Below are positions 1-64,000 of a stretch of 64,000 nt of DNA, piece after piece. Position 1 is the stretch's first letter. Each line of letters begins with the position of its first letter. Made by a program: the position numbers and the translations under genes. The notes beneath the pieces are model-generated. The model was not told where the DNA came from. It did not search any database and worked only from the letters and a program-made list of their open reading frames with translations. Source of the DNA: Sphingomonas sp. CL5.1 (GTDB taxonomy: Bacteria > Pseudomonadota > Alphaproteobacteria > Sphingomonadales > Sphingomonadaceae); contig NZ_CP050137.1 in the NCBI RefSeq assembly GCF_013344685.1, positions 558,001 to 622,000 of the forward strand. The letters are read 5' to 3'.

Positions 1-1
1 C

Positions 2-481
2 CGGAAGGAGTCGGCCGCCCCGCACCACAAGGAAACCACCGCCGAGCCGGTGCGCCATGTGACACGAAACGGATATGACTACGAGATCGACGCGGGCGGA
101 CGGACACGAAAGGTTTCGGGCGACCTCGATACTACACAAACCCCACTCCGCTCCCGCACAGCGCAGGTACAGGCCGGCGGAAGCGATCGGCGGTCGAGCG
201 ATGACGGCGGTCATTATATCGCGGCTCGTTTCAACGGACCGACCGACGCGTTCAACCATTTCGCACAGGATGCGAACTTCAATCGCGGTCGCTATCGCGC
301 GCTGGAGGATGAATGGGCGCGAGACAAAAAAACGGGGAATAGCGTTTTCGTCAAAATTATGCCGGTCTATAAGGGAACTTCACAACGCCCCTCATCTCTC
401 AACATCTGGTTCACCGTCAACGGTCATCTTAAAAGCGCCAAATTGCCCAACGAGAGTGGGAAGATCCAGCATGAAAAATAA
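2..481 (+). CDS. Polymorphic toxin C-terminus, DNA/RNA non-specific endonuclease domain (5' truncated)
   Basis: The reading frame is open to the left edge, so only the last 159 residues are visible; an internal GTG at 50 is probably not the true start. After a linker of low complexity comes a stretch with the layout of the Endonuclea_NS_2 family (the YeeF-type nuclease toxin domain): a DGGHYIA motif with the candidate catalytic His at about nt 212, then N-rich segments (NHFAQDANFNRGRY), a conserved E, and a C-terminal part with VYKGTSQRP. Such domains sit at the ends of secreted or contact-delivered toxins and degrade target nucleic acid. The stop overlaps the next gene by 11 nt, the usual toxin-immunity coupling. 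The delivery domain lies outside the window. Family call moderate to good; the host toxin class is unknown. Confidence 0.7.
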   Translation, partial: RKESAAPHHKETTAEPVRHVTRNGYDYEIDAGGRTRKVSGDLDTTQTPLRSRTAQVQAGGSDRRSSDDGGHYIAARFNGPTDAFNHFAQDANFNRGRYRALEDEWARDKKTGNSVFVKIMPVYKGTSQRPSSLNIWFTVNGHLKSAKLPNESGKIQHEK

Positions 482-899
482 CGAAACTGAACATCTGCTA
501 GTCAAGATCGGCCACATCCTTGCAGTGGATACCGAATACCCGCCTGATGGCACGCTCCTTTATGCGAGGCTGGATCACGCCTACGTATCACCCGCCATCT
601 TCAAACATCTCGGCAATCAAATTCTATATCGCTGGCCTGACCTCGATGCTCTTGGCGACGCGCTGCTCGAATTGTGGGAGGCGCAGGACTCCGAACCACG
701 TTGGGCGGAAATCGAATATCTCGTCGAGAACGGCCGTTTTACCGCCACCTACATCTATCCCGACGAGATCGATCCCGAGGACGACGATACATTCAACCGC
801 CGTGATCGAATCGTGCGGAAATATTTCGGGGACAAGCCGATCGTCTATCCGCCCTTCCCGCCCGATGATAACGATGGCGCGCCGACCTACGAGCTATAG
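471..899 (+). CDS. Putative immunity protein, YezG/DUF600-like
   Basis: This 142-aa acidic protein starts at an ATG inside the last codons of the upstream nuclease toxin. Its pattern (central LGDALLELWEA, then WAEIEYLVENGRFTATYIYP, an acidic DPEDDD loop, a basic R-rich segment and a hydrophobic tail) resembles the DUF600/YezG antitoxin family. That family neutralises YeeF-type nuclease toxins carrying the same domain as the upstream gene. The acidic surface fits a DNA-mimic-like inhibitor, which is inference. Its 3' end overlaps the convergent acetyltransferase gene by 6 nt. Function is inferred from family likeness and position; no catalytic motif is expected. Confidence 0.65.
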   Translation: MKNNETEHLLVKIGHILAVDTEYPPDGTLLYARLDHAYVSPAIFKHLGNQILYRWPDLDALGDALLELWEAQDSEPRWAEIEYLVENGRFTATYIYPDEIDPEDDDTFNRRDRIVRKYFGDKPIVYPPFPPDDNDGAPTYEL

Positions 900-1349
900 C
901 GCCAGCGTCATGAAGCGGTTGTGCGGGCTGGCCGGGTAGCCGCCGTAGGCCGGGCAGTCGGCGAATCCGGCCGCCTCATACATCCGGTTCGCCGCGTCGA
1001 ACATCGGCGCGGTGCCGGTTTCGAGGCTCACCCGCGCGAAGCCATGCGCCCGCGCCTGCGCGATAAGCTGCGTGAGGATCGCTCGCGCCACGCCGCGCCG
1101 CAGGTGGGTGGGAGCGGTGCGCATCGACTTGATCTCGGCATGGTCCGCATCGAGCCAGCGCAGCGCGCCGATGCCGAGCAGTTCCTCGCCCTCCCACATC
1201 GCCCAGAAATCGATGTCCGGGCGGTCGAGCGCCGCCGCGTCCAGCGCATGGGCATTGTCCGCCGGGGTGGAGCCGCGCGCGTCCGCAAGGTGATGCGCGA
1301 TCAGCGCGCGGACGCGCGGATCATCCAGCCCGCCCGCGCGCAACTCCAT
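894..1349 (-). CDS. GNAT family N-acetyltransferase
   Basis: A 151-aa single-domain GNAT protein that would transfer acetyl from acetyl-CoA to an unknown amine. The acetyl-CoA pyrophosphate-binding loop is visible as HLRRGVARAIL, preceded by the beta-4 strand (AEIKSMRTAP) and followed by the conserved NRMYEAAGF helix. The segment FARVSLETG and the ending resemble the YsnE/PaiA-like group, but the substrate cannot be read from sequence. It is the last gene of a minus-strand run with the carboxypeptidase (5-nt gap) and the DUF4136 lipoprotein, and meets the immunity gene tail to tail. Confidence 0.85.
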   Translation of the reverse strand: MELRAGGLDDPRVRALIAHHLADARGSTPADNAHALDAAALDRPDIDFWAMWEGEELLGIGALRWLDADHAEIKSMRTAPTHLRRGVARAILTQLIAQARAHGFARVSLETGTAPMFDAANRMYEAAGFADCPAYGGYPASPHNRFMTLAL

Positions 1350-1353
1350 CGCG

Positions 1354-2475
1354 TCAAATCTCGTCGATCATGCCCGCCAGCGTCTCCAGGCACGAGACGG
1401 CGAGGCGGCGCGATCGTTCGGGGCTCCAGCCGAATTCGGCATCCGGGTTGGGCGCGTGATCCTTGAACGGCATCTCAAGCGTCACCGACACCGCGCCGAA
1501 CCGCTCGGCGAGCTGGTTGGTCGACATGGAGAGATTGGCCTTGCCCGGCGCCGATTTCTCATAACCCTTCTCGGTCTGGAAATCGGGCGTCGCGGCGGCG
1601 AGCCGGCGGCCGAAGTCCTCGAACTTCGCGCCCTGCGCGTCGGTCCTCGAGGGGATGCCCTCGAACCCGGCGATGAAATTGGCGGCGATCGCCTCGTCGC
1701 CGTGCACGTCCATCGCGAAAGCGACCCCGGTCGCGTCCATCGCCTTCAGCACGCACAGCACCTCGGGGCTGCGCTCGGGGGTCGGCGCGTGCCATTCGCG
1801 GTTGAGGTTCACCCCGGCCGCGTTGGTGCGCAGATGGCCGCGCCGCGTGCCGTCCGGGTTCATGTTCGGCACGCCATGGACGGTCGCCTTCGCCAGCAGG
1901 TCGCGCGCGGCGTCCCCGATCAGCCAGTCGAGCGCGCCGTCCATCCACCATTCGGCCATCGATTCGCCGGGATGCTGGCGGGCGTAGAGCCACACCTGCT
2001 TCGCGCCATTGCCCAGCGTGAAGCAGTCGATCGGCTGCCCATCGAGGCTGAGGCCAAGCTCGCGATGCACCACGCCCGGCTTCGCCGCGATGCGCGCGAT
2101 CAGATCGGCGTGCATCTCCATCGTATAGGGCGCGAAATAGGCGAACCACGCGACCTGCCCGCCCTCCCCGACATCGCCCGTCCAGTCGAATTCCAGCACA
2201 CCCTTGCCGTAGCGCGTCGGGATCAGCCGCCACGCTCGCCGGTCGGTCGAGACGCGCGCCTGATAACCCGGCCAGCCGAGCGGATAGGCCGAATCGCCGG
2301 CGTTGAGGATGCGGAACGTCACCCGCTTTCCCGCCAGCCCCGCTGCGCGGAAATAGAACCATTGGTAGAAGTCGGACCGGTGATCGCGGACGATCTCCAG
2401 ATCGACCCGATTCCCGTGGATGGCGACCAGACGGATATTGCCGCCATCGAAGGCGGAGTTGATGGTGAGGGTCAT
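1354..2475 (-). CDS. M14 family metallocarboxypeptidase
   Basis: Zinc carboxypeptidase-like protein of 373 aa, cytosolic by lack of a signal peptide. The N-terminal ~120 residues form the beta-sandwich typical of the cytosolic carboxypeptidase (M14D/CCP-like) group. The zinc-binding HxxE is in the RQHPGES motif, the third ligand His is in DVHGDE, and the NPDG and NLNREW substrate-side motifs are present; the catalytic Glu is probably in SVTLEMP. The ATG at 2475 is preferred over an upstream frame extension because it overlaps the upstream lipoprotein stop by 4 nt (ATGA) and starts a clean strand (MTLTINSAF). The substrate is unknown; related enzymes trim C-terminal residues or peptidoglycan peptides. 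Confidence 0.88.
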   Translation of the reverse strand: MTLTINSAFDGGNIRLVAIHGNRVDLEIVRDHRSDFYQWFYFRAAGLAGKRVTFRILNAGDSAYPLGWPGYQARVSTDRRAWRLIPTRYGKGVLEFDWTGDVGEGGQVAWFAYFAPYTMEMHADLIARIAAKPGVVHRELGLSLDGQPIDCFTLGNGAKQVWLYARQHPGESMAEWWMDGALDWLIGDAARDLLAKATVHGVPNMNPDGTRRGHLRTNAAGVNLNREWHAPTPERSPEVLCVLKAMDATGVAFAMDVHGDEAIAANFIAGFEGIPSRTDAQGAKFEDFGRRLAAATPDFQTEKGYEKSAPGKANLSMSTNQLAERFGAVSVTLEMPFKDHAPNPDAEFGWSPERSRRLAVSCLETLAGMIDEI

Positions 2476-3080
2476 TTCACCTCGATAGTCCGCCCGCTCT
2501 CGCCGGGGAACCCCGTGAACAACGCATGGGCGAGCCGCTCGGCGATCGCCTGCGTATCGACATTCGGCACGCTGGTGTCGGTCAGCGACTGCGCCTGCCC
2601 CTCCCACACCGCGTCCGCGCCGTGGCGGATGCGCACCGACAGCTCGGTGACGATGCCGACGCGGTCGCGCTGGCCGCCGACCGGGAAGCTGACGCCTCCG
2701 CCCAGCCCCACGCCGCCGCCGCGCCCGCCGCTGAACGAGCCGCCGCCGATGCCGATCGTGAAGGGCGAGCGCTTCGGCGGCAGCGCCCGCTCGGCACGGC
2801 TGAAGGAGACGGTGGCGAGATATTCGCCAGGCTGCCCCGGCGGCGGGCTGGTGTAGCCGGCGCGCAGCAGCTCCGCCTCCACGGCGGCGGCATAGGTCTT
2901 ATATTCGATGCTGGCGACCGATCCGCCGGGCAGCGGTTCCACCGTAATCGTGCCGCGCGACGCCATCGCGTCATAATGGAAGCGCGAAACCTGCACGGGA
3001 AAGGATGTGGGCGCGGTCGCACATCCGGCCAGCCCCGTCGCCGCCAGCCCGATCGTCGCCGCCACCATCTTCCTGCGCAT
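2472..3080 (-). CDS. DUF4136-like lipoprotein
   Basis: A 202-aa secreted protein with a positively charged N-terminus, a hydrophobic stretch and a lipobox LAGC (Cys20), so it should be lipidated and membrane anchored. The mature part starts with FPVQVSRFHY and contains the alternating segments common to DUF4136 proteins, which are uncharacterised envelope lipoproteins. A Gly-rich segment lies around residues 112-135. It is first in a two- or three-gene minus-strand operon, overlapping the carboxypeptidase start by 4 nt. Function unknown. Confidence 0.75.
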   Translation of the reverse strand: MRRKMVAATIGLAATGLAGCATAPTSFPVQVSRFHYDAMASRGTITVEPLPGGSVASIEYKTYAAAVEAELLRAGYTSPPPGQPGEYLATVSFSRAERALPPKRSPFTIGIGGGSFSGGRGGGVGLGGGVSFPVGGQRDRVGIVTELSVRIRHGADAVWEGQAQSLTDTSVPNVDTQAIAERLAHALFTGFPGESGRTIEVK

Positions 3081-3139
3081 GCCTCGAATCCTCTGTATCT
3101 GCGATACCTTAACGCACGGGCTTCGTCGCGCGCTCCGGC

Positions 3140-3168
3140 TTGACTTGCAAGGCCCCTCGCACTAGGCG
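3140..3168 (+). promoter_or_regulatory. Candidate housekeeping promoter of rpmJ
   Basis: TTGACT at 3140-3145 and TAGGCG at 3163-3168 are separated by 17 bp, with the start codon of rpmJ about 44 nt downstream. The same arrangement (TTGACG, 17 bp, TAGGGG) precedes rpmB at 29053, which supports a shared RpoD-type promoter. Predicted by eye only. Confidence 0.5.
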
Positions 3169-3211
3169 GCCACCCTTTCACAAGAACCCGTTTTCAAGAA
3201 GCGAATCCACC

Positions 3212-3337
3212 ATGAAGATCCGCAATAGCCTCAAGTCGCTCAAGGACCGGCATCGCGACAACCGCGTGATCCGCCGTCGCGGCCGTACCTACGTCATCAA
3301 CAAGACGAATCGCCGTTTCAAGGCCCGCCAGGGCTGA
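3212..3337 (+). CDS. rpmJ: 50S ribosomal protein L36 (bL36)
   Basis: A 41-aa, very basic protein ([19 protein letters not shown]...) matching bL36 of the alternative, longer type found in alphaproteobacteria. It lacks the four zinc-binding Cys/His residues of the zinc-ribbon form, so it is the zinc-independent version. L36 packs against 23S rRNA in the large subunit. It is monocistronic with its own promoter, and the HAD gene begins 25 nt later. The ATG at 3212 gives the canonical length. Confidence 0.97.
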
Positions 3338-3362
3338 TCCGTCACGGGGCGGACGGCGAATC

Positions 3363-3977
3363 ATGCCCGGCCCCGCCAGCGTCGTCTTCGACGTTGGGCA
3401 CGTCCTGTACGATTGGGACCCGCGCGTCCTTTATCAGCGCCTCATCCCCGATGATGAGGCGCTTGACGTGTTCCTCGGCGAGATCTGCACGCGGGAATGG
3501 CATTTCCAGCACGATCGCGGCCGCGATTTCGCGGAGACCTCGGCGGAGCTGATCGCGCGCCATCCCGATCATGCCGATCTGATCGCCGCCTGGGGGCCGC
3601 GCTTCGCCGAGCAGATACCAGGGCCGATGCCGGGGATGCCCGCGCTGGTCGCCGATCTCGATTCGGCGGGTGTGCCGCTCTATGCGATCACCAATTTCAG
3701 CCACGAATTCTTCCCGCCGTTCCGCGTTCGGGAAGCCGCGCTGTTCGATCGCTTCCGCGATATCGTCGTGTCGGGCGAGGAAAAGCTGATGAAGCCGGAT
3801 GCGGCGATCTACCGCCTCGCGCTCGATCGATTCGGGATCGCGGCGGCGGACGCGGTGTTCGTCGACGACCGGCAGGCCAATGTCGACGGCGCCGCGGCGG
3901 TGGGGATGCACGCGCTGCTGTTCACCGACGCGGACCGGCTGCGCGGCGACCTGCGCACGCTCGGCTTCGCGATTTAA
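3363..3977 (+). CDS. HAD-superfamily hydrolase (subfamily IA)
   Basis: A 204-aa cytosolic phosphatase-like protein. HAD motif I is VVFDVGHVLYDW (nucleophile Asp; second Asp replaced by Gly as in YihX-like members), motif II is the TN pair in YAITNFS, motif III is the Lys in EEKLMKPD, and motif IV is VFVDDRQANVDGA. A small helical cap lies between motifs I and II. The family hydrolyses small phosphomonoesters such as sugar or nucleotide phosphates; the substrate is not deducible. It follows rpmJ closely and may be co-transcribed with it. Confidence 0.9.
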   Translation: MPGPASVVFDVGHVLYDWDPRVLYQRLIPDDEALDVFLGEICTREWHFQHDRGRDFAETSAELIARHPDHADLIAAWGPRFAEQIPGPMPGMPALVADLDSAGVPLYAITNFSHEFFPPFRVREAALFDRFRDIVVSGEEKLMKPDAAIYRLALDRFGIAAADAVFVDDRQANVDGAAAVGMHALLFTDADRLRGDLRTLGFAI

Positions 3978-4076
3978 CGGGTCACCGCCCGGCGCATGTT
4001 TGTGCTTGCGCTCGCGCCAAAGACAGCCTAGCGCGGCTTCACCGGGAGTTATGTTATCCTATCACATGGAGTTGTG

Positions 4077-6224
4077 ATGCGGGCCTCATTGCTTTCCGGT
4101 ATCGCTTTTCTCGCCCTGGCCGTTCCTTCGATCGCTCACGCGGAGGACAGTCCGCCGACCGATAGCGGCGCAAGCGCGACACCCAAGGACATCGTCGTCA
4201 CCGCGCAGAAGCTGGATGAGGCGCGCGCGCATATCCAGCCGAGCCTCGGCGCGACCAGCTACGGCGTCACCAGCGCGGCGATCAAGGACCTGCCGGGCGG
4301 CGACAACCAGCAGTTCAACCAGATCCTGCTGCAACTGCCCGGCGTGGTGCAGGACGGCTTCGGCCAGTTCCACGTCCGCGACGACCACAACGGCCTGCAA
4401 TATCGCATCAACGGCACCGTGCTGCCGGAGGGGCTGGCGGTGTTCGGGCAGACGCTCTCCCCGCGCCTCGTCAACAAGGTAGACCTGCTGACCGGCGCGC
4501 TGCCTGCGCAATACGGGCTGCGCAGCGCCGGCATCATCGACATCACCACCAAGAGCGGGATGTTCAACAACGGCGGCACGGTCTCGATCTACGGCGGCAG
4601 CCACGACACGATCGAGCCGAGCTTCACCTATGGCGGATCGAGCGGCCAGACGAATTATTTCGTCTCGGGCGACTATCGCCACGACGCGCTGGGGATCGAG
4701 AGCGTCGACGGACGCTCCAACCCGATCCACGACGACACCGATCAATATCAGGCGTTCGCCTATGTCGACCACATCATCGGCGAGCATGATCGGGTGTCGT
4801 TCGTCGGCGGCTATTCGAACCAGTGGTTCCAGATTCCCAATCCCGGCGGGTTGCAGCCGGACGGGACGTGGACGATCGGCGGCCAGTCCACCTATCCCAG
4901 CGAGAAATTGAACGAGCGCCAGCTCGAGCGCACCGGCTTCGGCCAGTTGAGCTGGCTGCATGACGACGAGCCGCTGACCGTTCAGGCATCGGTCTTCGCG
5001 CGTTATTCCTCGCTTGCCTACCGCCCCGACGTGACGGGCGAATTGCTCTATAACGGGCAGGCGCAGGCGGCGTTCAAGCAGGACCTCGCGCTAGGCGGGC
5101 AGGTCGACGGGGTGTATCATCTCGGCAGCGCGCATACGCTGCGTGGTGGCCTGCTGCTGATCCACGACCACAGCACCAGCGACACCACCACCCATGTCTT
5201 CCCGGTCGACGACGGTGCGCAGACCGGCGAGCCGTTCGCGATCATCGACAAGAGCGGCGCCAATGCGACGACCGTCAGCGCGTATCTTCAGGACGAATGG
5301 AAGCTCACGCCGACGCTGACGCTCAATTATGGCGCGCGCTACGACCGGTTCGCCGGCTATCGCACCGAAGACCAGATCAGCCCGCGCGCCAATCTGGTGT
5401 GGCAACCCGATTCATCGCTGACCGTCCACGCCGGCTATGCGCGCTATTTCGTCCCGCCGCCGTTCGAACTGGTCGGCTCCGCCAGCATAGACGAGCTGAC
5501 GGGCACCAGCGCGGAGCCGGCGATCACGCAGAACTCCACCCCTTATGCCGAGCGGCAGCATTATTTCGACGTGGGTTTCCAGGCGAAGCCGTCCAGCTCC
5601 TTCACTTATGGCGTGGATGCCTATTACCGCATCTCGGAGAACCTGATCGACGAGGGGCAGTTCGGCGCGCCGATCATCCTGACGCCGTTCAACTATGCGC
5701 GCGGCCGGATCGGCGGAGTCGAGGCGAACATGGCCTATTCGCACGGCGGCTGGAACGCTTATGCCAATTTCGCGGCGGCCAAGGCGAAGGGGCGCGGCAT
5801 CGTCTCCAGCCAGTTCAGCTTCGATCCCGACGAGCTGGCCTATATCGCCAATCACTACATCTATCTCGACCATGACCAGACCTACACCGGCTCGGCCGGC
5901 GTGACCTATACGTGGAAGCACGGCGCGCTGGCGCAGACGTCACTGGGCGGATCGATGATGTACGGATCGGGCCTGCGCACCGGGCTGGAGCTGCCCGACG
6001 GCAGCCAAGTGCCGAACGGCGCACATCTCGACGGCTATGCCCAGTTCAACCTGTCCGCGAGCCACCATTTCGCCGGGCCGAACCTCGACGTGCGGTTCGA
6101 TGTCATCAACGTGCTCGATCACGTCTATGAGATCCGCGACGGCGGCGGCGTGGGGGTCGGCGCGCCGCAATATGGCCCGCGCCGGGGATTCTTCGTGGGG
6201 GTGACCAAGACGTTCGGGGCGTAG
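4077..6224 (+). CDS. TonB-dependent outer-membrane receptor
   Basis: A 715-aa protein with a signal peptide ending near AHAEDS, a TonB-box-like DIVVTAQK at about residues 38-45, a plug domain (LPGGDNQQFNQILLQLPGV through a DITTKSG end) and a long beta-barrel of alternating aromatic strands ending in GFFVGVTKTFGA, the C-terminal signature of outer-membrane barrels. It should import a scarce ligand using TonB/ExbBD energy. Neighbours give no clue to the ligand, and no Fur box was recognised. ATG 4077 is preferred over GTG 4074 because GGAG lies 5 nt upstream of it. Confidence 0.93.
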   Translation: MRASLLSGIAFLALAVPSIAHAEDSPPTDSGASATPKDIVVTAQKLDEARAHIQPSLGATSYGVTSAAIKDLPGGDNQQFNQILLQLPGVVQDGFGQFHVRDDHNGLQYRINGTVLPEGLAVFGQTLSPRLVNKVDLLTGALPAQYGLRSAGIIDITTKSGMFNNGGTVSIYGGSHDTIEPSFTYGGSSGQTNYFVSGDYRHDALGIESVDGRSNPIHDDTDQYQAFAYVDHIIGEHDRVSFVGGYSNQWFQIPNPGGLQPDGTWTIGGQSTYPSEKLNERQLERTGFGQLSWLHDDEPLTVQASVFARYSSLAYRPDVTGELLYNGQAQAAFKQDLALGGQVDGVYHLGSAHTLRGGLLLIHDHSTSDTTTHVFPVDDGAQTGEPFAIIDKSGANATTVSAYLQDEWKLTPTLTLNYGARYDRFAGYRTEDQISPRANLVWQPDSSLTVHAGYARYFVPPPFELVGSASIDELTGTSAEPAITQNSTPYAERQHYFDVGFQAKPSSSFTYGVDAYYRISENLIDEGQFGAPIILTPFNYARGRIGGVEANMAYSHGGWNAYANFAAAKAKGRGIVSSQFSFDPDELAYIANHYIYLDHDQTYTGSAGVTYTWKHGALAQTSLGGSMMYGSGLRTGLELPDGSQVPNGAHLDGYAQFNLSASHHFAGPNLDVRFDVINVLDHVYEIRDGGGVGVGAPQYGPRRGFFVGVTKTFGA

Positions 6225-6233
6225 GCGCGTCCC

Positions 6234-7688
6234 TCAGCCGTATCCCTTCAACTCGTCGCCGACCAGCCGCACCACGTGCAGCACGTTGGTCGAGCCGGGG
6301 GTACGGAAGGGGACGCCCGCCATCACCACCACGCTGTCGCCGGCCGCCGCGATGCGGTGGCGCAGCGCCATGCGCTTCGACTTGGCGACCATCTCCTCGA
6401 ATGATTCGACGTCGCGGGTGTGCGCGGCATGGACGCCCCACAGGATGCCCAGCCGCCGCGCCGTCTCCAGCTTCGGGGTCAGCACCAGCAGCGGCACCGA
6501 GGGCCGCTCGCGCGCGACGCGCCGCGCGGTGGAGCCGGAGGTAGTGAAGCAGATGATCGCCTTGGCCGAAACGGTGCGGGCGATGTTCTTCGCCGCCTCC
6601 GCCAACGCGTCGGCGGTGGTGGGATCGGGCCGCATCTCGGTGAAGTGGACGCGATCGCCGTGCATCGGGTCGCGCTCCACCGCCTCGCCGATCGCGTTCA
6701 TCATCGCGACCGATTCGATCGGCCAGTCGCCCGCCGCGCTCTCCGCCGACAGCATGATCGCATCCGCCCCGTCATAGATCGCGGTGGCGACGTCGGACAC
6801 CTCGGCGCGAGTCGGCGTCGGGGACTTTATCATCGATTCGAGCATCTGCGTCGCCACCACCACCGGGCGGCCCATGCGGCGCGACACCTCGACGATGCGC
6901 TTCTGGAGCGGCGGCACCGATTGCGGCGGCAGCTCGACGCCGAGATCGCCGCGCGCGACCATCACGCCGTCGCACATCTCGACGATCTCCTCCAGCCGCT
7001 CGATCGCCGCCGGCTTCTCGATCTTGGCGAGCAGCGCTGCCTTGCCGCCGATCAGCCGCCGCGCATCGGCCAGATCCTCCGGCCGCTGGACGAAGCTGAG
7101 CGCGATCCAGTCCACCCCCTGCTCGCAGGCGAAGGCGAGGTCGCTGCGGTCCTTCGCGGTCAGCGCCGCCATCGGCACCACCACGTCGGGCACGTTCAGT
7201 CCCTTGCTGTCGCTGAGCGGCCCGCCGACCTCGACGACGGTGACGATCCGGTCCGGGTCATGCTCCACCACGCGCAGCACCAGCTTGCCGTCGTCCAGCA
7301 GCAGTCGCGCGCCCGGCGCGATCGCGGCGAAAATCTCGCGATGCGGGAGCTGGACGCGCGTCGCGTCGCCCGGCGCCGCATCGCGATCGAGCACGAAGGT
7401 CGCGCCATGCTCCAGCACCACCCGCCCGCCGGCGAAGCGCCCGACGCGCAGCTTCGGCCCCTGCAGGTCGGCGAGGATCGTCGTCGGACGGCCGAACTTC
7501 TTCTCCAGCGCGCGGATCGCGGCGATCATCGGGATCTTCGATTCCTGGTCGCCGTGGCTCATGTTGATGCGAAAGGCGTCCGCCCCCGCCTCGAACAGCG
7601 CGGCGATCATTTCGGGCGTGTTGCTCGCCGGCCCGAGCGTGGCCAGCACGCGGACCTTCCGGCTGCGGGGGCTGATCGCTCTGGTCAT
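6234..7688 (-). CDS. pyk: Pyruvate kinase
   Basis: A 484-aa glycolytic enzyme that transfers phosphate from phosphoenolpyruvate to ADP. Visible family features are the N-terminal barrel start VRVLATLGPAS, RINMSHG, ILADLQGPKLR, the catalytic Lys in LLAKIEKP, the Mg-binding MVARGDLGVELP signature, and the C-terminal allosteric domain with FTTSGSTARR. Length is normal for the family. It is convergent with the TonB receptor gene (9-nt gap) and divergent from the DUF1244 gene. Confidence 0.98.
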   Translation of the reverse strand: MTRAISPRSRKVRVLATLGPASNTPEMIAALFEAGADAFRINMSHGDQESKIPMIAAIRALEKKFGRPTTILADLQGPKLRVGRFAGGRVVLEHGATFVLDRDAAPGDATRVQLPHREIFAAIAPGARLLLDDGKLVLRVVEHDPDRIVTVVEVGGPLSDSKGLNVPDVVVPMAALTAKDRSDLAFACEQGVDWIALSFVQRPEDLADARRLIGGKAALLAKIEKPAAIERLEEIVEMCDGVMVARGDLGVELPPQSVPPLQKRIVEVSRRMGRPVVVATQMLESMIKSPTPTRAEVSDVATAIYDGADAIMLSAESAAGDWPIESVAMMNAIGEAVERDPMHGDRVHFTEMRPDPTTADALAEAAKNIARTVSAKAIICFTTSGSTARRVARERPSVPLLVLTPKLETARRLGILWGVHAAHTRDVESFEEMVAKSKRMALRHRIAAAGDSVVVMAGVPFRTPGSTNVLHVVRLVGDELKGYG

Positions 7689-7758
7689 CCTGGTCCTCGT
7701 CCTGACTGGCCCGTTGGCTTAGAGGCTTTCGATGACCGATCAACCCAGGAGCACGACA

Positions 7759-8055
7759 ATGGACCCGATCGACGCGATCGACGACGCCACCGCCGCCGCC
7801 GCCTTCCGCCGGCTGGTGCGCCACCTGCGCCACCGCGACGATGCGCAGAACATCGACCTGATGGGGCTGGCCGGCTTCTGCCGCAACTGCCTGTCCGACT
7901 GGATCGGCGAGGCCGGCGGCCTCGAGCGCGAGGCGGCGCGCGCCGCGATCTACGGCATGCCCTATGCCGAATGGAAAACGCGCCACCAGCAGGAAGCAAC
8001 GCCGGAGCAATTGCGCCGGATGGAGGAGAGCGTGGCGAGGAACGCCGCGATCTGA
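7759..8055 (+). CDS. DUF1244 domain protein
   Basis: A 98-aa soluble protein of the DUF1244 family (SMc04008-like fold), recognised from FRRLVRHLRHR and the invariant NIDLMGLAGFCRNCLSDW. The two Cys of CRNC are conserved. No biochemical role is established. I chose the ATG at 7759 because an AGGAG lies 8 nt upstream and it matches family length; an upstream ATG at 7732 would add nine residues. It is divergent from pyk and may share its control region. Confidence 0.85.
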   Translation: MDPIDAIDDATAAAAFRRLVRHLRHRDDAQNIDLMGLAGFCRNCLSDWIGEAGGLEREAARAAIYGMPYAEWKTRHQQEATPEQLRRMEESVARNAAI

Positions 8056-8157
8056 TCGCCGCGCCCACGGGGCGGCTTGTCGAACCGGCCGGCTTTCCTC
8101 TAGCCTCTTCCTTCGGGAACGAAGGGATGCGGCGACGCATCCCGCCCGACCGGGAGA

Positions 8158-9477
8158 ATGAGAGGAATGTTGAGGAAGTTGATGATCGCGCTCGCGGTCA
8201 CCGTCGCCGTGCCTGCTATCGCGCAGACCGCCGCGCCGACGAAAGTCACTTATATCCACGCCGGCGCGCTGCTCGACCAGCCGGGGCAGGCGCCGCGCGG
8301 CAACAGCACGATCATCGTGCGCGACGGCAAGGTGGCGGAGGTCCGCGATGGCTTCCTCGTGCCGCCGGCCACCGCCGAGCTGGTCGAACTGAAGGACAAG
8401 TTCGTACTGCCGGGGCTGGTGGACATGCACGTCCACCTGTGGGGCATCGGCGGCGATCCGGTGCGCTCGCGCCTGATGGCGATGACGATGGACGACGGCG
8501 ACAACATGATCCAGGCGCAGCTCAACGCGCGCAAGACGCTGGACGCCGGCTTCACCACCGTGCGCGATCTCGGGGGCGACCCGCGCGGAATCCGCGCGCT
8601 GCGCGACGCGATCGAGCGCGGCGACGTCGAGGGGCCGTCGATCATCAACGCCGGGCAGATGATCTCGATCACCGGCGGCCACGGCGACGGCACCAACGGG
8701 CTGGCGGAGGAATGGGCTGACGCGGTCCACCAGCATCAGATCAACACCTGCGACGGGCCGGACGACTGCCGCCGCGCGGTGCGCGCGCAGGTCGGCCTCG
8801 GCGCGCAAGTCATCAAGTTCGCCGCGACCGGCGGCGTGCTCTCCAATGTCGCGGGCGGCCTGGGTCGCGCGATGACGCCGGAGGAGATGCGCGCGCTGAT
8901 CGACACCGCGCACAGCTTCGGCCGCAAGGTCGCCGCGCACAGCCACGCCGCCGAGGGGACGAAGGCGGCGCTGGAGGCCGGCGTCGACACGATCGACCAT
9001 GGCACCTTCCTCGACGACGAGGCGATCCGGCTGTTCAAGGCGAAGGGCGCCTATCTCGTGCCGACGATGATCGCGCCGATCACCGCGCTGGCGCAGGCGC
9101 GCGCCGGGGCGCTGCCTGCCAACACGATCCCGAAGGCGGAGGCCGCCGCCGCGGCCGCGATGGCCAGCCACGGCAAGGCGATCGCCGCCGGCGTGAAGAT
9201 CGCCTTCGGCACCGACACCGGCGTCTCCAGGCATGGCGACAATGCGCAGGAGTTCGCGCTGATGGTGAAGGCGGGCATGACGCCGGCCGCCGCGATCCGC
9301 GCCGCCACCGTCTCCGCCGCCGACGCGCTCGGCCGCGACGACATCGGCGCGATCACGCCGGGCAAGCGCGCCGATATCATCGCCGTCAGCGGCTCCCCGC
9401 TGGAGGACGTGACGCGGCTGGAGCATGTCGCGTTCGTCATGCACCACGGCGTCGTCGCCCGCACCGCGCGGGAATGA
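8158..9477 (+). CDS. Secreted amidohydrolase family metal-dependent hydrolase
   Basis: A 439-aa protein with a signal peptide cleaved after AIAQ, so periplasmic or secreted. The amidohydrolase fold is shown by VDMHVHLWG (first HxH metal pair), a Lys in AQVIKFAATGG as the likely carbamylated bridge, the later His in AAHSHAAEG and DHGTF, and FGTDTGVS carrying the final Asp; the C-terminal small domain ends with GKRADIIAVSG. This layout matches Xaa-Pro-dipeptidase or imidazolonepropionase-like members. The start may instead be the ATG at 8167, three codons on. Confidence 0.9.
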   Translation: MRGMLRKLMIALAVTVAVPAIAQTAAPTKVTYIHAGALLDQPGQAPRGNSTIIVRDGKVAEVRDGFLVPPATAELVELKDKFVLPGLVDMHVHLWGIGGDPVRSRLMAMTMDDGDNMIQAQLNARKTLDAGFTTVRDLGGDPRGIRALRDAIERGDVEGPSIINAGQMISITGGHGDGTNGLAEEWADAVHQHQINTCDGPDDCRRAVRAQVGLGAQVIKFAATGGVLSNVAGGLGRAMTPEEMRALIDTAHSFGRKVAAHSHAAEGTKAALEAGVDTIDHGTFLDDEAIRLFKAKGAYLVPTMIAPITALAQARAGALPANTIPKAEAAAAAAMASHGKAIAAGVKIAFGTDTGVSRHGDNAQEFALMVKAGMTPAAAIRAATVSAADALGRDDIGAITPGKRADIIAVSGSPLEDVTRLEHVAFVMHHGVVARTARE

Positions 9478-9533
9478 GCGCCGTAAAGTCTTTCCCGTGC
9501 GCGGGAGGGAAGGAGGTGGAGCGGTCAGGGGCG

Positions 9534-9562
9534 TTGTCCTCGGCCGCTTTGCCCCCTATCGC
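9534..9562 (+). promoter_or_regulatory. Candidate promoter of gapR
   Basis: TTGTCC (9534-9539) and TATCGC (9557-9562) are 17 bp apart, with the gapR ATG about 26 nt downstream of the -10. Predicted by eye only. Confidence 0.4.
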
Positions 9563-9588
9563 GGGCGCCAATCCCAACGGAGTGATTC

Positions 9589-9828
9589 ATGACCGACAAT
9601 GTTTCCGCCGAGCAACTGCGCCTGTTCATCGAGCGCATCGAGCGGCTGGAGGAGGAGAAGAAGGCGTTCGCCGACGATATCCGCGACGTGTATAGCGAGG
9701 CCAAGTCGACCGGCTTCGACACCAAGACGATCCGCGCGATCATCCGGCTGCGCAAGATGGAGAAGCACGCCCGCGACGAGGCCGACGCGCTGCTCGAAAC
9801 CTATCGCAACGCGCTGGGGATGATCTGA
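9589..9828 (+). CDS. gapR: Nucleoid-associated protein GapR (DUF2312)
   Basis: A 79-aa, highly charged helical protein matching GapR: an N-terminal long coiled-coil helix ([18 protein letters not shown]), then [30 protein letters not shown]. In Caulobacter, GapR forms a dimer-of-dimers clamp on overtwisted AT-rich DNA ahead of replication and transcription. Length and sequence are typical. GGAG sits 6 nt before the ATG. Its Rho-independent terminator immediately downstream is the apparent insertion site of the casposon. Confidence 0.96.
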
Positions 9829-9858
9829 GCGGATCGGTTCCGAACCGATCGACCGGAA

Positions 9859-9881
9859 GCCTCTCCCCGCAACGGGAGGGG
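9859..9881 (+). terminator. gapR terminator hairpin, now separated from its T-tract
   Basis: A GC-rich stem CCTCTCCC / GGGAGGGG closes a short loop 31 nt after the gapR stop. On this copy the expected T-run is missing: the hairpin is followed directly by GTATAGTGATAG. The matching right-hand copy at 18566-18582 is followed by TTTTT. Joining the two restores a complete intrinsic terminator. Confidence 0.75.
9865..9881. repeat. Left copy of casposon target-site duplication
   Basis: CCCCGCAACGGGAGGGG here is identical to 18566-18582 at the other end of the element. The minimum unambiguous duplication is about 15 bp (9867-9881), within the size range known for casposon integration. Confidence 0.8.
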
Positions 9882-9893
9882 GTATAGTGATAG
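9882..9893 (+). repeat. Left terminal inverted repeat of casposon
   Basis: GTATAGTGATAG, the perfect inverse of 18544-18555. Beyond these 12 bp the inner sequence is only loosely similar (both ends have an AATAAAT/TATAAATA-type stretch). Confidence 0.85.
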
Positions 9894-9905
9894 TGGGCGG
9901 AAAAT

Positions 9906-9932
9906 AAATCTGACCACGGGTAGGTCAGATTT
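9906..9932 (-). terminator. Terminator-like hairpin of the XRE regulator gene
   Basis: Arms AAATCTGACC (9906-9915) and GGTCAGATTT (9923-9932) form a perfect 10-bp stem with a 7-nt loop. Read on the minus strand it covers the last codons of the XRE gene and is followed by ATTTT, so it probably terminates that gene. Confidence 0.6.
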
Positions 9933-10215
9933 CGACCTGTTCTGGCACTGCCGCGACGACATGTTTCAGCAGATTAATGGCGCTGATATCGAGCGCCTGA
10001 GCAACCGCGATGAATTCTAGGATATCGAGTCGTCGCTCGAATTGCTCCGTTTTGTTGACGAATGAAGGATGCTTGCCAAGCCTGCGCGCAAGCTCGCGCT
10101 GCGAGATACCCTTACCCTCGCGAACCGCTTTGATCGCTGCAATCGCTGATCGGTAGTCGGACGAGACCACCCATCCCCGTTGCATATTAGCCGCCCGATT
10201 TGAATCCAAGCGCAT
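9925..10215 (-). CDS. XRE-family transcriptional regulator (casposon)
   Basis: A 96-aa single-domain DNA-binding protein. The lambda-repressor-type helix-turn-helix is visible as GISQRELARRLGKHPSFVNKTEQFERRLD followed by an IAVAQALDI helix typical of XRE proteins. It likely represses a promoter of the element, and a perfect 17-bp dyad lies 20 bp upstream of its start. No strong Shine-Dalgarno was seen; ATG 10215 is used, while an internal ATG giving MQRGWVV is a possible alternative. It lies just inside the left end of the casposon. Confidence 0.85.
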   Translation of the reverse strand: MRLDSNRAANMQRGWVVSSDYRSAIAAIKAVREGKGISQRELARRLGKHPSFVNKTEQFERRLDILEFIAVAQALDISAINLLKHVVAAVPEQVEI

Positions 10216-10235
10216 CAATAATTCGGAAACCTATC

Positions 10236-10252
10236 GTCCCCATGATGGGGAC
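10236..10252. promoter_or_regulatory. Operator-like dyad upstream of XRE gene
   Basis: GTCCCCATGATGGGGAC is a perfect inverted repeat with 8-bp arms around one central base. It lies between the XRE gene (minus) and the GIY-YIG-like gene (plus), the expected place for an autoregulatory operator. Protein binding is inference. Confidence 0.6.
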
Positions 10253-10329
10253 AGTCGGGGCAAATTTCGGATGAATTGCAATGCGGATTAACTTCGGAGC
10301 GTTGGTCAATTTAGAGGTCGCGCTCGCGG

Positions 10330-11226
10330 TTGGCGGCGTGTCACCGAACATCACTCGCTATCTTGCTGACGTTCGTTGTGGCTTCCTATCTAACTGCGGG
10401 ATGTAAGGGGGTGTCGTTCCTTGCTGTGAACAACTTGGCTGGGCCGGAAAGTGATATAGCAACGCTTAAGCCTATGATGCCAATCAACGGTCAGGATGTG
10501 CTATATGTCCTTCAGAACGAGCATGGTTCCTATAAGGTAGGAAGAACTTGGAGCGTAAAGAGAAGGATATACGAGATTCAGCGCTCAGATGTTTGTAAAA
10601 TATTTCCCATATTTTCGCTGAACGAATGCGGCCCGTGGGAAGTATATATACATAACAAGATAAGAAAACATGTTCTGCTAAACGAATGGTTTAAGGGCAA
10701 CGATGAATCTAGAATGGATTTACAAAATCTCCTAGAAACAAATTTAATATGGAGAACGATTTATAATCAAAAAGATGAAAATAAATGGTTGAAAGATTTA
10801 GAATTATCAAAAATGAGAAGATACACCGTAAAATTGCTCCAATACGAAATACGTTATTTAAATGACACGGAAAGAAATAAGTTAAGAGATTACTCAATTA
10901 TAGATTTCGTTTCAAAAATAATTAGCAACGACGTGTATGATAGAGTTTTGGGGACCGGTATTGCTCAGATATTCCGAGAAGAGGAACGAAAAAGGTCGTA
11001 TAGCGGTAAATATCTTATACCAGATTTTACCATCGATGTTGATTCGGCCCTTCTACTCTGGCCAAATGACATAAGACCCGATTATTGGCACGGGTCGGCA
11101 ATAGAAACTAGCGCGGCGCTGCTTCGATATCTTCGGTGTAAAGTCGCAAATCCGCACTGGGATGTTCGATCCTGCCTTAAGCACATGCCTATTGGCTGCT
11201 ACAAGCCCGAGAGGGGATTGGGCTAG
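10330..11226 (+). CDS. GIY-YIG/T5orf172-like protein, AT-rich casposon cargo
   Basis: Up to 298 aa. Around residues 56-75 the segment VLYVLQNEHGSYKVGRTWS resembles the start of the T5orf172/MUG113 branch of the GIY-YIG nuclease superfamily (xYVxx-n-xYKxGxT), followed by the typical helix with RRIYEIQ and the strand region ending GPWEVYIHNKI with the family E/H positions. The rest is lysine/asparagine rich and unrecognised. The middle of the gene (about 10560-10990) is strikingly AT-rich, unlike the flanking genes, which suggests recent foreign cargo. The start is uncertain: a TTG at 10330 gives a hydrophobic N-terminus, while ATG 10474 begins just before the domain. Confidence 0.6.
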   Translation: MAACHRTSLAILLTFVVASYLTAGCKGVSFLAVNNLAGPESDIATLKPMMPINGQDVLYVLQNEHGSYKVGRTWSVKRRIYEIQRSDVCKIFPIFSLNECGPWEVYIHNKIRKHVLLNEWFKGNDESRMDLQNLLETNLIWRTIYNQKDENKWLKDLELSKMRRYTVKLLQYEIRYLNDTERNKLRDYSIIDFVSKIISNDVYDRVLGTGIAQIFREEERKRSYSGKYLIPDFTIDVDSALLLWPNDIRPDYWHGSAIETSAALLRYLRCKVANPHWDVRSCLKHMPIGCYKPERGLG

Positions 11227-11266
11227 TCTTTAGTGATTAATTCCTAAATCGCCGAAAATTGTAGCT

Positions 11267-12388
11267 TCAGCGGCAAGAGGCTTGAGCCGTGGACCTAAAT
11301 GACTCGACTAACCCGCTTAATGCTCTGGCAAGCTGCGGCGACAATCGGCAAACGCCATCCTTTCGGATGACGAAATCGGCGGGAGCGAATGACTGATCCC
11401 GCATAAATTGCAGGATGACCGCATCGACGGCCGCCCGCTCCAACTCGATCATGTCGAGAACCCAAGCCGGGCTGCCCTTGTTGCTATTGTGCATGATGCC
11501 AAGCGTCGGATCATAGCCATCGGCAATGGCGGCAATCTGCAACTGCGCCAGCTTTACGGTATAGGCATAGTTCAGCATGGCGTTGACCGGGTGGGAGGCG
11601 TTGCGGTTCTTGGCCTTCACGCCGGTCGCCCGTGAACTGCGCCGGTTATAGGCGCGCCACTCCTGCGGAACGGGGTGGCGGTCGATGCCCTTCCACCGCA
11701 CGGGCAATCCCTGCCACGATTGAAAATAGGCTGCGGCGCATTCGCCCTCGATGGCGAAAATTGCGCCGATATCGGTGAATGCTTCCCGGCTCAGGCGGGC
11801 TATTCCCGTATCAGCCTTTTCCAACGCCATCTCGCGGGCCTTGGAGGGCGGGATATGAACCTCCAGTGTCGGGATGGTGGAGACGATCTTCCGGCGGATC
11901 AGGTCGGCGGCGAACGCCAGTCGCTTCGTTTCGTCTGTACGGGTGGCTTGCTGCCACTCGACCTTCTCGCGATCAGCGGCATAGCCGGTGCCGCTTGCCA
12001 CCGTTGCAATCTCGCCATTCGCCTTGATGCGGGCGAGCGCAACGCCCTGTTCCGCCAGCCATGACAGCACATCGAACGACAGGGTGCCGCTGCCGTCGAG
12101 CAACAGGATGCGTGTCGGAATATCGAGGCTGCCGGGAAAGAAGCGATATCTCGCCTGCTCCTGCGGGTAATGCGTGAAGCCGTCGCGGATCACCAACGCG
12201 CCATTCTCGATCCGGAGCGACACGCCGTGGCCGTTCAAGATCAGCGGCGCGGGATTGCGCTGGCGCAGCTTGCGTCTCGGTGCGGATTTTGTGGCTCTCG
12301 AAAGCCAAAATTCCGAGCGGACCGCCCAATCGTCGGCGATATCGGACGGATCGATTTCAGGTTTCCAACGCATGATCGATAATAGCAC
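11267..12388 (-). CDS. cas1: Stand-alone Cas1 endonuclease/integrase (casposase)
   Basis: A 373-aa Cas1 homologue. The N-terminal beta-domain includes LILNGHGVSLRIENG and the RILLLDGSGTLSFDVLSWLAEQGV stretch typical of Cas1. The catalytic helical domain shows FAIEGECAAAYF (Glu214), HPVNAMLNYAYTVKL, LGIMHN (His300) and LDMIELERA (Asp312/Glu315), which match the metal-binding Glu-His-Asp/Glu set of Cas1. There is no cas2, no other cas gene and no repeat array nearby. With the family B polymerase 2 kb away and terminal repeats, it is best read as the integrase that inserts the element ends into a target. Start is GTG 12388 or ATG 12373; neither has a clear Shine-Dalgarno. Confidence 0.93.
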   Translation of the reverse strand: MLLSIMRWKPEIDPSDIADDWAVRSEFWLSRATKSAPRRKLRQRNPAPLILNGHGVSLRIENGALVIRDGFTHYPQEQARYRFFPGSLDIPTRILLLDGSGTLSFDVLSWLAEQGVALARIKANGEIATVASGTGYAADREKVEWQQATRTDETKRLAFAADLIRRKIVSTIPTLEVHIPPSKAREMALEKADTGIARLSREAFTDIGAIFAIEGECAAAYFQSWQGLPVRWKGIDRHPVPQEWRAYNRRSSRATGVKAKNRNASHPVNAMLNYAYTVKLAQLQIAAIADGYDPTLGIMHNSNKGSPAWVLDMIELERAAVDAVILQFMRDQSFAPADFVIRKDGVCRLSPQLARALSGLVESFRSTAQASCR

Positions 12389-12445
12389 GGATTTACGTGA
12401 AGTCGTGCATTTTGAATGTTAATTGGCACGATCTCGAAAAATCAA

Positions 12446-13411
12446 TTAGCTGTTCTGACTGATATTCGCTACCGCGCCATGCAGATTTTCAATCTCGTCC
12501 GGTAACAATAACCTTGCACTGGTTCGCCGCATTTCAATCCAGAAGATCAACATCGCTGCTTGCAAGGAAATTGAAGGATTCGCAGCAATGCGGCTCATCG
12601 TGCCCAATCCAAACGCGCCCCGTCCAAATCGTTCAATGCCAAACCGATATAGCAGGGTAGCCGTTTCGACCGCATGGACAAATTCCCGGCGTATTTCAAT
12701 TGATGGATCGAGCGGCGTGGTATTTGGCTCTATATTGCGCAACACTCCTGAAAGATCACGCAAAATCCCTTCTATCGTACCCTTGAAGTCGATCGCGTGA
12801 CCCGCAATGCTATGCCGTTCCGATGCTCTCGCGCCGAAGATGTCGAGTACCGCCTGTAATTCGCTCTGATTGGGCTTCGCATCACTCTCGTGACTAAAGC
12901 CGATAAATTCACTTTGTACTACATCGACACCGAACCCGATCAAGGTTTCGAGAATTTCTCGATCTAACTTGGCCAGCGGCGCATAAAGCGGCGTGCCTCG
13001 CGTCATCGCTAGAACCACTTCCCGCAATTGAATGAGATCGGGACCATCCTCTTTATTGGCGTGCTCTAGTGCTGCGTTTCGAACTTCAAACAGCATCGTC
13101 CGCGCTGCACTCAGCGCCGGCCGCCAATAACGATCATCAACGGGAAAACCCCGCAACCATAGCTGCCAACCAACCCAATCACGCTTTTCGCGAATTTTGA
13201 ACAGGCGCACTATTTCGATTGCCTGAGCGGCGCTTTGCGGCGGCACAACAACCGTGCTGCCACGTCCGCGCCCTTTCCCACGCTGCTTGGGGCGCGGCAA
13301 TAATCCCCATCGGCGCCATCGCTCAATTTTTGCGTCCGATATTTCAGCGCCGACCATCACAAACTCTGCGCGCATTTGGTCGGCGGTTATCCAGTTATCT
13401 GTCACGGGCAC
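12446..13411 (-). CDS. Casposon protein with MerR-like winged-helix N-terminus
   Basis: About 321 aa if GTG 13411 is used; the frame stays open to a TTG at 13513, which would overlap the divergent gene. The N-terminal ~90 residues look like a MerR-type DNA-binding domain (ITADQM helix, then DAKIERWRRWGLLP, a GRGRGSTVV wing, and IEIVRLFKI). The remaining 220 residues are helical and not recognised, with no catalytic motif. It shares its strand and a 58-bp gap with cas1 downstream, so the two are probably one operon. A regulatory or end-binding role is inferred. Confidence 0.65.
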   Translation of the reverse strand: MPVTDNWITADQMRAEFVMVGAEISDAKIERWRRWGLLPRPKQRGKGRGRGSTVVVPPQSAAQAIEIVRLFKIREKRDWVGWQLWLRGFPVDDRYWRPALSAARTMLFEVRNAALEHANKEDGPDLIQLREVVLAMTRGTPLYAPLAKLDREILETLIGFGVDVVQSEFIGFSHESDAKPNQSELQAVLDIFGARASERHSIAGHAIDFKGTIEGILRDLSGVLRNIEPNTTPLDPSIEIRREFVHAVETATLLYRFGIERFGRGAFGLGTMSRIAANPSISLQAAMLIFWIEMRRTSARLLLPDEIENLHGAVANISQNS

Positions 13412-13475
13412 GCTGCTTTTTTCTTTAGAGACCCGCGCAGAATAGCCATTCGGGTGAATCCACCCCCTTATTTGG

Positions 13476-14072
13476 TTGCCGTCAGCGATTCGGAGACGGC
13501 ACTTGGCTCGCAAACGAGATCATCGGCAAGAGTATCAGCGTCGTTTGGCGAGGGGCGCCGCACGCGGTTTGACCCGTTCGCAGGCTCGCGGCCACGCGAA
13601 GGCGGGGGAATCATCTGTCAAGTCCGCCGCCAAGATCGGCGGCGAGAGGTTCGAGGCCGCGCTCAAACTGTATCGCGAAACCGGCAATCAGGCCGCCGCC
13701 GCGAAGGCATATAATATAGCGCCGGAACGCTTCCGCCGCTTTCTGCGCGAGACCGTCGAAATCCACGGTCGCGGCAAATCGCTGCGGATCACCGACAATC
13801 GTCTCCGGATCATGGCCGTCATTTCCGATGGCGATGTTCACGAACGAACGCTGCTCGATTTCGATCAGGCGTCGCTGAACGGCCGTCATCTCAACGCTGT
13901 GAAGGCATTTGTCGGCAGTAACGTCATCGATCTGCTCGCGCCCTTCGTCGGCAAATCCGTGATCGATGTGAAGGGCAAAGCCCATCCGCTCGAAACCGAT
14001 CCCAACAAGCTGCACCGCCTCGCGAATGCCGGGAGCGAGGTGTTCCATGACGTTTACCGGCTTATCATTTGA
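13476..14072 (+). CDS. Small basic HTH-type accessory protein (casposon)
   Basis: A 198-aa protein starting at one of several in-frame TTG codons (first 13476; no ATG or GTG is available). The N-terminus is strongly basic (RGAARGLTRSQARGH), followed by a helix-turn-helix-like stretch ETGNQAAAAKAYNIAPERFRRFL. The C-terminal half (LLDFDQASLNGRHLNAVKAFV) is not recognised. It is the first gene of a plus-strand run with the HNH nuclease (12-nt gap) and PolB (overlap). DNA binding is inferred from charge and HTH pattern; the function is unknown. Confidence 0.6.
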   Translation: MPSAIRRRHLARKRDHRQEYQRRLARGAARGLTRSQARGHAKAGESSVKSAAKIGGERFEAALKLYRETGNQAAAAKAYNIAPERFRRFLRETVEIHGRGKSLRITDNRLRIMAVISDGDVHERTLLDFDQASLNGRHLNAVKAFVGSNVIDLLAPFVGKSVIDVKGKAHPLETDPNKLHRLANAGSEVFHDVYRLII

Positions 14073-14083
14073 AAGGAAATAAA

Positions 14084-14446
14084 ATGACGGATGTTGATTT
14101 GAAGCGTGAACTTCGCAAGCAACGAGCGCTCGAAAGACTTGCTACGAACACGCCTTATTGCGGAATGTGCGGCGAACCGGACTGGCGGTGCATGGAACTG
14201 CACCACGTCGCCGGTCAGAAGCGTGACGACACCACCGTCATCCTGTGCCGGAACTGCCATCGCAAGGTGAGCGACGATCAGAAGGACCATCCCGTATCTG
14301 ATCTCAACGCCGATGCCGTGCTTGAAGCGATCGGCCGTTTCCTGCTTGGTCTAGCCGACCTGCTGCGGCGGATCATCGACACGCTGACCGTGTTCGGGAC
14401 GACGCTGATCGAGCGCAGCGTGCAGGACGGGGAGGCGGTGCGATGA
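14084..14446 (+). CDS. HNH endonuclease (casposon)
   Basis: A 120-aa protein with a compact HNH nuclease core: CGMC (Cys26/Cys29), MELHHVAGQKRDD with His40-His41, and ILCRNCHRKV with Cys55/Cys58 and His59. This is the zinc-ribbon-containing HNH layout. A hydrophobic helical tail follows (about residues 85-110). HNH nucleases accompany Cas1 and PolB in many casposons, perhaps processing DNA ends. AAGGA lies 7 nt before ATG 14084, and the stop overlaps the PolB start (ATGA), showing translational coupling. Confidence 0.88.
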   Translation: MTDVDLKRELRKQRALERLATNTPYCGMCGEPDWRCMELHHVAGQKRDDTTVILCRNCHRKVSDDQKDHPVSDLNADAVLEAIGRFLLGLADLLRRIIDTLTVFGTTLIERSVQDGEAVR

Positions 14447-17235
14447 GCAAGGCCGTTCCTCCCGTCACCGATCGGCTGTCGATCGCGCTCCGCGCCTATG
14501 CGGTGCCGAAGATACAGGCGTTGCCCGATCCCCATGCATCGAAGGCCAAGCGCCCGATCGCACCGGCATCGGACTGGACACTGATCTTCGACACCGAAAC
14601 CACCGTCGATGCGGCGCAATCGCTGCGGTTCGGATCATATCAGTTCCACAACGGCGATACGCTCGATGAGGCGGGCCTGATCTATGATCCAGAAGGCGTG
14701 ACGCCCGACGAACTGGCGACGTTGCGCTCTTATGCCGATCGCGAGGGATTATGCCTGCGGACCCGCGACGAGTTCGTGGACGAGGTGTTTTTCAAGCGTG
14801 CCTGGCAATTGCGTGCCGCGATCGTGGGGTTCAACCTGCCGTTCGATATCTCGCGCATTGCGATCAAACATGGTTCCGCCCGCACGCCGATCGATGCGGA
14901 TAACGGTGGGATGCGTGACGGGTTCACGTTCAAACTGTCGCATCAGAAATTCTGGCCGAACGTCCGGGTCAAACATATGTCGGCGCGGGCAGCATGGATT
15001 TCCTTTGCCAAGCCTATGAAGCAGCCCGACAGTCGGGGGCAGCGCAAGCGAGGTATGAAAACTTCCGATCGGCGCGGTCACTTCATCGACGTGAAAACCG
15101 TCGCTGGTGCGCTGTTCGCCCGTGGCTTTAACCTCGCCGGGCTATCCCGGTTTCTGAAGGTCGATCATCCCAAGCAGGACTTCGATGCTTTCGACGGTCC
15201 AGTTACCGATGAAATGGCGCGCTATGCGATGGGCGACGTGCAGGCGACGTGGGAATGTTATCGCGCCTTGCGCGGCCGGTTCGACCAGCTCGGCCTTGTC
15301 GGTACGCCGGTCGAGAAGGTCTATAGCGAGGCGAGTATCGGCAAGGGCTATCTGCGCGAAATGGGGGTCACCCCGTGGCGCAGGAACCAGCCCGATTTTC
15401 CGCCACAGATGATCGCCAATATCCTCAGCGCCTATTTCGGTGGCCGATCGGAGGTGCGCGAGCGGCGGGAAGTGCGACAGGTGATGCTATGCGATTTCCT
15501 GTCGATGTATCCGACCGTCTGCACGCTGATGGGGCTTTGGCGGTTCGTCATCGCGGATGGCATGACATGGCACGACACCACGCGGGAAACCCGCGCCTTT
15601 CTCGATGCGATCGATCTGACCGCGCTGCAATCGCAGGGAGCATGGCGCAATCTGGCGACGCTGGTTCGGATAGCGCCGGACAGCGACATTTTCCCGATCC
15701 GGGCGGCCTTTGAAGGCGAGGCGCAAACCACGATCGGCCTCAACTTCCTCAGCGCGGATCAGCCTCTATGGTTCACGCTGGCCGATTGTATCGCATCGAA
15801 GCTGCTCACCGGGAAAGCGCCGACAATCCTCGAAGCGATGACTTTCGCGCCGGGTCCGGTGCAATCCGACCTGCGCCCGATCAGCATTGGCGGGAACCCG
15901 GATTATAGGGTCGATCCGGTGGCAGATGATTTCTTCAAACGAGTCATCGAATTGCGGCAGTCGATCAAGGCCCGGATGAGAACTGTGACCGGCACTGAAC
16001 GCGAGGCGTTCGATATCGAACAGAACGCCCTCAAGATCGCGGCCAACGCCACCAGCTACGGCATCTATGTCGAAACGAACGTCGAGCGGCGCGCCGCCAA
16101 GCGGCCAACCGTCGTTCTCAACTCGACCGGCGACCCGTTCACCTTTCCGACCGATCTGGCGGAGATGCCGGGGACATATTTCCACCCGTTGCTTGCCACG
16201 CTGATTACCGGCGCGGCGCGACTGATGCTCGCCATCTGCGAACGGCTGATCGGCGACAACGGACTGGAATGGGCGCTTTGCGATACAGACAGCATGGCGG
16301 TCGCCAAGCCGGAGGCGATGCCGAGCGATGAGTTCGTGCGGCACGTGCACCGAATCGTGGAATGGTTCACCCCGCTCAATCCCTATGCCTTTGGCGGGCC
16401 GATCCTGAAGATCGAGGATGAGAATCACGCCCTCGAAGATGACGCGCTGGAGCCGCTCTATTGCTGGGCGGTATCATCGAAACGTTATGCCCTGTTCAAT
16501 CTCGATCCCGATGGCGAGCCGATCATGCGCAAGGTGTCGGTGCACGGCTTGGGGCATTTACGACCGCCTTATGGCAACGAGGATGCGCCTGCCGAAATCC
16601 CCGCGCCGCACGATGATGTTTTGCGGCATGGTGTGGAACGATGGCACAGCGATTTGTGGTGGTGCATCGTCAAAGCCGCGCTGGCCGGACAGCCCGATTG
16701 CGTGCCGCTGGATTATCATCCCTCATTGAGCGGACCCGCCATTAGTCGATATGCCGCGACGACGCCTGATCTGCTGCGCTGGTTCAAGGGTTACAACACA
16801 GACCGAAAGCCCCGCGATCAGGTCAAGCCATTCGGGTTCCTGCTCGCCATGCAGGCGCGGTTCGATTTTGGCGGGGAACGCATCGTCACGAAACGGCCGC
16901 GTGGCCGACCGTGCAAGGTGCGCAAACCCAAGCCGATCGCGCCATTCGATCGCGATCACGCCAAGGCGGCGGCCAATGCGTTCGATCGGGAAACCGGCAA
17001 AGCCGTCCTGCCCTCATCGCTCCGTTCTTATGCCGAGGCGTTGGCGCAATATCACCTCCATCCGGAATCCAAGTTTCTGAACGGGGATTATTTCGACCGG
17101 GGCACGACGCAGCGGCGACATATCGATGCTACCGGCATCCGGCATATCGGGAAGGAATCGAATGATTGGGAACGGCAGGCTGTGCTGGGAATTACCCGAG
17201 ATAGCCAAATCATCTATAGCGGAATATCGCTATAA
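14443..17235 (+). CDS. Family B DNA polymerase (casposon)
   Basis: A 930-aa polymerase. The 3'-5' exonuclease motifs are ExoI FDTET (Asp50, Glu52), ExoII GFNLPFD (Asp135) and ExoIII YAMGD (Tyr261, Asp265). The polymerase motifs are A CDFLSMYPTV (Asp351), B KIAANATSYG (Lys531, Tyr539, Gly540) and C CDTDS (Asp614, Asp616). All catalytic residues are present, so the enzyme should be active with proofreading. It would copy the element during transposition, the self-synthesising feature of casposons. It overlaps the HNH gene by 4 nt. No frameshift was seen, and its codon use is close to that of the host. Confidence 0.95.
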   Translation: MSKAVPPVTDRLSIALRAYAVPKIQALPDPHASKAKRPIAPASDWTLIFDTETTVDAAQSLRFGSYQFHNGDTLDEAGLIYDPEGVTPDELATLRSYADREGLCLRTRDEFVDEVFFKRAWQLRAAIVGFNLPFDISRIAIKHGSARTPIDADNGGMRDGFTFKLSHQKFWPNVRVKHMSARAAWISFAKPMKQPDSRGQRKRGMKTSDRRGHFIDVKTVAGALFARGFNLAGLSRFLKVDHPKQDFDAFDGPVTDEMARYAMGDVQATWECYRALRGRFDQLGLVGTPVEKVYSEASIGKGYLREMGVTPWRRNQPDFPPQMIANILSAYFGGRSEVRERREVRQVMLCDFLSMYPTVCTLMGLWRFVIADGMTWHDTTRETRAFLDAIDLTALQSQGAWRNLATLVRIAPDSDIFPIRAAFEGEAQTTIGLNFLSADQPLWFTLADCIASKLLTGKAPTILEAMTFAPGPVQSDLRPISIGGNPDYRVDPVADDFFKRVIELRQSIKARMRTVTGTEREAFDIEQNALKIAANATSYGIYVETNVERRAAKRPTVVLNSTGDPFTFPTDLAEMPGTYFHPLLATLITGAARLMLAICERLIGDNGLEWALCDTDSMAVAKPEAMPSDEFVRHVHRIVEWFTPLNPYAFGGPILKIEDENHALEDDALEPLYCWAVSSKRYALFNLDPDGEPIMRKVSVHGLGHLRPPYGNEDAPAEIPAPHDDVLRHGVERWHSDLWWCIVKAALAGQPDCVPLDYHPSLSGPAISRYAATTPDLLRWFKGYNTDRKPRDQVKPFGFLLAMQARFDFGGERIVTKRPRGRPCKVRKPKPIAPFDRDHAKAAANAFDRETGKAVLPSSLRSYAEALAQYHLHPESKFLNGDYFDRGTTQRRHIDATGIRHIGKESNDWERQAVLGITRDSQIIYSGISL

Positions 17236-17427
17236 CGTGCGTTGCGCACCGCATCCGATACCGGAGCGCTTGGTTCACTCTTCAGCGCGTAGGCAAGTCG
17301 TCAGAGGCCATCGCATTCAGTATATGCGTGAAACGAGCGTTCAGAGTATCGATCCTGCGGTATGATTGGTATGGACTCGCTGGTAATGTCGGAGACAAGT
17401 TCAGTCGTCGCAAATTTCGGATAGGAT

Positions 17428-18378
17428 ATGACAGGAAATAATCCACACGAACGCTATTTTTCGGCGGGTTTTTGCGTTCTCGTTATTTTAGCGACATTTG
17501 TACTAATCTATGTCGTCGGCGACCTGAACGGCCGTCAATCTGAACGGCGTCAACAAGAATCCTCCATTCATATCGAAACAGCAAAAGAGCAAGCGCGGCG
17601 AACTTGCGTCGGGATGAATCTTATTACTACGATAAAATGTGTTTCTGAAATCGTACAAGCGAGTGAAGATCACAAGTTAGATGAGCAAGATTTGGTCGCG
17701 CAGCAGCGTGCTGCATGGGGTACAATGCTTGGTAGTGGTGTGGCATTTCTTGCGTTACTGGCGACCATTATCGGACTTTACTATGTACGCGAGACATTGC
17801 GCGCAACCTTGCGAGCGGTGGAAGATACGAGTGAAGCAACCAAGGCGATGCATGCCGCAAATGAAATTGCGAAGGAAGCCAGCCGACCTTGGTTGAAAAT
17901 GTTTACTCCTCAAGACGTTAGTTTATTATCGGTCACAGTCGAGACCATAGGAAAGCGTTGGGGCGGCGTCCATTTTAAGGTAGAAATAAAGAACTTCGGA
18001 AATGGACCAGCAATTGGCCCCCACCTTGACGCCGTTTTTTTTGACAAAAGAAATGGTTTTAACAGGATTGAAGTCCAAAAAAGGCTTCGTCACTTCGTCG
18101 AAACGACGGGCTTCGGCGCCGCTCCAGTATATCCCGGTGATACCGCGTTGTTGGGTGAGAATACAATTTTTATTAGAAATATTCAAGAAAATCCCATCCT
18201 TGAAATAAATGACATGGGATTGATGATCGGCGTGTGGTATGGTGAAGTTGGTAGCGAACGGTGGTTCCACATAACATCGGTTTATTTTTTAAAAATAGAT
18301 GAAAATAGAAATATTTCTGACTCTCATCGCATTCCAATTACAGTAGAAAATGTTCAATATATGACTGAAGCCACTTAG
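17428..18378 (+). CDS. Two-TM membrane protein, casposon cargo, function unknown
   Basis: A 316-aa protein with one N-terminal transmembrane segment (AGFCVLVILATFVLIYVVG, about residues 13-31), a charged and probably extracytoplasmic stretch with two Cys, a second TM segment (SGVAFLALLATIIGLYYV) and a soluble C-terminal domain from about residue 150 that begins ASRPWLKM. Similar two-TM plus beta-rich-domain proteins occur as orphans near mobile elements, but I recognise no named family. It is AT-richer than PolB and lies alone 192 nt after it, just inside the right end of the element. Confidence 0.7.
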   Translation: MTGNNPHERYFSAGFCVLVILATFVLIYVVGDLNGRQSERRQQESSIHIETAKEQARRTCVGMNLITTIKCVSEIVQASEDHKLDEQDLVAQQRAAWGTMLGSGVAFLALLATIIGLYYVRETLRATLRAVEDTSEATKAMHAANEIAKEASRPWLKMFTPQDVSLLSVTVETIGKRWGGVHFKVEIKNFGNGPAIGPHLDAVFFDKRNGFNRIEVQKRLRHFVETTGFGAAPVYPGDTALLGENTIFIRNIQENPILEINDMGLMIGVWYGEVGSERWFHITSVYFLKIDENRNISDSHRIPITVENVQYMTEAT

Positions 18379-18543
18379 TATCATGGGAGTACTGCAATTC
18401 AGTGAGAATTTTGCAATTCAAATACACGAAGATGAAAAATCTCTTTTATAACTAAGGAAGACACTATCCTCTTTGCCAAAGCGCCTTTTAAGAACTATCG
18501 GGGATAGATAGCCCGCTGCGGCTGAATAGGTATTTATAGGTGG

Positions 18544-18555
18544 CTATCACTATAC
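18544..18555 (-). repeat. Right terminal inverted repeat of casposon
   Basis: CTATCACTATAC is the exact reverse complement of 9882-9893. It is followed by the poly-C tract and the right target duplication. Confidence 0.85.
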
Positions 18556-18565
18556 CCCCCCCCCC

Positions 18566-18582
18566 CCCCGCAACGGGAGGGG
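18566..18582. repeat. Right copy of casposon target-site duplication
   Basis: CCCCGCAACGGGAGGGG is identical to 9865-9881. It is followed by TTTTT at 18583-18587, the T-tract expected for the gapR terminator. Confidence 0.8.
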
Positions 18583-18637
18583 TTTTTCGTTGGGGTCGCG
18601 CCGGCTGCAAGCCGGAGCCTGAGGCCGGTTACGCTCC

Positions 18638-18673
18638 CTTTATCATCATATCCGACTTTATCATCATATCCGA
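18638..18673. repeat. 18-bp perfect tandem duplication
   Basis: CTTTATCATCATATCCGA occurs twice head to tail (18638-18655, 18656-18673) upstream of a small membrane-protein gene. Probably a recent slippage duplication; no function is apparent. Confidence 0.85.
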
Positions 18674-18728
18674 GCACCTTGCACTCGTCGGATAGAAGCC
18701 GCGCCATTCCGGTGATAACCTGTATGAC

Positions 18729-18956
18729 ATGAACCCATTTCGAGAACTCAGTCGATCTCTTTGGGCGGTCCAGCCCTGCTGGGTAAAGGTGCTGAGCATC
18801 ATCGTTACCATCCCTGCATGGTTGGTAGTAGGCTACAACATCTTGTCTGATAATCCTGACGATCGTGTGGTTCGCATAGCGGGTGCCATTTTCATGGCCG
18901 CCTGCCTTCTCCAACTCACTTTCGTGGCGAAAGCTTACTGGCGGCATGACATCTGA
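18729..18956 (+). CDS. Small two-TM membrane protein
   Basis: A 75-aa protein with two hydrophobic segments (VLSIIVTIPAWLVVGYNIL and IAGAIFMAACLLQLTFVA) joined by a short acidic loop, so an inner-membrane hairpin. No named family recognised. It lies outside the casposon, between its right end and the convergent hlyC-like gene. The Shine-Dalgarno is weak. An antisense frame covers the same region, but this strand gives the more protein-like product. Confidence 0.5.
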   Translation: MNPFRELSRSLWAVQPCWVKVLSIIVTIPAWLVVGYNILSDNPDDRVVRIAGAIFMAACLLQLTFVAKAYWRHDI

Positions 18957-19094
18957 CGCACTTGAACGTCGGTTCTAGACTTGTCCGGCCTGAAAGCTGT
19001 CCGAGCGCTTTCCACCAATAACAACCGTTCCGCCCCGGCAGGACCTCCGATCCGCCAGCCATTCACTCGTGTGAACTTCGTGAATTTTGCGGGA

Positions 19095-20390
19095 TCACGC
19101 CCGGCTCACCAGCAATTTATCGATCCGCCGCCCGTCGAGATCGACCACCTCGAACCGCCAGCCCTGCTCGACGAAGCTCTCGCCTTCCGCCGGCAGCCGG
19201 CGCAGCACGGCGAGCGCGAGGCCGGCGGCGGTGGCGTAGTCGCGGTCCTCCGGCAGGTCGATGCCGAGCCGCTCGGCCAGCAGGTCCGCCGCCATCGTAC
19301 CCGCCACCAGCAGCGAACCATCGTCCCGCTCGACGATCGAGGGGCCATCGTCCTCGTCCGCATCCGATGCGAATTCGCCCGCGATCGCCGCGAGCAGGTT
19401 GGCGGGCGTCACGATCCCTTCGAAATGGCCGTATTCGTCGTGAATCAGCGCCATCGGCACCTCGGCGCGGCGCAGCGCGTCAAGCGCGTCCATCGCATCG
19501 ATCTGGTCCACCACCACCGGCGCCTTGCGCGCCAGCTTGGCGAGATCGAGCGCCTCGCCCCGGAACAGCGCGGCGGCGATGTCGCGCGCCTGCACCACGC
19601 CGATCACCGCGTCGATCGAGCCTTCCGCCACCGGCAACCGGCTGTGCGAGGTTTCGAGCAGCGCGGCCCGGATCGCGGCATCGTCCAGCCCGACGTCGAG
19701 CCAGTCGACATCGGTGCGCGGCGTCATCACCTCGCGCACCGGGCGATCGGCCAGCCGCACCACGCCGGATATGATCGAGCGCTCATGCTCCTCGATCACG
19801 CCGGACTTGGAGGCTTCGGCGACGATCAGGTGCAGTTCCTCCGCCGTCACCTGGTCCTCGCTCTCGCGGTCGAGGCCGAGCAGGCGGAAGGCGAGCGCGC
19901 TGGTCGAATCGAGGAACCAGACGATCGGCTTGGTCGCCGTCGCCAGCCACGTCATCGGGACGGCCACCATCGCCGCGATCGGTTCCGGCGAGCGCAGCGC
20001 GATCTGTTTCGGCACCAGCTCACCGACGATCAGCGAGGCGAAGGTGGTGAGGCCGATCACCAAAGCGAAGCCGGCGCTCTCCGCCGCATTGTGGCCCAGC
20101 CCCCACGCCTCCAGCCGCGCGGCGGTGGGGTGGCCGAGGCTGGCGCCCGAATAGGCACCGGCGAGCACGCCGATCAGCGTGATGCCGATCTGAACGGTGG
20201 AAAGGAACTTGCCCGGATCCGCGGCGAGCACGATGGCCGCGCGCGCGCCGCGCTTGCCCGTGCGCGCCATCGCCTCCAGCCGCGCCTTGCGCGCGGAGAC
20301 GATCGCCAGCTCGCTCATCGCGAAAACGCCATTGAGCGCCACCAGCGCGAGGATGATAAGGACGTCGAACCAGGGGAACGGCGGTAGCAT
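19095..20390 (-). CDS. CNNM/CBS-domain membrane protein (HlyC/CorC family)
   Basis: A 431-aa membrane protein. The N-terminal CNNM domain (about residues 1-180) has four hydrophobic segments, including the first TM helix running into ALNGVFAMSELAIVSAR and the QIGITLIGVLAGAYSG segment. Two CBS motifs follow (VREVMTPRTDV, then a second around KAPVVVDQI and VPMALIHDEYGHFEGIVT), then a C-terminal CorC_HlyC transporter-associated domain. The family is linked to divalent cation (Mg/Co) efflux or sensing; the haemolysin name is historical. ATG 20390 is chosen over a TTG at 20414. Confidence 0.92.
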   Translation of the reverse strand: MLPPFPWFDVLIILALVALNGVFAMSELAIVSARKARLEAMARTGKRGARAAIVLAADPGKFLSTVQIGITLIGVLAGAYSGASLGHPTAARLEAWGLGHNAAESAGFALVIGLTTFASLIVGELVPKQIALRSPEPIAAMVAVPMTWLATATKPIVWFLDSTSALAFRLLGLDRESEDQVTAEELHLIVAEASKSGVIEEHERSIISGVVRLADRPVREVMTPRTDVDWLDVGLDDAAIRAALLETSHSRLPVAEGSIDAVIGVVQARDIAAALFRGEALDLAKLARKAPVVVDQIDAMDALDALRRAEVPMALIHDEYGHFEGIVTPANLLAAIAGEFASDADEDDGPSIVERDDGSLLVAGTMAADLLAERLGIDLPEDRDYATAAGLALAVLRRLPAEGESFVEQGWRFEVVDLDGRRIDKLLVSRA

Positions 20391-20519
20391 GATCGCTTCA
20401 TCTCTTGGCGGCAAAAGGCGCCGACGACAACCGCTCTCGTCATCGCCGGTTCATCACGAAGGCGGAACAAGTGGCCGCATGTGGGGGTTCTCCCGCCGGT
20501 CTGACCCAAGGGGAGCATA

Positions 20520-21206
20520 ATGGATTTCCGTTCCAAGATCGCCGTCGGCACCGCGCTGGCGGCCCTGCTCGCGACGACCGCCGCCTGCACCACCGATCCC
20601 GAGACCGGGCAGCAGCGCATTTCCAGGACGGCGATCGGCGGCATTGGCGGTGCGCTGGGCGGCTATCTGCTCGGCGATCTGGTCGGCGGGCGGCACGACC
20701 GGACCGAGAAGATCGTCGGCGCCGGGTTGGGCGGAGTCGCCGGGGCGGCGATCGGCGCCTATATGGACAAGCAGGAGCGCGAGCTGCGCCAGCGCACCGC
20801 CGGCACCGACGTGCAGGTTGTGCGGCAGGGCGACGACCTGCTGCTCAACATCCCCTCGGGCGTGAACTTCGCCTATAACAGCGCGACGGTGGAGCCGCGC
20901 TTCCAGCAGACGCTGGACAACGTGGCCGGTGTGCTTTCCGATCCGCAGAACAACCGCACCTATATCGACGTGTACGGCCACACCGATTCGATCGGCAGCG
21001 ACGCCTATAACCAGAACCTGTCGGAGCGGCGCGCGGCGGCGGTGGCGCTCTATCTCGAATCGCGCGGGGTGCTGGCGGCGCGGGTGGCGACGCGCGGCTT
21101 CGGCAAGACCCAGCCGATCGCCTCGAACGAAACCGAGGAAGGCCGCGCGCAGAACCGCCGGGTGGAGATCAAGATCGTGCCGATCGCGCAGAGCGATATC
21201 GGTTGA
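20520..21206 (+). CDS. OmpA-family lipoprotein with glycine-zipper segment
   Basis: A 228-aa envelope protein. It has a signal peptide with Cys23 in TTAAC as a plausible but not ideal lipobox, a glycine-zipper region (GGIGGALGGYLLGDLVGG and GAGLGGVAGAAIGAY) at about residues 40-80, and a C-terminal OmpA peptidoglycan-binding domain with VYGHTDSIGSDAYNQNLSERRA and GFGKTQPIASNETEEGRAQNRRVEI. It probably tethers the outer membrane to peptidoglycan (YiaD-like). It is monocistronic and divergent from the CBS protein gene. Confidence 0.92.
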   Translation: MDFRSKIAVGTALAALLATTAACTTDPETGQQRISRTAIGGIGGALGGYLLGDLVGGRHDRTEKIVGAGLGGVAGAAIGAYMDKQERELRQRTAGTDVQVVRQGDDLLLNIPSGVNFAYNSATVEPRFQQTLDNVAGVLSDPQNNRTYIDVYGHTDSIGSDAYNQNLSERRAAAVALYLESRGVLAARVATRGFGKTQPIASNETEEGRAQNRRVEIKIVPIAQSDIG

Positions 21207-21233
21207 TCCCAGCGTCCGCCGGAATGGCGGTTA

Positions 21234-22085
21234 TCAGCCGACGTTATCCGCCAGCCGCTCGACCAGCGGATGCGCCAGCAGCGTGGCGTCCGCCGCGATC
21301 ACACCAACTTCGCGCACGTGATCGAACTCGGCGAGCGGGCGCATCGCCACCCCCTCGCCGCCGAACGATTCCGGCGCGACCGTCACGCCCAGCCCCGCCG
21401 CGATCAGCGCGCGGGCGTGGTCGTCGCTGGTGGTGCGCGCGGGGAAGAACGGCCGCACGCCGCGCGCGGTGAAATGGCGGCTCGTCTCGCCGAGCAATTC
21501 GCAATGGCGTCGCACGATCATCGGCTCATCTACCAGTTCCTCCGCCAGCACCTCGCGCGCCGCGAGCGGATGCGCCGCCGGCAGCGCAAGCAGATATGGT
21601 TCGCTGAGGATCGGCCGCGCGGCGAAACGCGGGTTGCCGCGCAGGATCGTCAGCGCAGCGTCGATCCGCCCGCGCGCGAGCCGGTCGACCAGCTCGCGCT
21701 CGCGGCCCTCGACCAGCTCCACCTCGTCGGAATCGCGCGGCAAGGCGGCGACGAAATCCGCGATCCAGCGCGTCGGCATGCTGGTCAGCACCCCGAGCCG
21801 CAGCCGCCCCGCGATCCGCGCCGCGCTCGCCTCGCGCTCGGCCTGCGCGAACTCCGCCTCGATCCGCCGGGCGCGCGCGACGAGCCGCGCGCCGGCCTCG
21901 GTCAGCGCGACACGGCGGTTGGTGCGGGTGAACAGCGGCCGCCCGAGCGACGCCTCCAGCTTGGCGATCCCGGCGGAGAGCGTCGGCTGCGAGACGTTGC
22001 ACGCGGCGGCGGCGCGCGAGAAATTGCCCTGATCTATCACCGCGAGGAAATAGCGCAGCAGATAGCGATCGATCATAGACGCCAT
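21234..22085 (-). CDS. LysR-family transcriptional regulator
   Basis: A 283-aa regulator. The N-terminal winged HTH ([37 protein letters not shown]) is followed by the effector-binding periplasmic-binding-protein-like domain. It is divergent from the leucine-catabolism operon with only 80 bp between them, so it probably controls that operon in response to a pathway acyl-CoA or acid; this is inferred from position. A dyad ATAGA-N5-TCTAT (T-N11-A type) overlaps its start codon. ATG 22085 is used, and ATG 22076 (MIDRYLL) is equally possible. Confidence 0.93.
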
Positions 22086-22089
22086 CTAT
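22075..22089. promoter_or_regulatory. LysR-type T-N11-A dyad
   Basis: ATAGA CGCCA TCTAT is a perfect interrupted dyad containing T-N11-A, the usual LysR-box form, located at the start of the LysR gene in the divergent region before ivd. Candidate autoregulatory site. Confidence 0.4.
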
Positions 22090-22165
22090 AATATGCCGCC
22101 GCGCCTTTCAATTTTCCTCGCGCGCCCGCGCCCGCTAAACAAGGGGCGGGTTCCAGCGGAGAGGA

Positions 22166-23323
22166 ATGAGGGTGGACGACCTGCACGCACTCGGCGAGAC
22201 CGCCGATATGATCCGCGAGACGACGCGGCGCTTCGCCAGCGACCGGATCGCCCCGATCGCCGCCGGGATCGACCGCGACGATTCCTTCCCGCGCCACCTG
22301 TGGCCGGAAATGGGCGCGCTCGGGCTGCACGGCATCACGGTGGAGGAGGAGTTCGGCGGGCTCGGCCTCGGCTATCTCGAGCATGTCGTCGCCTGCGAGG
22401 AGGTGAGCCGCGCCTCGGCCTCGATCGGCCTCAGCTATGGCGCGCACTCCAACCTGTGCGTCAACCAGATCCGCCGCTGGGGCAATCCGGAGCAGAAGGC
22501 GAAATACCTGCCGAAGCTCGTCTCCGGCGAGCATGTCGGCAGCCTCGCCATGTCGGAGGCGTCGGCGGGTTCGGACGTGGTGTCGATGAAGCTGCGCGCA
22601 GACAGGGTGGACGGCGGCTGGCGGCTCAACGGCACGAAATTCTGGATCACCAACGCCACCTATGCCGACACATTGGTCGTCTATGCCAAATCGACGCCAG
22701 ACGCAGGATCGCGCGGCATCACCGCCTTCCTGATCGAGAAGGACTTCCCCGGTTTCTCGATCGGCCAGAAGATCGACAAGATGGGGATGCGCGGTTCGCC
22801 CACGGCGGAACTGGTGTTCGACGATTGCTTCGTGCCGGACGAAAACGTCATGGGGCCGGAGAATGGCGGCGTCGGCGTGCTGATGTCCGGCCTCGATTAC
22901 GAGCGCGTCGTGCTCTCCGGCATCCAGCTCGGCATCATGCAGGCGTGCCTCGACGTGGTGTTGCCCTATGTCCGCGAGAGGAAGCAGTTCGGCAAGCCCA
23001 TTGGCGCGTTCCAGCTCATGCAGGGCAAGGTGGCGGACATTTATGTCGCGCTCAATTCGGCACGTTCCTATGTCTATGCCGTGGCCAAGGCGTGCGACGC
23101 CGGGCGCACCACGCGCTTCGACGCGGCGGGCGCGATCCTGCTCGCCTCGGAAAGCGCGGTGAAGGTGGCGGGCGAGGCGATCCAGGCGCTCGGCGGCGCG
23201 GGCTATACGAAGGACTGGCCGGTCGAACGCTATTGGCGCGACGCCAAGCTGCTCGACATCGGCGCGGGGACCAACGAGATCCGCCGGATGCTGGTCGGCC
23301 GCGAACTGGTGGGCGCGGCGTGA
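22166..23323 (+). CDS. ivd: Isovaleryl-CoA dehydrogenase
   Basis: A 385-aa FAD enzyme that oxidises isovaleryl-CoA to 3-methylcrotonyl-CoA in leucine breakdown and passes electrons to ETF. Acyl-CoA dehydrogenase signatures are present: [31 protein letters not shown], the C-terminal [15 protein letters not shown] and GTNEIRR. The catalytic Glu is in [13 protein letters not shown], the position specific to the isovaleryl-CoA branch, and [13 protein letters not shown] is also typical. GGAGAGG precedes the ATG. It is the first gene of a coupled operon and overlaps the carboxyltransferase start by 4 nt. Confidence 0.95.
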
Positions 23324-24921
23324 GCGCGCCGGTCCTCGACACCAGGCTGTCGGCGGAGAGCGCCGATTTCCGCGCCAATGCCGAGCACAACCGCGCGCTC
23401 GCCGAGGCGTTGCGCGCCGATGTGGCGAAGGCGGCGCTAGGCGGCAACGAGAAGAGCCGCGAGCGCCACACATCGCGCGGCAAGCTCCTGCCGCGCGATC
23501 GCGTCGAGCGGCTGCTCGATCCCGGCTCGCCATTCCTTGAGATCGGCCAGCTCGCCGCCTTCGACCTCTACGAAGGCGAGGTGCCGGGCGCGGGGATGAT
23601 CGCCGGGATCGGCCGCGTCTCCGGCCGCCAGTGCATGATCGTATGCAACGACGCGACGGTGAAGGGCGGCACCTATTACCCGCTAACCGTCAAGAAGCAC
23701 CTGCGCGCGCAGGAGATCGCCGAGCAGAACCGGCTGCCTTGCATCTACCTTGTCGATTCCGGCGGCGCGAACCTGCCGCATCAGGCCGAGGTGTTCCCCG
23801 ATCGCGAGCATTTCGGCCGCATCTTCTTCAATCAGGCGAACATGTCCGCCAGGGGCATTCCGCAGATCGCCTGCGTGATGGGAAGCTGCACGGCGGGCGG
23901 TGCCTACGTCCCCGCCATGTCGGACGAGACGGTGATCGTGCGCAACCAGGGCACGATCTTCCTCGCCGGGCCGCCTTTGGTGAAGGCGGCGACGGGCGAG
24001 GAAATCTCCGCCGAGGAGCTTGGCGGCGCGGAAACGCACGGCCGCAAGTCCGGCGTGGTCGATCATGTCGCGGAGAATGACGAGCATGCACTGACGATCG
24101 TGCGCGATATCGTCTCCACCCTCCAGCCGGAGACGCCCGCCGCGATCAACCTGCGCGACCCGCGCCCGCCGAAATTCGCCGCCGACGATCTCTACGGCAT
24201 CGTGCCCCAGGACGTGCGCGCGCCCTATGACGTGCATGAGGTGATCGCGCGGCTGGTCGACGGCAGCGAATTCCACGAGTTCAAATCGCTCTACGGCACC
24301 AGCCTCGTCTGCGGCTTCGCGCATATCTGGGGGATGCCGGTCGCGATCCTCGCCAACAACGGCGTGCTGTTCAGCGAGAGCGCGGTGAAGGGCGCGCATT
24401 TCATCGAGCTGGCGTGCCAGCGGCGCATCCCCTTGCTCTTCCTCCAGAACATCTCCGGTTTCATGGTCGGCGGGAAATATGAGGCAGAGGGGATCGCCAA
24501 GCATGGCGCGAAGCTCGTCACCGCCGTCGCCACCGCGACCGTGCCGAAGATCACCGTGCTGATCGGCGGCAGCTTCGGCGCGGGCAATTACGGCATGTGC
24601 GGGCGCGCCTATTCCCCGCGCTTCCTGTTCACCTGGCCCAACAGCCGGATCAGCGTGATGGGCGGCGAGCAGGCCGCGAGCGTGCTCGCCACCGTCCACC
24701 GCGACGCCGCGAAATGGACGCCGGAGGAAGCGGAAGCGTTCAAGCAGCCGATCCGCGACGATTACGAAGCGCAGGGCAATCCGTGGCACGCCACCGCGCG
24801 ATTGTGGGACGACGGGATCATCGACCCCGCGCAGACCCGCGACGTGCTGGGCCTCGCCTTCGCCGCGACGCTCAACGCCCCGATCCCCGAAACCCCGCGC
24901 TTCGGCGTGTTCCGCATGTGA
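23320..24921 (+). CDS. mccB: 3-Methylcrotonyl-CoA carboxylase, carboxyltransferase (beta) subunit
   Basis: A 533-aa enzyme that moves CO2 from carboxybiotin to 3-methylcrotonyl-CoA, forming 3-methylglutaconyl-CoA. Two crotonase-like halves are visible: the N half with [13 protein letters not shown] and [13 protein letters not shown], and the C half with [34 protein letters not shown] and [15 protein letters not shown], all strongly MCC-beta-like. It starts at GTG 23320, overlapping the ivd stop (GTGA). Length is normal. It works with the biotin subunit encoded two genes downstream. Confidence 0.96.
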
Positions 24922-24932
24922 TGGGAGAGGCC

Positions 24933-25405
24933 ATGATTGCCCCGCTGCTCGCCCTGCTGCTGCAAGTCACCCCCGTCGCCCCGATCGTGAAGGGCACCGC
25001 GCTGCCCCCGCCGGGCGAGGAACGGGGCGTGCTGGCCGTCGCCAACAGCCTGTTCGACGCGCTCACCGCGCGCGACAAGGCGAAGGCGCTCGCCCTCTTC
25101 CGCCCGGACGGAGCGGCGCAGGCGGTGGTGGAGAAGGCCGACGGCTCGCGCGTCTATCGCCACATGACATGGCCCGAGTTCGTCGGCGGCATACCGGACA
25201 GCGGCCCGCGCTTCGTCGAGCGGCTGACCAACCCGGCGGTCGAGATCGACGGCGATATCGCGATGATCTGGAGCGATTACGTCGCCACGATCGACGGGAA
25301 GGTCGCTCATTGCGGCGTCAACCATTTCGATCTCGTGCGCGAGGGCGGGCAATGGAAGATCCTCAACATCACATGGACCCAGCGCACCACGGGATGCCCC
25401 GCCGC

Positions 25406-25409
<4 letters not shown>
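24933..25409 (+). CDS. NTF2/SnoaL-like (DUF4440-type) protein within the leucine operon
   Basis: A 158-aa protein with a short hydrophobic N-terminus (IAPLLALLLQVTPVAP) that may be a signal peptide, then a single cone-shaped NTF2-like fold: helix LAVANSLFDALTARDKAKALALF and strands ending in IAMIWSDYVATIDGK and WKILNITWTQR. Catalytic residues are not evident. It sits between the two carboxylase genes and overlaps the next gene (ATGA), so it is co-translated, but there is no known need for it in leucine breakdown. GGGAGAGG supports ATG 24933. Confidence 0.75.
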
Positions 25410-27333
<1,924 letters not shown>

Positions 27334-27337
<4 letters not shown>

Positions 27338-27804
27338 GCGGCCTCGTCTTCCGCGCCGCCGCCGCAGCGGACCTGCCCGCGATCATCGCGATGCTGGCGG
27401 ACGACGTGAACGGCGCGCGGCGCGAGGATGCCTCGCTGCCGCTCGATCCCGGCTATCTCGCGGCGTTCGAGGCGATCGCGCGCGACCCGAATCAGGAGCT
27501 GATCGTCGCCGATCTCGATGGGAAGGTCGTCGGCACGCTCCAGCTCAGCTACCTCCCCGGCCTGTCGTTCAGGGGCGCGTGGCGCGGGCAGATCGAGGCG
27601 GTGCGCATCGCCAGCGACCTGCGCGGGCAGGGCCTCGGCGCGCGGCTGGTCGACTGGGCGGTCGAGCGCTGCCGGGCGCGCGGATGCCGCATGGTGCAGC
27701 TCACCTCGAAGCTCACCCGCATCGATGCGCATCGCTTCTACGAACGGCTCGGCTGGGAGAAGTCGCACGCCGGGTTCAAGCTGCATTTCGACGGAGGACG
27801 ATGA
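27334..27804 (+). CDS. GNAT family N-acetyltransferase
   Basis: A 156-aa GNAT protein with the acetyl-CoA loop [13 protein letters not shown], preceded by IEAVRIA and followed by [24 protein letters not shown], a tail typical of small aminoglycoside- or ribosomal-type acetyltransferases of unknown substrate. GTG 27334 overlaps the mccA stop (GTGA), so it belongs to the leucine operon by transcription and translation. No link between its reaction and the pathway is known. Confidence 0.85.
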
Positions 27805-28256
27805 TGGCCGGGCGCTGGTTCGACGAATGGCAGATTGGCGACCGGATCGAACATGAGATCCGCCGCACCGTGACCGAGACGGACAACCTCCTGTTCTCCA
27901 CCATGACGCACAATCCACAGCCCTTGCACCTCGATCTGGAGGCGGCGAAGGCGAGCGAGTTCGGGCAGATCCTCGTCAACGGCACCTTCACCTTCGCGCT
28001 GATGGTGGGGCTGTCGGTCGGCGACACGACGCTGGGGACGCTGGTGGCGAACCTCGGCTACGACAAGCTCGTCATGCCGAAGCCCGTGTTCATCGGCGAC
28101 ACGACGCGCGCGACCAGCGAGGTGACCGGTTTGCGCGAGAGCAGGTCGCGGCCCGACGCGGGGATCGTCACCTTCACCCACCAGCTCATCAACCAGCGCG
28201 GCGAGGTGGTGTGCCAGTGCGAGCGGTCGGCGCTGCTGAAGCGGCGGGCGGCCTAA
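27804..28256 (+). CDS. MaoC-family hot-dog dehydratase/hydratase
   Basis: A 150-aa single hot-dog domain enzyme. The MaoC hydratase motif is visible as the N/H-containing [36 protein letters not shown] (Asp/His pair with downstream Gly-Thr). It resembles mesaconyl- or methylmalyl-CoA dehydratase-like members. GGAGG lies 6 nt before ATG 27804; an ATG at 27801 overlaps the upstream stop. In this operon the classic enoyl-CoA hydratase for 3-methylglutaconyl-CoA is missing, so this protein is a candidate replacement (inference). Confidence 0.85.
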
Positions 28257-28702
28257 CGCCGCGCCGCGAAGAAATCCCTCAGTAACTCCCCCGCTTCCCC
28301 CTCGCCGATGCCGGAGAACACCTCCGGCCGATGGTGGCAGGTCGGCTGGGTGAAGAAGCGCGGACCATGCTCCACGGCGCCCCCCTTCGGGTCCGGGGCG
28401 CCGTAATAGAGCCGCGCGATGCGGGCGTGGGCGATCGCGCCGGCGCACATCGCGCACGGCTCCAGCGTCACCCACAGGTCGCAATCCTCCAGCCGATCGC
28501 GGCCCAGCGCCTCGGCCGCCGCGCGAATCGCCAGCATCTCGGCGTGGGCGGTCGGGTCACGGAGCCGGCGCGGCGCGTTGGCGGCCGTCGCGATCATCTC
28601 ACCGTCGCGAATCACCACCGCGCCCACCGGCACCTCGCCGTCGCGCGCGGCGGCGGCGGCGGCGTCGAGCGCGGCGCGCATCGGACCTGGGAGCGGAAAC
28701 AT
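28253..28702 (-). CDS. tadA: tRNA-specific adenosine deaminase
   Basis: A 149-aa zinc deaminase that converts A34 to inosine in tRNA-Arg(ACG). The zinc site and proton shuttle are visible as TAHAEMLAI (His-Ala-Glu) and [11 protein letters not shown] (PCxxC), followed by the [14 protein letters not shown] loop typical of TadA. Length is normal. It is convergent with the MaoC gene, overlapping by 4 nt. Confidence 0.95.
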
Positions 28703-28740
28703 CCCCGCCCGCCTACAGCCCGGCGCGAAGCGAGGCCAGC

Positions 28741-28980
28741 CTATTGCGGGGCGGCGGAATTATCCGCGGGCTTCTGCACCGTCACATGAGGCACGTCGAT
28801 CGTCTTCTTCTCCGTACCGACATCGATTCGGCCCACATCCGCACGGAATTTCGGCGCCTGCCCGCCTTCCAGATGCGGAAGCTGCGCGGTGCGCGTCTGG
28901 TCGATGTTGATGAAACCGGTCATGATCCCCGCCAGCGCGACCAGCGCGGCAATGCCAAGCAGCACGAGGATGACGCGCAT
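28741..28980 (-). CDS. Small membrane-anchored protein of unknown function
   Basis: A 79-aa protein with one N-terminal transmembrane segment (VILVLLGIAALVALAGIMTGFI) and a 50-residue soluble tail with IDQTRTAQLPHL and VGTEKKTIDVPHV, ending PADNSAAPQ. No family recognised. It has the look of a short sphingomonad envelope protein. The ATG at 28980 is favoured over a longer frame to 29043 because it begins directly at the membrane segment. Confidence 0.6.
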   Translation of the reverse strand: MRVILVLLGIAALVALAGIMTGFINIDQTRTAQLPHLEGGQAPKFRADVGRIDVGTEKKTIDVPHVTVQKPADNSAAPQ

Positions 28981-29052
28981 GGACTTGCTCTCCCGTATCG
29001 ATTCGCCGATGGAACAACGCAAGGGCGGGGTGGGAAGTTTCACACCATCGGG

Positions 29053-29081
29053 TTGACGAAATCCCGCCTTCGGGCTAGGGG
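29053..29081 (+). promoter_or_regulatory. Candidate promoter of rpmB
   Basis: TTGACG (29053-29058), 17-bp spacer, TAGGGG (29076-29081), matching the spacing and -10 form seen before rpmJ. The ATG lies about 38 nt downstream. Confidence 0.5.
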
Positions 29082-29119
29082 CGCGCTCTTTCCGGGCAAC
29101 CGAAATTCAGGATTAGATC

Positions 29120-29413
29120 ATGTCGCGCATCTGCGAGCTGACCGGCAAGGGCCGGCAGGTGGGGAACAACGTTTCCCACGCCAACAACAAGACCAAGCGC
29201 ACGTTCCTGCCGAACCTGCAGAACGTCACGCTGATCTCAGACTCGCTGGAGAAGAGCGTGCGCCTGCGCGTCTCGACCCACGGGCTGCGTTCGGTCGAGC
29301 ATAACGGCGGCCTCGACAACTGGCTGGTCAAGACTAGCGACGAGAAGCTGTCGCTGCGCGCCCGCCGCCTGAAGCGCGAGATCGTCAAGAAGCGCGCCGC
29401 CGTCGCGGCGTAA
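29120..29413 (+). CDS. rpmB: 50S ribosomal protein L28 (bL28)
   Basis: A 97-aa basic ribosomal protein. The signature is [20 protein letters not shown] at the N-terminus, followed by [12 protein letters not shown] and the conserved [19 protein letters not shown]28 stabilises the large subunit. Monocistronic, with its own promoter upstream and a strong terminator hairpin 27 nt after the stop. Confidence 0.98.
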
Positions 29414-29439
29414 CGCTTTCCGGCGAATCGGTGCCGAAT

Positions 29440-29483
29440 CGAGCGGCCCGCTCTCCCGATGGAGGGCGGGCCGCTCGACGTTT
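29440..29483. terminator. Bidirectional terminator between rpmB and the esterase gene
   Basis: A perfect 12-bp stem CGAGCGGCCCGC (29440-29451) / GCGGGCCGCTCG (29466-29477), loop of 14 nt, followed by ACGTTTGCC on the plus strand. It sits between two convergent genes. Confidence 0.7.
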
Positions 29484-29490
29484 GCCGCGC

Positions 29491-30456
29491 TCAGCGCAGC
29501 CAGAATTTCATGAGATAGCTGCGCCGCAGCAGCATCTGGTCGTTGTCGGTGGTCAGCCACAGCATCGTCGCGCCATTCTCGTGCGTGACGGCCAGCCCCT
29601 CGCAATTCTCGCTGACGAGCGGCGGCCCGAGCGTCGCGATCTCCCGCCCCGCCACCGTCGCGCCGGCGCGAATCGCCGCGCGGGGCACCACCACCAGCTT
29701 GGCGGAGAAGCGCAGCCAGCCGAGATGCCGGCGGTTGAGCACGATCAGGTCGCCCGAGGGCAGCGCCGCCGCGTCGCTGGGATCGTAACCGGCGGGCGGG
29801 CGATAGGCAAAGCGGACGACGCGCGTCGCCGCCTCCGCCGGATCGCCGGAGAACAGCAGCGCCGGGCGCAGCGGCCCGGCCTTGCGCCCGCGCTCGGCTA
29901 TCACCACGAAACGTCCGTCGGGCAGGCGCGCGAGCGATTCGGGGCCGCTGTTGCCCCACCAGTCCGCCATCTCGCCCGGCGCGCGCTGCGCCTCGCCGCG
30001 CCGCAGCGATGGGTCGTAGCGCCAGATCGCATTGGCGCGCTCGAAACCGACCCACGCCCGCCCGCTCGCCGGATCGATCGCAAGCGATTCGCTGTCGCGA
30101 TCCTCCTTGGTCCAGCCCCGCCCCGGCCCGGCGCCGAGCGCGCCCGTCTCGCTCGACACGACGCGCCCGCCGGCGATGCGCAGCCGCAGCCAGTTGCCCG
30201 CGTCGCTCAGCAGCGTGGCGCGCCCGTCCGTCAGCGCCAGCGCGGAAAAGCCGCCGAAGCCCGGCGCGGCGCTGTCGATCGTCACCACCGCGACCGGTTC
30301 CAGCCGCCCGATCCGCGCCGGCCAGCCGCCGTCGGGAACATAGCGATCGAGACGCACCACCGCGCCCGGCGCCAGCCGCACCAGCGGATCGATCCCGGCG
30401 AACCCGGGAACCAGCAACAGCGCGGCGGCGACGGAGAGCAATAGCGGATGGCGCAT
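29491..30456 (-). CDS. Secreted esterase-like/phytase-like beta-propeller protein
   Basis: A 321-aa protein with a signal peptide (LLLSVAAALLLVPGFAG) and a repetitive beta-strand body resembling the esterase-like-activity-of-phytase family: FGGFSALALTDGRATLLSDAG, KEDRDSESLAIDP, GNSGPESLARLPDGRFVVIAERG and SENCEGLAVTHENGATMLWLTTDND. The repeated acidic E-S-x-A motifs likely bind metal. The true substrate is unknown. Convergent with rpmB and divergent from the glycine-zipper gene. Confidence 0.85.
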   Translation of the reverse strand: MRHPLLLSVAAALLLVPGFAGIDPLVRLAPGAVVRLDRYVPDGGWPARIGRLEPVAVVTIDSAAPGFGGFSALALTDGRATLLSDAGNWLRLRIAGGRVVSSETGALGAGPGRGWTKEDRDSESLAIDPASGRAWVGFERANAIWRYDPSLRRGEAQRAPGEMADWWGNSGPESLARLPDGRFVVIAERGRKAGPLRPALLFSGDPAEAATRVVRFAYRPPAGYDPSDAAALPSGDLIVLNRRHLGWLRFSAKLVVVPRAAIRAGATVAGREIATLGPPLVSENCEGLAVTHENGATMLWLTTDNDQMLLRRSYLMKFWLR

Positions 30457-30590
30457 TCCTCCCGATAGCCGCGCGAACCCTGAACGGTCGATAACGGGCG
30501 CATTCAGGATCGGTTCGCGACGAATCGGGCAAACCGTCTCTCGTCGGAAGTGGAACCCCGCCTTCGACCGGAATTCGACGGGAGACGAAG

Positions 30591-30971
30591 ATGTTCAAGA
30601 ACCTTTCCCTGGCCGCCGTTGCCTTGTCCATCGGCGCGGCCGCGGTCGCCCCCACCGCCGCCGAGGCCCAGCGCTATTACGGCAACGGCTACAACAATGG
30701 CGGTTATTACGATCGCGGCTATTACGATCGCGGTTCCAACTATGATCGCGGTTACAACGCGCGCCGCTACGACAACCGCTATTATTACCGTGACCGGCGT
30801 TGCTCGAACGGCGGCACCGGCACGGTGATCGGCGCGATTGCCGGCGGGCTGCTCGGCCGCACGGTGGACACGCGCGGCGATCGGCTGGGCGGCACGCTGA
30901 TCGGCGGCGTCGCCGGCGCGCTGGCGGGCCGGGCGATCGATAAGTCGGGCAACCCCGGTTACTGCCGCTGA
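30591..30971 (+). CDS. Secreted glycine-zipper 2TM protein
   Basis: A 126-aa protein with a cleavable signal peptide ending AAEAQ, a Tyr/Asn/Arg-rich repeat region (repeated YYDRG/YDRG units, about residues 38-70) and a C-terminal glycine zipper (GTVIGAIAGGLLGRTVD and GGTLIGGVAGALAGRAID), as in RcnB/YmgG-like envelope proteins. Probably outer-membrane associated; function unknown. Followed by a strong intrinsic terminator at 31033. Confidence 0.8.
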   Translation: MFKNLSLAAVALSIGAAAVAPTAAEAQRYYGNGYNNGGYYDRGYYDRGSNYDRGYNARRYDNRYYYRDRRCSNGGTGTVIGAIAGGLLGRTVDTRGDRLGGTLIGGVAGALAGRAIDKSGNPGYCR

Positions 30972-31032
30972 GCGGCCACGGCTTTCCTCCTGTAGCGTAG
31001 CGAGGCTTCCCTCCGGTAGCGTAGCGAGGGCG

Positions 31033-31070
31033 CGGGCCCGTCTCCCCCCGGAGGCGGGCCCGTTGTCGTT
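31033..31070 (+). terminator. Rho-independent terminator after the glycine-zipper gene
   Basis: CGGGCCCG at 31033-31040 pairs with CGGGCCCG at 31055-31062, extended inward by the TCTCC/GGAGG arms, and followed by TTGTCGTTT. Confidence 0.7.
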
Positions 31071-31090
31071 TCCGGCGCGGCGCGTTATAT
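31063..31090 (+). promoter_or_regulatory. Candidate thrS promoter
   Basis: TTGTCG (31063-31068), 16-bp spacer, TTATAT (31085-31090). The predicted start of transcription is about 31097, almost exactly at the ATG of the candidate leader peptide. Confidence 0.4.
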
Positions 31091-31098
31091 CCCGCCGC

Positions 31099-31173
31099 AT
31101 GAGCCGTGCGCCGCGATCTTCGCAGACTAGCACCACCCCCGGATTTCCGGGGGGCCTGTCGCGCGTCGGCTGA
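31099..31173 (+). CDS. Possible threonine-rich leader peptide of thrS
   Basis: A 24-codon frame, MSRAPRSSQTSTTPGF..., with a Thr-Ser-Thr-Thr run (ACT AGC ACC ACC) just before a strong hairpin. It has no Shine-Dalgarno and would start at or near the predicted transcript 5' end, so it would be leaderless, as known for the trp leader of some alphaproteobacteria. It may attenuate thrS according to charged tRNA-Thr. The composition may also be chance in GC-rich DNA. Confidence 0.3.
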   Translation: MSRAPRSSQTSTTPGFPGGLSRVG

Positions 31174-31194
31174 CCCGCGATCAGGCGCCTTCCC

Positions 31195-31233
31195 GGAAAC
31201 GGGGAGGACAAGCCGCCCGGCCTCCCCGTTTCC
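31195..31233 (+). promoter_or_regulatory. Strong hairpin in the thrS leader
   Basis: A perfect 13-bp stem, GGAAACGGGGAGG (31195-31207) with CCTCCCCGTTTCC (31221-31233), loop of 13 nt, 65 nt before the thrS start. A smaller CCCCCGG/CCGGGGG hairpin precedes it at 31136-31153. There is no T-run, so an attenuator, an RNA-binding site or simple mRNA structure are all possible. Confidence 0.5.
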
Positions 31234-31297
31234 CGCCGCTTTCCCACGGGCGCCCCGATGTGCATAAGCGCGCCGGAACGACAGGACACGCCTTTAC

Positions 31298-33292
31298 ATG
31301 AACGACATGATCTCGATCTCGCTGCCCGACGGCTCGGTGCGCGCGATGCCGCTCGGCACCACGCCGGCGGACGTCGCCGCCGCGATCGGGCCGGGGCTGG
31401 CGAAGGCGGCGCTCGCCGCGCGGGTCGACGGCGAGCTGCGCGACCTCAACCGCCCGATCGAGCATGACGCCCGCCTCGCGCTCGTCACCGCGCGCGACGA
31501 GGCGGATGCGCTGGAGCTGGCGCGCCACGATTACGCGCATGTGCTGGCCGAGGCGGTGCAGGAACTGTTCCCCGGCACGCAGATCACCTTCGGCCCGGCG
31601 ACGGACGACGGCTTCTATTACGACTTCGCGCCCAGGGACCGCCCCTTCACCGAGGAGGACCTGCCCGCGATCGAGGAGCGGATGCGCGCGATCATCCGCG
31701 CCGACAAGCCGCTGCGCCGCGAGGCATGGACGCGCGAGCAGCTCATCAGCCGCTGGAAGCAGCAGGGGGAGACGTTCAAGGCGGAATGGGCCGCCGAGCT
31801 GCCCGGCGACGAGGAGCTGACGGTCTATTGGTCCGGTGACGACTGGCTGGACATGTGCCGTGGGCCGCATCTGCCCTCGACGGGCAAGCTCGACCCGCAG
31901 GCGTTCAAGCTGACGCGGGTGTCGGGCGCCTACTGGCGCGGCGACCAGAACAACGCGATGCTCAGCCGCATCTACGGCACCGGCTGGCTCAACAAGAAGC
32001 AGCTCGACCGGCATCTGTTCCGGCTGGAGGAGGCCGCGAAGCGCGATCACCGCAAGCTCGGGCAGGAGATGGACCTGTTCCACCTCCAGGCCGAGGCGCA
32101 CGGCAGCGTCTTCTGGCACCCCAAGGGCTATATCATCTGGCGTGAGCTGGAGGCGTACATGCGCCGGGCGATCGACGGCGCGGGCTATCGCGAGGTGAAG
32201 ACGCCGCAGGTGATGGACGCGCGCCAGTGGGAGGCGTCCGGCCATTGGGGCAAATATCGCGAGAACATGTTCGTCATCCCCGACGAAGTGCCGAACACCG
32301 AGGACGAAGGCCCGATCGTCTCGGACAAGGCCGAATGGATGGCGCTCAAGCCGATGAACTGCCCGGCGCACGTCCTGATCTTCCGCCAGGGGATCAAATC
32401 GTACCGCGACCTGCCCCTGCGCCTCTACGAGAACGGCTGCTGCCACCGCAACGAGCCGCACGGCGCGCTACACGGGCTGATGCGCGTGCGCCAGTTCACG
32501 CAGGACGACGCGCACATCTTCTGCCGCGAGGATCAGATCGTCGACGAGGTGCAGGCGTTCTGCAACCTCGCCGACCGCATCTACAAGGATTTCGGCTTCC
32601 CCTATTCGATCAAGCTCGCGTTGCGCCCGGAGAAGCGCTTCGGCAGCGACGAGATGTGGGACATGGCGGAGAACGAGCTACGCGACGCGGTCGCCGCCGC
32701 CGGGCTCAACACGCCCGAATATGGCTGGGAGGAAATGCCCGGCGAGGGCGCCTTCTACGCGCCGAAGCTCGAATGGCATCTGACCGACGCGATCGGGCGG
32801 ACGTGGCAGGTCGGCACGATCCAGTCGGACCGCGTGCTGCCCGAGCGGCTCGACGCGAGCTACATCGCCGAGGACGGCCAGCGCCACCGCCCGGTGATGC
32901 TGCATCGCGCGATCTTCGGTTCCTATGAACGCTTCATCGGCATCCTCGTCGAGCATTTCGCCGGCAAGCTGCCGCTGTGGCTCGCGCCGGTGCAGGCGGT
33001 GGTGGCGACGATCGTCTCCGACGCCGATGATTATGCCGTGCAGGTCGCCGCCGAGCTGCGCAAGGCCGGGCTGCGCGTCGAGACCGATCTGCGCAACGAG
33101 AAGATCAACTACAAGGTGCGCGAGCACAGCCTGGCGAAAGTGCCCAACCTGCTGGTGGTCGGCAAGCGCGAGGCGGATGAGGGCACCGTCGCGCTGCGTC
33201 CGCTGGGCGAGGGCGCGAAGCAGGAGGTGCTGACGCTCGCGGCGGCGATCGAGCGGCTGCAACGCGAGGCGACCGCGCCCGATCTCGCCTGA
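31298..33292 (+). CDS. thrS: Threonyl-tRNA synthetase
   Basis: A 664-aa class II synthetase charging tRNA-Thr. It has an N-terminal TGS domain (about residues 1-65), an editing domain with [16 protein letters not shown] and the [12 protein letters not shown] zinc-like motif, a catalytic core with motif 2 [19 protein letters not shown] and [11 protein letters not shown], a motif 3 region [19 protein letters not shown], and a C-terminal anticodon-binding domain. Length is normal. ATG 31307 is an alternative start. Followed by infC 118 nt downstream, a common genome arrangement. Confidence 0.98.
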
Positions 33293-33410
33293 CATTTCGT
33301 GTCCGTCGTGACACAGCCGCCGCTCGTCTTGGGCGGCGGCAGTTTCACATCTTCCGGTTTGCGCCGGGAAGCCCTATATCGCGCGCGATGAATCAGCAGG
33401 AGAAGCACCT

Positions 33411-33956
33411 ATCCGTCCGCCCATGATGCGCCGTCCGATGCAGGCGCCGCCGATGAATGGCCCCCGTTTCAACGAGTGGATTCAAAGCCCCAAGGTCCGC
33501 GTGATCGACCATGAGGGCGAGAATCTCGGCGTGATGTACACGCGCGAGGCGATGGAACAGGCTCGTGAGGTAGGCCTCGACCTGGTCGAGGTGTCGCCCA
33601 ACGCCGATCCGCCCGTGGCCAAGTTCCTCGATGTCGGCAAGTACAAGTACGAGGCGCAGAAGAAGGCCAACGCCGCCCGCAAGTCGCAGAAGACGCAGGA
33701 GATCAAGGAGATCAAGATGCGTCCGAACATCGACGACCATGATTACGACACCAAGATGAAGAAGGTGGTCGAATTCATCGGCGAAGGCGACAAGGTGAAG
33801 GTGACCATGCGCTTCCGCGGTCGCGAGCTTTCGCATGGCCAGCTCGGCATGGCGGTGCTCCAGCGCGTCGCCGAGCAGGTGGCGGAAGTCGCGAAGGTCG
33901 AGGCCTATCCGCGCATGGAAGGCCGCCAGATGCTGATGGTGCTCGCCCCCAAGTGA
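33411..33956 (+). CDS. infC: Translation initiation factor IF-3, probable AUC start
   Basis: A 181-aa factor if read from ATC 33411. The N domain ([26 protein letters not shown]), a lysine-rich linker ([20 protein letters not shown]), and the C domain ([35 protein letters not shown]) are complete. IF-3 prevents subunit joining and checks start codons. GGAG at 33399-33402 stands 8 nt before ATC 33411, whereas ATG 33423 and ATG 33426 lie 20 nt or more from it. A rare start codon is the known basis of IF-3 autoregulation in other bacteria. The product has the usual length with the ATC start. Confidence 0.9.
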
Positions 33957-33963
33957 GCGACGA

Positions 33964-33993
33964 ACGCCCCTTCCCGATGCGGGGAGGGGGCGT
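33964..33993 (+). terminator. Terminator-like hairpin after infC
   Basis: ACGCCCCTTCCC pairs with GGGGAGGGGGCGT around a 6-nt loop, beginning 8 nt after the infC stop and reaching the convergent pgeF stop. No T-run follows. Confidence 0.5.
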
Positions 33994-34757
33994 CAATCCA
34001 GCCCGATGATCGCGATCTGCCGTCCATAATCCGGCTCGCCGCGATGCGTGGCGCGGCGATAGCTGAAGAAGCGGTCGGCGTCGGCATAGGTGTCGAGGCC
34101 GAGCGTCTCGATCCGCGTCACGCCCGCCGCCGCGAGGCGATGCGCGACATAAGCCTCCAGATCGAATTGCGCATGGCCCTCGCGCGCGTCGGCGAAGAAG
34201 CGCTCGTTCTCCGCATCGGCCTCCTCGAAGCGGCGGCGGAAGGCGAGATCGACCTCGTAGCTCGCCCGCGCGATGCACGGGCCGACCGCCGCCGCGATCC
34301 TCTCGCGCCGTGCGCCCAGGGCCTCCATCGCGAGGATCGTCGTATCGGTCACGCCCGCCAGCGCACCCTTCCATCCGGCGTGCGCCGCGCCGACCACGCC
34401 CGCTTCCCTGTCCGCGAGCAGCACCGGCGCGCAATCCGCCGTCAGCACGCCGAGCGCGAGGCCGGGCCGATCGGTCACCAGCGCGTCGGCATGGGGGCGC
34501 AGCGCATGGTCGAACGGCGCGCGCGCCGTCACGCATTCGGCCGAATGGACCTGATAGGCCGTCACGAGCTCTCCGCCCGGTAGCACCGCCTCGGTCGCAC
34601 GGCGGCGGTTCTCCGCGATCGCCGCCGCATCGTCCGCGGAGCCGGTGCCGACGTTGAGGCCGCCATGCAGCCCGCCCGACACTCCCCCGCGCCGCCCGAG
34701 GAAACCGTGCGATACGCCGGCCAGTGCGGCGGCGCGGTTGACCTCCACCGCGTTCAC
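33993..34757 (-). CDS. pgeF: Peptidoglycan editing factor / purine nucleoside phosphorylase-like (YfiH) protein
   Basis: A 254-aa protein of the multicopper-polyphenol-oxidase-like YfiH family, now known as PgeF, which removes wrongly incorporated residues in peptidoglycan precursors and has purine-nucleoside activity. The zinc ligands are visible as His in YQVHSAE, Cys in LTADCAPVLL and His in GAAHAGWKG. The N-terminus SHGFLGRRGGVSGG is typical. It overlaps the upstream GNAT gene by 4 nt in a minus-strand operon of four genes ending here. Confidence 0.93.
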   Translation of the reverse strand: MNAVEVNRAAALAGVSHGFLGRRGGVSGGLHGGLNVGTGSADDAAAIAENRRRATEAVLPGGELVTAYQVHSAECVTARAPFDHALRPHADALVTDRPGLALGVLTADCAPVLLADREAGVVGAAHAGWKGALAGVTDTTILAMEALGARRERIAAAVGPCIARASYEVDLAFRRRFEEADAENERFFADAREGHAQFDLEAYVAHRLAAAGVTRIETLGLDTYADADRFFSYRRATHRGEPDYGRQIAIIGLD

Positions 34758-35269
34758 AGCGCCAGCCGCATGATGAGGTCGCGGTCGACCTGGTCTCCGA
34801 CCGGGAAGTCGTAGTCGCCGATATGGACGAAGCCGCGCTTCTCATAGAAGCGGATCGCGCGCGGATTCGCCTCGTAGACGGTGAGCAGCAGCGCCGCCGC
34901 CCCCTGCATCCGCGCGGCATCGGTAGCCCAGTCCATCAGCACATGCGCGATGCCCGCGCCGTGATGCGAGCCGGCGACATAGAGCTGGCTGAGCTGGACC
35001 GCCCCCGCCGTCATCGCCGGATCGGGCAGGAACGGCGGGACGAGCTTGGCATAGCCGACGATCTCCGCGCCATCGCAGGCGATGCGCCACATCACGTCGG
35101 GATTGGCGAGGTCGCGGATCAGCTTGCCGTCCGGGCCATAGGCCTCGGCGAAATAGGCCGCGATATTCTCCGGCGAGGTGAACGGCTCGAACGTCTCGAG
35201 CCAGATCTTCCGCGCCATGGCGTCGAGCGCCGGGCCGTCCTCCGGAGTGGGCGAGCGATAATCGATCAT
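34754..35269 (-). CDS. GNAT family N-acetyltransferase
   Basis: A 171-aa GNAT protein resembling spermidine/PaiA-type acetyltransferases: ETFEPFTSPENIAAYFAEAYG near the N-terminus, VQLSQLYVAGSHHGAGIAHVLM carrying the acetyl-CoA loop, and LTVYEANPRAIRFYEKRGFV. The substrate is not known. It overlaps both neighbours by 4 nt (midA upstream, pgeF downstream), showing tight translational coupling. Confidence 0.88.
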   Translation of the reverse strand: MIDYRSPTPEDGPALDAMARKIWLETFEPFTSPENIAAYFAEAYGPDGKLIRDLANPDVMWRIACDGAEIVGYAKLVPPFLPDPAMTAGAVQLSQLYVAGSHHGAGIAHVLMDWATDAARMQGAAALLLTVYEANPRAIRFYEKRGFVHIGDYDFPVGDQVDRDLIMRLAL

Positions 35270-36312
35270 GCGAATCCTGCGGGTTCGGGCCAGTCCGCCT
35301 GGCGGAGGGCAAGCACCTTGAACAGATCGCCCATCGCATCGACCAGCCGGTCGCGATCGGCAAGCACCTCCGGCATGTTGCGGGCAAGCGCGGCGGCGCG
35401 CGCGTCGATGCCGAGCGCGCGAAGGAAGGCCCCCTGCCCCACCGGCCCGCTGACGATCGCGCCGCTGGCGTGGCCGACCATCCCCAGCGTCGCGAAATCG
35501 ACATGCGCGGTGAGGTCGCGCTCGCCCGGTTCCTCGAACGGATTGGCATAGGCGTGGCCGCGCACCGCCTGAAGCGTGTCGCCCACCGCCGGCCCTTCAT
35601 AGCCGTAATCGACCGCCAGCATCGCCCCGCCCTGCGCGACGATCCGCGCCGCCAGCACGCGCATGACGCCGACCGAGGCGGGCGAGGTCTCGATGATCGC
35701 GCCGGCCGGGGCGTCGCGCAGGTGCGCGGGGATCACCTCGTCCGGCACCTGCTTGCCGGGGATCGGCAGGAACAATGTGTCCTGACAGGCGACCAGCCGC
35801 TCGTGCCACGCCGCGCCCCGGCGGACGAGCTGGCGGATCGGCAGCGCGTCGAAGAACTCGTTGGCGACGATCAGCAGCGGCCGGTCGGTCGGCAGTTCCT
35901 CCACATCGTCGTGCCATGTCGCATCGGGCACGCGCTTCGCCTGCTCGGCGCGCAGCACGGGGCTGGTCTCGACAAAGTGGACTGGAGGGGAAAAGCCCGC
36001 CTTCGCCATCGCGCGCAAGGCGTCGGCGGCGAGCGTGCCGCGCCCCGGACCCAGCTCCACCCATGCCGCGTCGGGCCGCCCGGCGCGGTCCCACAGGTCG
36101 GCGCACCACAGGCCGATCAACTCGCCGAACATCTGGCTGATCTCGGGCGCGGTGGTGAAATCGCCGCCCGCGCCGAGCGGATCGCGCGTCGCATAATAAT
36201 GCGCGTTGGCGGCGGCCATGAACTGGCTGACCGGGATCGGCCCGCCCAGGGTGATCGCGCGGGCGAGGCGCTCGGGCAACAGCGGCTCGCCCGGTTCGGG
36301 CTGCTCCGTCAC
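35266..36312 (-). CDS. SAM-dependent methyltransferase, MidA/NDUFAF7 family
   Basis: A 348-aa class I methyltransferase of the MidA (NDUFAF7) family, whose mitochondrial member methylates an arginine of complex I subunit NDUFS2. Visible signatures are [35 protein letters not shown], the SAM-binding [28 protein letters not shown] and LAVDYGYEG. The bacterial target is presumed but unproven. It is coupled to lgt upstream and the GNAT gene downstream by 4-nt overlaps. Confidence 0.92.
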
Positions 36313-37190
36313 GCGACGCTGTCATCCCCGGCGATCGGCTCGACCCGCTCGCGCCGGCCGCGCGCGGTGGCGATCAGCCAGATGCCGCCCGCGATCATCG
36401 GCAGGCACAGCACCTGCCCCATGTGGATCGTCGTCGCGAAGAAGGTGCCGGCGAATTGCGAATCCGGCTCGCGGAAGAATTCCACGAAGAAGCGGCACAG
36501 GCCGTAGCCGAGCACGAAGATGCCGACCAGCTTGCCCGGCTCGTAGCGCGCCTTCGTCCGCCAGAAGAAGAACCACAGCACGAGGAACAGCAGCACGCCC
36601 TCCAGCCCCGCTTCGTAGAGCTGGCTCGGGTGGCGCGCCGGCTCGATCATCCCGGCGGGAACGGTGTGCGGAAAGACGATCGCCCAGGGCGCGTCGCTCG
36701 GCTTGCCCCACAATTCGCCGTTCACGAAATTGGCGAGCCGGCCGAAGAACAGCCCGAACGGCGCGGCGCAGGCGACGTAATCATGGATGCGCAGCCAGTT
36801 GAGGCCGTTCTTGCGCGCGAACAGGATGATGCCGATCGTCGTGCCGAGCACCCCGCCGTGGAAGCTCATGCCGCCGTCCCACAGCCTGAGGATGCGGATC
36901 GGGTGGAGCAGCATGTCGGGGGCGTAGAACAGGACATAGCCGATCCGCCCGCCGAGGATGATCCCCAGCGTCGCGTAGAACACCAGATCGTCGGCGTGGC
37001 GCCGCGCCATCGGCGCGCCGGGCTGGGCGAGCAGCTTGAGCAGATACCACCAGCCGATGACGATGCCGGCGATATAGGCGAGGCTGTACCAGCGCAGCGT
37101 GAACGGGCCGATCGAGAAGACATCCGGATGGAGGCCAAGGTCGGTGAAATGGATATGGCCGGCGGAAGCGGCTAACAAAGGCAGGATCAA
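36309..37190 (-). CDS. lgt: Prolipoprotein diacylglyceryl transferase
   Basis: A 293-aa inner-membrane enzyme that attaches diacylglycerol from phosphatidylglycerol to the lipobox Cys of prolipoproteins. Seven hydrophobic segments can be drawn. The Lgt signature is seen in [22 protein letters not shown] and [13 protein letters not shown], and the C-terminal FFREPD is typical. The frame offers no ATG near the N-terminus; a TTG at 37190 with GAGGG 7 nt upstream is the likely start. It is first in the minus-strand operon lgt-midA-GNAT-pgeF. Confidence 0.96.
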
Positions 37191-37255
37191 GGCTTTTCCC
37201 TCGTGCTTCGCCCCTGCATAGTGAGGTGAAGTGGCAAGACCAAGCGGAGAGGCGC

Positions 37256-38959
37256 ATGAAGACCGAACTCGACCTCAAGATGGATGCGGTGATGGCCGCG
37301 ATGACGGCGGAGGGCGGTCAGCTCGCGCTCGGCGAGGTGGAGCGATTCGGCCGCAAGCTGCCGATGATCGCGGCCGCGCCACCGACGCTCACCGCCTATA
37401 TCGCCTATTTTTCCGCCCAGCATGCCGATGCCGAATTCCTCGTCGCGGGGGACGAGCGGCTGACCTTCGCCCAGGTCCATGCGACCGCCGGGAAGGTCGC
37501 CGCCGCGCTGGCCGGCGGCTATGGGGTGAAGAAGGGCGATCGCGTCGGGATCGCGGCGCGCAACTCGCCGGCATGGATCGCGCTCTACATGGGCATCCTG
37601 ATGGCCGGCGGCGTCGCCACCCTGCTCAACGGCTGGTGGCAGACCGACGAGCTGCGCCACGGGATCGAGGATGTCGCCTGCGGCCTCGTCTTCGCCGACG
37701 CACCGCGCAGCGCGCGGCTCACCGCGATCGACGGGCTGGCGGCGAAGGTCGTCACCTTCGACGACACGCGGCGGCTGGACGAGGCGCTCGCCGAGGTGAT
37801 CGCGCAGGAGGCCGGCGCGCTGCCCGAGCTGGGGCCGGACGATCACGCGACGATCCTGTTCACCTCCGGCTCCACCGGCAAGTCCAAGGGCGCGCTGTCG
37901 ACGCATCGCCAGGTGGTGCAGGGCGTGTTCAACTATCTCGCCTCCGCGCTGATGATGCTCGCCATCACCGCGCAGGACGGAGAGGCGATGGGCGCGCTCC
38001 AGCCGTCCACCCTGCTCAACGTGCCGCTGTTCCACGTCACCGCCGAGGTGCCGGTGATGCTCCAGTCGCTGGCGATCGGGCGCAAGCTGGTGCTGATGCC
38101 CAAATGGGACGCCGAGGAGGCGATGCGGCTGATCGAGAAGGAGAAGATCACCTATTTCGTCGGCGTGCCGCTGATGAGCTTCGAGATGCTGACGCATCCG
38201 AATCGCGCGAAATACGATCTCTCGACGCTCACCGACATCGCCGCCGGCGGCGCGCCGCGCCCGGTGGAGCACGTCCGCCGCATCCATGACGAGATGCAGG
38301 GCGCGCCGCTGATCGGTTACGGCCTTACCGAGACCAACGGCGTCGGCACCGGCAACTGGCGCGGCAATTATCTCGCCAAGCCCAATTCCGCCGGCCGCGC
38401 CTCCCCGCCGCTGGTCGATCTCGCGATCCTCGACGATGCCGGCACGCCGGTGGCACAGGGGCAGCGCGGGGAAGTGTGCATCCGCTCGGTCGCCAATTTC
38501 GTGGGCTATTGGGGCAACCCGCAGGCGACCGCCGAGGCTTTCACCAGCGACGGCTATTTCCGCACCGGCGACATCGGCTATCTCGACGAGGACGGCTATC
38601 TGTTCATCGTCGACCGCAAGAAGGACATCATCATCCGCGGCGGCGAGAATATCAGCGGACAGGAGGTGGAGGCGGCGCTCTACGAGCACCCGCAGGTCGC
38701 GGAAGCATCGGTGTTCGGCCTGCCGGACGAGAAGTTCGGCGAGGTGCCCGGCGCGGTGGTGCTGCCGACCGAGGGCGCGACGCTGACGGCGGCGGAGCTT
38801 GCCGCCTTCCTCCTCCAGCATATCGCAGCGTTCAAGGTGCCGGCGCGGATCTGGGTGGTGTCCGAGCCTTTGCCCCGGCTCGGCACCGAGAAGATCGACA
38901 AGGTGACGCTGCGCGCCAAATATCGCGCGCTGGTCGCGGCGGAGACGAAGGCGGCGTGA
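37256..38959 (+). CDS. AMP-dependent acyl-CoA synthetase/ligase
   Basis: A 567-aa ANL-superfamily enzyme that activates a carboxylic acid with ATP and joins it to CoA. Core motifs are [18 protein letters not shown] (P-loop), [43 protein letters not shown] (hinge) and the C-terminal catalytic Lys in [12 protein letters not shown]. It is closest to fatty-acyl or aromatic-acid ligases, but the substrate is unknown. ATG 37256, preceded by GGAGAGG, is preferred over GTG 37226. Divergent from lgt. Confidence 0.9.
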
Positions 38960-39014
38960 CCGCCCGCACGAGGCCGGGTGACGCGCGCGGCCGCCTGCCC
39001 TAGTGGCGGGCGGG

Positions 39015-41228
39015 ATGGTCACACGACGCAATCTGCTCGTCGCCGGCGGGGCGGGACTGGGGCTGGTCGTCGCCTGGGCGGCGTGGCCCCGGAGCTATCG
39101 CCCCAACCTCGCCGCCGCGCCGGGCGAGACGGTCTATGGCGCATGGCTGAAGATCGGCGCGGACGGGCAGGTGACGGTCGCGGTGCCGCAGGCCGAGCAC
39201 GGACAGGGCGTATGGACCGCGCTGCCGCAGATCGTCGCCGACGAACTGGGAGCGGACTGGCGCACCGTCGGCGTCGAGGCGGCGCCGATCAACCCGCTCT
39301 ACGCCAACCCGCTCGCGGCCGACACGCTGTTCGCCGGGGCGTTCAATCGCATCCCCGCCGCGCTGCGCCGCGAACATGCTGTGCGCGGCGCGCTGATGCT
39401 TACCGGCGGCTCCACCTCGATCCGCATGTTCGAGCCGGCGCTGCGCGAGGCCGGCGCGGCGGCGCGGGTGCTGTTGTGCAAGGCGGCGGCGAAGCGCTGG
39501 GGCGTGGACTGGACGGCATGCGAGACGGACAGCGGCTTCGTCGTCGCGGGCAAGCAGCGGCTGCGCTTCGCCGAGCTGGCCGCCGAGGCGGTGGGCTTCG
39601 ACCTCCCCGCCGAGCTGCCGCTGCGCGTCGATGACGACGGGCGGCTGACGGGGCAGAACCTGCCGCGCCTCGACGTGCCGGCGAAGGTGGACGGATCGGC
39701 CAATTTCGCCGCCGACGTGCGGCTGCCGGAAATGGTGTTCGCCAGTATCATGCAAGGCCCGATCGGCGATTCGCGGCTGGTCCATATCGACAAGGCGGCG
39801 GCGGAACGTGTGCGCGGCGCGGTCGCGGTGGTGGAGAACGAGCGCTGGGTGGCGGCGCTGGCGACCGACTGGTGGGCGGCCGACCGCGCGCTGGCCGCGC
39901 TCAGGCCGCGCTTCGCGACGCATGGCGCGGTGGTGGATGACGTCAGCATCACCCGCGCGCTCGACGAGGCGCTGAAGGCGCCCGGCCATCGTTTCGCAAG
40001 GACGGGCGATATCGCACCGGTGATGGGCGGGCCGGGGCTGATCGTCGCGGATTATCTCGCCGCGCCCGCCCTTCACGCCGCGATCGAGCCACCCTGCGCC
40101 ACCGCCTGGTATCACGGCGACCGGCTGGAGCTGTGGGTCGGCACGCAGGCGCCCGGCCTCGCGCGGGCGGCGGCGGCGCGAGCGATCGGCATCTCGCCCG
40201 AGGCGGTGCTCCTCCATCCCACGCTGATCGGCGGCTCGTTCGGCGCGGCGCTGGAATGCGACGCGGCGGCGCAGGCGGCGATCCTGACGGTGAAGGCGAA
40301 GCGGCCGGTGCAGCTCGTCTGGTCGCGGCGCGAGGCGCTGGCGCGCGATCGCGTCCGCGCCCCGGCCAAGGCGCGGTTGACCGCCCGGCTCGCCGCGAAC
40401 GGCGCGATCCTCGGCTGGCGCGCGCAGATCGCCGCGCCCTCCACAGGACAGGAACTCGCCGCGCGGCTGATGCCGGATGACTGGCTGGTCGGGGCGGCGC
40501 TCGCCCTGCCCCGGTCGGCGGACGGCTATGCGGTCGCAGGCGCGGTGCCGCCCTATCGCCTGCCCGGCTGCATCGTCGAGCATCATCCCGCCGGAATCGG
40601 CCTGCCGACCGGGCATCTGCGCGGCGGCGCGCACGGCTACACCTGTTTCTTCACCGAATGCTTCCTCGACGAACTGGCACATCGGGCGGGGATGGAGCCG
40701 GTGTCGTGGCGAATCGGCATGTTGGGCGGCGACGCGCGGCTGGCGCGGTGTCTCTCGACAGCGGCGGCGCTCGGCGGGTGGGACGGCGGCGCGAGCGGCA
40801 GTGGGCAGGGCATCGCCTGTCATGCGATGGCGGGGAGCTGCATCGCCGTGCTGGCGGAAGCATCGGTCGGCGACGACGGCCGCCCGCATGTCGACCGGCT
40901 GGTCGCGGCGGTCGATTGCGGGCGACAGATCAATCCCGATCTCGTCCGCCAGCAGATCGAGGGTGGATTGTTCTTCGGCGTCGCGGCGGCCACCTCTCCA
41001 GCCGTGCAGATCGACCGCAACCTCGTCACCGCGCGCCGCCTCGGCGAACTCGGCCTGCCGCGCCTCGCGAATGCGCCGGACATCACCGTCGAACTGATCG
41101 CCAGCAACGCGGAAGCCGGCGGCGTCGGCGATCTCGGCATGGTCGCGGTCGCGCCGGCCATCGCCAACGCGCTCGCATCCGCGACCGGCAAGCGGCTGCG
41201 CGCGCTGCCGCTCGGGCGCGCCGCATGA
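39015..41228 (+). CDS. Molybdopterin aldehyde-oxidase-like large subunit (IorB type), orphan
   Basis: A 737-aa protein of the xanthine dehydrogenase superfamily, closest in layout to isoquinoline 1-oxidoreductase beta subunit: [71 protein letters not shown] and the C-terminal AGGVGDLGMVAVAPAIANA. The N-terminus TRRNLLVAGGAGLGLVV looks like a Tat signal, so it is probably periplasmic with a cytochrome acceptor. The usual small [2Fe-2S] subunit gene is not adjacent. The expected catalytic Glu of the GVGE motif is Asp here. It overlaps hemH by 4 nt. ATG 39015 chosen over GTG 39003. Confidence 0.85.
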   Translation: MVTRRNLLVAGGAGLGLVVAWAAWPRSYRPNLAAAPGETVYGAWLKIGADGQVTVAVPQAEHGQGVWTALPQIVADELGADWRTVGVEAAPINPLYANPLAADTLFAGAFNRIPAALRREHAVRGALMLTGGSTSIRMFEPALREAGAAARVLLCKAAAKRWGVDWTACETDSGFVVAGKQRLRFAELAAEAVGFDLPAELPLRVDDDGRLTGQNLPRLDVPAKVDGSANFAADVRLPEMVFASIMQGPIGDSRLVHIDKAAAERVRGAVAVVENERWVAALATDWWAADRALAALRPRFATHGAVVDDVSITRALDEALKAPGHRFARTGDIAPVMGGPGLIVADYLAAPALHAAIEPPCATAWYHGDRLELWVGTQAPGLARAAAARAIGISPEAVLLHPTLIGGSFGAALECDAAAQAAILTVKAKRPVQLVWSRREALARDRVRAPAKARLTARLAANGAILGWRAQIAAPSTGQELAARLMPDDWLVGAALALPRSADGYAVAGAVPPYRLPGCIVEHHPAGIGLPTGHLRGGAHGYTCFFTECFLDELAHRAGMEPVSWRIGMLGGDARLARCLSTAAALGGWDGGASGSGQGIACHAMAGSCIAVLAEASVGDDGRPHVDRLVAAVDCGRQINPDLVRQQIEGGLFFGVAAATSPAVQIDRNLVTARRLGELGLPRLANAPDITVELIASNAEAGGVGDLGMVAVAPAIANALASATGKRLRALPLGRAA

Positions 41229-42229
41229 CGCCGGCCGACCATCCTTCGATCGCGCGGCCGCGCATCGGCGTGCTGCTCGTCAACCTCGGCACGCCGGATG
41301 CGCCCGATGCGCGATCGGTGCGGCGCTATCTCGCGGAATTCCTTTCCGATCCGCGCGTGGTGGAGCTGCCGAAACTGCTATGGCAGCCGATCCTGCGCGG
41401 CCCGATCCTGATGACGCGGCCGAAGAAATCCGCCCATGCCTATGCACAGGTGTGGCGGCCCGACGGCTCCCCGCTCGCCGCGATCACGCGCGCGCAGGCC
41501 GAGCGGCTGCGCGATGCGTTCGGGCCGGAGGTGATGGTGGACTGGGCGATGCGTTACGGCACGCCGGCGATCCCCGAACGACTCGCCGCGCTGAAGGCCG
41601 CCGGGTGCGAGCGCATCCTGCTCGCGCCGCTCTATCCGCAATATTGCGCGGCGACCACCGCCACCGCCAACGACCGCGCCTTCGCCGCGCTGGCCGCGAT
41701 GCGCTGGCAGCCGGCGATCCGCACCCTGCCACCCTATTACGACGATCCGGCCTATATCGAGGCGCTGCGGCGATCGGTGGAGGAGGAGCTGGCCGCGCTC
41801 GACTTCGCGCCCGAGGCGCTGATCGTCAGCTTCCACGGCATGCCGTCGCGGACGCGGGCGCTGGGCGACCCCTATCATTGTCATTGCCTCAAGACCGCGC
41901 GGTTGCTCGGCGAGGCGCTGGGGCGTGAGGTGACGGTGACGTTCCAGTCGCGCTTCGGCCGCGCGAAATGGCTGGAGCCGGCGACCGACGCAATGCTCGC
42001 CGGATTGCCCGCGAAAGGCATCGACCGGGTGGCGATCGTCGCGCCTGGCTTCGCCGCCGATTGCATCGAGACGCTGGAGGAGCTGGCGATCCGCGGCCGC
42101 GAGACCTTCCTGCGCGCGGGGGGGCGCGACTTCGCCTATCTCCCCTGCCTCAACGATAGCGCGGCCTGCCTCGAAATGCTGCGGACGATCCTGCGAACAG
42201 AGCTTGAAGGATGGATAACGCGCTCCTAG
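41225..42229 (+). CDS. hemH: Ferrochelatase
   Basis: A 334-aa enzyme inserting Fe2+ into protoporphyrin IX, the last step of haem synthesis. Family features are VLLVNLGTPDAPD at the N-terminus, LAPLYPQYCAATT, the catalytic His in VSFHGMPSRT, PYHCHCLKTARLL, TFQSRFGRAKWLEP and APGFAADCIETLEEL. Length is normal. The start overlaps the molybdenum-enzyme gene (ATGA), so the two are co-translated, though a functional link is not obvious. Confidence 0.97.
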   Translation: MTPADHPSIARPRIGVLLVNLGTPDAPDARSVRRYLAEFLSDPRVVELPKLLWQPILRGPILMTRPKKSAHAYAQVWRPDGSPLAAITRAQAERLRDAFGPEVMVDWAMRYGTPAIPERLAALKAAGCERILLAPLYPQYCAATTATANDRAFAALAAMRWQPAIRTLPPYYDDPAYIEALRRSVEEELAALDFAPEALIVSFHGMPSRTRALGDPYHCHCLKTARLLGEALGREVTVTFQSRFGRAKWLEPATDAMLAGLPAKGIDRVAIVAPGFAADCIETLEELAIRGRETFLRAGGRDFAYLPCLNDSAACLEMLRTILRTELEGWITRS

Positions 42230-42263
42230 CCTCGGATTCCCTGCTGGGAGAGGAGACAAGCGA

Positions 42264-42986
42264 ATGGCACGTGTTGCGGTCGTCACGGGCGGAACCCGGG
42301 GCATCGGCGAGGCGATCAGCGTCGCGCTGCGCGACAAGGGCGTCACCGTCGCGGCGAACTACGCCGGCAATGACGAGCGCGCGCGGGAGTTCACCGAGCG
42401 AACCGGGATCAAGGCGTATAAATGGGACGTCGCCGATTACGACGCCTGCCAGGAGGGCTGCGCGCGGGTCGCCGCGGAGCTGGGACCGGTCGACATCGTC
42501 GTCAACAATGCCGGCATCACCCGCGACGGCACGATCCTGAAGATGACCTACGAGATGTGGAAGGAGGTCATGGACACCAATCTCGGTGGGTGCTTCAACA
42601 TGGCCAAGGCGACCTTTCCTGGCATGCGCGAGCGCAAATGGGGGCGGATCGTCAACATCGGCTCGATCAATGGGCAGGCGGGGCAATATGGCCAGGTCAA
42701 TTACGCCGCCGCCAAATCGGGCATCCACGGCTTCACCAAGGCGCTGGCGCAGGAAGGCGCGAGGGCCGGCGTGACGGTGAACGCGATCGCGCCGGGCTAT
42801 ATCGACACCGACATGGTGGCGGCGGTGCCGGCCGACGTGCTGGAGAAGATCGTCGCCAAGATCCCGGTCGGGCGCCTGGGTCAGGCGCAGGAGATCGCGC
42901 GCGGCGTGGCTTTCCTGTGCTCCGACGACGCCGGCTTCGTCACCGGATCGACGCTGAGCATCAACGGCGGACAGCATATGTATTGA
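42264..42986 (+). CDS. phbB: Acetoacetyl-CoA reductase
   Basis: A 240-aa NADPH-dependent SDR that makes (R)-3-hydroxybutyryl-CoA for polyhydroxybutyrate. It has TGGTRGIGEAIS (nucleotide loop), NNAGITRDGTILKMTYEMWKEVMDTNLGGCFNM, the catalytic Ser in NIGSINGQAGQYGQVNY, and the Tyr-Lys of NYAAAKSG; the PhaB-like ending GFVTGSTLSINGGQHMY is diagnostic. GGAG precedes the ATG. The PHA synthase and thiolase are not in the window. Confidence 0.95.
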   Translation: MARVAVVTGGTRGIGEAISVALRDKGVTVAANYAGNDERAREFTERTGIKAYKWDVADYDACQEGCARVAAELGPVDIVVNNAGITRDGTILKMTYEMWKEVMDTNLGGCFNMAKATFPGMRERKWGRIVNIGSINGQAGQYGQVNYAAAKSGIHGFTKALAQEGARAGVTVNAIAPGYIDTDMVAAVPADVLEKIVAKIPVGRLGQAQEIARGVAFLCSDDAGFVTGSTLSINGGQHMY

Positions 42987-43078
42987 CGGGCTGAGGCGCG
43001 TCGGCGCAGCGACGGCACCGCTGCGCCATCGGCGCACGGCCCGGCACGGCCGGCGGGTCGCACAGCGGACCCGTCCGA

Positions 43079-43103
43079 CGACGCGGGATTAACTCCCGCG
43101 TCG
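43079..43103. repeat. 10-bp inverted repeat upstream of glnD
   Basis: CGACGCGGGA, loop TTAAC, TCCCGCGTCG, 75 bp before glnD and 93 bp after the phbB stop. It could be a terminator without T-run or an operator. Confidence 0.5.
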
Positions 43104-43177
43104 CCGCGCCGCCCCACATTATCTTCGCCCGCCACCGCATCGACCGCCCGCCCGCTTTCCTGTAACCCCGGCGCGAT

Positions 43178-45925
43178 ATGCCGAGCCGTTTCGACAACCT
43201 TCCCCACCGCCGCGCGATCGTCGACCGGCGAGCGCTTTCGGATCGCATCGCCGAACTCGATATCGCGGACCCGGCGAAACTGCGGCGCGCGGTGACGGCG
43301 GAGCTGAAGCTCGCGCTCGACAGCGGCCGGGCGGAGATCGCGCGTCGGCTGACCGAGCATCCCTCGCGCGGGCTGGAGGCGGCGAACGGGCAGGCGTTCC
43401 TGATCGACCAGTTGCTGCGCGTGCTGTTCGACCTCGTCACCCAGCGGCTCTATCCGCTCAGCAATCCGACGGCGGCGGAGCGGCTCGCGCTGCTCGCGGT
43501 CGGCGGCTACGGGCGCGGCGAGATGGCGCCCTTCTCGGACGTCGACATCGCCTTCCTCACGCCCTGGAAACAGACGCCGTGGGCGGAGCAGGTGATCGAA
43601 TCCATGCTCTACGTGCTGTGGGATCTCGGGCTGAAGCTCGGCCATTCCAGCCGCTCGCTCGACGAGATGGTGCGGCAGGCGAAGGGCGACGTGACGATCC
43701 GCACCGCGCTTCTGGAGGCGCGCTACGTCTGGGGCGACGAGGCGCTGGCGGACGAGTCGGCGCGGCGCTTCAAGGCGGAGGTGCAGCGCGATACCGAGCG
43801 GCAGTTCATCGCCGACAAGCTCGCCGAGCGCGACCAGCGCCACCAGAAGATGGGCGACAGCCGCTATGTCGTCGAGCCCAACGTGAAGGAGGGCAAGGGC
43901 GGGCTGCGCGATCTCCACGCGCTCTTCTGGATCGGCAAATACGTCTATGACGTCGATCGCGCCGCCGATCTGGTCGAGAAAGGGCTGTTCACCCCGGCGG
44001 AATATCGCCTGTTCCACCGCGCCGACAATTTCCTGTGGGCGGTGCGCTGCCACCTTCACCTCGTCACCGGCCGCGCGGAGGATCGCCTGACCTTCGACGT
44101 GCAGCGCGAAATCGCGGAGCGGATGCGCTTCTCCGACCGGCTCGGCAAGCCGGGCGTGGAGCGCTTCATGCAATATTACTTCCTCCAGGCGAAGGCGGTC
44201 GGATCGCTGACCGGGGTGTTCCTCGCGCATCTCGACGAGCAGTTCGCGGGCCGCGGGCGGCGCTTCGGCCTGCCGACGATCCGGCGACGGCCGCGCAAGC
44301 TGGGCGGCTTCGTGCTCGATCGCGGGCGGCTGGCGTTGCCGCGCGACGATTTCTTCGCCGAGGACCCGGTGCGGCTGATCGAGATATTCCAGCTCGCCGA
44401 TCTGCACCGGCTGGAAATCCACCCGATGGCGATGCGCGCCGCCGCGCGCGACGCCAAGCTGGCGGACGATATCCGCGACGATCCGCGCGCCAATGCGCTG
44501 TTCGTGGATGTGCTCGCCAGCCCGCGCGACCCGGAGTTGGTGTTGCGCTGGATGAACGAGGCGGGGGTGTTCGGCCGTTTCGTGCCCGATTTCGGCCGCG
44601 TCGTGGCGCAGATGCAGTTCGACATGTACCACCATTACACCGTCGACGAGCATACCATCCGCGCGATCGGCCTGCTGAGCCGGATCGAGCGCGGCGAGTT
44701 CGCCGGCGAGCATCCGATCTCGACCGCGATCTTCAGGCAGATCGTCTCGCGGCGCGCGCTCTATGTCGCGGTGCTGCTGCACGATATCGCCAAGGGGCGC
44801 GGCGGCGATCATTCGGTGCTGGGGGCGCAGGTGGCGGAACGGCTCTGCCCGCGATTCGGGCTGACCCCGGCGGAGACCGAGAATGTCGCGTGGCTGGTGC
44901 GCAACCACCTCTTGATGTCGGCCACGGCGTTCAAGCGCGACCTCGCCGATTTCAAGACGATCCTCGACTTCGCCGCGCTCGTCCAGTCGCCCGAGCGGCT
45001 GCGGATGCTGCTGGCGCTTACCGTGGTCGATATCCGCGCGGTGGGTCCGGGCACATGGAACGGATGGAAGCGCCAGCTTCTCACCGATCTGTTCGAGGCG
45101 GCGGAGGAGGTGCTGCGGCTCGGGCACAAGCAGCGCGGGCGCGCCGAGCGGATCGCAGAGAAGCAGGCCAATCTGGCGCAGGCGCTCGGATGGGACGCGG
45201 CGACGCTGGCGCGCTTCGTCCGCCAGATGCCGGAGCCTTACTGGATCGCCGAGCCGGAGGACGTGCTGGCACACAACGCGCGCTTCGTGCTGGCGGCCGG
45301 GGAGGCGCAGCTCGCCATCGACGCGCAGGTCTATCCCGATCGCGGAGCGACGCTGGTGACGGTCTATGCCGCCGACCATCCGGGCATCTTCTATCGCATC
45401 GCGGGCGCGATCCATCTGGCGGGCGGCAACATCATCGACGCGCGCATCCACACCACGCGCGACGGCATGGCGCTCGACAATTTCCTCGTGCAGGATCCGC
45501 TGGGCCGCCCGTTCGACGAGGCCGGGCAGCTCAATCGGCTGCGCACCGCGATCGAGGATGCGCTGGCCAATCGCGGCAAGCTGGTCGACCGGCTGAAGGC
45601 CAAGCAGCCGCCGCGCGTCCGCGCCGACGCTTTCCCGATCGAGCCGAACGTGCTGGTCGACAACCACGCCTCCAACCGCTTCACCGTGGTGGAGGTGAAC
45701 GCGCGCGATCGCCCGGCGCTGCTCAGTCAGCTCGCCTATGCGCTGTTCCAGTCGAAGGTGACGATCCATTCGGCCCACGTCGCCACTTATGGCGAGCGCG
45801 CGGTGGACACTTTCTACCTGACCGACCTGACCGGCGACAAGATCAACGCCGGCGCGCGTGTGAAGGCGCTGGAGAAACGGCTGCTCGACGCCGCCGCCGG
45901 CGTGCCGGCGGCGCTGGCGGCGTAA
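43178..45925 (+). CDS. glnD: Bifunctional PII uridylyltransferase/uridylyl-removing enzyme
   Basis: A 915-aa nitrogen sensor that adds UMP to PII when nitrogen is scarce and removes it when glutamine is plentiful. The domain order is the nucleotidyltransferase LLAVGGYGRGEMAPFSDVDIAFL (about residues 105-128), the GlnD linker EPNVKEGKGGLRDLHALFWI, the HD domain VAVLLHDIAKGRGGDHS with VAWLVRNHLLMS, and two C-terminal ACT domains (TVYAADHPGIFYRIAGAIH; VVEVNARDRPALLSQLAYAL). All active-site signatures are present. Convergent with hslU. Confidence 0.97.
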   Translation: MPSRFDNLPHRRAIVDRRALSDRIAELDIADPAKLRRAVTAELKLALDSGRAEIARRLTEHPSRGLEAANGQAFLIDQLLRVLFDLVTQRLYPLSNPTAAERLALLAVGGYGRGEMAPFSDVDIAFLTPWKQTPWAEQVIESMLYVLWDLGLKLGHSSRSLDEMVRQAKGDVTIRTALLEARYVWGDEALADESARRFKAEVQRDTERQFIADKLAERDQRHQKMGDSRYVVEPNVKEGKGGLRDLHALFWIGKYVYDVDRAADLVEKGLFTPAEYRLFHRADNFLWAVRCHLHLVTGRAEDRLTFDVQREIAERMRFSDRLGKPGVERFMQYYFLQAKAVGSLTGVFLAHLDEQFAGRGRRFGLPTIRRRPRKLGGFVLDRGRLALPRDDFFAEDPVRLIEIFQLADLHRLEIHPMAMRAAARDAKLADDIRDDPRANALFVDVLASPRDPELVLRWMNEAGVFGRFVPDFGRVVAQMQFDMYHHYTVDEHTIRAIGLLSRIERGEFAGEHPISTAIFRQIVSRRALYVAVLLHDIAKGRGGDHSVLGAQVAERLCPRFGLTPAETENVAWLVRNHLLMSATAFKRDLADFKTILDFAALVQSPERLRMLLALTVVDIRAVGPGTWNGWKRQLLTDLFEAAEEVLRLGHKQRGRAERIAEKQANLAQALGWDAATLARFVRQMPEPYWIAEPEDVLAHNARFVLAAGEAQLAIDAQVYPDRGATLVTVYAADHPGIFYRIAGAIHLAGGNIIDARIHTTRDGMALDNFLVQDPLGRPFDEAGQLNRLRTAIEDALANRGKLVDRLKAKQPPRVRADAFPIEPNVLVDNHASNRFTVVEVNARDRPALLSQLAYALFQSKVTIHSAHVATYGERAVDTFYLTDLTGDKINAGARVKALEKRLLDAAAGVPAALAA

Positions 45926-45931
45926 CGGGCG

Positions 45932-47230
45932 TTACAGCACGAACCGGCTGAGATCGGTGTTCCGCGCGACGCTGGCGAGCTGCTTGTCGACATAGGCGGC
46001 GTCGATCGTCAGCGTGCCGCCGCTGCGATCCTCCGCGTCGAAGCTCACTTCCTCCAGCAGCTTCTCCATCACCGTCTGGAGCCGGCGCGCGCCGATATTC
46101 TCGATCTCGCCATTCACTTCGGCGGCGATCCTGGCCACCGCGCGCACGCCGTCCTCGGTGAAGTCGATCGTCACGCCTTCCGTGGCGAGTAGCGCCTTGT
46201 ATTGCGCGGGCAGCGACGCCTTGGTGTCGGACAGGATCGCGACGAAATCCTCCTCGGTCAGCGCCTTCAGCTCGACGCGAATCGGCAGGCGGCCCTGAAG
46301 CTCGGGCAGCAGGTCGCTGGGTTTGGCGACGTGGAACGCGCCGGAGGCGATGAACAGGATGTGGTCGGTTTTCATCGGCCCGTATTTGGTCGAGACAGTG
46401 GTGCCCTCGATCAGCGGCAGCAGGTCGCGCTGCACGCCCTCGCGGCTGACGCTGCCGCCGCGCACGTCGCTCACCGCAATCTTGTCGATCTCGTCGAGGA
46501 AGACGATGCCGTTCGCCTCGGCATCGGCCAGCGCGATGCGGCTCACTTCGTCCTGGTCGAGCCGTTTGTCGGCCTCCTCCTCGACCAGCTTCTCCCATGC
46601 GGCGGGGACGGTCAGCTTGCGGCGCTTGGTCTGTCCGCCGCCGAACGCCTTGCCCATCATCTCGGAGAGATTAATCATCCCGACCGAGCCGCCGCCAGGC
46701 AGCTCGAACGGCATCTGCGGCGCCTGTTGCAGCTCCAGCTCGATCTCGGTGTTTTCCAGATGGCCATCGCGAAAGCGCTGGCGGAAGCTCTCGCGCGTCG
46801 CCTGGCTGGCGTCCTTGCCGACGAGGGCGTCGAGCAGGCGCGCCATCGCCGCCTCCTCGGCCTTGTCCTTCACCGCGTTGCGGCGACGCTCCCTCTCCAG
46901 CCGCACCGCTTCCTCGACCAGATCGCGGGCAATCTGCTCCACGTCGCGGCCGACATAGCCGACCTCGGTGAACTTGGTCGCCTCCACCTTCACGAAAGGG
47001 GCGTCGGCCAGCTTGGCGAGGCGGCGGCTGATCTCGGTCTTGCCGCAGCCGGTCGGGCCGATCATCAGGATGTTCTTGGGCGTCACCTCGTCGCGCAGGT
47101 CGGGGCTGAGCTTCTGCCGGCGCCAGCGGTTGCGCAGCGCGACGGCGACGGCGCGCTTGGCGTCGCGCTGCCCGATGATATGCGCGTCGAGCGCGGCGAC
47201 GATCGCCTTGGGCGTGAGATTGTCGTTCAT
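45932..47230 (-). CDS. hslU: ATP-dependent protease ATPase subunit HslU
   Basis: A 432-aa AAA+ unfoldase that feeds substrates into HslV. Walker A is GPTGCGKT (residues 58-65), Walker B lies in [13 protein letters not shown], an intermediate I-domain occupies roughly residues 110-230, sensor-region motifs follow, and the C-terminal [11 protein letters not shown] is the tail that docks into HslV. Its start lies 18 nt after the hslV stop, forming the usual hslVU operon. Heat-shock control is common for the family; no clear sigma-32 site was identified. Confidence 0.98.
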
Positions 47231-47248
47231 GGAAGTCTTTCGTGTGGG

Positions 47249-47812
47249 TCAGGCGGCGCTGTCGAGCGTCTCGACGACCAGCCGGTCGTTGGTGAAGACG
47301 CACAGATCGGCGGCGATCTTCATCGCCTTGCGCGCGGCGGTCTCGGCATCCGGCTCGTAATCGACCAGCGCCCGCGCGGCGGCGAGCGCGTAATTGCCGC
47401 CCGATCCGATCGCCGTGATGCCCTCCTCCGGTTCCAGCACGTCGCCATTGCCGGTCAGGATCAGCGTCACGTCCCGGTCGGCGACGATCATCATCGCCTC
47501 CAGATTGCGGAGATATTTGTCGGTGCGCCAGTCCTTCGCCAGTTCGACGGCGGCGCGCATCAGATGGCCCTGATGCCGCTCCAGCTTCGCCTCCAGCCGC
47601 TCGAACAGGGTGAAGGCATCGGCGGTGGCGCCGGCGAAACCGCCGATCACCTTGCCGTCGGCGCCGAGGGTGCGGACCTTGCGGGCGTTGGGCTTCATCA
47701 CCGTATTGCCCATCGAGACCTGGCCGTCGCCGGCCACCACCACCTTGCCCCCGCGGCGAATCGACAGGATCGTCGTGCCATGCCACACTGGCATGCTGCT
47801 TTCGTTGCTCAT
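47249..47812 (-). CDS. hslV: ATP-dependent protease peptidase subunit HslV
   Basis: A 187-aa proteasome-like N-terminal nucleophile peptidase. The catalytic Thr would be exposed after removal of a 12-residue leader at [10 protein letters not shown]; the Lys/Arg and [13 protein letters not shown] motifs and [14 protein letters not shown] are typical. Twelve-residue leaders are usual in alphaproteobacterial HslV. ATG 47812 is preferred over an upstream frame extension to 47848. It forms a dodecamer capped by HslU. Confidence 0.97.
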
Positions 47813-47932
47813 GGCGCCGCATATGGTGCGGCAGCCCGGACGCCGCAATCTCCGTCCGGCGCTGTCGCATCGATCCTATCCGCAAACGCCGGGGCGGCGC
47901 AGGATCAGCGCATTGGAAAGAGGGGAAAACCG

Positions 47933-49123
47933 ATGGCAAGCCAGTTCCCGCAGGAAAACGCCGCTTCGCTGATCGAGCGCGCGCGGCGCCTGATCCTCCA
48001 GCCGAAGGACGAATGGCCGCGCATCGACGCGGAGCCGATGACGGTGAAGGGCATCATGACCGGCTGGGCCGCGCCGCTCGCCGCGATCGGGCCGATCGCC
48101 GGGCTGATCGGCAGCCTCGTTTTCGGCTATCATCTCTTCGGCATAACCTATCGCCCGTCGATCGGGGCCGCGGTGACGACGGCGGTGGTTTCCTATGTGC
48201 TCGCGTTGGTCGGGGTGTGGGTCATCGCGCAGATCATCGACGCGCTCGCGCCCACCTTCGGCGGCGCCAAGGATCCGGTCGCGGCGACCAAGGTGGCGGC
48301 CTATTCGATGACCGCTGGATGGATCGCCGGCATCTTCCAGATCATCCCGATGCTGTCGTTCCTCGGACTGCTCGGCCTCTACAGCCTCTATCTGCTGTAT
48401 CTCGGCCTGCCGCGATTGATGAAGGCGCCGCAGGACAAGGCCGCCGGCTATACCGTCGCGACGATCGTCGCCGCGATCGTGGTGATGGCAGTGATCGGCT
48501 TCGCCACCTCGGCGCTGACCTCGCGGCTGGTGCGGCCGGCGTTCGACGCGGGGGCGGTGAGCGGCACGATGTCGGTGCCGGGGGTCGGCTCGGTCGATCT
48601 CGGCAAGCTCGACGCGGCGACCAAGCAGATGCAGGCGGCGGCGGAAAAGGCGGAAGCCGGCGCGAAGTCCGGCGCGCCGGTATCGCTCACCCCGCCCGCG
48701 ACGCTGCAAGCCTTCCTCCCCGAATCGGTCGGCGGCTGGAAGCGCGGCGACGTGGAAACCGCGAGCGGCGGCGCCGGCGGCATCGGTGGGTCGAAGGCGG
48801 AGGCGCGCTACACCTCCGGCAGCGACACGATCACGCTGTCGGTCGCCGACGTCGGCGCGATGGGCGCGCTCGCCGGGCTGGGATCGGCGCTCAACGTCCA
48901 GTCGAACCGCGAGACCAGGGACGGCTATGAGCGCACCAACACCGTCGACGGCCGCATGGTTACGGAGAAATGGAGCAACGCCTCGCGCAACGGCGAATAT
49001 AACGTGATCGTCGGCAACCGCTTCGCCGTTTCCGCCGAGGGCAGCGCGCCCGACGCGTCGGCGTTCAAGTCGCTGGTCTCGGCGGTCGATCTTAGCAAGC
49101 TGGATTCGCTAGCGAAGAATTGA
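47933..49123 (+). CDS. Yip1-family multispanning membrane protein
   Basis: A 396-aa protein. The N-terminal part (SLIERARRLILQPKDEWPRI, then about five TM segments up to residue ~205, including WAAPLAAIGPIAGLIGSLVFGY and GIFQIIPMLSFLGLLGLYSLYLLYLGLPRLMKAP) matches the Yip1 domain family. The C-terminal 190 residues are soluble, Ala/Gly rich and not recognised. AGGGG lies 8 nt upstream of ATG 47933. Divergent from hslVU. Function unknown; the bacterial Yip1 family is uncharacterised. Confidence 0.85.
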   Translation: MASQFPQENAASLIERARRLILQPKDEWPRIDAEPMTVKGIMTGWAAPLAAIGPIAGLIGSLVFGYHLFGITYRPSIGAAVTTAVVSYVLALVGVWVIAQIIDALAPTFGGAKDPVAATKVAAYSMTAGWIAGIFQIIPMLSFLGLLGLYSLYLLYLGLPRLMKAPQDKAAGYTVATIVAAIVVMAVIGFATSALTSRLVRPAFDAGAVSGTMSVPGVGSVDLGKLDAATKQMQAAAEKAEAGAKSGAPVSLTPPATLQAFLPESVGGWKRGDVETASGGAGGIGGSKAEARYTSGSDTITLSVADVGAMGALAGLGSALNVQSNRETRDGYERTNTVDGRMVTEKWSNASRNGEYNVIVGNRFAVSAEGSAPDASAFKSLVSAVDLSKLDSLAKN

Positions 49124-49143
49124 CCGGGCAGGTCGAAGGGGCC

Positions 49144-49551
49144 TCAGCGCCCCTTCGCCTTCCCCCATTCGCGCGCCACCGTGTAACCAAGATAGCCGGT
49201 GCCGAACAAAGCATAGAGCGGCTCGGGAATGCCGTTGAGATAGGCGTTCATCCCCTGCCCGATCGCCACCGCCCATGTCGGCCGGATCGCCGCGATCAGC
49301 CCCATCGGGATCGACCAGAGCAGCAGCACATACATCACGTAGAGGAAGCTCGGCCGCGCGCGGCTGGTCCACGGATCGGCGGAATTAGCCTCGGCCAGCA
49401 CCGCCGTCATCTGCGTCTTGATCCTGTCCAGCTCCTGCGTCCCGTCGAGCCGCAGCAATTCCAGCTTCGCCGCCTCGCGCGCCTTGGGATCGGGGATCAG
49501 CCGATCGAGCAGCCCCGCCACCGGCGCGATGATTCCGTCAAGCAATGCCAT
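49144..49551 (-). CDS. GTA-type 3TM holin family protein
   Basis: A 135-aa membrane protein with an amphipathic N-terminus (LLDGIIAPVAGLLDRLIPDPKAREAAKLELLRL) and hydrophobic segments SFLYVMYVLLLWSIPMGLIAAI, TWAVAIGQGM and LYALFGTGYLGYTVAREWGKAKG, as in the GTA_holin_3TM family. It would permeabilise the inner membrane to release phage-like particles. It follows the endolysin gene by 17 nt. The GTA tail genes lie 6 kb away on the same strand. Confidence 0.85.
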   Translation of the reverse strand: MALLDGIIAPVAGLLDRLIPDPKAREAAKLELLRLDGTQELDRIKTQMTAVLAEANSADPWTSRARPSFLYVMYVLLLWSIPMGLIAAIRPTWAVAIGQGMNAYLNGIPEPLYALFGTGYLGYTVAREWGKAKGR

Positions 49552-49568
49552 CTCGTCTCTCCTGCGGA

Positions 49569-50108
49569 TCAGCCGAGCCGGTTGGCGAGCCAGCCATACA
49601 GGAATGCCTCATTGGCCGGGCGGCTCTCGGCCAGCGCCATGTAGCGCGCGCCCTGCAGCGCCTCGAGCGCCTTGACCAGCACGCGCTCGCCAGCCGCGCC
49701 GCGCTTCGCCATGAAGCCGTCGAGCGCTGACAAGGTGCGCGGGCCGATCAGTCCGTCCGCCGCGATATCGGGATAGTCGCTCGCGCCGCGATTGAGCGCG
49801 TTGAGCGCGCGTTGCAGGAAGCCGGTCGCCACCTTCGGCCCCATGTTCACGCCGGTATCGAACAATTCCGCCGCGACCAGCGGCATGCGCGCCGCCACGC
49901 GATCATAACCCGGCCTCTGCCAGTAGAGCCGGCGGTAGATCGCCGCCGCCGTCTCGCGCGGCAATGCGCGCATGTCGCCGGCATAGCCGTTGGCGCGCGC
50001 CACTTTCTCGGTGACGCCCCAGCGCGTCGCGCCGCCGCGATCCGCCTTGTTGTTGCTGTAGCCGCCCTCGCGGCCGATCACCTCGTCAATCAGGTCGTCG
50101 ATATCCAT
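49569..50108 (-). CDS. GH108-family endolysin (phage/GTA lysozyme)
   Basis: A 179-aa N-acetylmuramidase-like protein. The catalytic Glu is in DEVIGREGGYSNNKADRGGATRWGVTE, the GH108 signature; a C-terminal peptidoglycan-binding-like region (NRGASDYPDIAADGLIGPRTLSAL) follows. There is no signal peptide, so export would depend on the adjacent holin. ATG 50108 has GGAGG 6 nt upstream and is preferred over a frame extension to 50141. It pairs with the holin as a lysis cassette. Confidence 0.9.
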   Translation of the reverse strand: MDIDDLIDEVIGREGGYSNNKADRGGATRWGVTEKVARANGYAGDMRALPRETAAAIYRRLYWQRPGYDRVAARMPLVAAELFDTGVNMGPKVATGFLQRALNALNRGASDYPDIAADGLIGPRTLSALDGFMAKRGAAGERVLVKALEALQGARYMALAESRPANEAFLYGWLANRLG

Positions 50109-50171
50109 GTGCCGCCTCCACCTTGGGAAAGGCCGCATCATTTAACCCAATTGGTTCGTGTAGGACAGTAT

Positions 50172-51497
50172 TTATCCGAAATCGACCGATTCAAAACGGA
50201 TCGGCGCGCCCTGCGGCGCATCGCCCAGCATATCCTCCCACATCGCGACCGTACCGCGGATGATCGTGCCGATCGCCTTGCCGGTCAGCTCCATGCCGGT
50301 GAACGGCGACCAGTTGCTGCGCGAGGCGAGCCATTGCTCGTCCACCGTCCAGCGTTTCTGGAGGTCGACGATCGTGAAATCCGCGTCATAGCCCGCCGCG
50401 ATCCGCCCCTTGCCGGCGATGCCGAAGATGCGCTGCGCTCCCGCGCTGGTGAGGTCGATCACGCGCTGGAGCGTCAGCCGCTTCTTCGACGCGTGATCGA
50501 GCAGCAGCGGCAGCAGGGTCTGCACGCCCGGCATCCCACTCGGCGAGGCGGGATAAGGCCTGGACTTTTCCTCCAGCGTATGCGGCGCGTGATCGGAGCC
50601 GATCACGTCGGGCACGCCCTGATTGAGCCAATGCCACAGCCCGTCGCGGTGCGCGGCCGATCGGATCGGCGGGTTCATTTGCGCCAGCGTGCCGAGCCGC
50701 GGATAGGCATCTTCGCCCGCCAGCGTCAGATGCTGCGGCGTCACCTCGCACGAGGCGATATCCTTGTGCCGCGACAGCAGTTCCAACTCGGCGGGCGTCG
50801 TGACGTGGAGCACATGAATACGCCGCCGCGCCGCGCGTGCCAGCGCCAGGATGCGCCGCGTCGCGAGGATCGCGCTCTCGTCATCGCGCCACACCGGGTG
50901 GCTGGAGGGATCGCCCGCGACACGCTCGTCGGCGCGGGCGTTCATGCGATCCTCGTCCTCGGCATGGATCGCGACGCGGCGATGGCCCGATGCCAGCACC
51001 TCCGCCAGCCGCGCATCCTCGCTGACCAGCAGGTCGCCGGTCGACGCGCCCATGAAGATTTTCACGCCGGCGGTGCCCGGCAACCGCTCCAACTCGGCCA
51101 GATCGCGCGCATTGTGGTTCGTCGCGCCGACATAGAAAGCGTGGTCGCACCACATCCGCCCCTTGGCGCGGGCGAGCTTGTCGGCGATGGCATCGGCGCT
51201 GTCGGTATTGGGCTTGGTGTTGGGCATCTCGAACACGCCGGTCACGCCGCCCATCACCGCCGCGACGCTGCCCGTGGCGAGGTCCTCCTTATGCTCCAGC
51301 CCAGGCTCGCGGAAATGGACCTGCGTGTCGATCACGCCCGGCAGGATGTCGAGGCCGGTGCAGTCGATCGTCCGCCCGGCATCGCCGCTCGCGCCGATCG
51401 CGACGATCCTGCCGCCGCGCACGCCGATATCGGCGGCGACCGGCCCGCCCGGCGTATGCACCGTGCCGCCAGTCAGCTTGAGATCATAGGTCGCCAT
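50172..51497 (-). CDS. pyrC: Dihydroorotase (class I), atypical metal motif
   Basis: A 441-aa amidohydrolase that would cyclise carbamoyl-aspartate to dihydroorotate in pyrimidine synthesis. The metal site shows IDTQVHFREPGLEHKEDL, where the usual HxH is QxH; the carbamylated Lys is in GVKIFMGASTG, later His in IHAEDED and LHVTTP, and the final Asp in IGSDHAPH. This Gln-containing form is frequent in alphaproteobacterial sequences annotated as dihydroorotase, so it may still be active. An allantoinase- or hydantoinase-like role cannot be excluded. Confidence 0.85.
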   Translation of the reverse strand: MATYDLKLTGGTVHTPGGPVAADIGVRGGRIVAIGASGDAGRTIDCTGLDILPGVIDTQVHFREPGLEHKEDLATGSVAAVMGGVTGVFEMPNTKPNTDSADAIADKLARAKGRMWCDHAFYVGATNHNARDLAELERLPGTAGVKIFMGASTGDLLVSEDARLAEVLASGHRRVAIHAEDEDRMNARADERVAGDPSSHPVWRDDESAILATRRILALARAARRRIHVLHVTTPAELELLSRHKDIASCEVTPQHLTLAGEDAYPRLGTLAQMNPPIRSAAHRDGLWHWLNQGVPDVIGSDHAPHTLEEKSRPYPASPSGMPGVQTLLPLLLDHASKKRLTLQRVIDLTSAGAQRIFGIAGKGRIAAGYDADFTIVDLQKRWTVDEQWLASRSNWSPFTGMELTGKAIGTIIRGTVAMWEDMLGDAPQGAPIRFESVDFG

Positions 51498-51543
51498 CGC
51501 GTCAGCCCTTCCGTCGCCTGTCAGGCATCCCTAACTGGAGGCC

Positions 51544-52257
51544 ATGAGCGATACCACCCCGACGATGCTGGCCGACCGCGCGATCATCCGCGTTTCCGGC
51601 GACGATGTGCGCGGCTTCCTGCAAGGGCTGGTGACGAACGACACCGCCGGTCCGCTGCCGGTCTGGGCGGGGCTGCTGACACCGCAGGGCAAGGCGCTGT
51701 TCAATTTCCTGCTGTGGGAGGACGGCGCGGACGTGCTGGTCGATTGCGAGGCGGTGCAGGCCGATGCGCTGATCCGGCGCCTGTCGATCTATCGCCTGCG
51801 CCGCCCGATCGCCATCGCGCGCGACGAATCGCTCGCGGTGCACTGGAGCGCGTCCGGCGAGCGCGGCGTGCCCGATCCGCGCCTTGCCGCGCTCGGGCGG
51901 CGCTGGCTCGCCGCGCCGGGCGCCGCCACCGACGGCTGGCTGGCGCACCGTCTCTCGCTCGGCGTTACCGAAGGCGTGGCCGAGCTTGGTGACGGCACGA
52001 CGCTCTGGCTGGAATGCAACGCGCGCGAGCTCAACGGCGTCAGCTTCGCCAAGGGCTGCTACGTCGGCCAGGAGAATACCGCGCGGATGCACCACCGCGC
52101 CAAGGTCAACCGTCGCCTCATCGTCGCGCCGCTGGGGAAACCGGGCGAACGCACCCGCGCCAGCTATCCCGCGCTGGGCCTGATGGTCGAGCTGCGCCGC
52201 GTCGAGTCGCTCGGCGACGCGATCGTACCTGGCTGGCTGTCAGCCGCGCTGGACTGA
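51544..52257 (+). CDS. ygfZ: Folate-binding YgfZ-like protein
   Basis: A 237-aa aminomethyltransferase-related protein that uses tetrahydrofolate and supports repair or assembly of certain Fe-S enzymes. The diagnostic KGCYVGQE motif is present in VSFAKGCYVGQENTARMHHR, with the N-terminal RVSGDDVRGFLQGLVTND and LLTPQGKALFNFLLW. Length is a little short but normal for alphaproteobacteria. Divergent from pyrC; its 3' end overlaps the convergent VOC gene by 18 nt. Confidence 0.92.
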   Translation: MSDTTPTMLADRAIIRVSGDDVRGFLQGLVTNDTAGPLPVWAGLLTPQGKALFNFLLWEDGADVLVDCEAVQADALIRRLSIYRLRRPIAIARDESLAVHWSASGERGVPDPRLAALGRRWLAAPGAATDGWLAHRLSLGVTEGVAELGDGTTLWLECNARELNGVSFAKGCYVGQENTARMHHRAKVNRRLIVAPLGKPGERTRASYPALGLMVELRRVESLGDAIVPGWLSAALD

Positions 52258-52689
52258 CGGGCGATCCGCATCGTTCGGCCACAGACCCGGCGTGGCCAGC
52301 TCCAGCACATGACCGTCCGGGTCCTCGAAATAGAGGCTGGTCCCGCCGCCCGGCCAGCGCATCTCGCCCCGCAGCGGAACGCCCGACGCGGCGAGATGCG
52401 CGCGCCACCCGTCCAGCGCGTCGGCGGCGATCGCAAACGCCATGTGCAGCGGCCCGTGCCCGTCATGCCCCGGGATCACGCCGCGCTCGCTCGTCACGTC
52501 ATGGGTCGCGCCGCCTTGCGGGAACAGCAGCAGCACGCCGCCGCTCCCTGCGTCGAAGGCGGTGAGACGCGCGCTCTCGACCATCACCGGCAGGCCAAGT
52601 GTATCGCGGAAAAACGCCGCCGAGCGCGCCATGTCGGAGACGTACAGCGCCGTCTCCAGCAATCCCGCGATCGGCGGCGGGCCTTTCAC
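52240..52689 (-). CDS. VOC-family (glyoxalase/bleomycin-resistance-like) protein
   Basis: A 149-aa two-repeat beta-alpha-beta-beta-beta protein. The N repeat GLLETALYVSDMARSAAFFRDTLGLP carries the expected start; the C half HMAFAIAADALDGWRAHLAASGV and TSLYFEDPDGHVLELATPGLW carries His and Glu metal-ligand positions. It may be a dioxygenase or lyase of unknown substrate. The start overlaps the ugd stop by 4 nt on the minus strand. Confidence 0.88.
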   Translation of the reverse strand: MKGPPPIAGLLETALYVSDMARSAAFFRDTLGLPVMVESARLTAFDAGSGGVLLLFPQGGATHDVTSERGVIPGHDGHGPLHMAFAIAADALDGWRAHLAASGVPLRGEMRWPGGGTSLYFEDPDGHVLELATPGLWPNDADRPSVQRG

Positions 52690-53987
52690 CGCCCCACCGC
52701 CGTATAGGCGAAGCCGGCCCGCTCGGCCTCCTCGCGATCGTAGATATTGCGCAGGTCGACCAGCACCGGCGCGGCCATCACGCCCGCGAGTCTATTCAGG
52801 TCGAGCGCGCGGAACACGTCCCATTCGGTGACGATCGCCACCACGTCGGCCCCCTGCGCCGCGCCATAGGCGTCGCGGCAATAGGTGATATCCGGCATCA
52901 CCGCCTTCGCCGTCTCCGCGCCCTCCGGATCATAGGCGCGAACGTTCACGCCCGCGTCGGTCAGGCTCCGCACGATCGCGATCGAGGGCGCGTCGCGCAT
53001 ATCGTCGGTGTTGGGCTTGAAGGTCAGGCCGAGCACCGCGACCGTCTTGCCGCGCGGCTCGCCGCCCAGCGCGGTCAGCACCTTGCGGCCCATCGCCCGC
53101 TTGCGCGCGTCGTTCACCTGTACGACCGCCTCGACGATACGGACGGGGCTTTCGAAATCCTCCGCCGTCTTGAGCAGCGCCAGCGTATCCTTCGGAAAGC
53201 AAGAGCCGCCATAGCCAGGGCCGGCATGGAGGAACTTGCGCCCGATGCGATTGTCCAGCCCGATCCCGCGCGCGACGTCCTGCACATTGGCGCCGACCGC
53301 CTCACACAGATCAGCCATCTCGTTAATGAAGGTGATCTTCGTCGCGAGGAAGGCGTTGGCGGCGTATTTGGTCAATTCGGCGGTGCGCCGGCCGGTGAAT
53401 AGGATCGGACTTTCCCCAAGGAAAAGCGGGCGATAGACCTCGCGCATCGCCGCCTTGGCGCGCTCGTCCTCGGTGCCGATCACGATGCGATCGGGGCGCT
53501 TGAAGTCGCCTATCGCGGCACCTTCGCGCAGGAATTCAGGATTGGAGACCACCGCGAAATCGCCGTCGGGGCGCGCATCGCGCAGTATCTGCTCGACGCG
53601 GTCGCCGGTACCGACCGGGACGGTTGACTTGTTGACCACCACCAGCGGCCCGGTCGCCGCGCGCGCGATTTCCTCGGCGGCGGCATAGACATAGCTGAGG
53701 TCGGCATGGCCGTCGCCGCGCCGCGAGGGCGTGCCCACCGCAATGAACACCGCATCCGCACCCGCCACACCAGCCGCCAGATCGGTGGTGAAGGTCAGCC
53801 GCCCGGCGGCCACGTTGCCGGCGACGAGTTGCTCGAGACCTGGCTCGTAGATCGGCATCCGCCCGTCGAGCAGCGATTCGATCTTGTCAGCCGCCTTGTC
53901 GACGCAGGTCACGCTATGACCGAAATCGGCGAAGCAAGCGCCGGACACCAATCCGACATAGCCCGAGCCGATCATCGTGATACGCAT
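52686..53987 (-). CDS. ugd: UDP-glucose 6-dehydrogenase
   Basis: A 433-aa enzyme that oxidises UDP-glucose twice to UDP-glucuronate for exopolysaccharide or lipid A sugars. The NAD loop is MIGSGYVGLVSGACFADFGH, the catalytic Cys is in GPGYGGSCFPKDTLAL, and LTFKPNTDDMRDAPSI is the C-domain signature. Length is normal. Overlaps the VOC gene by 4 nt downstream. Confidence 0.96.
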   Translation of the reverse strand: MRITMIGSGYVGLVSGACFADFGHSVTCVDKAADKIESLLDGRMPIYEPGLEQLVAGNVAAGRLTFTTDLAAGVAGADAVFIAVGTPSRRGDGHADLSYVYAAAEEIARAATGPLVVVNKSTVPVGTGDRVEQILRDARPDGDFAVVSNPEFLREGAAIGDFKRPDRIVIGTEDERAKAAMREVYRPLFLGESPILFTGRRTAELTKYAANAFLATKITFINEMADLCEAVGANVQDVARGIGLDNRIGRKFLHAGPGYGGSCFPKDTLALLKTAEDFESPVRIVEAVVQVNDARKRAMGRKVLTALGGEPRGKTVAVLGLTFKPNTDDMRDAPSIAIVRSLTDAGVNVRAYDPEGAETAKAVMPDITYCRDAYGAAQGADVVAIVTEWDVFRALDLNRLAGVMAAPVLVDLRNIYDREEAERAGFAYTAVGR

Positions 53988-54163
53988 CTGAACTCCCTTC
54001 GGTGAGACTGGCTGCCGTGTGCGGCTCTAAAGTCTCCCCCGTCAAACGCCACAATTAACCGCGCGACCGATCGCAAGTCGTCTCGGAAGGTCCGGGAGCC
54101 GCACGATTGCGGTCGGGCAGTCCGATCGTCCTCGAAAAGCGAAGCACGCATTTCTCAACGCAC

Positions 54164-54194
54164 AAAAAAGGGAGGCCGGCTAAGCCGACCTCCC
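54164..54194 (-). terminator. Rho-independent terminator of the OmpA gene
   Basis: On the minus strand GGGAGGTCGGC, loop TTA, GCCGGCCTCCC, then a run of six T. It begins about 25 nt after the OmpA stop. The clearest intrinsic terminator in the window. Confidence 0.9.
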
Positions 54195-54219
54195 GATCTT
54201 TGTTGTCTTGTGAAAGAAC

Positions 54220-55341
54220 TTACTGGCCGGAACCCGGACCGTAAGTGATCTCCACGCGACGGTTCTGCACTTCGCGGACGCCATCGGCGGTCTGCACGCG
54301 GAGGTGCGTCTTGCCGAATGCCTGGGTCGAGATGACCCCGTCCGGGATCGACTTCGACGTCAGATACGCCTTCACCGAGTCCGCGCGACGCTGCGACAGG
54401 CCCATGTTGTACTTCGCCGAACCCGAGGTGTCGGTGAAGCCCGCGACCATCACCTGCGCATTGCCGCAGCTCTGGTACTGGGTGACGGCGTTGTCGAGGA
54501 TCGACGCGGCCTCCGGGGTGATGTCCGACTTGTCCCACTCGAAGAAGACAATGAACGGACCCGGCGAGCACACCACTTCCGGCGGCGGCGGCGGCGGAGG
54601 CGGGGGGGGCGGCGGGGGAGGCGGCGGCGGCGGGGGAGGCGGCGGCGGAGCAGCCGGCTCACCGAAGTTGTAGGTCAGGCCGCCCAGGATGCTGTGCGAC
54701 CGGAACCGACCGTCATACGCCGAACCCGCGATGTCCGTCAGCTTGACCTTGTCCGCGTTGAAGAAGCGATACTTCAGCGAGACGTCGACATGGTCGGTCA
54801 GCGGCGCGCGGATACCCGCGATCGCCTGCCACGCGAAGACCGTGTCGGAATCGTCGAGCGTCGAGCCACCGCTGTTCAGGTCGATCCGGTTCTTGACGCG
54901 CGCCACACCGGCACCGCCACCGAGGAAGCCCTGAAGGCCATCGTCCGGACCGAAGTCCAGCAAGCCGTTGAGCATGAAGCTCAGCGCCGACGAACGGCCG
55001 CCCGCGTAACCGTAGGTGCCAGCCGGCACATAACCGCCGTTGACCGGCGTCAGCGCGGAATTCTGGTAGCTGTCGACCGTCGCGGTGCGATAACCGACTT
55101 CGGCTTCGAGGCGGAAGCCACCGAAGTCGTAACCGATCACACCGTCCGAATCCCAGCCATAGTCATGGTTGACGGTCGAGGTGCCCGACAAGCCAGAAGT
55201 GGCGCTGGCGATGTTGAAATTGATGTCCTCGACAATCATTGCGCCGAAATCGGCGCCCACATACCACGCCTTGTCACGCGCAAGCGCCGGCGAGGCAAGT
55301 GCGGTGGAGGCAAGTGCCACTACAACGGCAAGCTTCCGCAT
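54220..55341 (-). CDS. OmpA-family outer-membrane protein with polyproline hinge
   Basis: A 373-aa major-porin-like protein: signal peptide ending SPALA, an N-terminal beta-barrel of about 200 residues (GADFGAMIVEDI... KYRFFNADKVKL... HSILGGLTYNFGEP), a hinge of 23 consecutive prolines, then an OmpA peptidoglycan-binding domain (FIVFFEWDKSDITPEAASIL, VAGFTDTSGSAKYNMGLSQRRADSVKAYL, QNRRVEITYG). It anchors the outer membrane to the wall. The hinge DNA (54580-54648) is a nearly pure G/C repeat. ATG 55341 fits the AGGGG upstream better than ATG 55344. Confidence 0.93.
   Translation of the reverse strand: MRKLAVVVALASTALASPALARDKAWYVGADFGAMIVEDINFNIASATSGLSGTSTVNHDYGWDSDGVIGYDFGGFRLEAEVGYRTATVDSYQNSALTPVNGGYVPAGTYGYAGGRSSALSFMLNGLLDFGPDDGLQGFLGGGAGVARVKNRIDLNSGGSTLDDSDTVFAWQAIAGIRAPLTDHVDVSLKYRFFNADKVKLTDIAGSAYDGRFRSHSILGGLTYNFGEPAAPPPPPPPPPPPPPPPPPPPPPPPEVVCSPGPFIVFFEWDKSDITPEAASILDNAVTQYQSCGNAQVMVAGFTDTSGSAKYNMGLSQRRADSVKAYLTSKSIPDGVISTQAFGKTHLRVQTADGVREVQNRRVEITYGPGSGQ
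54580..54648. repeat. NGG codon repeat encoding 23 prolines
   Basis: Twenty-three consecutive CGG, GGG or AGG triplets on the plus strand, read as proline codons on the minus strand. It is likely to vary in length by slippage in whole-codon steps. Confidence 0.9.
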
Positions 55342-55453
55342 CATAATCCCCTTTCCATGGTGTCACTACGGACAACGCAAACTCACTATCGAAAGGAAGG
55401 TTTCCGCGCAAGCGCGCAAAAACAATGAATTGTTGCATAAAGGCAACAACTCT

Positions 55454-55954
55454 TCATGCAATTAATCCGTGATTGCGCAACGCGCCCAGTATCGTGCTGA
55501 TCGCACCTCGCGCCTCGGCGTCCACGCTGGCGCCACCTGACGGATCGGGGATGGCGCTTCCCCGCGACCCAAGCACCTGCACGCCGCCGATCAGCACCCG
55601 CTCCGCACGGATTTCGCCGAGCCGCCACGCGCCGGCCTCGTAGTGCGCGGGCATGCCGCCCGCGATGCTCCATGCGGTCATCCCCGGCGTGGGCGAGACG
55701 AAACGCCAGCCGCCCGGCGTCCAACCGGCCAGCGCGCCGGCGTGACCAGCCCACGCACCCTCGGGCGCGGCGCCGACGATCCAGCATTCGCCGGGAGAGG
55801 GATCGGATGGCGGGACATCCCGTCCCGTCTCCAGCACCGCCGCCTGCGTCGCGATATCGAGCAGCGCCAGCGCTTCGTTGTGATCGGTTTCCTTCTGCGC
55901 CTGCCCCGGCTGCAACAGCGGCAGCGCAAGGCGCGGCGATCGTTCGTCGCTCAT
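55454..55954 (-). CDS. DUF2793 protein at the end of the GTA tail cluster
   Basis: A 166-aa protein with the DUF2793 signature near the N-terminus (RLALPLLQPGQAQKETDHNEALALLDIATQAAV) followed by the GECWIVGAAPEGAWAGHAGALAGWTPGGWRFVSP strand region. The family is found at the 3' end of GTA and prophage tail clusters in Rhodobacterales and sphingomonads and is thought to be a tail fibre or glycan-related component. The C-terminal third has no recognised domain. Its ribosome-binding region lies in a 17-bp tandem duplication. Confidence 0.85.
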   Translation of the reverse strand: MSDERSPRLALPLLQPGQAQKETDHNEALALLDIATQAAVLETGRDVPPSDPSPGECWIVGAAPEGAWAGHAGALAGWTPGGWRFVSPTPGMTAWSIAGGMPAHYEAGAWRLGEIRAERVLIGGVQVLGSRGSAIPDPSGGASVDAEARGAISTILGALRNHGLIA

Positions 55955-55956
55955 TT

Positions 55957-55990
55957 TACGTCCTCCATGTCAGTACGTCCTCCATGTCAG
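55957..55990. repeat. 17-bp tandem duplication around a ribosome-binding site
   Basis: TACGTCCTCCATGTCAG occurs twice head to tail (55957-55973, 55974-55990). On the minus strand each copy contains TGA and GGAGG, so the stop of the tail gene and the Shine-Dalgarno of the DUF2793 gene were duplicated. Confidence 0.9.
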
Positions 55991-58113
55991 AAAGTGATCG
56001 CGGCGGTTGGCGAGGCCCCGTTGGTGCCGATCTGCGCCACCTCCACCGTCACAGGGCCGGCGGCCCGCTCGGTCGCCGAGATGGAAAGCATGGCAGTGTC
56101 GACGATCGCGACTCTTGCCGGCAGCGCCGCAGGCGTCACCGTCACACGATATTGCTCGCGCTCCTCGCCCAGCGGCGTGTCGGCGCCGTCGCGCCAACGC
56201 CAGTCACCGCGACCGCGCCGCCGCCATCGTACCAGCGCGCTGCCGTCGCCCTGCACCGCCACCTCCAGTCGAACCGGCGCGGGCGGCAGGATCGACGCCC
56301 CTGTCAGCATCGCCACGACCTCCGCCGTATCGCCTACCGCATCCGCCGCGACTTGCACCGCCTGCCCCGGCGACGCGCCGAGCGACACCGCCGTCACCGT
56401 CTCCGGCTCGATCAGCACGAAGCGCGCGCCGGCCTCATGCGCCACAGCGACCGTCCCGCGCCGGCCACGCGACAGGTCGCGCAACCGCCACCGACATGGA
56501 GCGAGCTGCTCCGCCGCCGCGAATTGCACCAGTTCGTCGCCGACCAGCGCCAGGTTCGCCCCGCGATCGACCGCCCCTGCATCGGCACCGGACAGCACCA
56601 TCCCGTCATGCGCCAGATCGACGAGGATCTCGCCGCGCCGATCGAGCAGCGTCACCGGCCCCGCCGGCAAGGCATCGGCCAGCGCCCCGAGCGTCGCCGG
56701 CAACGCCGTCCCGCCGATCGCCGTCCAGCTCGCCCCGTCGTCGAGGCTGTAGCGCAGCGCGGCGCGCCGCCATCCCGCGCCCGTTCCCGCCGCCGCGACC
56801 AGCAGGCGCGGCTCGCCGAGCAGCGCCTCGTCGAGCGCCGGCAGCTCGAAGGCATGGAGGATCGTCGTCCCCGCCACCGCGTCGGGCGCGCCGAGCGAGC
56901 GCCCCGGCGAGGCGGAAGCGGGCAGGGTCGCGGCGCGCTCCGCCACCAGTTCCAGCGTCGTCGCCATCCCTTCCAGCGTCGCGGTGGCGACCCGCCACCG
57001 GCCCGTCTCTCCCGCGATCGCCACCCGGTCGCCCGGCCCGATCGCCAGCGCGGTCACGTCACCCTTCACCCTCCGGCCGACCCGCTCCGTCTCGGCGCGG
57101 GCGAGCATCGCGGTGGCGACCGCCTTGGCCGCGCCCGCGCCCAGCGCGGCGGGGGCATCGACCGTCTCCCGCCGCTCCCCCGCGCCGGGCCGCGCCGCGC
57201 GCTGCACGCCGGTCTGATAGTCGCGCGCCGGATCGTAATACGCGACCGAGATCGCCTGCGGCACCGTCTCGATCGGGCGGATCGAGCGGTCGCGCTTCAC
57301 GCCGTCATCCTCGATCGTCAGCAGCGGCCCCATCCCCGCGCCGCGCATCTCGATCGCGTCGCCGACCGGCGCGAAGCGGCAGCCGCCGATCCGCCCCAGC
57401 GCATCGATCACCGCCCGCGTCGTGTCGCCATAGGCCGAGAAGCCATCGAGCGCCGTCGCCGCGCCCGCATCGCGCACGATGCCGCCGCTGGCCGCTTGCG
57501 CCACCGCGCCGATCGCGACCGGCCCGGCATCGGCGGTCACCTCGAAGGTGAGCGAGGGGATACGGTTGCCGAAATCCTCCAGCGCCAGATCCTCGAACAC
57601 CGCATAAGCGATGCCACGATGCGCCGGGGTCGCGGCGCTGCCCTCGGCGCTGGCGATCAGCGGATCGGGCGGCTGGTCCTCGCCGCCCAGGTGCAGACGG
57701 AAGGTCGTCGCGCTCTTCCAGTCGCCCGCCGCGCCGCGCAGGAGCTTGCCGTCCGCCCAGATGCGCCCGACGCCGAGGATCGGCCGCGCCGACAGCGCCA
57801 CCGCGAACGAGGCGGTATAGCTATAGGTGGTGACGCTCGGCCGCCCCTTGCCCCCGCCGCTACGCGCGCGATGCTCGATCAGGTCGGTCGCCCAGATCAC
57901 CGATCCCGCAACGCGCATCGTGCCGAACAATTTCGGAATCTGCGTGCCGTAGCTCGATGTCTGCACCGAAAGCTCGGTGAGGCGCGGGCCTTCGCGCCCC
58001 TTCGGCTTGAACAATATGTTCTGGTCGACCGTCTGCCCGATCATCGCCCCGATCGCCCCACCGATCGGGCCGCCGATCGCCGTGCCCACCGCCGTCAGCA
58101 CCAAAGTCGCCAT
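55987..58113 (-). CDS. GTA phage tail host-recognition/baseplate protein (ORFg15-like, short form)
   Basis: A 708-aa tail protein. A Gly-rich hydrophobic N-terminus (TAVGTAIGGPIGGAIGAMIGQTVDQNILF) is followed by VQTSSYGTQIPKLFGTMRVAGSVIWATDL, which is typical of the GTA ORFg15 / phage-tail-protein family, and later Ig-like beta-rich repeats. The Rhodobacter homologue is far longer and contains a TIM-barrel-like domain that is not apparent here. It should sit at the tail tip and contact the recipient cell. ATG 58113 has GGAG 6 nt upstream; ATG 58116 is adjacent. Confidence 0.85.
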   Translation of the reverse strand: MATLVLTAVGTAIGGPIGGAIGAMIGQTVDQNILFKPKGREGPRLTELSVQTSSYGTQIPKLFGTMRVAGSVIWATDLIEHRARSGGGKGRPSVTTYSYTASFAVALSARPILGVGRIWADGKLLRGAAGDWKSATTFRLHLGGEDQPPDPLIASAEGSAATPAHRGIAYAVFEDLALEDFGNRIPSLTFEVTADAGPVAIGAVAQAASGGIVRDAGAATALDGFSAYGDTTRAVIDALGRIGGCRFAPVGDAIEMRGAGMGPLLTIEDDGVKRDRSIRPIETVPQAISVAYYDPARDYQTGVQRAARPGAGERRETVDAPAALGAGAAKAVATAMLARAETERVGRRVKGDVTALAIGPGDRVAIAGETGRWRVATATLEGMATTLELVAERAATLPASASPGRSLGAPDAVAGTTILHAFELPALDEALLGEPRLLVAAAGTGAGWRRAALRYSLDDGASWTAIGGTALPATLGALADALPAGPVTLLDRRGEILVDLAHDGMVLSGADAGAVDRGANLALVGDELVQFAAAEQLAPCRWRLRDLSRGRRGTVAVAHEAGARFVLIEPETVTAVSLGASPGQAVQVAADAVGDTAEVVAMLTGASILPPAPVRLEVAVQGDGSALVRWRRRGRGDWRWRDGADTPLGEEREQYRVTVTPAALPARVAIVDTAMLSISATERAAGPVTVEVAQIGTNGASPTAAITF

Positions 58114-58507
58114 CATCTTCTCCCTGAATCCGCCACGCCGCGATCACCGGCCACGGCGGCGCGCCCGGCCGCTCGACCACGCGGCGCAATCCCGCATCGG
58201 CATGGACGAAGCCGTCATCGGTCACGATCGCGAGGTGCAGCCCGCCGGCCGCCCGGCACAGCAGCAGGTCGCCCGGCGCGTCGCCCGCGCAAGCGACGAG
58301 GCCGCGCAGCATCGCCGGCGCGATCGCCGCCTCGCCCGCCGCCAGCGCGTAGCCCGCCGGGACCTGCCCGCGATAACCGCCCGCCTTCAGCGCGAAGGCC
58401 GCGACGCCGACGCAATCCATGCCCAGCGCCGGATCGCGCCCATGCGAGCGGAAGCGCGCCCCGATGGTCGCCCGCGCCGCCGCGACGACACGCTCCGCGC
58501 GCGTCAT
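57860..58507 (-). CDS. GTA NlpC/P60-type peptidase (ORFg14-like) with run-on frame
   Basis: The first ~130 residues are an NlpC/P60 cysteine peptidase of GTA type: catalytic Cys in DPALGMDCVGVAAFALKAGG, His in LHLAIVTDDGFVHADAG, ending PPWPVIAAWR. It probably opens recipient peptidoglycan during DNA entry. Unusually, the frame continues for 85 codons through the start of the next gene (57860-58116) with low-complexity residues, instead of stopping near 58110 as the layout of homologous clusters suggests. Start ATG 58507 overlaps the DUF2163 stop by 4 nt. Confidence 0.75.
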   Translation of the reverse strand: MTRAERVVAAARATIGARFRSHGRDPALGMDCVGVAAFALKAGGYRGQVPAGYALAAGEAAIAPAMLRGLVACAGDAPGDLLLCRAAGGLHLAIVTDDGFVHADAGLRRVVERPGAPPWPVIAAWRIQGEDDGDFGADGGGHGDRRPDRWGDRGDDRADGRPEHIVQAEGARRPAPHRAFGADIELRHADSEIVRHDARCGIGDLGDRPDRASRA

Positions 58508-59301
58508 CCGCCGGGATAGCGCGTCAGCAGGTCGATCCCCGGCAGATACGGCTCGCCGCGGAAGTTCGCCGCATTGCCGAACCGCCCCGCACAGGTGGCG
58601 ATCGTCTTGTCGCACCCCTCGATCACCTCGACCAGCGCGCCCGGCTCGACCGCGAACGGCGGCAGGCTGCGCAACGTCACCGTCATGCCCGACGAGACGG
58701 TCACCGCGCTCTCGAACCCGCCGTTCGCACCGCCGAACCAGCGGAGCAGCCCGCCGCCCCAGGCATCGGGCGAAGGCTCCGCGCGATCGAGCGTCAGCAT
58801 TTCCTCATCCGCCGCGACGACGCGCGCGAAGCGCCGCCGCCCCGCCATCGCCGCGCGGCAGCGCCGGTCGCCCAGCTCCGCGCGGCAATCGGGCGAGGTC
58901 GCCTCGGTCGCCGGCCGGTCGAGCGCCGCCGCCGCGCCGCGCAGCTCGGCGGTGAAGCCGTGGTCGGCGAGGTCCACCGCGCCGATCGTCCCCTCGCCCA
59001 GCGCCACCGACGCGCCGCCATCGGCCCAGTCGGTCGCGAAGATCGCCACGCGCGCGCCGTCCCACCGCCCCGCGATCAGGTCGCGCCCAGTGATCGCCGT
59101 GCTGGACAGCGCGCCCTTCGCATCCATTGTCGAGGGGTCCAGCCCGTCGCCGCGCACGATCGCCGAGGGCGTCATCCCCGGCGCGGCGCGATAGACCATG
59201 CCGTCGATCTCCAGGTCACGGTCATGATCGGTCAGCCCGATCGCCACGCCGTCGCGCCGCTCGACGCGCCAGCAGAGCGCGAGATGCGTCACCCGATCCA
59301 T
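58504..59301 (-). CDS. GTA DUF2163/BR0599-family tail protein (ORFg13-like)
   Basis: A 265-aa tail-tip component. Family landmarks are the N-terminal LALCWRVERRDGVAIGLTDHDRDLEIDGMVYRAAPGMTPSAI, the conserved Cys pair in SPDCRAELGDRRC, and the C-terminal EGCDKTIATCAGRFGNAANFRGEPYLPGIDLL, the BR0599 motif with Cys residues that bind an Fe-S cluster in the GTA hub. ATG 59301 lies 1 nt after the stop of the upstream DUF2460 gene. Confidence 0.92.
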   Translation of the reverse strand: MDRVTHLALCWRVERRDGVAIGLTDHDRDLEIDGMVYRAAPGMTPSAIVRGDGLDPSTMDAKGALSSTAITGRDLIAGRWDGARVAIFATDWADGGASVALGEGTIGAVDLADHGFTAELRGAAAALDRPATEATSPDCRAELGDRRCRAAMAGRRRFARVVAADEEMLTLDRAEPSPDAWGGGLLRWFGGANGGFESAVTVSSGMTVTLRSLPPFAVEPGALVEVIEGCDKTIATCAGRFGNAANFRGEPYLPGIDLLTRYPGG

Positions 59302-59302
59302 C

Positions 59303-61558
59303 TCACGCCTCCCTGATCTCGACCAGCGGAACGGACGGCGCCGCCCCGGCAAGGAAGGTCGCGCGGGTCACGGTCAGCCGGTCCTCGCCGAAGCGCACCG
59401 GTACGTCGAACGCGAACGACGCGGTGACGGCCGCCCCCGCTTCCGGCGCAGCGTCCAGCACCACCATTCCACCTTCTTCCAGCGAGAAAGCGGCGGTCGC
59501 CACGCCGTCCACCTTCACCGATACGCTCCCCGCCACCGGCCGCGTGATCCGCCGCGTCGCCGCGCCATAATGCTTCATCAGCGCGAAGCGGCGGGCGATG
59601 CCGTCGCCCGTCCCGATCGCCTCGTCCGCCGCCGCCGCATCGAACGGATCGCGCAGGCGGAAGCCGCGTGCCGGCCCGCTCCGCGCGCGGAAGAAATCGA
59701 GCAAGGCGCGGATATCCGCCTCGCTCCTCACCCCCGGCCCGACATCATAGCGGGTGCGCGCTTCCTCCCACGCGACGTTGCGCGTCTCGCGACCGCCCGC
59801 GCTGGTGACGATCGTGGTGGAGAATTCCGGCGCCACCTCCGCCTCGCGGCCCAGCGCGAGCGGGAACAGCACGTCATCGAACGCGGTCACATCCTCCTCC
59901 TCATCCCAATGCACCAGCCCGTCGCGCATCACCTGCGGCAAGGCCCAGAAGTAAGCGCGGCGCACCCCCCGCCGCCGTGCGGTCTCCGCCGCCGCGTCGA
60001 TCAGCCGCCATTGCGCGGCATCCTCCGCATCCAGCACGAAGCCGGCGAGATATTCCTGCCGCTCCGCCGGATAGCCGAGCCGCTCCCCCGCCGCCCGCGC
60101 GCCATCACGCGACGAAGCGGTGTCGCCTGCCGTCACCCAGTCGTAATCCTCGAGCTGGAGCACATCGAACGCCGGGGAAGCCCAGCCGAGCGGCAGGTTC
60201 GCCCGCTTCGCCTCCGGCGCGCCCGCATCGAGCACCGTCGGCAGATAGGCGAGCAGATACGTCTCGCACCCCGCCGCCACCTCGCGCACCGCCGCCACTA
60301 GCGCCGCCGTCGACGCCGCCAGCGCCGCCCCCGCCGCATCGAGCGTCGTGATCTCCGGCGCGCTCCTGCCGCCCCGGATCGAGGCGATCGGCGCCGGCGC
60401 GAAGGCCGCGACGGCGCTCGCGTCATAGAGGCACGGCCGCCCGTCCGGCATGATCCACCACCACGGCTCGCCGACCTGGAACTTCGCCTCCAGCCCCGCC
60501 GCGACGCCGATCGCCACGAACGCCTTCGCCACCGCCCGGAGATACGCCATCGCCCCTTCATGCGTCGGCGACAGCAAGGTGGAGGGCGGCGACCAGCCGG
60601 CCAGCGCGGGGGCGCCGTCCGCCGCGCGCTGCTTCCATTCCTCCGGGCAATGCGCGTCGAGCAGCTCATAGCTCAGCGACCAGACGATCTCATAGCCAAG
60701 CTCCCGCGCCCGCGCCGCGAAATCGCGATGCCACGCCGCGCAGGGGGCATTGAGCACCCCGCCGCCGAGGCTCACCTTCCCGGCATCGAGCCGGAAATAA
60801 TGGCTCATCCCGACATAATGGACGATCCGCCCGCGATAGCCGAGATGCAGCGCATTCCGCAGCAGCCGCGCCGGCGTCAGGTTATAGCTGTCGTCATAGC
60901 CGCCCGCGACGCCGACGCCGTGTTCCGGCACGATAACCTCGCCGATCGCGATCACCGCGCCCGGCCCGTCGCAGCGGATCGCGCTCATCTCCGCCCAGCC
61001 CTCGCCCGGCGCGGCGAGCGGCGCGTCGGTCGCGCTGTAATCCGGCGGCACCAGCGAGACGAACATCCGGTCGATGTCCCCCGCCCACACCGGGTCCGCC
61101 TCCTCCGGCAGCGACCAGCCGCCGGTCACGCTCGCGAAATCGATCGAGACCAGCGCATCCTCCGGCGAGCCGGTCGCGTAATTCCACAGCCTGACGTACC
61201 ACGACCGCGCCGCGCCCGAAGCGTCGCGCCCCTCGATCGTCAGCACCGGGCCGTTGATCGCGTCCAGCGCCCGCACCCGGCCGGAGTGCCAGCGGAACGA
61301 CAGCCGGCAGTCGCGGAAATCGCGCGCCGTCTCATATTTCAGCAGCGGGTGGTCATGGCGATCCTCCGCCTCCCAGATCAGCCCGGCGAGATCGTCCTGG
61401 CGATAGAAAGCGCAATCCACCCGCAGCGCGTCCGGTGCGGTGGTCGTCACCGCCGCCATCATCGGGCGTGGGAAGTTCACCGTCCAGAAACGCGGGTCGA
61501 AGCGCGAGATCGTCCCCGCCGCCTGATGCCGCCGCGCGGCGCACAGCCAATGCCCCAT
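59303..61558 (-). CDS. GTA DUF2460 tail protein fused to a large TIM-barrel-like N-terminal domain
   Basis: A 751-aa protein. The last ~180 residues (from EFSTTIVTSAGGRETRNVAWEEAR through the ARSGPARGFRLRDPFD motif to the end) are DUF2460, the distal-tail ORFg12 component, normally about 200 aa alone. The N-terminal ~550 residues resemble a glycoside-hydrolase-like TIM barrel: YELLDAHCPEEWKQRA, AKFQVGEPWWWIMPDGRPCLYD, VLQLEDYDWV and RRAYFWALPQV, with acidic residues at strand ends. It could bind or cleave surface glycan. The start shares one base with the tape-measure stop. Confidence 0.8.
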   Translation of the reverse strand: MGHWLCAARRHQAAGTISRFDPRFWTVNFPRPMMAAVTTTAPDALRVDCAFYRQDDLAGLIWEAEDRHDHPLLKYETARDFRDCRLSFRWHSGRVRALDAINGPVLTIEGRDASGAARSWYVRLWNYATGSPEDALVSIDFASVTGGWSLPEEADPVWAGDIDRMFVSLVPPDYSATDAPLAAPGEGWAEMSAIRCDGPGAVIAIGEVIVPEHGVGVAGGYDDSYNLTPARLLRNALHLGYRGRIVHYVGMSHYFRLDAGKVSLGGGVLNAPCAAWHRDFAARARELGYEIVWSLSYELLDAHCPEEWKQRAADGAPALAGWSPPSTLLSPTHEGAMAYLRAVAKAFVAIGVAAGLEAKFQVGEPWWWIMPDGRPCLYDASAVAAFAPAPIASIRGGRSAPEITTLDAAGAALAASTAALVAAVREVAAGCETYLLAYLPTVLDAGAPEAKRANLPLGWASPAFDVLQLEDYDWVTAGDTASSRDGARAAGERLGYPAERQEYLAGFVLDAEDAAQWRLIDAAAETARRRGVRRAYFWALPQVMRDGLVHWDEEEDVTAFDDVLFPLALGREAEVAPEFSTTIVTSAGGRETRNVAWEEARTRYDVGPGVRSEADIRALLDFFRARSGPARGFRLRDPFDAAAADEAIGTGDGIARRFALMKHYGAATRRITRPVAGSVSVKVDGVATAAFSLEEGGMVVLDAAPEAGAAVTASFAFDVPVRFGEDRLTVTRATFLAGAAPSVPLVEIREA

Positions 61559-62112
61559 CAGTCGCTCGCCCCCTCAAGCGCGGCGCGCACCGCGCGCGCC
61601 ACCTGCCGGCTCGATTTCGCGAGCGCGCCCGGCGCGGCGTCGGCGGCGGCGTTGATCGTGATCGCCACCCGCACGTCGCGCCCGCCGCCCGCCGCCACCG
61701 GCGCGATCGAGCCGCTCGCGGTCGGCACGAACAGTTCCGGCCCGCGCTCGCCGACCCAATAGGGCCGCGAAGGCGACACCGGCCCGCCGGTCGCCCGCCC
61801 CGGCAGGCCGAGGACGCCCGCGATCCCGCCCGCGAGATCCAGCCCGCCGCCGGTGATCCGCTCGATCCCCGCCCGCAGCGCCGAGGCCGCGATCTCCGCC
61901 ATCACCGAGAGCGCGACCTTCTTCAGATCCTCGAAGCCGAGCTTGCCGTTGCGCACCGCGCGCAGCAAAGTGTTCTCGATCGCCCGCCCCGCGCGGTCCG
62001 CGCCGTTCGCCAGCGGGCCTTCCAGCTCGCCGCGCATCGCGCCCACGTCGCGCGCGAAACCGGCGGTGTCGGCGCGGACGCTCACCACCAGCCGTTCGAT
62101 TTCCTCATCCAT
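61558..62112 (-). CDS. GTA tail tape-measure protein (ORFg11-like)
   Basis: A 184-aa protein of the phage tail tape-measure type in its short GTA form: IERLVVSVRADTAGFARDVGAMRGELE at the N-terminus, a central Ala/Gly-rich hydrophobic helix region (ALSVMAEIAASALRAGIERITGGGLDLAGGIAGVLG) and a Gly-Pro-rich PYWVGERGPELFVPTASGSI. Its length would set tail length. Overlaps the upstream small gene by 8 nt. Confidence 0.85.
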   Translation of the reverse strand: MDEEIERLVVSVRADTAGFARDVGAMRGELEGPLANGADRAGRAIENTLLRAVRNGKLGFEDLKKVALSVMAEIAASALRAGIERITGGGLDLAGGIAGVLGLPGRATGGPVSPSRPYWVGERGPELFVPTASGSIAPVAAGGGRDVRVAITINAAADAAPGALAKSSRQVARAVRAALEGASD

Positions 62113-62302
62113 CGGGAAACATCTCCCTCAATCGCGCGATCGCCGCCGCGTCGGGCGGCGCGCCATCCGCGCTGTCACCCGCCGCCGCGCGCACCAGTGC
62201 GCCAAGCTCCGCCGGGGTCGCGCGCCAGAAGACGTCCGGCGACCAGCCGAACGCCACCCCCGCCAGCCCGGCGAGCCGGGCGGCGCTCTCAGCGAAATTC
62301 AC
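62105..62302 (-). CDS. GTA small tail assembly chaperone (ORFg10.1-like)
   Basis: A 65-aa protein, MNFAESAARLAGLAGVAFGW..., with FWRATPAELGALVRA and a charged C-terminus. It has the layout of the rcc01693-type protein between tail chaperone and tape measure. It begins at GTG 62302 overlapping the upstream stop (GTGA). Too small for most gene callers but strongly supported by position and by overlap on both sides. Confidence 0.75.
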   Translation of the reverse strand: MNFAESAARLAGLAGVAFGWSPDVFWRATPAELGALVRAAAGDSADGAPPDAAAIARLREMFPDG

Positions 62303-62610
62303 CGTCCGCCGAGAATCTGCCCGAGCAGCGCCTTGAGCGCGGGCGTCGTCGCCGCCAGCCCGCCGGCCGCGACCCCCTCGCCCAGCGCGTCGCGGGTCAG
62401 CCCCTCGGGCCGCTCGCGCAGGCAGTGCCAGAACAGCGCCACCATCTCGCCCAGCGCCAGCCCGCCCGACGCCGCCCGCTCGACCAGCGCGAACAGCGGC
62501 CCCAGTTCCTGCTCCGCCGCCACCAGCGCCGCGAACGTCGGCCGCAGCACGAGCATCTCGCCCGCGACGCGGATCGCCGCCTCGCCGCGCGCCGGATTCG
62601 CCGCGCTCAT
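62299..62610 (-). CDS. GTA gene-10-like tail assembly protein
   Basis: A 103-aa protein (GEAAIRVAGEMLVLRPTFAALVAAEQELG...LVERAASGGLALGEMVALFWHCL) matching the gene-transfer-agent family of tail assembly chaperones. Start ATG 62610 overlaps the major tail gene stop by 4 nt, and its stop overlaps the next GTG. No -1 frameshift signal, as used by phages for the longer chaperone, was identified. Confidence 0.85.
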   Translation of the reverse strand: MSAANPARGEAAIRVAGEMLVLRPTFAALVAAEQELGPLFALVERAASGGLALGEMVALFWHCLRERPEGLTRDALGEGVAAGGLAATTPALKALLGQILGGR

Positions 62611-63014
62611 GCCGCCACCACCGCGCCGGAGCTTTCCAGCGCCAGCGTGTACGAACGCTCGCCGTTGAAATCCCCGGCATATTCCAGCTTGGTGACGAGG
62701 AACCGCCCGGTCATCGTCTCCCCGCCCTCGAAGGTCAGGCGGTAATCGTCGATCACCCCGGCAAGCGCATTGGCCTTCACCCGCGCCTCCGCCGCCGATC
62801 CGGTGAACACCCCCGCCGCCGAGACGCTGACGCTGCGCACCCCCGCGCCGGACAGCAATTCGCGCCACCCGCCCGAATCCTTGCTGGTGATCGCCACCGC
62901 CTCGCCGCTGACGCTCATCTGCGTCGTGCGCATCCCCGCCACCGTCTGCCACGCGACCGGGCTGCCCCCGTCGCCCACCTTGAGCAGGAACGCGCTCCCT
63001 TTCTCCACCGCCAT
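62607..63014 (-). CDS. GTA major tail (tube) protein (ORFg9-like)
   Basis: A 135-aa tail-tube protein: MAVEKGSAFLLKVGDGG, AGMRTTQMSVSGEAVAITSKDSGGWRELLSGAGVRSVSVSAAGVF and NGERSYTLALESSGAV are family hallmarks. It polymerises to form the non-contractile tail. ATG 63014 has GGAG 8 nt upstream and is preferred over a TTG at 63020. Confidence 0.92.
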   Translation of the reverse strand: MAVEKGSAFLLKVGDGGSPVAWQTVAGMRTTQMSVSGEAVAITSKDSGGWRELLSGAGVRSVSVSAAGVFTGSAAEARVKANALAGVIDDYRLTFEGGETMTGRFLVTKLEYAGDFNGERSYTLALESSGAVVAA

Positions 63015-63016
63015 CG

Positions 63017-63406
63017 TCAATTCTCCCGATAGATCCGCGCGACGAACTCGCTCGTCGCCACCCAGCGCTCGCCCGAGGCGCGCGCGATGCGGCTGCGCGC
63101 CAGCCGCGCCGAGACGAGCCGCCAGCCCGCGCCGAGATCGGCCGGCATCGCCTCCACCGCATCCTCGATCGCGCCGGCCAGCGCGCGCAGCCGCGCCGGC
63201 CGCTCCCCGCCGTCGTAGGCGGAGACGGTGATGCGCCCCTCGCGCCCGCGCCAGTCCTTCGCGCTCCAGTCGACCAGCAGCACCGGCTCGACCACGACAT
63301 GCGGCAGCGCCGAGCGGACCGGCGGCGCATCGAACACCGCCACCTCGCCCAGCGCCGCGCGCAACGCGGCGATCGCCGCCGCCTGCGTCACCTCCTGCGC
63401 GCTCAT
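63017..63406 (-). CDS. GTA DUF3168 tail terminator-like protein (ORFg8-like)
   Basis: A 129-aa DUF3168 protein: VTQAAAIAALRAALGEVAVFDAPP..., PHVVVEPVLLVDWSAKDWRGREGRITVSAYDGGERPARLRAL and the C-terminal WVATSEFVARIY are typical. It acts at the head-tail joint or tail end. Start overlaps the upstream stop by 4 nt. Confidence 0.9.
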   Translation of the reverse strand: MSAQEVTQAAAIAALRAALGEVAVFDAPPVRSALPHVVVEPVLLVDWSAKDWRGREGRITVSAYDGGERPARLRALAGAIEDAVEAMPADLGAGWRLVSARLARSRIARASGERWVATSEFVARIYREN

Positions 63407-63591
63407 CGCACCAGCCCTCCCGGCCAGCGCAGCCGCGAGAGCGCGCCGCGCGCGACGATCATCACCGCGTTGCCGTCGCGCGACACCCGCGCATCGGGAA
63501 GCGCCTCGCGCACCGCCGCCGCCAGCCGCCCCGCGACCTGCGAGGCGCGCGCCGCCCCGATCCGCGCCGCGATTGCCTCGCCGCGCGTCAT
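63403..63591 (-). CDS. GTA small head-tail joining protein (ORFg7 position)
   Basis: A 62-aa protein (MTRGEAIAARIGAARASQVAGRLAAAVREAL...) in the slot of the head-closure/stopper gene of GTA clusters. ATG 63591 and the stop at 63403 overlap both neighbours by 4 nt. It is shorter than the Rhodobacter g7 protein and is identified mainly by position. Confidence 0.65.
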   Translation of the reverse strand: MTRGEAIAARIGAARASQVAGRLAAAVREALPDARVSRDGNAVMIVARGALSRLRWPGGLVR

Positions 63592-64000
63592 GCCCGCCGC
63601 TCCGCCGACAGCCGCAGCCGGCGATACGGCCGCCACAGCGCCGCCACCGCCGCCGGCGGCTGGCCCGCCCGCCCGCGATCCTCGAACAGATGCGCGACCA
63701 GCGCGACCACGCCCTGCGCCAATGGCGCGGGCAGGCTCGCCCAGTCGCCGGCCAGCCCGGCGGTGTAGCTCACCGCCACGCGCCCGGCGCTGCCCGGCTG
63801 CATCACGCGCACCCAGCCGCGCCCGCCGCCGTCGATATCGATCGCATAGCCCTCGGCCGGCAGCACGAAGGGCGCGCCCTCCGCCGGCAGGCCGGTGATC
63901 CCGGCGATCGCGCTCACCGGCGCTTCCGCCAGCATCCGCCATTCGGCCGACGCCGGCAGCACATCCTCCACCGTGCGGCGGATCAGCAAGGTGCCGGTGA
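63588..64000 (-). CDS. GTA gp6-like head-tail connector (5' truncated at window edge)
   Basis: At least 137 residues are visible and the frame is open to the right edge. Features of the gp6-like connector family: TVEDVLPASAEWRMLAEAPVSAIAGITGLP, GRVAVSYTAGLAGDWASLPAPLAQGVVALVAHLFEDRG and a basic tail. It would form the adaptor ring between portal and tail. The capsid, protease, portal and terminase genes are expected beyond the window. Confidence 0.8.
   Translation of the reverse strand, partial: TGTLLIRRTVEDVLPASAEWRMLAEAPVSAIAGITGLPAEGAPFVLPAEGYAIDIDGGGRGWVRVMQPGSAGRVAVSYTAGLAGDWASLPAPLAQGVVALVAHLFEDRGRAGQPPAAVAALWRPYRRLRLSAERRA

Follow-up and report, generated by a model that had tools for sequence, protein, structure and literature searches.

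A bacterial casposon whose Cas1 likely integrates it into a short palindrome and thereby duplicates the palindrome

What is a Cas1 doing beside a family B DNA polymerase, between two inverted tips, and, if it moves DNA, where does it choose to put it? These questions are raised by one locus of Sphingomonas sp. CL5.1, which we have read in the window (the whole stretch of 64,000 nucleotides that was analysed, G000:C1:558001-622000 of a 4.57 Mb genome) and compared with its relatives. The window holds a real casposon, a new addition to a known superfamily, and its hosts belong to a group that goes unnamed in the papers we found. As to where it goes, we think it likely, and would be somewhat surprised to be wrong, that the Cas1 of this bacterial casposon inserts it into a short palindrome, thereby duplicating the palindrome. 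That palindromic target, absent from the first-pass annotation of this DNA, is the most interesting feature of the locus.

The element proper runs from 9882 to 18565 (8,684 bp, eight genes); an earlier span of 9882..18567 had the left border right and set the right border two bases too far. The features, by position in the window, are these:

9589 to 9828, plus strand: host gapR, the neighbour upstream of the insertion (PF10073, E=1.5e-34)
9865 to 9881, no strand: left copy of the target duplication, CCCCGCAACGGGAGGGG, 17 nt, an imperfect hairpin
9880 to 9893, plus strand: left terminal inverted repeat GGGTATAGTGATAG, its first two bases common to the target copy
9911 to 9917, plus strand: subterminal box TGACCAC, with GACC at 31 nt from the tip
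9925 to 10218, minus strand: Xre-type HTH regulator (PF01381, E=3e-9)
10330 to 11226, plus strand: MUG113/T5orf172 protein, probable cargo (PF13455, E=1.8e-6; PF10544, E=2e-5)
11267 to 12388, minus strand: Cas1 casposase, 373 aa (PF01867, E=4e-32)
12446 to 13513, minus strand: predicted helix-turn-helix protein in a variable slot (from reading the sequence; no Pfam family)
13476 to 14072, plus strand: conserved HTH-like core protein (PF13518, E=0.012, weak; homologues in relatives)
14069 to 14446, plus strand: HNH endonuclease-like core protein (PF01844, E=0.011, under the cut-off)
14443 to 17235, plus strand: family B DNA polymerase (PolB), 930 aa (PF00136, 23.4 bits against a cut-off of 23, E=3e-5)
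17428 to 18378, plus strand: unknown protein with membrane segments predicted from sequence, probable cargo (no family over the cut-off)
18544 to 18557, minus strand: right terminal inverted repeat GGGTATAGTGATAG, adjoining a 15-C run; no GACC box
18566 to 18582, no strand: right copy of the target duplication, CCCCGCAACGGGAGGGG, then TTTTT

Cas1, PolB, an HNH-like protein, inverted tips, and a target duplication uphold the first-pass view of this 8.7 kb element as a casposon. Its terminal repeats are 14 nt long and perfect, both tips reading GGGTATAGTGATAG (a search of the window that tolerated up to 2 mismatches gave 2 matches, where 0.04 would be expected by chance), and the 17-nt CCCCGCAACGGGAGGGG has exactly two exact copies in the 4.57 Mb genome, both flanking the element. 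The HNH assignment is weak by Pfam because the match falls short of the cut-off, but homologues occupy the same position in relatives. The MUG113/T5orf172 protein is, we assume, of the GIY-YIG type. Homologues of the Xre regulator lie close to an end in L007, L008, L009, and L012, and the variable slot has homologues in L007, G1007, and G909 and holds different genes in other relatives; comparing relatives by eye, we saw no link between the slot gene and the type of target. The key genes had been called intact, and all core reading frames are indeed open; “intact” is not fully right, because the right end has a 15-C run and no GACC box.

Could the locus be, instead, the remnant of a CRISPR-Cas adaptation module? 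Pfam and NCBIfam do label the protein Cas1. The residues picked out earlier (Glu214, His300, Asp312, and Glu315 in window numbering; P0001 numbering is lower by 5) are, together with Glu216, invariant in an alignment of 30 relatives chosen from 120 listed, and the four match residues E, H, D, and E in the Methanosarcina mazei casposase 6OPM. This casposase is also the best PDB relative of the Cas1 profile (E=2e-24; the best CRISPR Cas1 reaches E=3e-15). A maximum-likelihood tree was built from 26 Cas1 proteins; in it, unrooted and with a program warning of long branches, 13 alphaproteobacterial casposases, the window's among them, and 7 archaeal ones split from 6 CRISPR Cas1 (99/98). The alphaproteobacterial rows were 8 of the 120 listed relatives with the window, L010, L045, G786, and G556; the archaeal rows were 7 chosen of 120 listed in another search; and the CRISPR rows were 6 of 9 records, L072 and L075 having been left out as cut fusion proteins and L078 dropped. 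The genome has one Cas1, and the absence of Cas2, claimed earlier, stood in a search of the genome at E<=0.01 whose control was positive in 7 of 14 known genomes. With 6OPM as the best structure, the tree split, and no Cas2 match, and with a PolB partner and element ends present, we have rejected the CRISPR remnant and give it next to no chance.

Pairwise against L042, Cas1 has a dN of 0.12 and a dS of 0.87 and is therefore under purifying selection. The polymerase fares as well as the first-pass annotation had it: F-D-x-E-T, DFLSMYP, K...N...YG, and DTDS, which we take to be the catalytic motifs of family B polymerases, fall in invariant columns of 20 sequences chosen of 120 listed, and the match to Deep Vent PolB is weak (E=0.0025).

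How solitary is this casposon? None had been thought known from the host group, and here the first-pass annotation needs correction: sphingomonad relatives are numerous in sequence databases, and an alphaproteobacterial casposon, that of Henriciella marina (family 3; Krupovic 2014, PMC4046053), has been in print since 2014. (Statements about published work, here and below, are drawn from those portions of the cited papers that were available.) Homology searches gave 2,089 database matches for Cas1 (8,000 candidates scored, 120 listed) and 2,771 for PolB (7,997 scored, 120 listed); the protein cluster to which the window's Cas1 belongs extends over 74 contigs. Among the 120 listed Cas1 rows, 11 bear organism names, all of them in Sphingomonadales. 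Rarity in sphingomonads is thus rejected, given these numerous relatives and a Cas1 in 7 of 397 family genomes (E<=1e-50, own genome included); the corresponding counts are 4 of 385 class genomes (E<=1e-25, own included) and 6 of 398 phylum genomes (E<=1e-30, own included), all six belonging to that one class. Named contigs supplied twelve loci, of which at least three lie in genomes already represented among the unnamed matches; after merging (L008 = L041 = G326, L009 = L043 = G168, L011 = L044 = G154, L042 = G245, and L047 = G162), 23 distinct Cas1 loci are left. Homologues of the HTH, HNH, and PolB proteins adjoin Cas1 even where Cas1 identity is 38-45% (G556, G786, G1007, and G1101).

Plasmid records hold no relative at E<=1e-20 and, at E<=0.01, one clear relative among 40 listed of 97, a fragment on a Bradyrhizobium plasmid; among viral contigs, 600 stretches matched a peptide pattern, and none encodes a relative. 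An exact empty site behind gapR, proposed earlier as a check, was not found in 41 genus genomes searched with the left flank (nine stretches compared); none was recognised because the protein of the right neighbour, among the relative loci compared, matched only the window locus. An exact pattern search for solo (MITE-like) ends in 397 genomes found ends in 4 genomes, a search that is insensitive because it caught only 3 of the 7 Cas1 genomes, the window's own not among them. One of these ends, in G244, lies far from any Cas1 and is apparently a relic.

What marks the edges of these elements? Ends were found for 19 of the 23 distinct Cas1 loci (none at L010, L011, G573, and L070), besides the one relic end, and in relatives borders of this kind enclose the core genes as they do in the window. 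Both tests set by the first-pass annotation, the grouping of Cas1 and the borders in relatives, came out in favour of a casposon. The tip reads GGTATAG at 28 of 29 aligned ends and GGTAGAG at one, a conservation that is partly circular because many ends were found using the tip motif. The alignment covers 29 of 32 ends; the script pattern missed the left ends of L007 (GGTATGG), L008 (GGTATTG), and L042 (GGTATAA). The two ends of G1007 were left out of the 32, and its borders are less sure because they lack GGTATAG and are weakly inverted. Inside the tip lies a second mark: GACC stands exactly 33 nt from the tip at 19 of the 29 aligned ends, at 31 or 32 nt at two (the window's left end among these), and is missing at eight (the window's right end among these), with the box missing at both ends of L005, G556, and G1101; it is partly circular for G162, G090 (contig 95), and G244 because the search pattern held TGACCACA with loose spacing. 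The element end is, then, mostly bipartite, a tip and a box about three helical turns inside it. The tip is likely held by Cas1 and the box likely bound by another protein.

With the borders in hand, target sites could be obtained for 20 cases (the 19 Cas1 loci and the relic end), 12 of them complete elements, seen at both ends and flanked by exact 14-21 nt duplications. Some of these duplications are:

L003 and L047: CCCCGGACTTGATCCGGGG
L005: CCCCGGCCTGCGCCGGGG
L007: CCCCTCCCCGCCGGGGAGGGG
L009: CCCGCCTTCGCGGG, inside a 13-bp stem
G556 (Cas1 38% identity): CCCCCCATCAAGGGGGG
G1101 (Cas1 45%): CCCCCGCTAGTGCAGGGG, a hairpin between an A run and a T run
G786: GGCTTCAAGAAACAA, no hairpin

Most of the sites fold. 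Thirteen of the 20 fold better than random windows of the same loci (p<0.05, DNA parameters, Fisher 4e-15), and 15 of the 20 better than pooled intergenic windows, taken outside ORFs of 100 aa or more (p<0.05, RNA parameters, Fisher 8e-16), as do 10 of the 12 complete elements (p<0.05, RNA parameters, Fisher 6e-13); the combined values treat the sites as independent, and they are not fully so because L003, L012, and L047 have one repeat sequence in common. Shuffled letters of the same sites fold worse, at p<0.05 in 13 of 20. Hairpin and duplication have a common centre in 9 of the 12 complete elements (9.6% of random windows), a result that is helped by a cut that is ambiguous by a few bases, because G is the first base of the tips and the last of most targets. 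The palindromic pattern extends to the distant G556 and G1101. It does not extend to G786 (p 1.0 with DNA and 0.96 with RNA parameters); the G1007 site gave p 0.29 and 0.26 and is off-centre by 3, and the hairpins of G090, G909, and the G244 relic end are not significant in either folding test. An earlier test, on the 22-mer just outside each single end, reached p<0.01 for 14 ends of the 22, with 0.086 and 0.32 for the window's two, and is superseded by these tests on reconstructed sites.

The window's own site is one of the less tidy. Its hairpin is imperfect and lies 2.5 off the centre of the duplication, with p=0.012 against intergenic windows (RNA parameters) and 0.32 against random windows (DNA parameters). 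It is probably the stem of the gapR terminator, a reading we make because a hairpin is followed by TTTTT, as judged by eye; after the insertion, the left copy is a hairpin without a T-run behind gapR, and the right copy is a hairpin with TTTTT.

To what do such palindromes belong when no casposon sits in them? One class, CCCCGNNCTTGNNCCGGGG, is a dispersed host repeat, with 4-26 copies in five of seven genomes: 26 in G245, 21 in G326, 15 in G162 (each of these three counts including two copies beside the element), 6 in G168, and 4 in the window genome, with 0 in G090 and G244. Read backwards, it has 0 copies in all seven. Some copies form inverted pairs, 78-79 bp apart, and inverted pairing is typical of REP elements. 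Unoccupied copies of the identical palindrome lie near the elements in L004, L005, L006, and L013. The targets of the window and of G168 fall outside the CCCCGNNCTTGNNCCGGGG class, and the window 17-mer is not a repeat in its own genome. A target may also be used more than once: on contig 108 of G090, two element ends face away from one common copy of CGCCGACAATTAGCG, and on contig 95 a third end abuts CGCCGACAATTAGCG with one change. Tandem casposons are known in archaea (PMC9939771).

The sequences themselves show the gene set, the common ends, the duplications, and, in most relatives examined, the palindromic sites. We infer that PolB replicates the element, that proteins bind its ends, and that a tetramer of Cas1 transfers the strands symmetrically; the tetramer is modelled on the M. 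mazei casposase, for which a symmetrised target works just as well in vitro as the natural site and whose complex is a pseudo-twofold tetramer (PMC6977970). PolB would copy the element, probably primed by the host; Cas1 would bind both GGTATAG tips, while the TGACCACA box, 33 nt further in, would be bound by an accessory HTH protein. A pair of Cas1 dimers would sit symmetrically, after the M. mazei tetramer, and each strand of the target would receive one 3' end of the casposon, the two joints lying on either side of the dyad. Repair of the resulting gaps of 14-21 nt would then give a casposon with a copy of the palindrome at each side. Dispersed REP-like repeats or terminator hairpins would serve as targets (in the window, a terminator-like hairpin behind gapR), and genes would be spared because of it.

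What, though, does the enzyme read? We put forward, tentatively and knowing that it may well fail, the idea that alphaproteobacterial casposases choose hairpin palindromes (REP elements, terminators) by their dyad symmetry and integrate across the dyad, that repeated use would give arrays of palindromes and inserts, and that such a palindromic target could be the source of CRISPR repeats. It is also possible, if rather doubtful, that Cas1 reads sequence, namely C-run and G-run borders, and that the palindrome is a by-product in GC-rich hosts: most sites do start with C-runs and finish with G-runs, CCCC...GGGG is retained in the window site, whose stem is imperfect, and the M. mazei casposase contacts bases at the target border (PMC6977970). 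Yet pairing in the stems continues beyond the border bases, to as many as 13 pairs in L009, whose duplication starts with CCC only, and the shuffled letters fold worse as given above.

Two further readings concern the movement itself. That the window copy is an immobile remnant or a domesticated island, in a family that still moves, strikes us as unlikely. It is a single copy in its genome, with a C-run and no box at its right end and no empty site found; against this, its core frames are open, both tips and the duplication are perfect, its Cas1 lineage is under purifying selection, and L005, G556, and G1101 do without the box at both ends. That a serine recombinase or some other enzyme moves the element, with Cas1 and PolB as passengers, seems to us very improbable. 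Large serine recombinase-like genes do occur in L005 (the one of the three on which Pfam was run), L009, and L042, but the open frames, as we read them, include no such gene in L003, L007, L008, L047, or the window, all of which have ends of the same kind, and the constant set is Cas1, HTH, HNH, and PolB. Serine recombinases, moreover, do not usually leave duplications of 14-21 nt.

How do integration into a palindrome and the rest of the element compare with what is in print? HenMar-C1, the family 3 casposon of Henriciella marina, is much like it, with a bacterial host, a Cas1 without extra domains, PolB, HNH, and HTH genes, TIRs, and TSDs, but PMC4046053 describes targets as intergenic or gene-overlapping, not as palindromes or repeats. 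The bacterial family 3 takes in the casposases of Acetothermum, Streptomyces, Nitrosomonas, and Henriciella and is marked by an HNH endonuclease gene, an HTH protein that family 2 has as well, and a PolB of the RNA-primed type; of these marks, the window element has the HNH gene. The window's perfect 14-nt TIRs are shorter than the 25-602 nt reported there in 2014, and its 17-nt TSD is inside the reported 1-27 nt. The archaeal casposons of Aciduliprofundum boonei and M. mazei share the Cas1 relatedness, the catalytic residues, and tandem insertions; their Cas1 has a C-terminal HTH, whereas a search for that domain in the window Cas1 gave no match. Their insertions lie at tRNA genes, at the 3' end, and depend on a leader upstream, with TSDs of 15 and 14 bp, respectively (PMC9939771, PMC6977970); the 14-bp targets of M. 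mazei lie at tRNA-Leu (PMC6977970). Among the papers found, the nearest parallel to our palindromes is in A. boonei, where Cas1, according to a review, recognises a palindromic repeat of the T-psi-C loop (PMC9939771). There, the palindrome lies upstream of the TSD; in the sphingomonad-type elements, it is the TSD itself.

Insertion sequences that target REP elements (PMC1525189) also use dispersed extragenic palindromes, but with different transposases, where here a Cas1 casposase would serve a self-synthesizing element. The casposon papers compared (PMC9939771, PMC6614799, PMC6452270, PMC10359463, and PMC6977970) gave no report of palindromic duplicated targets in the texts searched; we found no paper pairing casposons with Sphingomonas, and none among the listed matches on REP or palindromic elements mentions a casposon. 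Relative to the literature found, then, palindromic targets, bipartite ends, sphingomonad hosts, and, in some relatives, restriction-modification or defence-like cargo are new, with priority unproven.

The target choice of the window element's clade is unusual, and it is CRISPR-like. In spacer integration by CRISPR Cas1-Cas2, too, a Cas1 integrase duplicates an (often palindromic) target around an insert; these casposons, by contrast, have no Cas2, carry an insert of about 9-16 kb with conserved ends, and use dispersed sites of 14-21 nt, where CRISPR repeats are 25-50 bp (PMC6977970). Models of CRISPR origin derive the repeats from the casposon target site or from the TIRs (PMC6977970, PMC6452270), and the CRISPR repeat has been proposed to come from the casposase's preferred target (PMC6977970). 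Duplicated targets that are mostly palindromic, and in some cases dispersed repeats, in bacteria with named isolates, make the model of CRISPR-repeat origin testable. If the dyad-symmetry reading is true, we would have a living transposon doing what a proto-CRISPR integrase had to do, and the missing palindromic target, a possible ancestor of CRISPR repeats, would be supplied.

A last observation concerns what these elements carry. Cargo annotation (Pfam, PADLOC) covered 15 different proteins from five relatives and the window, the cargo of L042 and L047 being left out, and no PADLOC model matched the window's two cargo proteins. Methyltransferases are already known as casposon cargo (PMC4046053). 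By their annotation, some relatives appear to bear genes for restriction-modification or of other defence-like kinds, and casposons would thereby be connected with the spread of immunity. Three such genes lie in L003, for a methylase of the EcoRI type, a GmrSD/HNH restriction enzyme, and an ATPase resembling OLD/AriA. In L007, two frames together encode a type IIG enzyme like MmeI, while L005 has a protein similar to Mrr and L008 an IetA-like ATPase.

The cargo of four relatives of the window casposon, on stretches L003, L005, L007 and L008, resembles defence genes (coordinates are local to each stretch):

L003 298-2503 and 8538-10211, EcoRI-type methylase with GmrSD/HNH, and an OLD/AriA-like ATPase
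L005 11391-12287, Mrr-like protein
L007 1736-4657, MmeI-like IIG, split in two frames
L008 2500-3747, IetA-like AAA ATPase

Large serine recombinase-like genes recur as well, adjoined in casposons L009 and L042 by two RepB/ParB-like genes; the Pfam basis within this gene group covers the L005 recombinase and one L009 RepB-like protein only:

L005 2967-4553, large serine recombinase-like gene
L009 930-4323, large serine recombinase-like gene
L042 1533-4890, large serine recombinase-like gene

The slot that separates Cas1 from the core HTH-like protein, which in the window holds a predicted HTH protein (12446-13513, minus strand), appears by eye to be filled across elements by at least three gene families with no relation to each other, and its gene could serve target choice or regulation.

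In one related genome, G090 (L045 10880-10960, L046 9740-9790), a single target copy is joined to two casposon ends set back to back, and a third end adjoins nearly identical target sequence; together these ends probably form a tandem array. The right end of the window casposon carries a run of 15 C (18555-18569), for which either slippage or sequencing error may account.

In genome G162, the casposon on L047 is a decaying copy: its Cas1 is broken across two frames, and the element contains one transposase-like gene in triplicate. The lone end at L048 position 9915 (genome G244), with no Cas1 nearby, is probably a relic. An unannotated fragment of a related Cas1 (L070 12001-12352), adjoined by IS66 copies, lies on Bradyrhizobium sp. 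2S1 plasmid pBsp2S1b, which is typed as conjugative.
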